This document shows, piece after piece, positions 1 through 33,608 of a stretch of DNA of 33,608 nucleotides (position 1 is the first letter of the stretch; every line of letters begins with the position of its first letter). The position numbers and the translations under genes are program-made. The notes under the pieces were generated by a model that ran no database searches, was not told the origin of the DNA, and was given only the letters and a program-made list of their open reading frames with translations. The DNA comes from a virus. The stretch spans positions 1 to 33,608 of IMG/VR virus record IMGVR_UViG_3300025864_000010; one strand, 5' to 3'.

Positions 1-127
1 CTTGCGACTACACAGTCTGAACTGTCATTCAACAAGTTTTATCATGCATCGTATCGCCTGTTATTTAATTCACTCAAAAAGAGATACTCGAGTCTTGATT
101 ATGATGTTATAAAGGATATCCTATCTC
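1..127. repeat. Terminal direct repeat, left copy (circular overlap)
   Basis: These 127 bases are identical to 33482-33608 at the other end of the window. A coding frame continues smoothly through the joint (the ORF starting at 33443 is in frame with the ORF ending at 717), so the contig represents a circle or a circularly permuted molecule of 33,481 bp. The length 127 equals a commonly used maximum assembly k-mer, which makes an assembly overlap more likely than a biological terminal repeat. Confidence 0.95.
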
Positions 128-717
128 TCACATATGTAATGATCTGGAATCATCGAGATGGCCTAGACATCAATTCAAACATATACAACTACTGTTACAC
201 AATTATGTGCAATAATGCTAAATATTATCTTAGAAATGTTGATTACAAAACACTTAATATTGATACTATATTTGAAAAAGATATATCTTATCTTGAACCT
301 GATTATCTTGATGATGAAGAGAACTTGATAAGACTCAATACAATAAATCACATACTCAAAACAATGACGCATAAAGATAAAGATATATACATTGATAACC
401 TTATCAACGGGTTGACTAATGCTGAGTTATGTGATAAATACAATCTATCATTGCCAAGAATAAAGAACATCAATAGGCGAGGAATACAATATATCAGGAA
501 AGAGGCTATAAAAATACTTTATCCTAAATTATTTGAAATGAAATACAAACAAAAAAATACAGAACATGTACGTACTCATCATGAAAAAATATCTGAAGGG
601 TGCAAACAACATTATAAAAAATATCCTCGAACAAAACTACACTCACAACATATAACAGAATCGCGTAAAAGAAACAAAGAATTGAAAAAAAGACAAGAAC
701 ATGGCGAACTACCCTGA
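1..717 (+). CDS. ECF-like RNA polymerase sigma factor (3' part; gene starts at 33443 across the joint)
   Basis: Position 1 is the first base of codon 14 of a 251-aa protein whose ATG is at 33443. Without the joint the first ATG would be at 139, which would cut off most of sigma region 2. The protein is helical. An N-terminal segment resembling region 2 (about residues 15-95, with a YVMIWNH stretch) is followed by an acidic linker. A region-4-like helix-turn-helix comes next, around the words NGLTNAELCDKYNLS and IKNINRRGIQYIRKE. The last 55 or so residues are strongly basic, with repeated SE/ES-K-R patterns that faintly recall NUMOD3 modules. Probable role: directing host RNA polymerase to phage promoters, perhaps the TGAATATATAA sites seen across the genome. 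The ending TGA overlaps a small ORF at 701. Sigma assignment is by fold pattern only. Confidence 0.75.
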   Translation, partial: LATTQSELSFNKFYHASYRLLFNSLKKRYSSLDYDVIKDILSLTYVMIWNHRDGLDINSNIYNYCYTIMCNNAKYYLRNVDYKTLNIDTIFEKDISYLEPDYLDDEENLIRLNTINHILKTMTHKDKDIYIDNLINGLTNAELCDKYNLSLPRIKNINRRGIQYIRKEAIKILYPKLFEMKYKQKNTEHVRTHHEKISEGCKQHYKKYPRTKLHSQHITESRKRNKELKKRQEHGELP

Positions 718-832
718 ATATATCGAAATCAAGTTGAAGAAACTTTATACTCATATCATAAGAGATAGAGTTAAAATGTTGTTATATTTAATGTGTATAT
801 ATAAAATAAATAAAGACAATGACAAAAAATAA
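701..832 (+). CDS. Small overlapping ORF, 43 aa, unknown
   Basis: ATG at 701 lies 17 bases before the end of the sigma-like gene, and the frame ends with TAA at 832, overlapping the start of the next small ORF (819). The product is basic and rich in Lys and Tyr, with a hydrophobic middle (VKMLLYLMCIY). A promoter-like motif at 794-806 lies inside it. The overlapping-start layout is typical of phages, but the reading frame could also be chance in AT-rich DNA. Confidence 0.35.
   Translation: MANYPEYIEIKLKKLYTHIIRDRVKMLLYLMCIYKINKDNDKK
794..806 (+). promoter_or_regulatory. Promoter-like motif TGTATATATAAAA
   Basis: A variant of the genome-wide TGAATATATAAWA motif, 12 bases before the ATG at 819. 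It would drive the small ORF and the phosphoesterase behind it. Confidence 0.45.
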
Positions 833-962
833 ACAAGAAACAGACCTCGATAAACTAATTCGTGAGGTTGAAGAAGAAATTGTTCATTTAGACGAAGAAC
901 TCGCCAAAATGAATGAAACTAAAATTACTAAAAATATAAATGACGAAAAAACCCAAGAGTAA
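819..962 (+). CDS. Small acidic coiled-coil ORF, 47 aa
   Basis: ATG at 819 to TAA at 962. The product is highly charged, with a Glu-rich helical heptad pattern (LIREVEEEIVHLDEELAKM) suggesting a short coiled coil. It follows a promoter-like motif by 12 bases and overlaps the phosphoesterase start (940) by 23 bases, suggesting translational coupling. Function unknown. Confidence 0.6.
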   Translation: MTKNKQETDLDKLIREVEEEIVHLDEELAKMNETKITKNINDEKTQE

Positions 963-1611
963 TGTCCTATGTATAGCAGACTTACACTCACCTTTTACAC
1001 GAAAAAATTACTTAGAACATTGCATAGAAACAAAAAAGAAATATAAATGCACCAAAATAATATTTACGGGAGATATACTTGATAACCACGCAGCATCATA
1101 CTTTGAAACAAATCCAAACGGATATTCTGCAGGGGATGAATTGCAACAAGCAATAGATAATCTGAAGCCTTGGATAAAAGCTTTTCCTGAAGCAATCATA
1201 ACAATAGGAAATCATGATAGACTTATAGCAAGAAAAGCATTTTCTTCAGGATTACCAAAGCAATGGATAAAAACCTATAATGAAGTACTTAATGCGCCAA
1301 AATGGAGATTTGAAACAGAAACAATAATTGACAAAGTTCTTTATTTTCATGGAGAAGGCGGAGCAGATTTAAGAGCAGCAATGTTAAATAGACGACAAAG
1401 TATAGTGATCGGGCATTTTCATACAAAGGCTGAAATCATTTACAACGCATCATCAATTGATTTGTTATTCGGTATGTGCGTATCGTCAGGAATAGATGAC
1501 AAATCATATGCTATGGAATATGCTAAATTCAATGTTAAGAAATCAATAGTAGCATGTGGAGTAGTGCTTGAAGGCAAGATACCAATTATTATACCCATGA
1601 ACTTAAATTAA
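940..1611 (+). CDS. Calcineurin-like metallophosphoesterase
   Basis: A 223-aa protein with the full set of metallophosphoesterase motifs in order: ADLH (residues 13-16), GDxxDNH (44-50), GNHDR (90-94), a lone His in the YFHGEG stretch (137) and GHFH (158-161). These bind two metal ions and hydrolyse phosphoester bonds in nucleotides, nucleic acids or phosphoproteins. The substrate cannot be read from sequence. Phage members of this family are often found near replication or regulatory genes; here it stands between two sigma-like genes. The start at 940 overlaps the previous small ORF. Confidence 0.88.
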   Translation: MTKKPKSNVLCIADLHSPFTRKNYLEHCIETKKKYKCTKIIFTGDILDNHAASYFETNPNGYSAGDELQQAIDNLKPWIKAFPEAIITIGNHDRLIARKAFSSGLPKQWIKTYNEVLNAPKWRFETETIIDKVLYFHGEGGADLRAAMLNRRQSIVIGHFHTKAEIIYNASSIDLLFGMCVSSGIDDKSYAMEYAKFNVKKSIVACGVVLEGKIPIIIPMNLN

Positions 1612-1618
1612 ATAACAT

Positions 1619-2236
1619 ATGACTCAACTTGATAAGAAACAAATCGTACTTGATGATATATCAAAAAACTATAATTTGATTTACAGTAAGTACAAACCCT
1701 ATTATTGTCGCAATTATCACACGGTAGATTTTGACACTTACAATGAGATGATAACGTCCAAAATAATCATGCCCATTCTTGAACGATTAGAACAAGACAC
1801 AGGGCGTTACACTATAGATTTTTATTACGCAATGTTCGAGACTAACAAACTTAAAGAATATATACTTTCAGCAGTCTACATAAAATTGCGATTTCCAAAT
1901 AGAGAACGTCAACACTCTGTGCAGTTTAATGGAGATCTCTACAAATATGATAGCATTGAAGATGAAGCAGATATAGAGAAAGAGAACTTTAAAGACGTAG
2001 TCATAACAGAACTTTACGACATGCTAAGACCAGAACGAGCAAAAACGATATTCGGTGAAAAGAATTACAAATATTTTATAGACATAATACATTTGTATCT
2101 TGAAAATCCAGACATAACATACAAAGACATAGAATTGAAATACACTCAGAAATCAATGCATTATTTTTATTACAAGGCGTGGTGCTTAATACGCTTAGAA
2201 TTAGAAAGTAAAGGATTGTATACATCAAAGAAGTAA
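1619..2236 (+). CDS. Second sigma-factor-like protein
   Basis: A 205-aa helical protein with the same overall plan as the sigma-like gene across the joint. An N-terminal helical region rich in Tyr and Asn (residues 10-95) is followed by an acidic linker (about 110-125, SIEDEADIEKENF). A C-terminal helical part ends in a putative region-4-like HTH (DITYKDIELKYTQKSMHYFYYKAWCLIRLELE). Similarity is weak, so it could be a divergent sigma factor or another transcription factor. It starts seven bases after the phosphoesterase and lies just ahead of the terminase block, a common site for late-gene activators. Confidence 0.5.
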   Translation: MTQLDKKQIVLDDISKNYNLIYSKYKPYYCRNYHTVDFDTYNEMITSKIIMPILERLEQDTGRYTIDFYYAMFETNKLKEYILSAVYIKLRFPNRERQHSVQFNGDLYKYDSIEDEADIEKENFKDVVITELYDMLRPERAKTIFGEKNYKYFIDIIHLYLENPDITYKDIELKYTQKSMHYFYYKAWCLIRLELESKGLYTSKK

Positions 2237-2243
2237 CAAAAAT

Positions 2244-2260
2244 GAAGAATATATATTATA
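2244..2260 (+). promoter_or_regulatory. Promoter-like motif GAAGAATATATATTATA
   Basis: A member of the (T)GAATATATA family, 18 bases before the ATG at 2279 and right after the second sigma-like gene. It is well placed to start transcription of the late structural block. Confidence 0.5.
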
Positions 2261-2278
2261 AATCAAATAACAATAATT

Positions 2279-2470
2279 ATGAAAAAGACACTTAAATTCC
2301 TCTGGAAGGCACTTAAATTCCTTATAGTTCTTCCATTCACAATCTTAGCAACTATATTGACATTTATAGGTATACTATTATTCGGTATCGCTTATGTAAT
2401 CAAAGACTATAACACAGCAAAATTACTAGTGACTGAAGCATATAAGAAAATGAAAGCACCAAAAGTATAA
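2279..2470 (+). CDS. Small membrane protein, 63 aa
   Basis: A short basic N-terminus (MKKTLKFLWKALKF) is followed by a long hydrophobic stretch (about residues 14-42), broken near TFIG, so one long or two short membrane helices are possible. A basic C-terminal tail follows. It sits behind its own promoter-like motif, ahead of the terminase genes. Role unknown; it is not next to the lysis genes. Confidence 0.6.
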   Translation: MKKTLKFLWKALKFLIVLPFTILATILTFIGILLFGIAYVIKDYNTAKLLVTEAYKKMKAPKV

Positions 2471-2500
2471 AACTTTTTATTTGAAAATAATGTTAACGAG

Positions 2501-3067
2501 ATGGATATATTTAATACAAAAGAAATAATCTACAATTATATTACCACAAATATAGTTAATAATAAGCAATATGTGGGCATGCACTGCACATCAAATATAG
2601 ATGATGGATATTTAGGTAGTGGCACATTATTATGGAAATCTATAAAAAAATACGGAAAGGATAAATTCGTAAGGAAAATACTTTGTGATTGTGACAGAAA
2701 AGAAGAAGCACATTTAAATGAAGCAAAATATATTATAGAGTTTAAAACACTTGCTCCCAATGGATATAATTTAAGACCAGACGGTGGAGGTATTAGTCAA
2801 TATGGATTAAAACACTTAATAAAAATAGAAGAATCAATAATTAGACAAGAAGAATTATTTAAACATTGTCCGGAAGTATTAGAAAAATTAAAACAAGATT
2901 TTATAGAATTTAGAATAATGCCGAAAGAAGAATGGGGAACAGAAAAATATAATAACTTTATGCTATCATTTGGTTGGAATAAATCTACAAATAGTTTTAG
3001 TAATGAAAGACTTATATGGAAATTAATAGAAAATGAATATGAAAAAAGGAAACAAAAAGCGCAATGA
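2501..3067 (+). CDS. GIY-YIG homing endonuclease (copy 1)
   Basis: A 188-aa protein. The N-terminal GIY-YIG nuclease domain (about residues 10-95) has the first motif as YNYI and the second as KQYVG. It also has a GSGTLLWKSIKKYG segment, a conserved Glu-Ala before the Tyr-Ile helix, and the APNGYNLRPDGGG ending typical of free-standing phage GIY-YIG genes. The C-terminal 90 residues are helical and charged, presumably for DNA binding, without visible NUMOD3 repeats. The gene overlaps the following terminase small subunit start by about 30 bases, as expected of a selfish gene inserted beside a conserved gene. Confidence 0.85.
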   Translation: MDIFNTKEIIYNYITTNIVNNKQYVGMHCTSNIDDGYLGSGTLLWKSIKKYGKDKFVRKILCDCDRKEEAHLNEAKYIIEFKTLAPNGYNLRPDGGGISQYGLKHLIKIEESIIRQEELFKHCPEVLEKLKQDFIEFRIMPKEEWGTEKYNNFMLSFGWNKSTNSFSNERLIWKLIENEYEKRKQKAQ

Positions 3068-3452
3068 CGCTCAATTAGCATATGATAGAGAATATGCTAT
3101 ATACTATTGGAGTAAAGGATATACATTAATGGATATTGCTATTATGTTAACGAAAGACCATGTTGATAGAGGAGAGGAGTATTCAATAACTTACGGACAA
3201 GTTAGACATGATATTCAAGATATCATTAAAGACTCAAAAAAATCAAGAGAAGATAGTGGAGTATCAGAACTTGAAGAGTTAGTTCAACGAAGTAATTTCT
3301 TATATAAAGAAGCGTGTACACAACAACGAATTACAGGATCACCTTTATTTATGAGCATAGCGTCAAAACAGATTGACCAACTTGCGAAATTAAAAGGATT
3401 AGCGCCTGACAAGGTTGAGATAGAACTTAAATACGACATAACTATTGACTAA
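3039..3452 (+). CDS. Terminase small subunit (putative)
   Basis: A 137-aa protein if started at 3039 (another ATG lies two codons earlier at 3033). It has a basic N-terminus (MKKGNKKRND), an HTH-like segment (GYTLMDIAIML ... YGQVRHDIQDI, residues 28-65) and a helical C-terminal half suited to oligomerisation. It directly precedes the large terminase with a one-base overlap (TAATG). Small terminases recognise the packaging site and load the large subunit. The 3039 start is favoured because the 244-aa minus-strand protein ending at 28966 begins with a very similar MKKGDKKRDE and a related HTH. Confidence 0.72.
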   Translation: MKKGNKKRNDAQLAYDREYAIYYWSKGYTLMDIAIMLTKDHVDRGEEYSITYGQVRHDIQDIIKDSKKSREDSGVSELEELVQRSNFLYKEACTQQRITGSPLFMSIASKQIDQLAKLKGLAPDKVEIELKYDITID

Positions 3453-4819
3453 TGGAAAAGACTGCACATATAAAAATCACCGGACTTACATTTCGTCAAA
3501 AGGAAATTATTAACGATATCATCAATACTTCTACTGATAAAGTTAAGTATCATATTATACGAGCATCTCGTAAGTCTGGCAAATCTTACTTAATGGAGCA
3601 TTTATTATTTTTTGATATGGTAAAACATCCAAAATATGAAATTGGATTTATGTCTGCCACATGGAATATCACAATGTCTTTCTTTAGAGATTTCTTAAAG
3701 ATTGTTCCGCCTCAACTTCTTAAGAAAGTTAATACCGGTTCACGTATAGAATTCACTAATGGATCTACTGTAGACTTTTATTCTGCAAATTCTTCAATCA
3801 CACCCGTTAACAGGTCATTTAATGAATTGTTTATGGACGAATTTGGGCTTTACAGAAAAGATGTTTGGGATTATCTTAAACCTACAATCATGGCAAAACC
3901 TAATGCTAAAGTAATCGTAGCATCAACACCTCGAGGCAAGAACGCTTTTTATGATATGTGTCAACTTGGCATGAGAGGTGAAGCAAGACACAAAGAATAC
4001 AGAATGCACTGGCGAGACAACCCACTTATACACGAAGAAGATGTTGAAGATGCTCGTAAAACAATGTCGACACAACTATACGAACAAGAATTCGAATGTG
4101 TATTCTCAGACTCGATGTCAGGAGTGTTCGGCAAGTTCGGAATGGTTCAGACGGTTAAAGATTGGACAGGACCACAAGCAAATATGTATTACTTCTATGG
4201 AGTCGACGTTGCCGGTGCAGGTTCAGACAAAACAGTGATCACTATTATAGATTCATCTGGAAGAGTATGTCTCATATATGAATGTAAATCAGATGACTTA
4301 GTAATACAAGGTGAAGAAATATATCAGCAAGTTCATAAGTATAACGCAATTGGATATGTTGAAAGAAACGGAATAGGTGCTGGATTAGCAGATATACTTA
4401 AAAACAAAGGATTAAATATATCATATTGGAACACAAGTAACGAATCGAAACAACGAATAGTCACTGGATTGATTATGAGTATCAACACTGGAACTGTTCA
4501 ACTTCCAACAACTTCTTTGTGTAATGAATTAGAAAATGAGTTAAGCAACTATAGCAGCAAAAGAACTCACTCCGGACTACTTACATATAATGGTGAAGAC
4601 GGTGTGCATGATGACTATGTTATATCATTGATGTTAGCAAATGAAATGTTCAGAATGTCCGGACTTCAAACTGCTGTAGGAAACTCATCTGAAGTACGCA
4701 AAAGCAAGACATATAGCGCTGAAGAAATCGCTGAGAGAGAATGGAAAAGAATGAGTAGTTTATCAAATCATTCTGGAGGTGCTTATAATAGTTGGGCGGA
4801 TAAAATTAAATATAAATAA
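3452..4819 (+). CDS. terL: Terminase large subunit (TerL)
   Basis: A 455-aa packaging motor. The ATPase has a Walker A-like RASRKSGKSY (residues 37-46), a Walker B with LFMDEF near 126-131 and a coupling motif VASTPRG near 155-161. The C-terminal RNase H-like nuclease shows the three acidic positions: GVDVAGAGSDK near 250, YVERNGIG near 297 and HDDYV near 386. Length is typical for the family. It pumps DNA into the prohead and cuts concatemers. It is coupled to the small subunit by a one-base overlap, and is followed after two bases by a homing endonuclease gene. Confidence 0.95.
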   Translation: MEKTAHIKITGLTFRQKEIINDIINTSTDKVKYHIIRASRKSGKSYLMEHLLFFDMVKHPKYEIGFMSATWNITMSFFRDFLKIVPPQLLKKVNTGSRIEFTNGSTVDFYSANSSITPVNRSFNELFMDEFGLYRKDVWDYLKPTIMAKPNAKVIVASTPRGKNAFYDMCQLGMRGEARHKEYRMHWRDNPLIHEEDVEDARKTMSTQLYEQEFECVFSDSMSGVFGKFGMVQTVKDWTGPQANMYYFYGVDVAGAGSDKTVITIIDSSGRVCLIYECKSDDLVIQGEEIYQQVHKYNAIGYVERNGIGAGLADILKNKGLNISYWNTSNESKQRIVTGLIMSINTGTVQLPTTSLCNELENELSNYSSKRTHSGLLTYNGEDGVHDDYVISLMLANEMFRMSGLQTAVGNSSEVRKSKTYSAEEIAEREWKRMSSLSNHSGGAYNSWADKIKYK

Positions 4820-4821
4820 TT

Positions 4822-5367
4822 ATGAATAGATATTATTACATATATCAGGTTATAAACTTACTTACTGATAAACAATATGTTGGAAGTAGAATGTATGATC
4901 GAGAAATAAAAGGCCAAGCATACATGGGTTCGAGTAAATTGCTTAAAGTTGATATCAGTTTATTTGGGATTGAAAACTTTGATAAAGTTAAACTTGAAGA
5001 AAATATACTCTTTGTAAATAGTAAAGAAACTGAAGAACGTGAAAGTTATTATATCCATCATTATAATACATTAAATCCCAATGGATATAATTTACACGAT
5101 CCTAAAGGAGGATGGTCCACTGTAGGTATGAGATATAAACAGAAAAATCCTCACGGTCCTATGTCTAAAGAAAACAAACAGGGCAGAATAGGCAAAAGAA
5201 AACCTTATAAAATAAGATCATCCGAACATTGTAAAAATATTAGTATTGGAAGAATTGGTAAAAAACATCCTAATGTTTGTAAAGAAAAAACTTGTCCATA
5301 TTGTGGTTTGGTTGGAAAGGGATCCAATATGACAAGATATCATTTTGATAAATGTAAATTAAAATAA
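4822..5367 (+). CDS. GIY-YIG homing endonuclease (copy 2) with C-terminal zinc finger
   Basis: A 181-aa protein. The GIY-YIG domain (residues 1-100) begins YYYIYQVIN and has KQYVG, a YMGSSK segment and the LNPNGYNLHDPKGG ending. It is followed by NUMOD3-like basic repeats (MSKENKQGRIGKRK, SSEHCKNISIGRIGKKH) and a C-terminal C-x2-C-x12-H-x3-C zinc finger (CPYC...H...C). It is a close paralogue of copy 3 at 10820. It sits directly after terL with no gap for a promoter. Confidence 0.9.
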   Translation: MNRYYYIYQVINLLTDKQYVGSRMYDREIKGQAYMGSSKLLKVDISLFGIENFDKVKLEENILFVNSKETEERESYYIHHYNTLNPNGYNLHDPKGGWSTVGMRYKQKNPHGPMSKENKQGRIGKRKPYKIRSSEHCKNISIGRIGKKHPNVCKEKTCPYCGLVGKGSNMTRYHFDKCKLK

Positions 5368-5375
5368 TTTTTATT

Positions 5376-6212
5376 ATGTATTTTATAAACATAAATGATA
5401 CAAAATATAAATGCAAAGACAATTTGTCTGAGTTCTCATTAGATTCTTCACGTTTTTTATTTGAATTATTAGAGGATTTTCATAATTCAAAAGATAAAGA
5501 AATCAAACAAGAGATTGTCGCGTACGTATCACAAGTTCCCATACCTCTTATACTCTCTATGGAAGAACAGTACTTAGATTTAATAATCTCAAAGCTCAAT
5601 ATAACACAAATAGACCTAAGTTATGCGTTTCGTATCAAAGGAAAGCTCTATAAAATGATAGATTTAGACAATATGGATGTAGAAACGTTTGGAATGCTCG
5701 AATTCTGGAAACTGAACTCCAAAAATATCCACGATGACATGCACCAACTTATCAATATTCTGTTCCGAGAAGTTATAACTCATCGACATAAAATATATTA
5801 TAAGAATATATGGAATCGTTTTCTTTATAAGAACATTGTTCCTTTAAAGCTTAAGATATGGACATTTACAGACCAGGAGCCTGAAAACAGCGAGCTTTTC
5901 AAACAAACATTAGATGGTGCTCTTGCTTTTAGTATAATGAACACGTATAATGAATGGGAAACAAAGTTAAAGAAGAGATACAAAACATTGTGGCCTGAAC
6001 GAGTTATAGATGATGAAGAAGGGATTGAAGAGTACAAGCCAAGTGCACTCGAACGCTTTGGAATGTACGGACAGATAGCTAGCATATCAAGTTCGCTAGA
6101 CGAACGCAATTCCTGGAGAACAAAACCTTTAACAGAACTTTTAAAATATCTAGTATTTCTTATGATAAAGTATAAAGACGACGAAATGAAACAACAAAAA
6201 AATAGTAAATAA
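5376..6212 (+). CDS. Probable tail assembly chaperone (by position)
   Basis: A 278-aa, mostly helical, acidic protein without a motif I can name. It ends one base before the tape measure gene starts, the place where long-tailed phages encode tail assembly chaperones. No second overlapping frame for a programmed frameshift is evident. Gene order and helical content are the only arguments, so the role is an inference. Confidence 0.45.
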   Translation: MYFININDTKYKCKDNLSEFSLDSSRFLFELLEDFHNSKDKEIKQEIVAYVSQVPIPLILSMEEQYLDLIISKLNITQIDLSYAFRIKGKLYKMIDLDNMDVETFGMLEFWKLNSKNIHDDMHQLINILFREVITHRHKIYYKNIWNRFLYKNIVPLKLKIWTFTDQEPENSELFKQTLDGALAFSIMNTYNEWETKLKKRYKTLWPERVIDDEEGIEEYKPSALERFGMYGQIASISSSLDERNSWRTKPLTELLKYLVFLMIKYKDDEMKQQKNSK

Positions 6213-6213
6213 C

Positions 6214-7959
6214 ATGGATGAGATAAAAATTCCTGTAAACGTCGAATATAAAGTAACAGGTGGTGAACAAGCTTCCAAAACTCTTGATGATGTAAAAACA
6301 AAATCAAAAGAAGGAACTACTGAATTTGGAACTCAAAACACTGCAATGGGTAAGTTTTGGTCCAATATGAAGAAGGGTGCTTCTGAAGGTGCTAAGCAAC
6401 TTATGTCATTTAACGGTTTACTCGGTGCCCTTGCATTAGGAAGCCTGGCTGGAATTGCTATGAAAGTATTACAAATCTTTTTGAAGTTTGAAGCAGTACA
6501 AAAAATAATAAGTAATATAACAGATGCTATAGGATTAACTTCTAATGCTTTCGACAAAGAAACAAAACTTATAGAAAGACAAAATGAAGTAATAAATACT
6601 TCTATAGATTATCAATATAATTTAGCGAAGGCTAAAGGATTAACCAATGAACAAGAACTTGCATGGATACAAAAAATTGAAGGAATCCATATACAACAAG
6701 CTCAAGATGAAATAGACCGGCTTAAAAAAGAAGATTTAATCAAAAAGATTACATGGAAATCTTGGGTAATCGCTGCGGTATTTAACGCTAATGCAGGTGC
6801 TGCTGCTAATGCAACTGCAAATATGGTTAAATCCGAATCCGATAAAGCATATTCAGATGAAACTATAGGTCTTATAAATAAACAGGAAGATGCAATTAAA
6901 AAGTCTCAGAATATAATTGCGGTAACGACTATAACAACACATGGCAAAACTGATGCAGAATTAATTAAGAACGCTGAAGAAGTTCAAAAGAAATTCGAAG
7001 CAATGGTTGCAATAGGCCAAAAACGTGAAGCTGAAATAATGAAGAAGGCTTACGAAGATGGAATTAAAAGACGCGAAGACTACGATAAATTCATATCAAA
7101 TATAATAACATCTGCATTTGATAAAGCAGACCAAGCACAAATAGACCATAATAATAAAATGTATGGCTATAATATACTTCAAAAAGAACGTGGCTTAATA
7201 ACAGAAACTGAGTTTCTTGATAATCAATATAAACTTGATATTGAGGCAGCAGAAAGAGCAGGTAGAGAAACATATTCAATTACTGCAAAATATGAAGAAG
7301 ATAAAAAACAATTAAAGATAAATAAAGCAGTAGAAATACTAAATGAAATTGATAAGTTTCAAAAACTAGCGGCTGATTTAGCAAGTGCTTTATACGATAG
7401 ACAGTTAAACGATTTCGAAAATGCTAAAAATGCAGAATTATTAGCTGCTGGGGATAATGAAAAATTAAAAGAGCAGATTAATATAAAATATGCTGCTAAA
7501 GAAGCAGAAGTAAAAACCAAGCAAGCAAAAATGGATAAGGCATCGGCGCTTTTTAGTATTGGGTTACAAACAGCAATGGGTATTATGAAAGCTATGTCTG
7601 AGTTCTTTATAACAGGTGGTCTTCCGTGGACTGTTATAATTGGGGCTGCGGGAGCACTTCAAGCAGCTGCAGTACTTGCAAAACCTATACCCAAGTTTGC
7701 TACAGGAACTCAAAACGCTCCAGCAGGTATGGCTATGGTTGGCGAACAAGGTCCAGAAATGGTTCAATTCGGTGGTGGTGAAAAAGTGTACACAAATTCA
7801 CAAACAAAAAATATGATGGGTGGCATATCAAAAGAAATGGCAGATTATATAATTGCAGGCATAAATAACAAATTAGTTTATATAGATGAAACTGGTAGTT
7901 ATAAAGCTTTACAATTAGGTCGCAAAGTTGAAATGCAAACAGAACGTTTCAAAAAATAA
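6214..7959 (+). CDS. Tape measure protein
   Basis: A 581-aa protein that sets tail length. The N-terminus is polar. A hydrophobic Ala/Gly/Leu segment follows at about residues 66-90 (MSFNGLLGALALGSLAGIA). Long Lys/Glu/Ala-rich coiled-coil regions fill about 110-450. A second hydrophobic region lies near 450-490 (GGLPWTVIIGAAGALQAAAVLA). The conserved tape-measure ending is PKFATGT...GMAMVGEQGPEMVQFGGGEKVYTNSQT (about 493-528). At roughly 1.5 angstrom per residue a tail of about 85-90 nm would be expected. Its place ahead of the capsid genes is unusual. Confidence 0.88.
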   Translation: MDEIKIPVNVEYKVTGGEQASKTLDDVKTKSKEGTTEFGTQNTAMGKFWSNMKKGASEGAKQLMSFNGLLGALALGSLAGIAMKVLQIFLKFEAVQKIISNITDAIGLTSNAFDKETKLIERQNEVINTSIDYQYNLAKAKGLTNEQELAWIQKIEGIHIQQAQDEIDRLKKEDLIKKITWKSWVIAAVFNANAGAAANATANMVKSESDKAYSDETIGLINKQEDAIKKSQNIIAVTTITTHGKTDAELIKNAEEVQKKFEAMVAIGQKREAEIMKKAYEDGIKRREDYDKFISNIITSAFDKADQAQIDHNNKMYGYNILQKERGLITETEFLDNQYKLDIEAAERAGRETYSITAKYEEDKKQLKINKAVEILNEIDKFQKLAADLASALYDRQLNDFENAKNAELLAAGDNEKLKEQINIKYAAKEAEVKTKQAKMDKASALFSIGLQTAMGIMKAMSEFFITGGLPWTVIIGAAGALQAAAVLAKPIPKFATGTQNAPAGMAMVGEQGPEMVQFGGGEKVYTNSQTKNMMGGISKEMADYIIAGINNKLVYIDETGSYKALQLGRKVEMQTERFKK

Positions 7960-7977
7960 TATAAAATAACAAACATT

Positions 7978-8721
7978 ATGATTATAAAACGCGTAGAATT
8001 AAGAAAGAAAGAACATGGATGCAAAACTTATTCCCTTGTTCGCAAACCAGCAGTTCAGATTAAAGGAATGTTAATGTCAGAACATACTGAAGAAACATTT
8101 GAAGATGCAGTCATTGAAGCAAAAGTATTCTCTGCTGAAAAGATGCAGATTATCGCTCCTCTTATAATCCCTAATAAAATGATAATGAGAAGTGCTGAAG
8201 AAATTGGCGAAGATAGCGACGGGTTCGTGTACTGGACTGCAGACATGATTCTTAAAGAACAGAAATCTTTAATGCAATCTATAAATGCTGGCGCTAAGTT
8301 AAAACTGGACCATGAGTCTGAAACCCAAGACGCGTATCTTTTAGAGTGCTGGACGATTCGTCATGCAGATACAGATATTGCTTGTGATTACTTTGGCAAG
8401 AACACACTTCCAGTATCGACACTTATGACAGTTACACAGATAACTAATCCTGCATTATGGGAAGAAGTTAAAGCAGGACTTTGTGGCATATCACTTGAAG
8501 GAACATACACCCTTGTAACTAAAAGCGATTCAAGAGTTAAAGCTTCAGAACTTGAATGTAATGAAGACGATGAAGTAGATGCATTTGAATTAGATATAAT
8601 TGCAGACGCAATAGAAGAATATATTGAAGAAGTTAAAAATAAACTTAAACTAGGTGGTCCTGGCAGCGGACCTCAAGGAGGAGAGGGTAATGGACCACAG
8701 GGAGGCAAACCTGCTTATTAA
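7978..8721 (+). CDS. Prohead protease (XkdF/S78-like), possibly cut short by an in-frame TAA
   Basis: A 247-aa protein. The N-terminus (IKRVELRKKEHGCKTYSLVRKPAVQIKGMLMS) matches the pattern of XkdF-like phage serine proteases, with candidate catalytic His in LDHES and Ser in GISLEG. It would cleave scaffold and capsid proteins during head maturation, and it precedes the scaffold and capsid genes as expected. The C-terminus turns into a Gly-rich linker (GGPGSGPQGGEGNGPQGG) and stops at TAA 8719-8721. The same frame then stays open for 83 more codons, beginning with another Gly/Ser stretch, which suggests the linker originally joined a further domain. Confidence 0.78.
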   Translation: MIIKRVELRKKEHGCKTYSLVRKPAVQIKGMLMSEHTEETFEDAVIEAKVFSAEKMQIIAPLIIPNKMIMRSAEEIGEDSDGFVYWTADMILKEQKSLMQSINAGAKLKLDHESETQDAYLLECWTIRHADTDIACDYFGKNTLPVSTLMTVTQITNPALWEEVKAGLCGISLEGTYTLVTKSDSRVKASELECNEDDEVDAFELDIIADAIEEYIEEVKNKLKLGGPGSGPQGGEGNGPQGGKPAY

Positions 8722-8973
8722 AAAGATGGCAGTGGAGGTTCATATGATACAAGAGGATTAGGTATTTCTGATAAATCTGAAAAGGGCTTAAGAACTTTAG
8801 AAAATATGCCCAAAGGAAGAAATAGAGAAGAATTAGCATACAATGTCGATACTTCTCTAAAAAAAGATTATAATGATAACGGACAACCATTAAGTATATT
8901 ACGCTTTAATAATTTATTTAAGAAAGTAGAATTTGAATATAATGTTAATGATCCAAAAGGAAATAAACTTTAA
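8722..8973 (+). pseudogene. In-frame continuation of the protease gene after TAA (83 codons)
   Basis: Reading on from the TAA at 8719-8721 in the same frame gives 83 codons without a stop, up to TAA at 8971-8973. It starts KDGSGGSYDTRG, continuing the Gly-rich linker, and ends in a charged, protein-like segment (LRFNNLFKKVEFEYN). An ATG at 8806 could give a separate 55-aa protein, but the coding character begins at the stop itself. It may be a nonsense-mutated C-terminal domain, a stop-codon readthrough extension or a sequencing error. No other long gene here contains an in-frame TAA, so general recoding of TAA is unlikely. Confidence 0.6.
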
Positions 8974-8996
8974 AATACAAAAATAATTTAAAAAAA

Positions 8997-9023
8997 ACCT
9001 ATTTTATATATTATATAATAGGT
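8997..9023. promoter_or_regulatory. Inverted repeat ACCTATT...AATAGGT upstream of scaffold gene
   Basis: Arms 8997-9003 and 9017-9023 are perfect complements around an A/T-only centre (ttatatattatat) that resembles the TATATTATATAA promoter core. It lies 23 bases before the scaffold start. It could be a promoter within an operator-like palindrome or a weak hairpin; a long U-tract for termination is missing. Confidence 0.45.
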
Positions 9024-9045
9024 AACATTAAAATAACCTAAACAC

Positions 9046-9744
9046 ATGAAATTAAAAGATTTAGTAAAAAGTGTAGTTCAAACTGTATTCACAGAGGCTA
9101 CAGAAATTAAACTTAAAGAAGCAACTCTTGCAGACGGTTCTAAAGTTTCTTTCGATAAACTTGAAAAAACCATGGCAATTAATAGAGTTGCCGCAGACGG
9201 AACTCTTACTCCTCTTGAAGATGGAGATTTTGTAATAGACAAACAAACTGTAACAGTAAAAGCTGGCTTAATAGAAGATGTTAAACCAGAAACTCCAGTA
9301 GCAACTACTCCTGCAACAGCACCAGTAATTGCAGCAGTTACTCCTCCACTTGCAACACCAGCAGACACTGCACCAAATGCGCCAGTTGCTGAAATTGGCA
9401 AAGCACTTCCAGACGGAACTTATCTTGATGAACAAGACAATGTTATAGTTATAACTAAAGGACTTGTTGAATCAGTTACTCCTAATATGGATATGACAGC
9501 AGAGAAACCAGCAGGCGGAACAACTAAAGTAACTGAAACAACTGTTACTGAAACTAAAGCATCTGAATACATTGCTCTTGCAGAATTTGATAAAATGAGA
9601 ACTGAATTTACTGCACAACTTGCAGAAATGAGTAAAAGAATTACAGATTCAGGAATTAAAATGGTTCCAACAGAAACAATAATTATCGAACAACCAAAAA
9701 CAAAAGCAGGTAAAGTACTTGCAAGATTAGGATATTCAAATTAA
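9046..9744 (+). CDS. Probable scaffold / head assembly protein
   Basis: A 232-aa acidic protein between protease and major capsid gene. Residues 20-80 hold a LADGSKVSFDKLEKTMAIN ... GDFVIDKQTVTVKAGLIEDV module, and a shorter version recurs after a Pro/Ala/Thr-rich linker (about 85-120) as LPDGTYLDEQDNVIVITKGLVESV. A helical region follows (YIALAEFDKMRTEFTAQLAEMSKRI), and the tail (KTKAGKVLARLGYSN) is basic. The linker, acidic nature and place fit a scaffold processed by the upstream protease. Confidence 0.65.
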   Translation: MKLKDLVKSVVQTVFTEATEIKLKEATLADGSKVSFDKLEKTMAINRVAADGTLTPLEDGDFVIDKQTVTVKAGLIEDVKPETPVATTPATAPVIAAVTPPLATPADTAPNAPVAEIGKALPDGTYLDEQDNVIVITKGLVESVTPNMDMTAEKPAGGTTKVTETTVTETKASEYIALAEFDKMRTEFTAQLAEMSKRITDSGIKMVPTETIIIEQPKTKAGKVLARLGYSN

Positions 9745-9774
9745 TAACAATAAAATAAAAAATAAATAAATATT

Positions 9775-10755
9775 ATGGCAACAGGTTATAACGGATTAGG
9801 ATCAACAGCCGCACTTTTTACAAACGGCGACCCTACAAAAACAATGGCAGTAGTACTTTTAGAAGGTGCACAAACTGCAGAACATTACTCAATCGTAGAA
9901 GGTGTTAAATACAAAACTATTATTCCTTTTATTAGTAATGCTGACGTAGATGTATCTACAGGAAATCAATCAGGTTACACTCTTGGTTCTGATGGTGTTA
10001 CTGTTAAAGACATTACTTTGGAAGACATTCAACTTTCAATTAAAGGATCTTACGACCCTTGGACTATTCAACATTATCTTTTAGGACTTGATATTCCTGG
10101 TTCAGACGCTGCAAAAGGTACTCCTGCATCAAGCATTATACTTGATCTTAAAGGAAAAGCTCTTAGAGCATTCAATGAAAAATTCATTTGGCAATCAAAT
10201 AACGATGTTTCAACAGGTGGTTCTGGTATTGTTATAGGATCTACAATGAATCAATTTGATGGTATTCTTGCTCAAGTAAAAGGAGTAGCTGGTGGATATG
10301 GTAGAACAGCAGGTTTATATGCCAATTATACTGATGCATCTATTCTTGATAGCGTTCAATATATTACAACAACTATGCAAACCGGTGCGCCACAACTTAT
10401 CGATATGCCAACAGTGCTTTCAATGAGTCCAGGTAACTTCGCAGCATATTCAAGAACTTTATATTCTCTTAACGGTGCAATTTCAACTTTAACAGTTGGC
10501 GCAAACGGAAAAGGTATTCAAGAAGTATATGTTCCTGGAACACAAATTAAAGTAGTGTCTGAAATAGGATTAACTGGAACAAACGTATTATTCCTTACAT
10601 ATCCTGAAAACGTAAAAGTTGTAACAGACTTAAAATCAGAAGATGATAAACTTATATTCTTCTATTCTCAAGATGCAGACAAATGGATCATGAGAGGTAA
10701 TTACAAACTTGGAGTAAAAGTTGCAGATCCTTCAATGTGCTTCGTATCAGCATAA
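9775..10755 (+). CDS. Major capsid protein (HK97-fold candidate)
   Basis: A 326-aa protein directly after the scaffold and followed by a strong terminator, as expected for the most abundant virion protein. Start at 9775 after an A-rich leader typical of Bacteroidota. No signal or membrane segment. It has mixed alpha/beta content, with an E-loop-like early region (about 40-80) and a C-terminal stretch with AADKWIMRG-type residues (DADKWIMRGNYKLGV). The fold is assigned from length, context and general composition. Confidence 0.8.
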   Translation: MATGYNGLGSTAALFTNGDPTKTMAVVLLEGAQTAEHYSIVEGVKYKTIIPFISNADVDVSTGNQSGYTLGSDGVTVKDITLEDIQLSIKGSYDPWTIQHYLLGLDIPGSDAAKGTPASSIILDLKGKALRAFNEKFIWQSNNDVSTGGSGIVIGSTMNQFDGILAQVKGVAGGYGRTAGLYANYTDASILDSVQYITTTMQTGAPQLIDMPTVLSMSPGNFAAYSRTLYSLNGAISTLTVGANGKGIQEVYVPGTQIKVVSEIGLTGTNVLFLTYPENVKVVTDLKSEDDKLIFFYSQDADKWIMRGNYKLGVKVADPSMCFVSA

Positions 10756-10776
10756 TAATTAACAAACTTAAAATAC

Positions 10777-10810
10777 AAAGGGAAGAAGATTGAGTCCTCT
10801 TCCCTTTTTT
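10777..10810 (+). terminator. Rho-independent terminator after capsid gene
   Basis: Stem AAAGGGAAGA (10777-10786) pairs with TCTTCCCTTT (10798-10807) around an 11-base loop, followed by a T-run to 10810. It sits 22 bases after the capsid stop and just ahead of the homing endonuclease gene. Confidence 0.85.
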
Positions 10811-10819
10811 ATTAAAACG

Positions 10820-11434
10820 ATGAATAGATTTTATTACATATACTTAATTACAAACTTGCTTAACAACAAACAGTATGTCGGTTATAAAATGTATGACCAA
10901 GAAAAACGAGGAATAACTTACATGGGGTCGAGCAAATATGTTAATGCAGATATAGAATTATTTGGAATAGAAAACTTCAGTAAAGTTATTCTTAAAGAAA
11001 ACATACTCTTTATTGATAAAGAAGAGACTGCAAAGATAGAAGGTTATTTCGTACATGTATATGATACATTAAATCCTAAAGGGTATAACAGATACGACCC
11101 ATTAAAGGGATGTTTCTCTACTGTAGGAAATCATTATACACGTACTGATGAAATGAAAAAAAAACAAGGTGAATCAATGAAAGGACACGTTCCTTGGAAT
11201 AAAGACGTTCCAGCATCAGAAGAATCAAAAATAAAAAACAGGGAATCACAATTAGGTAAAAAAGATTCTGAAGAAACAAAAAAGAAAAAGAGTGGTAAAA
11301 TTCCATGGAATAAAGATAAAAAAATGAGTGAAGAAACTTGTAAAAAAAATAGTGAATCACATAAAGGTTTGAAGTATCCTAATAGAAAAAAACCTATATC
11401 ATTTAAGAAATTATTAACAATAAATAAAAATTAA
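10820..11434 (+). CDS. GIY-YIG homing endonuclease (copy 3) with NUMOD3 repeats
   Basis: A 204-aa protein started at the ATG 10820; an upstream TTG at 10790 would lie inside the terminator. The GIY-YIG domain (FYYIYLITN ... KQYVG ... YMGSSK ... LNPKGYNRYDP) is closely similar to copy 2 at 4822, which begins MNRYYYIYQ. The C-terminal half carries several NUMOD3 DNA-binding modules (MKGHVPWNKDVPASEES, SEETKKKKSGKIPWNKD, SEETCKKNSESHKG). It sits between the capsid terminator and the next structural gene. It lacks the zinc finger of copy 2. Confidence 0.92.
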   Translation: MNRFYYIYLITNLLNNKQYVGYKMYDQEKRGITYMGSSKYVNADIELFGIENFSKVILKENILFIDKEETAKIEGYFVHVYDTLNPKGYNRYDPLKGCFSTVGNHYTRTDEMKKKQGESMKGHVPWNKDVPASEESKIKNRESQLGKKDSEETKKKKSGKIPWNKDKKMSEETCKKNSESHKGLKYPNRKKPISFKKLLTINKN

Positions 11435-11449
11435 AAAAATATAAATATC

Positions 11450-11986
11450 ATGGCAAATAACTTTTTTACAGCAGTTCCCGAAAATGAAGACAGCGTTGCG
11501 GCAGGAAATAAGTACTTATATATAGGAAGAGACTCAAGCTTAGGTGCTAATGTCACAGACTTTACTATAGATGCTTCAGGTTGGTATGGTACATGGGACA
11601 CTTCAATTCTTGCATCAGCAGAATTTGTTAAAGTAACTCCAAAATCAGAAACACTTAAAGCAGTAGCAACTCTTATTGCAGATGATCCTAACGGAGCAGT
11701 TGCATATGATCATTCAGTTACTTTCCAACTTAACAAGCGAGACATACTCAAACATAACTTGCTTCAATTAGCAGGTAGAGCAAGAGTTAAAATTGTAGTA
11801 GTTGACATGCAAGGTAATGGAAGAGTTTACGGACCAGATAATGGATTAAAACTCCAAGCAGGTAGTTCAGACTCAGGAGATAAATATGGAGCATCACATA
11901 ATGGATATACATTCGAATTCAAAGGTAACAATGTAAACCCAGATATTCTTTTACTTCCTGCACAATTAACATCAATTGGTGGTTAA
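11450..11986 (+). CDS. Probable major tail tube protein
   Basis: A 178-aa beta-rich protein with a start 15 bases after the endonuclease gene and a strong terminator right behind it, which points to a highly expressed structural protein. The sequence ends in an immunoglobulin- or tube-like beta pattern (ASHNGYTFEFKGNNVNPDILLLP). Tail tube is the best guess from size, beta content and position. A head decoration protein is the alternative. Confidence 0.55.
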   Translation: MANNFFTAVPENEDSVAAGNKYLYIGRDSSLGANVTDFTIDASGWYGTWDTSILASAEFVKVTPKSETLKAVATLIADDPNGAVAYDHSVTFQLNKRDILKHNLLQLAGRARVKIVVVDMQGNGRVYGPDNGLKLQAGSSDSGDKYGASHNGYTFEFKGNNVNPDILLLPAQLTSIGG

Positions 11987-12008
11987 TATTTTTCATAGTT
12001 TTTAATAT

Positions 12009-12055
12009 AAAGCATCCGCTTTAGAGTTCAGATCATTCGGGTCTGAACTTTTTTT
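12009..12055 (+). terminator. Tandem hairpin rho-independent terminator
   Basis: A small hairpin AAAGC-ATCC-GCTTT (12009-12022) is followed by a strong 10-bp hairpin AGTTCAGATC (12025-12034) with GGTCTGAACT (12040-12049, one T-G pair) around a 5-base loop, then a seven-T run. It ends the tail-tube-candidate transcript. Confidence 0.88.
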
Positions 12056-12058
12056 ATG

Positions 12059-12069
12059 TGAATATATAA
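12059..12069 (+). promoter_or_regulatory. Promoter-like motif TGAATATATAA (distal)
   Basis: Directly after the terminator U-tract. First of two tandem copies upstream of the fibre gene at 12158. Confidence 0.55.
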
Positions 12070-12111
12070 AGAAAGAACGGACAAACTTTCATAAAGATAT
12101 AACTTTTTTGA

Positions 12112-12126
12112 TGAATATATATTATA
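12112..12126 (+). promoter_or_regulatory. Promoter-like motif TGAATATATATTATA (proximal)
   Basis: Second of two tandem motif copies, 31 bases before the fibre ATG at 12158. Terminator followed by two promoters makes the fibre-portal block a separate transcription unit. Confidence 0.55.
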
Positions 12127-12157
12127 TAGCAGGATAACATAAATAAACATTTAAGAA

Positions 12158-15100
12158 ATGATCATACTTAATAAAAATCAACTAAATATCTTTCCACTTT
12201 ATATAAAAGATTTAGTAACCTTAGATGGTTCTATTTTTTACATATTCAATTGGGTCGACAGTTATAAACGTCAAGTCTGTTTCTCTATGACAGATGAGTC
12301 CCCTATTTCGACACCATACTCAAAGTTCTCATTTCTTGATGGTTCAACACATTCAATAGATAACGATGGTGAGGTTTTTATATACGAAAGTCCTGTCGAC
12401 GTTTCAATAATCGATGCATCTACACATTTTCTTATAAATGATCTATATCAAATGAAGATTGATTTTCCAAAAACTTCAATTGATATATCATTAAATATGA
12501 CACAAGGAGTTCTTCCTGTAGTCGCAAATGAACAGTTCTTCTTTAATCCTACAATGTATCAACAAGAAGGAGAAGTATATTCAAAAGTGTTAACGCAATT
12601 ATATTTTGATGCTTCATATGCCTCTATTAATGCTGCAATAACAGATTTATATTCCAAAATTGAAACTGGAGATTCTGTTCCTGGTGTTAGTAATGGTTTG
12701 CAAATATTACCAGATGGTTCTATTGGACTTGGTGGTACTTTAACAGAAACTTTTACACAGTTAGATTTTAGCACTAATGAATTACAAATTGGCAGTAATA
12801 CTACTAATATGTACATGTCTGAAGGCGAGATATATAATTATGCACAGAATTCTTCATTTATTGGTCCAATTGATAACCCTACTCAAGAAGTAAAGCATAC
12901 TACACTTATTGATAATTTTAATTATGGCGATTCAGCTGGAATTGATTTTTATACAATTGGACAAATATATGATATATCTGATAATGGATATTGGGGTAGT
13001 ACGTACTTATATAATGTATCAATGATCTTAGAAAATGGTACTATTATAGTTAATGGCACACCTCCAATAGATAGTTGGCATCATAGTTCGTCGACGAACT
13101 TTAAAGGAATTCAATATTTTGATAATTATTCTGCTAATTTCGATGAAAGGTCTTTAATAGATAGAGGTTATTTAGATACTTCACTTGGCTTATATGCAAC
13201 CAATGCTTCAATTAATACTGCTGCATTTGCTAAAAATGCTTCACTTGGACTTTATGTTAAGAAAGCAGGAGACACGATGAGTGGTATTTTAGATGTAAGA
13301 AATCAAGTACTAATTGGAGACGGAGATCGTACTGGTCAATCAACTTTCCCTATGTATATAGCAGCTTCAAATGGTTTAGGATGGAAAGTTGCAGATGCTT
13401 CAGGCCTTGGGAAATTCGAATTATATGTTGGATATGGCGGAACTAATCAAATGCGATTACTTGGTGGTGTAACGTTAGCATCCAATGGACAAGATTTGAC
13501 TTTAGGTACAGATAATAAACCTAACGCTATTACAATTCAAAGAGCATCAGGAAATGTTGGTATCGGGAATACTAATCCCCTATATACTTTAGATGTTTCG
13601 GGTAATGCAAGAATATCAGGAGGTCTTTTAGGACATCTTAAAGAAGCTTCTATAGGAACTGGTTTATTTTGGAATGCTGGAATGCTTGATGTTTCAGTTG
13701 CAAGTGGTGGAGGTGGTGGAGGTGGTGGAGTTACACAAGGTTATGTAGATGGTTCATTAGCAACAAAAGTAGGTAAAGCTGGCGATACAATGTCTGGTAT
13801 GCTAATTATTAACGCATCCCTAAATGTTAATGGCCAAATAAACGGACTACTTGTAAATCAAGGTGCCAATTCTCTTATTGGCAATATAGCAATAGGTGTA
13901 GATGTTTTGGATGCGATTACTACTGGAAATTATAACACTGCTTTTGGATATCAATCCCTTACTGTTAACACCATTGGCTGGTATAACACTGCTATTGGAT
14001 ATAAAACTCTTTATAATAATACTGGAGGTTTTAATCATGTAGCAATTGGATATCAATCTCTTTATAGTAATACTACAGGTTCTGGTAACACTGCTATTGG
14101 AGACTCAACACTTTTATTAAATACTACAGGTTTTTATAATATAGCAATTGGGCAAGAATCCCTTTACCATAATACAGTTGGTGCTCAGAATACAGCAATT
14201 GGTAAAGGTTCTCTTTATAATAATGGTGGAACCTATAGTAATTATGGTCAAGAGAATACTGCTATTGGATATCAATCTCTTTATAATAATACTTCAGGAT
14301 GTTACAATGTTGCTATTGGAAATGTAGCTCTTCGTTCTAATGTTACTGGTTATGGCAATGTAGCTCTTGGGTATAATGCAGGTCGTTATGAAGTAAGTTC
14401 AAATACTTTTTATGTAGACAACCAAAACCGCACAAATACTAATGGAGATAAAACAGGAGCTTTACTTTATGGAACATTTAACGCAATTCCGGCAAATCAA
14501 ACATTAACAATTAACGGCAAAGTTGGAATAGGTGGAATAATTTCTCCTGCATATAATTTAGATGTTAGTGGTAATTTCCATATCACAGGTTCTGCAACAA
14601 TAGATAGTTCCTTATTAGTTGGTTCAATTACAAAAGGTGCTAATGCTTCAATTCAAGCAACTGAAGGTGCTGAAATGGCACCTGCCCTTATAGCTACTAA
14701 CTGGTCAGTAGGAGGAGGATGGGCATCAAGTGGAGGACAATTAATTAAAACCGGAACTGATGGTATAGAGATTACTCCTTTAGGAACTTTTAATGTTATA
14801 GTTGGAAGAATATATAAAGTAGTAATTACAGTTTCAGCAGTAGCAGGAACTTTATATGCATATATTGGAGATGGTGCTATTTATGAACCAATGTCTCCTG
14901 CTGGAACGTTCACTGCTTATGTAACAGCCATATCTACAGCTAATCTTAGAATTGGTTCAACAGGAACAGCAACAATTACAAGTGTATCTGTAAAAGAAAT
15001 GACAGAAGGTACTGGAGTTTTAACAAATTATGGAAAAACTCAGGTAACAGGATTATGGTCAACTGGTGGAGTACCTGTTTTGAATTTTACATCCCAAGGA

Positions 15101-15547
15101 AATATTGGAATCGGAGCCAATGGTTCAAATGCAGGATATAAACTTATGGTTGGCGGTTCAATTAACACTGGTACTGGTGGATATTATGGTGCATATTTTG
15201 GAATGTATCCGTTCTTTATGCATATGAATAATACAGGCCTTGTAGATTTTAGAACTGATACAGCTGGTAGTGCTCCAATTAAAATACGAAATTATAGTTC
15301 TTACATTAATGATTCGAACTATGAGAGAATGTCTTTAACTGGAGTAGCAGGAACAAGTATAGATATAAATGCAGAAAGTGCAGGAACAGGTTCAGCTAAT
15401 CTTAATATTAACTTAACACCAAAAGGAACAGGTGCAGTAGCAATTAGTGGTGCACTTATTGTCAATGGTTCAACTGGTGTTACTGGAACTGCAACCCTCA
15501 CAAATACGCTAATCATTAAAAATGGTTTGATTGTTCAAATAATTTAA
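12158..15547 (+). CDS. Large tail fibre with trimeric beta-roll repeats
   Basis: A 1129-aa virion protein. Residues 1-160 form a beta-rich N-terminal attachment region. A shaft follows with KAGDTMSG motifs (near 370 and 540), a Gly8 hinge near 517 and VGIG...LDVSG motifs near 465, 788 and 983. Between about 580 and 740 lie a dozen or so short repeats of the NTAIGYQSLYNNTTG type, resembling the left-handed beta-roll of trimeric adhesin heads. The C-terminal part contains a carbohydrate-binding-like stretch (about 850-960) and no recognisable self-cleaving chaperone. It probably binds host surface glycans. It is placed between tube and portal genes rather than at the tail-tip block. Confidence 0.85.
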   Translation: MIILNKNQLNIFPLYIKDLVTLDGSIFYIFNWVDSYKRQVCFSMTDESPISTPYSKFSFLDGSTHSIDNDGEVFIYESPVDVSIIDASTHFLINDLYQMKIDFPKTSIDISLNMTQGVLPVVANEQFFFNPTMYQQEGEVYSKVLTQLYFDASYASINAAITDLYSKIETGDSVPGVSNGLQILPDGSIGLGGTLTETFTQLDFSTNELQIGSNTTNMYMSEGEIYNYAQNSSFIGPIDNPTQEVKHTTLIDNFNYGDSAGIDFYTIGQIYDISDNGYWGSTYLYNVSMILENGTIIVNGTPPIDSWHHSSSTNFKGIQYFDNYSANFDERSLIDRGYLDTSLGLYATNASINTAAFAKNASLGLYVKKAGDTMSGILDVRNQVLIGDGDRTGQSTFPMYIAASNGLGWKVADASGLGKFELYVGYGGTNQMRLLGGVTLASNGQDLTLGTDNKPNAITIQRASGNVGIGNTNPLYTLDVSGNARISGGLLGHLKEASIGTGLFWNAGMLDVSVASGGGGGGGGVTQGYVDGSLATKVGKAGDTMSGMLIINASLNVNGQINGLLVNQGANSLIGNIAIGVDVLDAITTGNYNTAFGYQSLTVNTIGWYNTAIGYKTLYNNTGGFNHVAIGYQSLYSNTTGSGNTAIGDSTLLLNTTGFYNIAIGQESLYHNTVGAQNTAIGKGSLYNNGGTYSNYGQENTAIGYQSLYNNTSGCYNVAIGNVALRSNVTGYGNVALGYNAGRYEVSSNTFYVDNQNRTNTNGDKTGALLYGTFNAIPANQTLTINGKVGIGGIISPAYNLDVSGNFHITGSATIDSSLLVGSITKGANASIQATEGAEMAPALIATNWSVGGGWASSGGQLIKTGTDGIEITPLGTFNVIVGRIYKVVITVSAVAGTLYAYIGDGAIYEPMSPAGTFTAYVTAISTANLRIGSTGTATITSVSVKEMTEGTGVLTNYGKTQVTGLWSTGGVPVLNFTSQGNIGIGANGSNAGYKLMVGGSINTGTGGYYGAYFGMYPFFMHMNNTGLVDFRTDTAGSAPIKIRNYSSYINDSNYERMSLTGVAGTSIDINAESAGTGSANLNINLTPKGTGAVAISGALIVNGSTGVTGTATLTNTLIIKNGLIVQII
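13930..14380 (+). repeat. Intragenic beta-roll coding repeats
   Basis: Repeated units coding for N-T/V-A-I-G-x-x-S/T-L-x-x-N-T-x-G, each about 14-16 codons. They share DNA words such as GCTATTGGATATCAATC and CTTTATAATAATACT. Near-identical units make this a likely site of recombination or copy-number change. Confidence 0.8.
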
Positions 15548-15567
15548 TAAAATAAAACAACAATAAA

Positions 15568-16857
15568 ATGGAAGAAGAAAAAGATAACAAGATAAGTGTA
15601 GGAAAAACAGTTAATATAAATGCTGCAGCATCAGTATATAATCTCCCTACATTTGCAACATCATATAATGGACGCTTTATCAAATGGCTCGATTCAGATA
15701 ATGTTTCACAATGGCCGGACAAACTTCTTGAATACAAATCAAGTTCTGCTCTCCATGGACGTATTACTCGAGGTATCATACGTCAAGTAATAGGTGCAGG
15801 ATTTACTTATGACACATCTCTAGGCCAACAATCAACTGCAACTGAAGCTTTTCTTAAAAAAGAGAATAAAGACGGTGATAATTTATTTCAAATATGGAGT
15901 AAGTTTGTCGACGACGAATATACTTTTGGACCTGCAGCATTAGTTCTTGTATATGAGAAATCAAAAGCTTCTATACTTTCAGTTGAACATATCAACATGA
16001 GACAAATACGTGCAGTTCCTGTAGTTGATAAAAAGATTCCAGGTTGGATATGGTCTTGGGATTGGAACAAACAACAAAAGAATGATGAGTGGCTTTATAT
16101 TCCTTCAAATGACTTCTTAAATGCTAAAGCATCTGCAGATGGTGTTAAAAAAGCTATTGTTGATGCCGAAACTGCAATGAAAAACATGCAAGTAGACGAT
16201 GTAAAAAAATCCCTTAAAGCAATTGATGATATTTACGGAACAACAAACGTGACCGTTTTAGTTCACATGCCAACAAGAGACACTGTTAGTTTCTACTATC
16301 CTTCATGGCCAACTTATATAGGAGGTTTAACTTCTATTCGTTCAGACATTAAAGCCAGTGAATATAACTTAAATGCTTTATCTAATGGACTTAACATTGA
16401 TAGCATACTAATGATATACGGTATTAATTCAACTGAAGGAAAAGAAGTATTTTGTAACGACTTTAATGCTCAGATTAGAAATCCTGATAGAGGCAAGGGT
16501 ACATTATTCCTATTTCCCCCAGACGAACAACACAAACCTGATTTTGAAGCATTAAATTCTAACAGTGAAGCAATGTTATATAGCAAAATCAACTTAGATT
16601 TAACAGATAAGATACTTCAGGCACATGGAATTACAGTGCCAAGTTTGGTCGGTGTATCAAAAAGTTCTATATTCGGAGATTCAGGCGATGCACTTATACA
16701 AGGAGCACAATTATTTTATGAGGAAACGATACTTCCATTACAAATGAAATGTATTGAACCAATAAACAAAATCATGTTATATAATGGGTTATGCCCGCTT
16801 ACTGTCGACAGACTTAAATCTTCTTTACAAACTCAAATCACAAAACCAACGAACTAA
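15568..16857 (+). CDS. Portal protein
   Basis: A 429-aa protein with the portal pattern: an N-terminal alpha/beta wing, a central stem region (PSWPTYIGGLTSIRSDIKASEYNLNAL), then the conserved late part VPSLVGVSKSSIFGDSGDALIQG with the EETILPLQMKCIEPINKIM helix, which recalls PBSX/SPP1-type portals. It forms the dodecameric ring through which DNA enters. In most phages it follows terL directly; here about 11 kb of tail and head genes lie between, and connector genes follow it. Confidence 0.82.
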   Translation: MEEEKDNKISVGKTVNINAAASVYNLPTFATSYNGRFIKWLDSDNVSQWPDKLLEYKSSSALHGRITRGIIRQVIGAGFTYDTSLGQQSTATEAFLKKENKDGDNLFQIWSKFVDDEYTFGPAALVLVYEKSKASILSVEHINMRQIRAVPVVDKKIPGWIWSWDWNKQQKNDEWLYIPSNDFLNAKASADGVKKAIVDAETAMKNMQVDDVKKSLKAIDDIYGTTNVTVLVHMPTRDTVSFYYPSWPTYIGGLTSIRSDIKASEYNLNALSNGLNIDSILMIYGINSTEGKEVFCNDFNAQIRNPDRGKGTLFLFPPDEQHKPDFEALNSNSEAMLYSKINLDLTDKILQAHGITVPSLVGVSKSSIFGDSGDALIQGAQLFYEETILPLQMKCIEPINKIMLYNGLCPLTVDRLKSSLQTQITKPTN

Positions 16858-16872
16858 TAAAAATATAAAGAT

Positions 16873-17421
16873 ATGAATCAACTCCTAAACGTGAAGTATT
16901 TCACAGATAATACAACCTACAGTTCAAATGTGCCGGCAAAGTATATTATTCCAAGTATTATTGATGCTCAGGCGATACATTTAGAACATTTAATAGGATA
17001 TAATTTAGTTAAAAAGTTAAGTGACGACGGATTCACTGGTGTTCTCGTAGAACCATATTTATCACTACTTTATAACTTCATACTTCCATATCTTGTTAAA
17101 GCTACTGAATTTGAGTTATTGAGCAATACTTTCAAGAAAACTGCACAAGGCTATGTTAATATGACTAATGGAGGAACAGAACTTGTAGAATTTGCAACAA
17201 TTAACGCAAGAAAATATGCAGTTGAACAACAAATGCAAATATATGGTGATAGAATTACACGATATTTATCAGGACATAATGAATTCACTGAATATTGGTC
17301 AATGTCAACAGATCAAGATAATGCCAGTCCGAACTCATTATCAATGGTTTATATAGACCCTGCGATACACAGATTTAATGTTCACGCGTATAACATGATA
17401 CAGGATGATTACGTAAAATAA
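16873..17421 (+). CDS. Head-tail connector / adaptor protein
   Basis: A 182-aa protein directly behind the portal. A helical core (about residues 20-140: PSIIDAQAIHLEHLIG ... PYLVKATEFELLSNTFKKTAQG) resembles the helical-bundle adaptors that bind under the portal ring. No catalytic motif. Assignment by position and helical content. Confidence 0.6.
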   Translation: MNQLLNVKYFTDNTTYSSNVPAKYIIPSIIDAQAIHLEHLIGYNLVKKLSDDGFTGVLVEPYLSLLYNFILPYLVKATEFELLSNTFKKTAQGYVNMTNGGTELVEFATINARKYAVEQQMQIYGDRITRYLSGHNEFTEYWSMSTDQDNASPNSLSMVYIDPAIHRFNVHAYNMIQDDYVK

Positions 17422-17431
17422 AAATAATATA

Positions 17432-17866
17432 ATGAATATAACTTTATTAGAAATAGATGCAAATCTTAAATCTTATGCAGACTCTTATTTGGGAATAAAT
17501 ACATATTACTCTCATATCGTTCTTATCCCTAATGATGTTGAATACCCTATGATGTTAGTAGAATATGGCAATTCATCGTTTCCTGAAGGAGCGGTTGAAC
17601 ATAGTGTAACGTGTAATTTTTTAGATATTTTGAATGATGCACAAGATAATGATATTTCGATTCTTAGTAGAATGGAACAGATGATTGTCGACTTTAAAAC
17701 CAATTATTTACAACTAAAAGACGTAACGAGAGGTTTTTATATTCCTGACACAAAACCAGTAGCTACAAAGATACAAATATCAAATCCTGATAACGCGATT
17801 GGCTATAGCATATCATTCATTATAGTTGCTCCTAATGATTCCTATTTAACCGATATTCCACTATAA
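17432..17866 (+). CDS. Probable tail completion / neck protein
   Basis: A 144-aa alpha/beta protein between the adaptor and the HK97 gp10-like gene, with a one-base overlap to the latter. Two central helices flank a beta sheet (ILSRMEQMIVDFKTNYL), a layout common in tail terminator and head-closure proteins. No specific motif is recognised. Confidence 0.5.
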   Translation: MNITLLEIDANLKSYADSYLGINTYYSHIVLIPNDVEYPMMLVEYGNSSFPEGAVEHSVTCNFLDILNDAQDNDISILSRMEQMIVDFKTNYLQLKDVTRGFYIPDTKPVATKIQISNPDNAIGYSISFIIVAPNDSYLTDIPL

Positions 17867-18201
17867 TGTCCGATGTTTCATTTGATATATTAAAAACTGC
17901 TTTAGAAAAAGCGATATCGAATCCTGTTTGGATGAATAACTTTGATTCAGATTTCGCTAACAAGGCCGAAAAATCTATCAAAGCAGTTACTCCTGTGATA
18001 TCAGGTGCTCTTAAAAATAGTGTTAAGGTTACTCCATTAAAGTCTGGAATTAACGTCTCGATGTTATATTATGGGATATATGTTGACGAAGGAACGAAAC
18101 GCATGAAAGCAAGACATTTTATTGCAAGAGGATTGGGAATAAATATCGGACCTATGATTGCACAAGAAATAGAAAAGACACTTAAAGAAGCTTTACAGTA
18201 A
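17866..18201 (+). CDS. HK97 gp10-like neck protein
   Basis: A 111-aa protein with the family pattern: GALKNSVKVTPLKSG, then YYGIYVDEGTKRMKARHFIARGL, matching the loop-strand plus 'Y-x-x-Y-V-D-E-G-T' and 'M-x-A-R-x-F' signature of HK97 gp10-type head-tail joining proteins. It starts on the last base of the upstream gene (TAATG). It would connect the portal/adaptor complex to the tail. Confidence 0.75.
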   Translation: MSDVSFDILKTALEKAISNPVWMNNFDSDFANKAEKSIKAVTPVISGALKNSVKVTPLKSGINVSMLYYGIYVDEGTKRMKARHFIARGLGINIGPMIAQEIEKTLKEALQ

Positions 18202-18220
18202 CTAATCTATAACTTTTATA

Positions 18221-18236
18221 TTATATATAAAATAAC
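18221..18236 (+). promoter_or_regulatory. Promoter-like motif TTATATATAAAATAAC
   Basis: A weaker variant of the TGAATATATAAWA motif, 11 bases before the distal tail gene at 18248, in one of the few gaps of the tail block. Confidence 0.4.
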
Positions 18237-18247
18237 AACTTAAAACC

Positions 18248-19276
18248 ATGGCTCTTACATGCACTACAGCACTTCCATTAATTATTCCAGTTTATGGAAA
18301 CATCGATATATCAATTGGTAATCCATCAGCAGATTATCTTCAATTAGATATTTATATTGGTGATGCTTCGAAAGGTAGATATCAAGGGGATAAGCGAAGT
18401 TTGCAATTTATTGGAACACATGCAGAACCTAATATAAAACGTACACTTCAATCATTTTTTGCAAGTGACGCAAGTGCTATTCCTGTGATTAAGCGATTCG
18501 ATTTGGTTGCAAAATCATTTACATCTGGCGTCGAATCATCTACTTATGTTGATAATTTCTATGTATATAATGGTACACAACAAATTGATGTTTCGGGATT
18601 TATAAATAACTGGAATGCAGATATTGATGTTCACCCAACAGATACAAATGTAAATCTTTATTTATTTCAAGGCGTATTTTCTAATTCTATAGGGCCTATT
18701 ATAGATAGATCATTACTTTCTATTAAAATAACTAAGGATGGAGTTGCAACAGGAGGGATTGCAATTGCGCATAATGATTATCCTCAAATATATAAATTAA
18801 AAATAGATCCGTCAACATTAGGAACATCTACAAACAAAGTTTATACTGTAGATGTTAGCACAGGTGTTTCTTATTTAAAAACAATTAACGTTCAACCTAT
18901 AAAATATGGACACTTCATTCCTAAGAAACTTACATATGTAGATAGAAATGGAGCAATAAATTCAGTAAATATAGACTTAGGATATGATGAACAAATAGAT
19001 ATCACAAAAAACTTATATAACGCTAATGGAACGTTTAAATCATACAACACACAATATATAAGAACATTTACTGCAACAACAGATTGGATGAGTGAATCAC
19101 AAGCAACTTATTTTACAGAGATATATACAAGTCCAAGCGTTATAATTGATGGTGCGTATGTTAATATACTTGATAAATCTCAACCAGTGCTGAAACAACG
19201 TCCTGATAGACTCATATCATACACAGTAAGTTATACAAAGGCTGAAGAACAGCTATCACAAATTCAAATAAATTAA
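18248..19276 (+). CDS. Distal tail protein-like
   Basis: A 342-aa beta-rich protein. The C-terminal part (about 240-335) carries the pattern seen in Bacteroidota phage distal tail proteins: a Y-x-DRNG strand, a charged middle, TTDWMSESQATYFTEIYTSPSVIIDG and VNILDKS. The N-terminus (PLIIPVYGNIDISIG) is short and hydrophobic. It stands directly before the two tail-hub genes, where tails attach their tip complex. Confidence 0.6.
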   Translation: MALTCTTALPLIIPVYGNIDISIGNPSADYLQLDIYIGDASKGRYQGDKRSLQFIGTHAEPNIKRTLQSFFASDASAIPVIKRFDLVAKSFTSGVESSTYVDNFYVYNGTQQIDVSGFINNWNADIDVHPTDTNVNLYLFQGVFSNSIGPIIDRSLLSIKITKDGVATGGIAIAHNDYPQIYKLKIDPSTLGTSTNKVYTVDVSTGVSYLKTINVQPIKYGHFIPKKLTYVDRNGAINSVNIDLGYDEQIDITKNLYNANGTFKSYNTQYIRTFTATTDWMSESQATYFTEIYTSPSVIIDGAYVNILDKSQPVLKQRPDRLISYTVSYTKAEEQLSQIQIN

Positions 19277-19280
19277 AAAA

Positions 19281-20984
19281 ATGCTTCAATTAAAAATTAA
19301 CAATACTCTTATTCCTCTTCCTGAATCAGTAATTCCCGAATTGAACTTCTTGTTAAAAGATGTGCAAGATTTTGGTACGAAGAATACTTCATTTACAAGA
19401 GACCTTGTAGTATTGATTACACCTGAGACAGATTCTATATTTAAAAGTTTGAATAATACTAATTCTATCGATTATAATGTAAGTAAAAAAATACAAGGTA
19501 GTTTATTAGAAGATGGCATTCCTATTTTATCTGGTTCAATAAAAGTTGTAGATACTGATTCTTTTGCATATTATCTTCAAATGAATTCAGGTGAATTATC
19601 TGTATTTGATAAAATTGGTGATGAACTCATTAAAGGAAATACAGATACAACAAAAGATGTGATATTTACTGGAGATTTATATTCTGTTAATTATAACATG
19701 TCCACTTTAAGAACATTTTTTAATGCTAACCCAAGAAATGATGGTAAAGGAATAATGTTCGGTTTTATTGATCATTCAAATACAATAAATACTCCTGATG
19801 ATTTAACTACTAATTATCCAAGTATTCCAGGTTTAGCAGTTCGACAATTGTTTAATAAAATAATGACAGATGCAAGTGTCCAATATGAATTTAGTAATGA
19901 TATTAGCACTGCAATAAATAAAATGTATATTCCGTTTAATGGAATTCTTAACTCATCGGATTACAATTATGGAAATTATTTCTTTGGTGATCCTGTAGGT
20001 GATCCTTCATTTGGTCATCCATATTATTCAAATGGCGCAGATATACAATTAAATAATGATTATTCAGGAAATCCATTTTTTGGAGAAGTATCTCCAATAG
20101 GAACAGTAAGAGGTTTTATATTTGATTATTATGGGCAAACTTATAATCCTGGCTATGCTTGTAAAATTGATGCAGTATCAGGAGGATATGATAGTTTGAA
20201 TGGTCTTCCTTGGAATTATCATCAAACAGATACTACTTTTATTTTACCTATGTCTGGAACATACACAATAGATGTTTCGTTAAAAATATATGGTCGTGGC
20301 AGTGTAGATACAATAGATTTTTCTTGGATAGCGTACACACCTGCTAATGGAATTATGTCTAAACCAACATTTGGAAAACTGGTAGATGCTTTATTATGTC
20401 CTTCTGGTGTATATACTTATGTAAGTGAAACAAAAGATCTTGAGATCACAGATTTAACACGATTAAGATTTTATATGGAATCTGCAACAAATCCGGATGA
20501 TCCTAATAATTCAGATGCACATATTATATTTGGACCAGATTCACGTGTAAAAATTACATTAAAAAATAGTGTATATAATAATGTAAATAGTTTTGATATT
20601 AATTCTTTACTACCTTTACAGTTAAAGAAAAAAGATTTTATAGATGCTATTTTCAAAGAATTCAACGCCTATGTTACAATAGATACAATAACAAATAAAT
20701 TACTTATTCAAACTCCAGATGAATTTTTCGCTAATGGAGAAACAAAGGATTGGACGAATAAAATAGACAAAGATACTTTAAAAAGTCATAAATTAAAAAA
20801 TGATCAACCTTCAGAGTTTAACTTTAAATATTTATTAGATACTGATTTGTTTAACACAGATTACAATTCAAAATATGGAAAGACTTTCGGTGATTTAAAG
20901 ATACTTAATGATAGTGAGTTCTCTATAGGAAATACAGATATTCAAATTCCTTTAGGTTCAACAATATTAAAAACAATTTCATAA
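19281..20984 (+). CDS. Tail hub / baseplate protein, N-terminal part
   Basis: A 567-aa protein. Residues 1-120 carry the tail-hub opening common in this phage group (LDVQDFGTKNTSFTRD-like: LKDVQDFGTKNTSFTRDLVV, then TDSIFKSLN and GIPILSGSIKVV). A beta-sandwich insert (about 210-430, rich in Tyr, Gly, Pro) may bind carbohydrate. The C-terminal part returns to hub-like sequence (KKDFIDAIFKEFNAYVTID). The protein seems to stop inside the hub fold; the missing piece appears at the start of the next gene, one base further on and in another frame. Confidence 0.62.
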   Translation: MLQLKINNTLIPLPESVIPELNFLLKDVQDFGTKNTSFTRDLVVLITPETDSIFKSLNNTNSIDYNVSKKIQGSLLEDGIPILSGSIKVVDTDSFAYYLQMNSGELSVFDKIGDELIKGNTDTTKDVIFTGDLYSVNYNMSTLRTFFNANPRNDGKGIMFGFIDHSNTINTPDDLTTNYPSIPGLAVRQLFNKIMTDASVQYEFSNDISTAINKMYIPFNGILNSSDYNYGNYFFGDPVGDPSFGHPYYSNGADIQLNNDYSGNPFFGEVSPIGTVRGFIFDYYGQTYNPGYACKIDAVSGGYDSLNGLPWNYHQTDTTFILPMSGTYTIDVSLKIYGRGSVDTIDFSWIAYTPANGIMSKPTFGKLVDALLCPSGVYTYVSETKDLEITDLTRLRFYMESATNPDDPNNSDAHIIFGPDSRVKITLKNSVYNNVNSFDINSLLPLQLKKKDFIDAIFKEFNAYVTIDTITNKLLIQTPDEFFANGETKDWTNKIDKDTLKSHKLKNDQPSEFNFKYLLDTDLFNTDYNSKYGKTFGDLKILNDSEFSIGNTDIQIPLGSTILKTIS

Positions 20985-20985
20985 A

Positions 20986-23900
20986 ATGACACTAAATAAC
21001 GCATATCCTTTAATAATTCCAGTTATAACAGATGGAAATCAGTTTAAAACAGATTGGAAACCACGTATTTTATTTTCAAATACAGTTGATGTTAGCATGT
21101 TATATGGTGTTGATAGTTCTTTTAACAATACAACGATTACAAAATTCAATACTTTTAGCAATGTAAATGATAATCACAAAGATTCATCGACGTTAAATCT
21201 TTTATTCAATGCTAAAGATACATATTCAGATAATATATTAGAAAGCAATAACACAATATTCAATAAAAACTATATTACTGAAGTAACAGATTTATTAAAT
21301 GATAGCGCTCAACTTATAACAGCAAAAATAAAACTTACTCCCTGGGATATTTATAACATAAGGTTTAATGATATCATTGAGTTAAATATTCCAGAATATG
21401 AAGGAACTTATAGAATAAATGCTATTAAGAACTATAAACCTAATGAATTATGTGATGTTGAACTTATAAAAATCAATTATAATGTTTATTCTTATGATGT
21501 AAGTATTGCAACCACAATTATAACAAGAACTCAGTTAAGTACAACTGAAAATATAAATACTGGAACCGGTTCAAGCAGTTCAAGTGGTGGAAGTGGTGGC
21601 GGAACTGGTGGTACATCAACTCCTTATGATGATAGTGTTTTATATGATTATATTGATAGTTCATTTGGGTTAAGAGATACTTCAATTGCTTGGCTAAAAA
21701 CAAATAAATTAGATTATCGAACTTTCGGAACTGCTGCAAATAATGATACAGAAGATTTTGCTGCGGTTGGAAATACTGGTACGGCAGATTTAAATACCAT
21801 TATAACAAGTGGAATGTATCGTATTAATACTGTCAATGCTAATATGCCTACAGGTTGTGAATATGGACAACTTCTTGTAATGCACGGACCAGGTGATACA
21901 ATAACACAACTTGCAACAGATTATATTAGCAATCAAATACATTGGAGAAGTGCTTCTGGTATTGGATCTACTCCTACATGGGGATTCTGGCAAAGATTAT
22001 GGCATTCGGGTGATTTTGCTCCTACCGATTTTGTAGCAGTAACTGGAGATACAATGACTGGTGATTTAACGTTAAATGCCGCATTAAAAATTACTGGTGA
22101 TGCTTCTATTACAGGATCGATCAATATGAAAGATGGCGGTAGTCTCTGGATTGGAAATCAAACAATGCTTGATTCTTCATCAAGATTAAGATTACATCAC
22201 TCACCAACTGGAAGTGCTTACATAGATTATTATGAAAATCTCTATTTCAGATCTGGATATGCAGGTACTTCCGCTGTAATGGTTTGCAGTAGTCTTGGCA
22301 GTCTCAGTTCAGGTTCTTATATATCTGGTTTTGCAGGTAGTGGTTGGAATATTAATAACACAGGAACATCTTATGACCTCGAAGTTGATAATCTTAAAGT
22401 AAGAAATAAGCTTTCAGCATTTCAATTAGAAATTAATGAAATTAACTCTATTGGTGGCGGTTTAATAATTTCAACAGCAAATGGAATAGCATACGATGTT
22501 GCAGATAGAGGCGATGGTACTTGGAATATATTCTTTGATGAAGGCATAAGTGGAACTAATCCAATTCAGTTTGTAGCAAGTGATTATATTAAAGCTCAGA
22601 TATGGGGCAATGGTGGAACACAAAATTATTTAGGTCAAGTACTTTATGTTGCTCATTCAGCAACTTTAGGTAGTGCTTATGTTCAAGTTACACCATTAAC
22701 AGGAACACCTTGGAAAGGTATGAAACTTGTTCAATATGGAAATTCAGGTGATGCTGCAAGACAAAGTGCTATTTATTTAACTGCAACTGATACAAACAAT
22801 CCTTATATTGATTTTTTATCAGGTGTTAATGCAGGTAGTTTTGCAGGAAAACAAATTAGTAGAATTGGAAATCTTTCAGGAATAACCGATAGTGATTTAG
22901 GTGGAAGTTTAACTGGCAATGGAGCATACTTAAGTAATTTATATGCTAAAGGTAGAATAGTTCTTCCAAATGCAGGTATGACAAATGAAGGAAGTTCAAG
23001 TTCAGATATTAGATTATATGCTGGATCAAGTTATGCAAGTAGAGCAACAGCACCATTTAGAGTAACACAAGGTGGGGATGCAGTTATGAGCGGTGTTGTT
23101 GAATTAGGAACTGCTTCTGCAACTACCGGTACAAATACTGGTTCTCTGAAAATTAAAGGTGCTGGTATTACAATACCTTCACAAGATAATGATACTGCCG
23201 CAATAGTATTTAACTTTGTGGGATATAATGATGCTACGAGTAGATTTCGTGACATCCTCATTTATAATGGTAAAGGTGCTATTATAGCCGGTTTCCAAGG
23301 CAGTTCCAATGCTGTATTAGTCTATAATACTTTATCTGTTTCTGGTATAACTACACTTACTGGATTAACTAAAACTTCAGGTGGTGTGCACATTGGTGGG
23401 ACAACAGATCCTGGATCAGATAATCTTATAGTTGATGGCACTACTACACTTACTGGAGCTATTACACTTACTGGGTTAACTAAAACTACAGGTGGTGTAC
23501 ATATTGGAGGTACAACGGATCCAGGAGTAGATAATCTTATAGTTGATGGAACTACTACACATACTGGAATTACTACACAAACAGGAACACTGGATATAAA
23601 TGGAAATATCGATGCTACTGGTTCTTCAAACATTGCTTTAAGTCAAAGACATTTAGGCGCTCAAGGTGGTACCGATATTACGTGTGCTACATCAAACACC
23701 ATCATATCTGATATGACTCTAGGCATCACACCAAAAGGAAGTCATATTTTAGTTATGTTTTCTGCTCCATTTTATACATCAACGGCAGGTGTTGTACATC
23801 TGAATATACAAACTGTTCAGGGTGGATATGGTTCGACATCAGACACCACAGTGTCTCAGGTTACTAATGCACCCGGTGTGATCACTTTCAATACATTAGT

Positions 23901-24021
23901 TGACGTTACTCCTAATGTATACACTGCTGTATACATATATTGGTATGGAGCAAATACAAACATAAAACAAAGAGGTTCTACTGATGGAGTGAGAAAAGTA
24001 ATAGCAATTGATCTAATGTAA
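20986..24021 (+). CDS. Tail hub C-terminal part fused to receptor-binding fibre (pyocin-knob)
   Basis: A 1011-aa protein. Residues 1-185 complete the hub fold (KPRILFSNT ... LTPWDIYNIRFNDIIEL ... YRINAIKNYKPNELCDVELIKI). A Ser/Gly hinge follows near 193-215, then a pyocin-knob-like module (about 258-345; DLNTIITSGMYRIN, GQLLVMHGPGDTITQLATD, WGFWQRLW). A VTGDTMTGDL shaft follows, then two 37-residue repeats (789-862) and a C-terminal beta jelly-roll-like tip (about 885-1011). It likely forms the tail spike or receptor binding protein. Confidence 0.72.
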   Translation: MTLNNAYPLIIPVITDGNQFKTDWKPRILFSNTVDVSMLYGVDSSFNNTTITKFNTFSNVNDNHKDSSTLNLLFNAKDTYSDNILESNNTIFNKNYITEVTDLLNDSAQLITAKIKLTPWDIYNIRFNDIIELNIPEYEGTYRINAIKNYKPNELCDVELIKINYNVYSYDVSIATTIITRTQLSTTENINTGTGSSSSSGGSGGGTGGTSTPYDDSVLYDYIDSSFGLRDTSIAWLKTNKLDYRTFGTAANNDTEDFAAVGNTGTADLNTIITSGMYRINTVNANMPTGCEYGQLLVMHGPGDTITQLATDYISNQIHWRSASGIGSTPTWGFWQRLWHSGDFAPTDFVAVTGDTMTGDLTLNAALKITGDASITGSINMKDGGSLWIGNQTMLDSSSRLRLHHSPTGSAYIDYYENLYFRSGYAGTSAVMVCSSLGSLSSGSYISGFAGSGWNINNTGTSYDLEVDNLKVRNKLSAFQLEINEINSIGGGLIISTANGIAYDVADRGDGTWNIFFDEGISGTNPIQFVASDYIKAQIWGNGGTQNYLGQVLYVAHSATLGSAYVQVTPLTGTPWKGMKLVQYGNSGDAARQSAIYLTATDTNNPYIDFLSGVNAGSFAGKQISRIGNLSGITDSDLGGSLTGNGAYLSNLYAKGRIVLPNAGMTNEGSSSSDIRLYAGSSYASRATAPFRVTQGGDAVMSGVVELGTASATTGTNTGSLKIKGAGITIPSQDNDTAAIVFNFVGYNDATSRFRDILIYNGKGAIIAGFQGSSNAVLVYNTLSVSGITTLTGLTKTSGGVHIGGTTDPGSDNLIVDGTTTLTGAITLTGLTKTTGGVHIGGTTDPGVDNLIVDGTTTHTGITTQTGTLDINGNIDATGSSNIALSQRHLGAQGGTDITCATSNTIISDMTLGITPKGSHILVMFSAPFYTSTAGVVHLNIQTVQGGYGSTSDTTVSQVTNAPGVITFNTLVDVTPNVYTAVYIYWYGANTNIKQRGSTDGVRKVIAIDLM
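23350..23571 (+). repeat. Two tandem 111-bp coding repeats in fibre gene
   Basis: 23350-23460 and 23461-23571 encode 37-residue units that differ at few positions; both contain GGVHIGGTTDPG and DNLIVDGTTT. The DNA differs more than the protein, largely at third codon positions, so the duplication is not recent or was reshaped under selection for protein sequence. Confidence 0.85.
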
Positions 24022-24060
24022 AATAATTAACAACAATTAACTAAATTAAATATAAATAAT

Positions 24061-24378
24061 ATGCAAGTACTAAAAACAATTCCAGGGATTCCAGCAGTTG
24101 CTGAGATCGTAGATTCCGTTTACAAAGTTAATACAATGTCTATAGATTTTATAGCCAGTACAGTTTCTTTTACTGTAGTAAGTAATTATATTCCATCATT
24201 TAATATGAATGGAGTAAATCTTACTGCACCAGTAAGTAGAACAGTATCATTTACTGAAATAGCACCATTAATAGTATCTGCTGACCTTTTAGGATTCGCA
24301 GCAGTTATTCGTCAGGCATTAGCTTTGGCAATGAATGTTCCAATTGAAAAAGTTCCAGAAGATATTTTTTCAGCATAA
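24061..24378 (+). CDS. Unknown 105-aa protein between tail and lysis genes
   Basis: Beta-rich first half, then a helix (PLIVSADLLGFAAVIRQALALAMN). No signal peptide, cysteine or recognisable motif. It lies between the fibre gene and the lysis cassette. It could be a small virion component. Confidence 0.65.
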   Translation: MQVLKTIPGIPAVAEIVDSVYKVNTMSIDFIASTVSFTVVSNYIPSFNMNGVNLTAPVSRTVSFTEIAPLIVSADLLGFAAVIRQALALAMNVPIEKVPEDIFSA

Positions 24379-24386
24379 AAAACGAA

Positions 24387-24401
24387 TGAATATATAAAAT
24401 A
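24387..24401 (+). promoter_or_regulatory. Promoter-like motif TGAATATATAAAATA ahead of lysis genes
   Basis: A strong match to the genome-wide motif, eight bases before the ATG at 24410. It would give the lysis cassette its own start site. Confidence 0.55.
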
Positions 24402-24409
24402 AAAAGAAT

Positions 24410-24595
24410 ATGGAAATTACAAAAGAATTTTTAGAAACACGACTTAAAGATTATGCAAGTCAAGTAAAAGTAATCGGCGAACAACTTATGCAACAAACTA
24501 TTTTATTGCATAAGTATGAAGGAGCATGCGATTCTATTCAAACTTTAATAAAAGAAATTGAAGTTAAAACCGAAATAAATGAGAACAAAGTTTAG
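24410..24595 (+). CDS. Small coiled-coil protein, 61 aa
   Basis: Helical, with heptad-like Leu/Ile spacing over nearly its full length (LETRLKDYASQVKVIGEQL, then LIKEIEVKTEI). It ends with TAG followed at once by TGA, the only TAG stop I noted among the larger genes. It overlaps the holin candidate start (24579) by 17 bases, so the two are probably translationally coupled. It might be a holin partner. Confidence 0.65.
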   Translation: MEITKEFLETRLKDYASQVKVIGEQLMQQTILLHKYEGACDSIQTLIKEIEVKTEINENKV

Positions 24596-24893
24596 TGATC
24601 TAATAAGAAACGACAATGGCAAAACCAGTGGTTCGGGATTTGTGGGGGTTTTGGCCGGTACTGTTTGTACACTTGTGATATTGGCAGGAGCAATACTTGC
24701 TTTTATGCATAGTCCTGATGCAATAACAATAATTGATAAAGCCTTGATGGGCTTAACTTTAAGCGCTGCGTTATTAGGATTAAGAAAAATGAGTAAAAGC
24801 AATAACACATTTGCAACAACAGATGAAAAAGACAAAGAAGTTAAACAAGAAAATAAATCTGATAATAAAGACCTAAATGACAACAATATCTAA
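24579..24893 (+). CDS. Holin candidate, two membrane segments
   Basis: A 104-aa protein with two predicted membrane helices: about residues 19-43 (GSGFVGVLAGTVCTLVILAG...) and about 50-66 (IIDKALMGLTLSAALLG). A short N-terminus precedes them and a hydrophilic Lys/Asp/Asn tail follows. Size, topology and the endolysin gene behind it (overlap of 17 bases) fit a holin that opens the inner membrane at lysis. Holins share little sequence, so this rests on topology and context. Confidence 0.68.
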   Translation: MRTKFSDLIRNDNGKTSGSGFVGVLAGTVCTLVILAGAILAFMHSPDAITIIDKALMGLTLSAALLGLRKMSKSNNTFATTDEKDKEVKQENKSDNKDLNDNNI

Positions 24894-25317
24894 GAATATT
24901 ACGTTTAAAGAAGCAACAATGACTCAAACGAGAATTGCAAATATTCCATCTGAAGAAGAAATTGCTGTTATGAGGATTACTGCAGAAAAAGTATTTGAAC
25001 CAATTAGAATGCATTTTAACAAAGCTATTTCAATCACATCTTTTTTCAGATCTGCTAAAGTTAATGCTAAGGTAGGTGGAGCAAAGACATCACAACATGT
25101 CCGTGGTGAAGCGATTGATATAGATGCACAAATTCTTGGTGGGTTAATAAATAAAGATATATTTGATTACGCTCATGTAAATATGAAGTATGATCAATTA
25201 ATATGGGAAGGGGGAAATGATAAAGAACCAGGATGGGTTCATATTTCATATACAGGACGATATCCTTTAAGACAAGAAACACTAAAAATGGAAGATGGAG
25301 GATATATAAGAATATGA
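24877..25317 (+). CDS. Endolysin, peptidase M15-like
   Basis: A 146-aa zinc peptidase of the D-Ala-D-Ala carboxypeptidase-like M15 group. Pattern: SITSFFRSAKVNAKVGGAKTS, zinc ligands His74 (SQH) and Asp81 or Asp83 (AIDID), then Glu111 and His122 (GWVHIS). It would cut peptide cross-links in peptidoglycan. No signal peptide, so it depends on the holin. The start at 24877 overlaps the holin gene; a later ATG (codon 15) is possible. The gene ends ATGA with the next small gene. Confidence 0.9.
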   Translation: MTTISKNITFKEATMTQTRIANIPSEEEIAVMRITAEKVFEPIRMHFNKAISITSFFRSAKVNAKVGGAKTSQHVRGEAIDIDAQILGGLINKDIFDYAHVNMKYDQLIWEGGNDKEPGWVHISYTGRYPLRQETLKMEDGGYIRI

Positions 25318-25457
25318 AAACTACTATAAAATGGGAAAGACCAAAGATTATTTGTGAGATATGCCTCAAAAAGTATAGTCCATCAATATATGCGAAATGG
25401 CATGGAGTTCATTGTGCAAAGACAGCAATTAACATGATTAGATATAACTTAAAATAA
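25314..25457 (+). CDS. 47-aa stand-alone C2HC zinc-finger protein
   Basis: ATG at 25314 overlaps the endolysin TGA (ATGA). The short basic product has C-x2-C-x12-H-x3-C (CEIC ... H ... C), the same spacing as the zinc finger that ends the GIY-YIG endonuclease at 4822. It could be a remnant of a homing endonuclease or a small nucleic-acid-binding protein in the lysis operon. Function unknown. Confidence 0.65.
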   Translation: MKTTIKWERPKIICEICLKKYSPSIYAKWHGVHCAKTAINMIRYNLK

Positions 25458-25467
25458 AATTACAAAA

Positions 25468-25908
25468 ATGGTACTACTTCAGACAGCAATACAAACAATA
25501 TCTACATTAGAAACTCTCTTAACTCCAACAAACATAATGTTTGTGTTAGGTTTATTAGGAATACTTTTCACTGTTTATAATAAGATTAGAAAACCTCAGG
25601 AAGACAATGATATTAATAAGGTGGTTACTGAAAAAGATTTAGGAACAAAGGCAACGCTCCTTGCACAAAAAGAAGCAGAAGGAAAAGCATCCCTCCTACA
25701 ACAACAGGTAGTAACTGAAAAAGAGTATAATACCAAGAAATTCGTTGAATTAAATGATAGGTTTAACAATACAGATCATAAAATTGAAACTTTAATAGAA
25801 ACTGTTAACGGAATGAATTTGAGTCTTTCAAAAGAATTGATGAGAATAGGGACAGTTGTGGGTCAACATATGATTATAAATGATAAATTATTTCAAGAAA
25901 ACAAATAA
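25468..25908 (+). CDS. Membrane-anchored coiled-coil protein (spanin- or XhlA-like role possible)
   Basis: A 146-aa protein: one hydrophobic segment near residues 22-37 (NIMFVLGLLGILFTVY), a basic/acidic linker, then a long polar helical region (about 55-140) with coiled-coil character. Type II membrane topology, size and the place after the endolysin fit an inner-membrane spanin or haemolysin XhlA-type protein. No specific motif. Confidence 0.55.
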   Translation: MVLLQTAIQTISTLETLLTPTNIMFVLGLLGILFTVYNKIRKPQEDNDINKVVTEKDLGTKATLLAQKEAEGKASLLQQQVVTEKEYNTKKFVELNDRFNNTDHKIETLIETVNGMNLSLSKELMRIGTVVGQHMIINDKLFQENK

Positions 25909-25919
25909 AAAGCAAAAAT

Positions 25920-26516
25920 ATGACAACAATAACAAAATACCTCATTGGTGCCGGAGCGGCACTTCTATTCTTCTTAATGATCTTCATGTTTGGATGTCAA
26001 CATGGAAAGAAACTTGTGAAATGTCCAACTATCACAACAAATACAATTGTGACACATGATACAGTTCCTCATAATGTACCAATATATTCTCCTTGGTACA
26101 TTAAAGGAAAGGACTCAATTGTCTATGTGCATGATTCAATTCCTATAATAGTCGATAGTGCGGCGGTTGTAGCAGACTATTATGCAAAATATTACAGTTC
26201 ATCAAAGTTTGAAGATTCACTTCTTCTTGTAAATGAAGATTATATGATAACTCAGAATAAATACTATCCTGTAGACTTCAAATATAAATATAAAGGTGCA
26301 ACAACAATCATAAACAATTCAGTCGACAATAGCGTTACGTATCAATCATACTTTTATTTAGGTGGGACTGTTCCATTTAATGGTCCTATAAATAGTACTG
26401 TGGATGCACATTTAGCAACACCAAAAAGTTTATATGGAATTTCATATGGGATTAACGAGAAATCATGGAGTGCATCCTACGCCATAAAGATATTCACATT
26501 TAAGAAAAAGAAGTAA
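25920..26516 (+). CDS. Membrane-anchored envelope protein, 198 aa
   Basis: N-terminal hydrophobic anchor (about residues 8-25) ending in MFGC, which could be an imperfect lipobox. The exported part is rich in Thr/Asp/Tyr: HDTVPHNVPIY, IVYVHDSIPIIVDS, then a beta-rich region (YQSYFYLGGTVPF ... LYGISYGINEKSWSASY). Similar proteins with repeated 'D-T/S-I/V' strands occur at the end of late operons in Bacteroidota phages. It could act in outer-membrane disruption (spanin role) or block superinfection. Confidence 0.5.
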   Translation: MTTITKYLIGAGAALLFFLMIFMFGCQHGKKLVKCPTITTNTIVTHDTVPHNVPIYSPWYIKGKDSIVYVHDSIPIIVDSAAVVADYYAKYYSSSKFEDSLLLVNEDYMITQNKYYPVDFKYKYKGATTIINNSVDNSVTYQSYFYLGGTVPFNGPINSTVDAHLATPKSLYGISYGINEKSWSASYAIKIFTFKKKK

Positions 26517-26529
26517 ACGTTTAAAAGTA

Positions 26530-26566
26530 AAAACCTGACTATTCTGATTAAATAGATTCAGGTTTT
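26530..26566. terminator. Bidirectional terminator between convergent gene blocks
   Basis: AAAACCTGA (26530-26538) pairs with TCAGGTTTT (26558-26566), and inside it CTATT (26539-26543) pairs with AATAG (26551-26555) around a 7-base loop. T-rich ends on both strands allow termination of the late plus-strand block and of the minus-strand block. Confidence 0.85.
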
Positions 26567-26588
26567 CGTGTGTACAAATTAACTTATT

Positions 26589-27008
26589 TTATTTAAATTC
26601 TTTTGTTAGAATGCATGTGGTTTTATTAGCAATATTCCATACAACTACAGGATATGTGCCAGATTTAGCAGCATAAATATTATTTTCATTATCGATGAAG
26701 CATTGTGTTGGTGCGCTATGAACTAATTCATAAAGTTTTATATCTTCTGGGTTTAAAACAGTAATATAAATAGGATCTGTTGTTTTTACTTCGTTACCAG
26801 CAGATTCTCCGATTGTAAATAAGCCATTAAATATAAAATTAGAAGTACCATAATCTGTAATTCTATATCCTGTCCAAGTTTGTAATGTTGTACATGCATA
26901 AAAAGCTTTAGGCTGCAGGATTGTTTTTTCTGGTTCAGGTTCAATTTTTGAACATCCTATAAAAAGGAATACTGTAAGTAATGCAATTGTTGTAAATAGT
27001 TTTTTCAT
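26589..27008 (-). CDS. Phage-encoded lipoprotein, 139 aa
   Basis: A typical type II signal peptide: MKK, hydrophobic core LFTTIALLTVFLF, then lipobox FIGC with Cys at position 19. The mature part begins SKIEPEPEK, a charged stretch that might affect surface display in Bacteroidota, then a beta-rich domain (YGTSNFIFNGLFTIG, TDPIYITVLNPEDI, VVVWNIANKTT). Lipoproteins carried by phages often alter the host surface or exclude other phages. It is the last gene of the minus-strand block. Confidence 0.8.
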   Translation of the reverse strand: MKKLFTTIALLTVFLFIGCSKIEPEPEKTILQPKAFYACTTLQTWTGYRITDYGTSNFIFNGLFTIGESAGNEVKTTDPIYITVLNPEDIKLYELVHSAPTQCFIDNENNIYAAKSGTYPVVVWNIANKTTCILTKEFK

Positions 27009-27066
27009 AGTATATGTTTTTAATGTGTTTGTATAGTAAATATAATTAATTTTTCTGAATAAATCC

Positions 27067-27519
27067 TCATTTTATTGTTAAAAGTTTGTTAAATATTTCA
27101 TTCAATTCATCTCTTGTAAAATCTTTCTCGGGTCTGTGTTTGCTTATTTCTAATAATGCGTCAAATCTTTCTTGCCCTATTTTCTTGGGCAAGTTGAGTG
27201 TGTAAAAGATAAGACTTTCATGATTGAAATTATTGCAACCACTACATTCTGCATGCATATTATCTTCTAAGAAGCGCATCCAACCATATTTTTTTGTTCC
27301 AAAAAAATGTCCGGAATTACAAGATGACATTGGTAATATCTTTTCACATACGATACATTTGAATTCAGTATCTGAAAGTTTATCTCTTTCACGAATATAT
27401 CCATTAAGAAGTGCCTGTGCTCTTTTCTTGAGCACAGGAATGCTAGGTAACTTTTTCTTTTTAACTTTCTTTTTAAGCTTTACCACATTTGCAAGTATTA
27501 CAATTATCGTCGCAGCCAC
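27067..27519 (-). CDS. ninG: NinG-type recombination protein
   Basis: A protein of up to 150 aa with the lambda NinG (Rap) pattern: a basic N-terminus, KKRAQALLNGYIRERDK, FKCIVCEK (Cys55, Cys58), SGHFFGTKKYGWMRF (His71), EDNMHAECSGCNNF (Cys92, Cys95), then the LNLPKKIGQERFDALLE helix. NinG is a zinc-containing structure-specific endonuclease that acts on branched recombination intermediates. The annotated start at 27519 overlaps the Cys-rich micro-ORF. The first 11 residues look out of place and a GTG start at 27486 is possible. Confidence 0.85.
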   Translation of the reverse strand: MAATIIVILANVVKLKKKVKKKKLPSIPVLKKRAQALLNGYIRERDKLSDTEFKCIVCEKILPMSSCNSGHFFGTKKYGWMRFLEDNMHAECSGCNNFNHESLIFYTLNLPKKIGQERFDALLEISKHRPEKDFTRDELNEIFNKLLTIK

Positions 27520-27577
27520 CGCCTAACCAATATTTAAAACAAAATGACCCACAAGGACCTTGCTTTAATATTTTCAT
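27473..27577 (-). CDS. Cys-rich micro-ORF, 34 aa
   Basis: ATG at 27577 (reading down) shares one base with the stop of the 54-aa ORF upstream (TAATG). The product contains six cysteines at 9, 13, 22, 26, 29 and 31 (pattern C-x3-C-x8-C-x3-C-x2-C-x-C) and ends KCGKA. It overlaps the start of ninG. The cysteine spacing suggests metal binding or a disulfide-stabilised peptide. Too short to prove by reading alone, but the coupled start and composition argue for a gene. Confidence 0.55.
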   Translation of the reverse strand: MKILKQGPCGSFCFKYWLGGGCDDNCNTCKCGKA

Positions 27578-27741
27578 TACTTCCAATTTTTAAGATCAGC
27601 GTCATATACTTCACGAAATCTTTCTTCGTAAGGTAAAGCATTTGGCAATTCTACATTAGTTTGTTTCAAACTCAATTCTCTTTCTTCGGACAATAAATAC
27701 TTTCCAAAAGTAATTAAATCCTTTTCAGTGTAATTTTTCAT
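27577..27741 (-). CDS. Small conserved-type phage protein, 54 aa
   Basis: Starts MKNYTEKDLITFGKYLLSEE and ends VYDADLKNWK. The 'FGxYLLSxER ... DAD(I/L)xNWK' plan is one I recognise from short early proteins of Bacteroidota phages without known function. It is followed with a one-base overlap by the Cys-rich micro-ORF. Confidence 0.75.
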   Translation of the reverse strand: MKNYTEKDLITFGKYLLSEERELSLKQTNVELPNALPYEERFREVYDADLKNWK

Positions 27742-27759
27742 ATTATTTTTTATTTTAGT

Positions 27760-28020
27760 TTATATTAGTTTCTTATCAGTTGCTCCGAGTTGAAGGGCAA
27801 GATTTTTCATAAGTCTCAAATCTTTTTTCAACTTTTTATTCTTTTTACCTAATTTGATAGTTAAATCATAATTTTCTTCAGACCATAATGTTGTTTTTTC
27901 TAATTTAGTCTCGAGTTTTTTAACTTCTTCTTCAAGATCCATGTTTCTACATACTAAGTTAACACAATTGTGTTGAAATTCTTCTTTAAGTCTTACTGCG
28001 ATTTCTAAGTTTGTTTCCAT
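27760..28020 (-). CDS. Coiled-coil protein, 86 aa
   Basis: Highly charged, helical throughout, with heptad spacing in MDLEEEVKKLETKLEKTTLW and a Lys-rich part (KLGKKNKKLKKDLRLMK). No domain recognised. Lies in the minus-strand block 8 bases after the lipoprotein-like gene. Confidence 0.7.
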   Translation of the reverse strand: METNLEIAVRLKEEFQHNCVNLVCRNMDLEEEVKKLETKLEKTTLWSEENYDLTIKLGKKNKKLKKDLRLMKNLALQLGATDKKLI

Positions 28021-28028
28021 AATTATTT

Positions 28029-28307
28029 TTATTTTAATTTAAGTGAGTCCTTTTTGATTTGAGCAATATCTACTTCTATTATACTTGCCTTTAACTCAGT
28101 TTGTAATTGTTCTAATTTTTCAGGAGTTATTTTATTTTCGTTTGTAGACTTTTTATTATGACATCCAGATAAACTGATACATAAAATGATTGTGATTGTG
28201 ATTAATAGTTGTTTCATAATGTTTAGTTTTTTTAGTTTATTTTCTACATCTTTTGAAAGTATATATGCTCCAAGTGCGACTACTGAAATGATAAAAATTG
28301 CTGTCAT
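28029..28307 (-). CDS. Small lipoprotein with upstream in-frame membrane segment (two possible starts)
   Basis: The long form (92 aa, start 28307) has an N-terminal membrane helix (TAIFIISVVALGAYIL), a basic linker, then a second hydrophobic stretch. An internal ATG at 28217, preceded by an A-rich leader, gives a 62-aa lipoprotein: MKQLLITITIILCISLSGC with lipobox LSGC, then a charged helical mature part. The lipoprotein form has the cleaner signal. The long form may mean two proteins fused in frame or a dual-start gene. The size would suit a small outer-membrane lipoprotein such as an o-spanin, though it lies outside the lysis block. Confidence 0.6.
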   Translation of the reverse strand: MTAIFIISVVALGAYILSKDVENKLKKLNIMKQLLITITIILCISLSGCHNKKSTNENKITPEKLEQLQTELKASIIEVDIAQIKKDSLKLK

Positions 28308-28332
28308 AGCTTTTATTTATTTTTGGTTGTTT

Positions 28333-28350
28333 GTTTTTATATATATTAAC
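28333..28350 (-). promoter_or_regulatory. Promoter-like motif GTTAATATATATAAAAAC (minus strand)
   Basis: Variant of the AATATATAAAA family, 26 bases before the start at 28307. Confidence 0.4.
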
Positions 28351-28375
28351 GTAATTTTTGAAACTTTTGCACTTT

Positions 28376-28837
28376 TCACATATTAGGGTAATGTCCACTT
28401 GCAGTCATTTCATACCACATTGGGTTTATATGATAATTTCCCACATTGCACGTAATCTTAACTTTCTTAGAATCTATCTTCATGTACTTTCTGACTTGGT
28501 CGACTACTGAGCATATCATAAGTTCGTCGTGTGGTCTTCCAAGTTTCTCACATTGCGACCTAAAGTTTGCAGTTACGATGAGTGTTTCTGAAACTACGTC
28601 GATTTGGAATTGCAGTGAGATTAAGCAAGCCCCGGGCTCGTATAAGTCTCCGCAAACTGTTATGACTGCTTGTCTTGAACTTCTGTCTTGTGTTAATTTC
28701 TCTACAACGTTTGGAAGTTGTGAATATATGACAGATTCGTACCCCTGTAAGTTGATTAAAGGTCTTTTCTCTTGAAAGTTGAATCTGATTCCTGGTCTGA
28801 ATTTGATATTGTAAATGTGATTGTAAATTGATTTCAT
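28376..28837 (-). CDS. Half-length thymidylate synthase / dCMP hydroxymethylase-like protein
   Basis: A 153-aa protein matching the C-terminal catalytic half of ThyA. SRQAVITV (54-61) aligns with the SRR phosphate-binding Arg motif. Cys71 sits at the nucleophile place, followed by four residues and QF as in ThyA. Arg93-Ser94 align with R166-S167 (E. coli numbering), Gly100 with G173, and His136-Ile with H207-I/L. Two key changes: the catalytic Asp169 position is Cys96, and the Asn177 position is Asp104. Asp at that place favours cytosine in dCMP hydroxymethylases. The first 100 or so residues of ThyA are missing, so it may be a divergent short enzyme, a partner subunit or a binding protein. 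Confidence 0.6.
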   Translation of the reverse strand: MKSIYNHIYNIKFRPGIRFNFQEKRPLINLQGYESVIYSQLPNVVEKLTQDRSSRQAVITVCGDLYEPGACLISLQFQIDVVSETLIVTANFRSQCEKLGRPHDELMICSVVDQVRKYMKIDSKKVKITCNVGNYHINPMWYEMTASGHYPNM

Positions 28838-28900
28838 AACTATTAGGTTATTTTAATTGTCTCGTTCATTCTTGTTATATCGAGAGGGTCTGAAACTAGT

Positions 28901-28915
28901 GGGATATATATTCCA
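28901..28915 (-). promoter_or_regulatory. Promoter-like motif TGGAATATATATCCC (minus strand)
   Basis: Also palindromic around its AT core (GGAATATATATCC is nearly symmetric). 63 bases before the ThyA-like gene, in the gap after the chimera gene. Confidence 0.35.
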
Positions 28916-28965
28916 TTGGCTTTCCATAAAATCTCATCTCGTGTTTAGAATAATTTATTTTTGGG

Positions 28966-29700
28966 TTAATTTTCTTTGTTGCGATCGTCAATAATTGCAA
29001 TACTTTTATCATTGGTATCAACTACAAATACGTCTCGTACTCTGACATTGTCTTGTGGCAACGGATTCCAGGAATTAAGAATATCATTAAGTTCATTTTG
29101 TTTTAATAAATTATTTATTATGTCCCAACGAGCTTGCTGTGATAGTTTCATTTTATCTTTTGTTTCGTTTGATACAGGTGTTATTCGTCTTTTTTGTTGC
29201 GAAAGTTTCATTTTTTCTATTGTTTCATCACTCATAACTTTATTATGTAGTAAAACAACCGGCTGTCTCTTTAATTCACAAGATAATACATAAATTATGG
29301 CTTTTCTGGGTACCGCAACGTTTTTACTATTCATTTCCCTCATGATTTTAACAATAATTGAAGGATAATCAATAGATGTTTTAGCCCATTCGTTAATATT
29401 ATTATGTACGTACGTTGCCATGTATAGATACTCATCATAATCTGTTTTAAACAAACTTGATTTATTTCCTATTGCACAACGTTGTTGATAATTATCGTAA
29501 AAATTGGGGTCTTTTTTATATCTATTTATGTCGCAATATATAGTCATAATGTTAGTGGGGGGTACATTATTTTCTTTTTTAACTGAATTCAGCATTAAAT
29601 TAATCTCTTGAACTGAATAGCCCTCATTAAGTAAATGAATAATGCACTGTGTGTCAATTATTCTTGTTTGTTCGTCTCGTTTTTTATCACCTTTTTTCAT
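28966..29700 (-). CDS. TerS-like HTH fused to NUMOD3 repeats (chimeric DNA-binding protein)
   Basis: A 244-aa protein. Residues 1-65 resemble the N-terminus of this phage's own terminase small subunit: MKKGDKKRDE against MKKGNKKRND, then an HTH-like GYSVQEINLML against GYTLMDIAIML, and a DI near 57 against DIQDI. Residues 157-192 hold two tandem NUMOD3-type modules (SDETIEKMKLSQQKRR and SNETKDKMKLSQQARW), usually found in homing endonucleases. No GIY-YIG or HNH catalytic motif is visible. It is the first gene of the minus-strand block, next to the divergent control region, so a regulatory role is plausible. Confidence 0.65.
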   Translation of the reverse strand: MKKGDKKRDEQTRIIDTQCIIHLLNEGYSVQEINLMLNSVKKENNVPPTNIMTIYCDINRYKKDPNFYDNYQQRCAIGNKSSLFKTDYDEYLYMATYVHNNINEWAKTSIDYPSIIVKIMREMNSKNVAVPRKAIIYVLSCELKRQPVVLLHNKVMSDETIEKMKLSQQKRRITPVSNETKDKMKLSQQARWDIINNLLKQNELNDILNSWNPLPQDNVRVRDVFVVDTNDKSIAIIDDRNKEN

Positions 29701-29704
29701 TTTT

Positions 29705-29740
29705 TATATTATTTTATTTGTATATTATTTTATTTGTATA
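29705..29740. repeat. Tandem 16-bp repeats in the divergent control region
   Basis: TATATTATTTTATTTG occurs twice in perfect tandem (29705-29720, 29721-29736), followed by a partial third copy. It covers the expected 5' leader of the minus-strand chimera gene (start 29700). It may be an iteron-like protein site or a simple duplication of an AT-rich leader. Confidence 0.8.
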
Positions 29741-29750
29741 TTATATATTC
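29736..29750 (-). promoter_or_regulatory. Promoter-like motif GAATATATAATATAC (minus strand)
   Basis: Match to the genome-wide motif on the minus strand, 36 bases before the chimera start at 29700. Faces away from the plus-strand copy at 29834, forming a divergent promoter pair. Confidence 0.5.
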
Positions 29751-29833
29751 TATTTATCATAAGTTTTTTAAAATTATCCGTCTCGAGCAAACTTTAACAA
29801 AAGATTAACACTTAAAACAGACTTTTATTTTGG

Positions 29834-29847
29834 TGAATATATAAAAC
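29834..29847 (+). promoter_or_regulatory. Promoter-like motif TGAATATATAAAAC
   Basis: Plus-strand member of the divergent pair, 13 bases before the ATG at 29861. Confidence 0.55.
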
Positions 29848-29860
29848 AAACCATAATTTT

Positions 29861-30022
29861 ATGAAAAGGAAAATAAAAAAAGTAGAAACAGAATTTGATA
29901 GACTCTTAGATAACATAGATTCTAAAGAAAATGAACAATTGTATGATATTGAGAATCTCCTGGACCCGGAATATTCTAAACTTAAATCATTGATGCCATC
30001 CAGAGATACATTGATACCATAA
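29861..30022 (+). CDS. Small early protein, 53 aa
   Basis: MKRKIKKVETEFDRLLDN start, acidic helical middle, ends SLMPSRDTLIP. Preceded by a good promoter-like motif. No known domain. Confidence 0.65.
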   Translation: MKRKIKKVETEFDRLLDNIDSKENEQLYDIENLLDPEYSKLKSLMPSRDTLIP

Positions 30023-30095
30023 AAAGATTCATTGATAAAAATAATGCATAAATACTAAAAATAAATGGTCTAGAGATGAAAACTTTACTCTATAA

Positions 30096-30110
30096 TGAAT
30101 ATATAATATA
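30096..30110 (+). promoter_or_regulatory. Promoter-like motif TGAATATATAATATA
   Basis: Strong motif match 26 bases before the ATG at 30137. Confidence 0.55.
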
Positions 30111-30136
30111 CAAGAAACACTAAAATAATTTAAATC

Positions 30137-30304
30137 ATGCAACAAAAAAGTAAACAATCAGCAGAAGCAAAAGCTTTAATAAAAAAATCTTGGACTCCAG
30201 AACGTAAGGAAGCAAGAAGAAAAGCGCTACAAAGTATGTGGGCAAAATACAAATCTGAAAATGACGCGATAAATGAACTCTTAAAAAGTTCAAATGTCAA
30301 ATAA
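30137..30304 (+). CDS. Small basic protein, 55 aa (NUMOD3-like segment)
   Basis: Very basic helical protein: SWTPERKEARRKALQSMW resembles a single NUMOD3 DNA-binding module without any nuclease. It has its own promoter-like motif. Likely a small nucleic-acid-binding protein. Confidence 0.65.
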   Translation: MQQKSKQSAEAKALIKKSWTPERKEARRKALQSMWAKYKSENDAINELLKSSNVK

Positions 30305-30311
30305 TTTACAG

Positions 30312-30323
30312 TGATATATAAAC
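30312..30323 (+). promoter_or_regulatory. Promoter-like motif TGATATATAAAC ahead of structured RNA
   Basis: One-base-shorter variant of the genome motif. Its predicted start would be about 10-15 bases before the first hairpin at 30341, giving an RNA of about 105 nt ending at the terminator 30435. Confidence 0.4.
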
Positions 30324-30329
30324 TATAAT

Positions 30330-30435
30330 AAGAAAACAACAACCCAATGCAAGCGGGTTAAAAGATAAAATTGTTTCATTTTTAAAACCTCTCATGGAAA
30401 CTTACTTGCATTAAGGATTACATGAGAGGTTTTTT
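30330..30435 (+). ncRNA. Probable structured RNA with two kissing hairpins and 3' terminator
   Basis: Hairpin 1: AACCC (30341-30345) pairs with GGGTT (30355-30359), loop AATGCAAGC. Hairpin 2: outer 13-bp stem AAAACCTCTCATG (30384-30396) with CATGAGAGGTTTT (30421-30433), an internal loop (GAAA / GATTA), inner stem CTTA (30401-30404) with TAAG (30412-30415), and a 7-base loop CTTGCAT. The whole 7-base loop is the exact reverse complement of ATGCAAG in loop 1. Hairpin 2 ends in a six-T run and would also act as a terminator. It may be an independent small RNA or an attenuator leader of the gene at 30455. The 5' end is inferred from the promoter-like motif. Confidence 0.72.
30384..30435 (+). terminator. 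Terminator-like hairpin with complementary loop
   Basis: A 13-bp outer stem followed by TTTTTT at 30430-30435, just 19 bases before the next ATG. Transcripts from 30312 would end here unless the kissing interaction or translation changes folding. Confidence 0.78.
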
Positions 30436-30454
30436 ATTAAAATAATTTAAAGTT

Positions 30455-30733
30455 ATGAGAAGAAAGAAATTAGTAGTACCAGAAGAAATCTTAAATGAAT
30501 TCAATAAAGCAAAATATGAATGTTTAAGAGAGAAACTTTCAAAATATTGCAAAGACTCAGCATGTTCAGAACATGATAAAATTCTTGCATTGGAAAGTGT
30601 AATGAAAGAACTTATTGATAAAGACAAAGCTTTGATAAGAGATAATATGTTTGATGATTTATTAAATGGTGTAGACTATAGTAGTTTGGACTATAAAATA
30701 TGTCCGAACGAGCAACCAATTGGTGATAATTAA
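30455..30733 (+). CDS. Small helical protein, 92 aa
   Basis: Basic start (MRRKKLVVPEEILNEFNKAK), predicted all-helical, acidic C-terminus with DDLLNGVDYSSLDY. Two cysteines in CKDSACSEH. No known domain. It lies directly behind the structured RNA and terminator, without a clear promoter of its own, so its expression may depend on readthrough. Confidence 0.7.
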   Translation: MRRKKLVVPEEILNEFNKAKYECLREKLSKYCKDSACSEHDKILALESVMKELIDKDKALIRDNMFDDLLNGVDYSSLDYKICPNEQPIGDN

Positions 30734-30739
30734 GAAATG

Positions 30740-30809
30740 TTAAGTTTTTTTTAAACCAATTACAAGAAAAAGAATGCTTAGTATATCCATTATATTAAAA
30801 AAAACTTAA
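30740..30809. repeat. 70-nt inverted-repeat element, copy 1 (upstream of replication gene)
   Basis: Perfect 15-bp arms TTAAGTTTTTTTTAA (30740-30754) and TTAAAAAAAACTTAA (30795-30809) enclose 40 bases starting ACCAATTACAAGAA and containing TAGTATATCC. The same 70-nt element recurs in the same orientation at 33317-33386, differing at only six internal positions. It lies 25 bases before the 824-aa replication gene. Confidence 0.9.
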
Positions 30810-30834
30810 CAAAACTAGAAAAAATACATTAAAA

Positions 30835-33309
30835 ATGACAGCACCTTTAATAATATGCGGACCCCCAGGATCAAGTAAAACTACAGGATATGTTGAAAGT
30901 CTTGCAAAAGACACAACCGGAAGTGTAGCAGTATTCGAACCAGTTCAAAAGATAGTTATTCAAAAACAATCGGGAATTAAAATTGTAAGTAATGACAAAC
31001 TTATAAATATGAATGTAAGATATATTAATTATGCTCAAGGCTTATCTTCATATTTCTATATAAAATCATTAAGTGAACTTGCAAAAGATGATAAAATAGT
31101 TATAGATGAAGCGCATACTTTGTTTTTTACTGAATTCCGCGATTTTGACGTCAAAACTATCGATGATATGATTACTTTATATGGGGATAAACTTATCTTT
31201 ATTACAGCAACCCCTGAGATATTAGAGTTGTATTTAAAAATGAAAGATCTTAAGTACACAAAAGTTGAGTTCCCACAACGCTTAAAAAGAAAGAAGTTTA
31301 ATGTTCGTATTATTCCTACAACATTCTCAAAGTTTATCACAAAGGATAAGTTAGATAAGTACGACATTACACTTGTAAATAACATTAAAACTCTAAAAAA
31401 ACTACAGAAATTAGTAGGAGAAGATAATAGAGAATATTCTTTTATTTACAGTTATTACAATGAAATCAATAATCTTTACTTTAAAAAAGAAATTGTTAAT
31501 GATAACAAATGGATAGGAACAAGCTCATTGGGGCAGGGCATTGATAAGTTTGTAACAATTAAAAAAGATGTTGGAAGTGTTTTATTTGATGGAAATTGTT
31601 ATCAACAAATTCCTGACTTAGTTAAAGAACGATACAGAGAAGAAGCGAATCATGATTTAACGTATTATCATGCAGTATTTAAATGTATGACTCAGAATAT
31701 CATACAAACTGACAGATTCAGAGTGGATTTAGATGAATTAAACATTGACGTTGTATTTGATTTAGAAATGGAATATTTAGAACCGTTTAAGAAGATAATA
31801 ATTGATGGATTCCGAGGAGTTTATAAAGATTGCGATATCAGCGTTGAGTTAGGTGATGCTTTGTATGCGAACAAATTAGATAATTTTGGTTATGAAGATT
31901 TTGTTAAATGTTTAGAAGAATATGATTATGACCACAAATATAATTCAAAATCTAAAAGAACTCGATTTCTAGAATTGTTAAATGTTCTCTGTAATCCTGT
32001 AAAAGATGATGAAAATGACAAAAGAACTAAAAACATCGGACTCTTCAAGACTACACTAAAATATTTTAATAATATTTACAAAAAGTTTTATAATGATAAA
32101 ATTGAAGAAAGAGATCTGACAATATTTGACAACACACTAGAAAGAAAGAAAAGAAGTATGTTACTTCAAAAAGGAATAGTAGAATTTGTAGATATGTTGA
32201 TTGAAGAAGACTTGAAAACAAAATCGCTCAACTATCTCACCACTAAAGAGGATGTATTTGGAGATAAAAAAGAAGAACCTGAAAAAGAATTATACACAGA
32301 TTTAAGTTACTTTGGTGAATCTTTATTACAGATACTGTTTGCTCATTACGACCTAAAATATAGTTTAATGGGAGAAAATAAAAGAGAAGGAAGTCCTATT
32401 CAATTGCTTCCAAAATACTTACGATACTTATTACTTATCAAAGATGTGGATGTCAGTGGATGCCATGTGGTCGCGATGATTAAAAAGATAATGGGTGATG
32501 ATTATGATATTACATCAGAACTTATAAGTAAAATATACTCTTATGGGTCTATTCCAAAACAAGAAATGTTAGAATATTTAAAATCATTTGGATATCTAAA
32601 AAATAATACATTACAAGAAATAGAGAGCGGATACAAAACAGAAAGAGGTATATGCAAACAAGCAATTCTTTCAGGAATAAACAAATTAGATAAGTACAAA
32701 CAGGATAAGGATTATATATTTGTTAAAAGAATGCTAAATAATGGCATAGAAAATATGGGAGATATTGATCTTAAGTCATATGGTTTGTTAGGATATCATA
32801 ATGGAATAAAATACGAACAAAAATGGTTAGGAGAATATACAAATCACAGGGGAGTCATTTTTAGAGTTGCGGACGGATTAGCTCAAGTGTATGGGAACAC
32901 TTCATTTCTTGAAGATATTAAACAAACAATAATAAAAAAACATAAAATAATGATAGTAGATGAGAATATAGAAAAATACAACATGTTAGGAATAACAAAG
33001 AATTTAGATTATTTCATACAGAAGAATATTAAAGAGTTTAAAGATGTAGAGATTACAGATGATATGGTAGAAGAAAGCTTTTATAATTGTATTGAAGCAC
33101 TAGAACGTTTTAGAGTATACTTGCGTAAAGGGAAGTACAAAAATAAGAATAAAGGGAAAGCAGTCAACACCAAGAAATATATTATTCTACAAGGATTTAC
33201 TATTAAGAAGTCTGGAGCATCTTATGCCACAGGGACGTACGAATGGGATAAAATACCAAAAGACATACCACAATCATACAGACAACGATACTTGTTAAAG
33301 ACCTCATAG
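30835..33309 (+). CDS. Replication protein: SF2 helicase fused to probable family-A-like (TV-Pol-like) polymerase
   Basis: An 824-aa protein. The N-terminal helicase shows Walker A GPPGSSKTT (9-17), DEAH (91-94), TATPE (124-128), a motif V-like TSSLGQGID (229-237) and QTDRFR (291-296). After a charged linker, the C-terminal half has features of a divergent polymerase: motif A-like IKDVDVSGCH (535-544), motif B-like R-x3-K (Arg604, Lys608, in RGICKQAILSG), and motif C-like FRVADGL (676-682) in place of HD. The fusion plan resembles the helicase-TV-Pol proteins of mobile elements and phages. No other polymerase, primase or replicative helicase is seen in this genome, so it probably drives DNA replication. 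The helicase is clear; the polymerase part is a hypothesis. Confidence 0.72.
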   Translation: MTAPLIICGPPGSSKTTGYVESLAKDTTGSVAVFEPVQKIVIQKQSGIKIVSNDKLINMNVRYINYAQGLSSYFYIKSLSELAKDDKIVIDEAHTLFFTEFRDFDVKTIDDMITLYGDKLIFITATPEILELYLKMKDLKYTKVEFPQRLKRKKFNVRIIPTTFSKFITKDKLDKYDITLVNNIKTLKKLQKLVGEDNREYSFIYSYYNEINNLYFKKEIVNDNKWIGTSSLGQGIDKFVTIKKDVGSVLFDGNCYQQIPDLVKERYREEANHDLTYYHAVFKCMTQNIIQTDRFRVDLDELNIDVVFDLEMEYLEPFKKIIIDGFRGVYKDCDISVELGDALYANKLDNFGYEDFVKCLEEYDYDHKYNSKSKRTRFLELLNVLCNPVKDDENDKRTKNIGLFKTTLKYFNNIYKKFYNDKIEERDLTIFDNTLERKKRSMLLQKGIVEFVDMLIEEDLKTKSLNYLTTKEDVFGDKKEEPEKELYTDLSYFGESLLQILFAHYDLKYSLMGENKREGSPIQLLPKYLRYLLLIKDVDVSGCHVVAMIKKIMGDDYDITSELISKIYSYGSIPKQEMLEYLKSFGYLKNNTLQEIESGYKTERGICKQAILSGINKLDKYKQDKDYIFVKRMLNNGIENMGDIDLKSYGLLGYHNGIKYEQKWLGEYTNHRGVIFRVADGLAQVYGNTSFLEDIKQTIIKKHKIMIVDENIEKYNMLGITKNLDYFIQKNIKEFKDVEITDDMVEESFYNCIEALERFRVYLRKGKYKNKNKGKAVNTKKYIILQGFTIKKSGASYATGTYEWDKIPKDIPQSYRQRYLLKTS

Positions 33310-33316
33310 CAGAATA

Positions 33317-33386
33317 TTAAGTTTTTTTTAAACCAATTACAAGAACAAGACTTGCTAGTATATCCAATATATTAAAAAAAACTTAA
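33317..33386. repeat. 70-nt inverted-repeat element, copy 2 (downstream of replication gene)
   Basis: Arms 33317-33331 and 33372-33386 are identical to those of copy 1. Differences from copy 1 fall only in the interior. It begins eight bases after the replication gene stop. Together the two copies bracket the gene exactly. Possible roles: terminators, replication origins, or a mobile or regulatory RNA element. Confidence 0.9.
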
Positions 33387-33428
33387 TATTTCTAGCCCAA
33401 AAAATTGCTCAAGTTGTTATTCTTGATG

Positions 33429-33440
33429 TGAATATATAAT
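33429..33440 (+). promoter_or_regulatory. Promoter-like motif TGAATATATAAT upstream of sigma gene
   Basis: This is one of at least nine plus-strand copies of the TGAATATATAAWA family found just before genes. It is directly upstream of the sigma-like gene at 33443, leaving almost no room for a 5' leader. Confidence 0.55.
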
Positions 33441-33442
33441 AC

Positions 33443-33608
33443 ATGAAGACCAAAACATACATAGATACCCTTTTAATCGATCTTGCGACTACACAGTCTG
33501 AACTGTCATTCAACAAGTTTTATCATGCATCGTATCGCCTGTTATTTAATTCACTCAAAAAGAGATACTCGAGTCTTGATTATGATGTTATAAAGGATAT
33601 CCTATCTC
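33443..33608 (+). CDS. ECF-like sigma factor, 5' end (continues at position 1)
   Basis: ATG at 33443 opens a frame that is still open at the window end. Because 33482 corresponds to base 1, it continues in frame to the TGA at 717. The start codon lies only two bases after a TGAATATATAAT motif (33429-33440). If that motif is a -10 element, the mRNA would be leaderless or begin inside the gene. No other in-frame ATG occurs until codon 60. Confidence 0.75.
   Translation, partial: MKTKTYIDTLLIDLATTQSELSFNKFYHASYRLLFNSLKKRYSSLDYDVIKDILS
33482..33608. repeat. Terminal direct repeat, right copy (circular overlap)
   Basis: Exact copy of bases 1-127. It should be removed when the genome is circularised. 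It lies inside the coding region of the sigma-like gene that begins at 33443. Confidence 0.95.

Follow-up and report, generated by a model that had tools for sequence, protein, structure and literature searches.

The window (the whole stretch of DNA analysed, 33,608 nucleotides) is a 33.6-kb viral record whose ends (1-127 and 33482-33608) overlap by 127 bp. The same virus is represented by contig L004 (IMGVR_UViG_3300002538_000109), which is joined across the window ends; together, the overlap and this junction indicate that the genome is circular or terminally redundant. It encodes a T4-type terminase, an ECF-like sigma factor most similar to a Bacteroidota subfamily and a metallophosphoesterase whose nearest counterparts are those of Flavobacteriia phages, and the affinities of the latter two suggest that the host is probably a member of the Bacteroidota. 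Two internal segments, 4822-5090 and 10820-11088, are about 74% identical, a coding duplication seen through L004 (8605-8873). The locus studied here comprises the following features:

30311..30320, + strand: candidate phage-type promoter motif, TGATATATAA-like, a weak variant of the TGAATATATAA motif
30341..30359, + strand: hairpin 1, 5-bp stem AACCC/GGGTT, 9-nt loop AATGCAAGC
30346..30353, + strand: upstream kissing sequence AATGCAAG, exact complement of 30405-30412
30360..30383, + strand: linker, including AATTGTTTCA at 30369-30378
30384..30435, + strand: intrinsic terminator (outer stem, internal loop, inner stem, apical loop, T6)
30384-30396/30421-30433: outer stem of the terminator, 13 bp
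30401-30404/30412-30415: inner stem of the terminator, CTTA/TAAG, 4 bp
30405-30411: apical loop of the terminator, CTTGCAT
30405..30412, + strand: downstream kissing sequence CTTGCATT, within the apical loop region of the terminator
30430-30435: T-run of the terminator
30436..30454, + strand: A/T-rich stretch of 19 nt from the T-run to the ATG (L007, a relative described below, has a similar TTAAAATAA stretch)
30455..30733, + strand: first gene downstream of the RNA (92 aa; matches no family)
30835..33309, + strand: 824-aa P-loop protein (GPPGSSKT...DEAH)

Sequence and folds place both hairpins exactly where the first-pass annotation had put them, and the loop complementarity that it reported over seven bases extends to 8 nt (30346-30353 with 30405-30412, AATGCAAG/CTTGCATT), with the eighth pair taking one base from the inner stem of the terminator. 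Its description of the second hairpin as a terminator also holds, the 13-bp stem containing 5 G-C pairs and being followed by T6. The region 30320-30445 folds with a z-score of −3.87 (0 shuffles fold equally well). The stretch between T-run and ATG (30436..30454) is too short for a second promoter. Within the downstream open reading frame, CTTGCATTGG (30584-30593) perfectly complements 10 nt of hairpin 1 (30344-30353); it was treated as chance because L007 has no counterpart.

The 824-aa protein matched the Rad17 P-loop weakly (below cut-off) and showed weak similarity to the helicase of phage mymlan6-1 (E 0.03); it is probably the helicase of a replication module. Its gene is flanked by two copies of a 74-bp element (30736-30809 and 33313-33386, 92% identical) whose 17-bp ends are perfectly inverted (TGTTAAGTTTTTTTTAA...); the copies may form a mobile or recombination unit or act as a pair of terminators.

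The first-pass annotation had held that the two complementary loops were not due to chance. Taken singly, the window could be read as an ordinary terminator with a fortuitous loop match: with loosely set criteria, accepting stems of 4 bp and loop matches of 7 nt within 100 nt, shuffled genomes yielded about 6 kissing pairs per strand, so the loop match alone is no proof, and shuffling the upstream part with the terminator held fixed gave a p value of about 0.006 for the window. As such a value may still arise by chance, the question was put to relatives.

Searches of the region and its neighbours with blastn and tblastn against phage records gave no match, and a scan of genome contigs found no relative. 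DNA patterns built on linker and terminator returned true matches only in the twin contig of the window and in L007, a relative identified by terminase search (77% terminase identity). L007 carries the same layout on its other strand with a wholly different loop pair, and CCGCTAC and GTAGCGG occur in it once each, both inside the element. The two viruses share the linker sequence AATTGTTTCA (identical in the alignment), the terminator motif GGAAnCTTA and the stretch before the ATG. Beyond L007, the linker sequence was absent from the other instances, except for its ATTGTTTCA part in contig L037. A contig with the exact hairpin-1 sequence (L005) was unrelated, with no wider similarity, and three further candidates (L150, L052 and L164) were rejected or left aside on account of a weak match of 6 bp, an unrelated neck gene or the lack of a clear leader context.

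When 1.81 Mb of loci were scanned under strict, energy-based criteria, there were 5 matches (0.5 expected in shuffles), namely, the window, L007, Flavobacterium phage 11b, contig L037 and one phage of 44% GC, the last probably due to chance. In L007, 11b and L037, a replication-related gene is the first or second after the leader; the leaders of such genes were therefore inspected in other phages. Further instances were found in cultured Flavobacterium and Cellulophaga phages and in the cultured phage elemoA; they include the Baltic Flavobacterium phages of the Mumin/Lillamyvirus group (accessions taken from PMC7077304), where the element precedes the replication module; no leader element was found for three gammaproteobacterial homologues of the replication gene or in one gut-phage scaffold. 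The loop sequences outside the window were as follows:

L007: TCCGCTAC/GTAGCGGA, upstream of a DnaD-like helicase loader
Flavobacterium phage 11b (strict scan): CGGGCAGG/CCTGCCCG, upstream of a DUF6291 protein
Contig L037 (strict scan): GTGGAAG/CTTCCAC, upstream of a replication-initiation-like protein that has a homologue in FCL-2
Flavobacterium phage FCL-2: CATCCAC/GTGGATG, leader of a replication-type gene
Cellulophaga phages phi13:2 and phi19:3: CTCTCACAA/TTGTGAGAG, leader of a replication-type gene
elemoA: TGAGAGC/GCTCTCA, leader one small open reading frame upstream of the replication gene (location chosen after the gap was seen)
lillamy: upstream kissing sequence GTGAGACG
mymlan: upstream kissing sequence GTGGAACG
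Second mymlan-type leader: GTCGTCG/CGACGAC, upstream of an endonuclease gene

All 10 independent loop pairs (window, L007, 11b, L037, FCL-2, phi13:2/phi19:3, elemoA, lillamy, mymlan and the second mymlan-type leader) are complementary despite their differing sequences, the outcome of the covariation check that the first-pass annotation had proposed. For the five leaders picked by gene position and not by match, shuffling of the upstream part gave a Fisher p of 4e-10; this figure excludes the window, 11b and L037, all three found through the loop match itself, and it includes an intergenic gap picked by eye (elemoA and the Mumin group) and terminator boundaries placed by hand. When upstream and terminator parts were swapped between phages, the match was lost (best swapped pairing, −6.6 kcal/mol; own pairings, −9.1 to −12.5 kcal/mol).

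The most telling individual result is a double compensation between the leaders of lillamy9-3 and mymlan6-1. They differ at 10 of 110 columns; the linker from hairpin 1 to the terminator is identical, and the differences cluster in hairpin 1 and at the top of the terminator. Two pairs of the kissing helix have both partners replaced, an A-U pair becoming G-C and a G-C pair becoming A-U, and no pair is broken. As the comparison comprises two distinct rows, a shuffle control of the pair count is powerless, and the result rests on the two compensated pairs and a slid control. Complementarity is thus kept through compensatory changes, and the loop-loop contact is strongly supported as real on the strength of this covariation.

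The instances share a common order, with a TAnnTTTG promoter, hairpin 1 close behind, linker, terminator, T-run and ATG. Hairpin 1 has a positional counterpart in every other instance, with a stem of 4-9 bp and a loop holding the 7-9-nt kissing sequence, whose complement sits in the apical loop of the terminator. The terminator has an outer stem of 7-13 bp and in most cases also an inner stem of 3-4 bp, set off by an internal loop, and the next ATG follows 9-35 nt past it in every instance. The gene after the leader usually opens the replication module; in the Mumin/Lillamyvirus group and the window, a small open reading frame is followed by a helicase or primase module.

TAnnTTTG lies 98-114 nt upstream of the terminator end in 7 of 9 instances, and this fixed distance implies that the RNA should start at hairpin 1. 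The two exceptions are the window and L007, at whose leaders this host-type promoter was not found. A promoter-like motif at 30312 had been pointed out in the first pass, and as a sigma-70-like promoter it is unconvincing, with only 13 nt between TTTACA and TATAAT. The better candidate is a phage-specific A/T motif (TGAATATATAA-like), of which the window holds 14 copies with ≤1 mismatch (5.1 expected); it precedes other genes of the genome, and the copy at 30311..30320 carries a one-base deletion. The window and L007 leaders may use this motif as an alternative promoter, for which a phage-encoded sigma factor would be a plausible reader. Each of the two viruses encodes a sigma factor of ECF-like type that falls near the Bacteroidota subfamily (window, 139-717; L007, 4931-5875), and the over-represented motif may be its promoter.

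Anchored on TAnnTTTG, a scan of 372 kb gave 10 matches (0.1 expected), with thresholds fixed after most instances were already known. It gave no match in the Bacteroidota phages lotta8-1, P12024L and PD491P1 or in the Larrie fragment, so the element is common but not universal. With recurrence, loop covariation and the promoter-anchored scan all bearing out the earlier "not chance," a fortuitous match is very improbable for the window and refuted for the class as a whole.

We consider the element to be the 5' leader of an early operon, a transcription attenuator that relies on contact between kissing loops, and put the probability of this reading at roughly 60%. The layout is that of an attenuator, with promoter (uncertain in the window and L007), hairpins, terminator and gene, and with no promoter in between. 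Since the 9-35 nt between terminator and ATG leave no room for a promoter, the gene would be expressed by readthrough, which argues for attenuation and suggests that the kiss may control readthrough, in line with the switch for readthrough into 30455 that the first-pass annotation had put forward as one possibility. Transcription would begin a few bases upstream of hairpin 1, which would fold first and expose 7-9 nt of loop sequence. After another 50-70 nt or so, the polymerase would produce the terminator, whose apical-loop complement could pair with the loop of hairpin 1. The kiss would form or fail while the terminator is being made, tuning the outcome between a stop, with release of an RNA of roughly 95-110 nt, and readthrough into the gene 9-35 nt on. 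The purpose would be to adjust how much of the early proteins, mostly those of replication, is made, or when. Counting against an attenuator, the kiss is not in obvious competition with the outer stem of the terminator, and the host-type promoter is missing in the window and L007. A leader peptide was also considered; open frames cross the leader in phi13:2 and L037 but not in the window (MQAG*) or 11b, so such a peptide is not general.

The second mymlan-type leader, placed before an endonuclease gene, shows that the element is not confined to replication genes. This mymlan/stinky leader has the same geometry with orthogonal loops (hairpin GTAG-AGTCGTCG-CTAC; terminator CCACCAA...AAAG-ACGACGAC-CTTT...TTGGTGG) and was found in 7 of the 9 Mumin/Lillamyvirus genomes examined (L217, about 11640-11745; L218, about 12545-12650; also L220-L224). 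The replication leader of these close relatives (L216-L224) occurs as two loop alleles that segregate with two different replication modules: genomes with the first (lillamy) allele have a DUF6291-like and primase module, as far as annotation reaches, and the three genomes with the second (mymlan) allele have a helicase and a VirE-type protein.

The main rival is a trans-acting, self-limiting RNA resembling CI of phage P4. Both loops are present on the short RNA, which might therefore pair with those of other nascent leaders as well; terminated RNA would then build up with phage copy number and cause premature stops before the replication genes, and loop identity would set phage-specific feedback or immunity groups. 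In P4, CI RNA prematurely stops transcription before replication genes (PMC4825925), the same placement as here. The variable loops and fixed linker, the presence of two orthogonal leaders in one genome and the tracking of the replication module by the two Mumin/Lillamyvirus alleles in the nine genomes inspected all fit this proposal, yet neutral covariation of a structural contact would give a similar pattern. Against it, pairing in cis should win over pairing in trans, both loops being on one molecule and 48-69 nt apart; no additional copy of either the RNA or its target turned up, and PMC7077304 describes several of the phages that carry the leader as strictly lytic. We regard trans action as an unlikely but serious alternative. 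A related and equally tentative idea is that of a novel regulatory RNA class whose loop code serves as a phage's private tag, with a leader RNA recognising only the nascent leader of its own phage. If so, expression of early (replication) genes would be tied to the phage's own copy number, related phages sharing a loop pair would regulate or exclude one another, and the architecture would be reused with orthogonal loops, even twice per genome.

The element might instead be a structural end, a compact RNA that resists nucleases or is presented to a protein and acts elsewhere as a small RNA, with the downstream gene expressed through leaky termination. Such a role would suit a compact RNA of two hairpins that has a promoter and a terminator to itself and is poorly conserved outside the stems between lineages; its constant position directly before a start codon and the lack of a common free sequence that could serve as a target- or protein-binding site make this reading quite improbable.

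Loops that stay complementary while their sequence drifts also recall the packaging RNA of phage phi29, in which complementary loops are conserved without sequence conservation and, by pairing, link individual molecules into a ring at the packaging motor. Here, the window terminase is of the large T4-like type, the leader sits before early genes, two leaders with different loops can occur in one genome and no Rfam pRNA match was obtained; with another genomic place, another packaging enzyme and more than one copy possible per genome, a packaging RNA has next to no likelihood.

The element shares with P4 CI/C4 an untranslated leader before replication genes, complementary stretches and intrinsic termination that decides expression. 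In P4, however, the antisense RNA is processed and has two separate targets (seqA and seqC), whereas here the matching partners are the loops of two hairpins in a single short RNA, one of these hairpins being the terminator itself, and the P4 CI/C4 covariance model gave no match at gathering score. Loops also diversify in the plasmid antisense attenuator systems pT181 and pIP501, whose rep attenuators likewise have a replication gene behind a leader terminator and a central loop-loop pairing. In contrast to those plasmids, the pairing partners here lie on the same strand. An antisense promoter of the host type (TAnnTTTG), searched from −40 to +160 nt around the terminator end, was found in 0 of 9 instances. 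Kissing-loop riboswitches such as the purine riboswitch likewise place an intramolecular loop-loop contact upstream of an expression platform; the present element differs in having no conserved ligand core across lineages and in that the apical loop of the terminator itself kisses. The sole weak Rfam match in this comparison was on the other strand and far below threshold. Against a ToxI RNA of a type III toxin-antitoxin system, the element contains no tandem repeat and the downstream gene has no family match.

The first-pass annotation could not match the fold to a named RNA family, and Rfam 15 likewise gave no match in the window at the gathering threshold. With the cut-off relaxed to E 10, no match to the element regions of the window or L007 reached gathering score, and searches of L201, L205, L211, L213, L219 and L221 returned only a tRNA. 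An open-licence literature search found no description of such an element. It most likely works like an attenuator and appears to be an undescribed RNA switch of flavobacterial phages and their relatives. Production of an RNA from the leader, as predicted, would add an RNA control element at the entrance of early (mostly replication) operons in diverse flavobacterial phages, a large and little-studied group. As the loops act as a replaceable matched pair, action in cis or trans, phage specificity and orthogonal regulation can be tested with loop-swap reporters. In phage lotta8-1 (L215), the intergenic region 10880-11090 contains repeats of TGTTCCA/TGGAACA that fold into several long hairpins.
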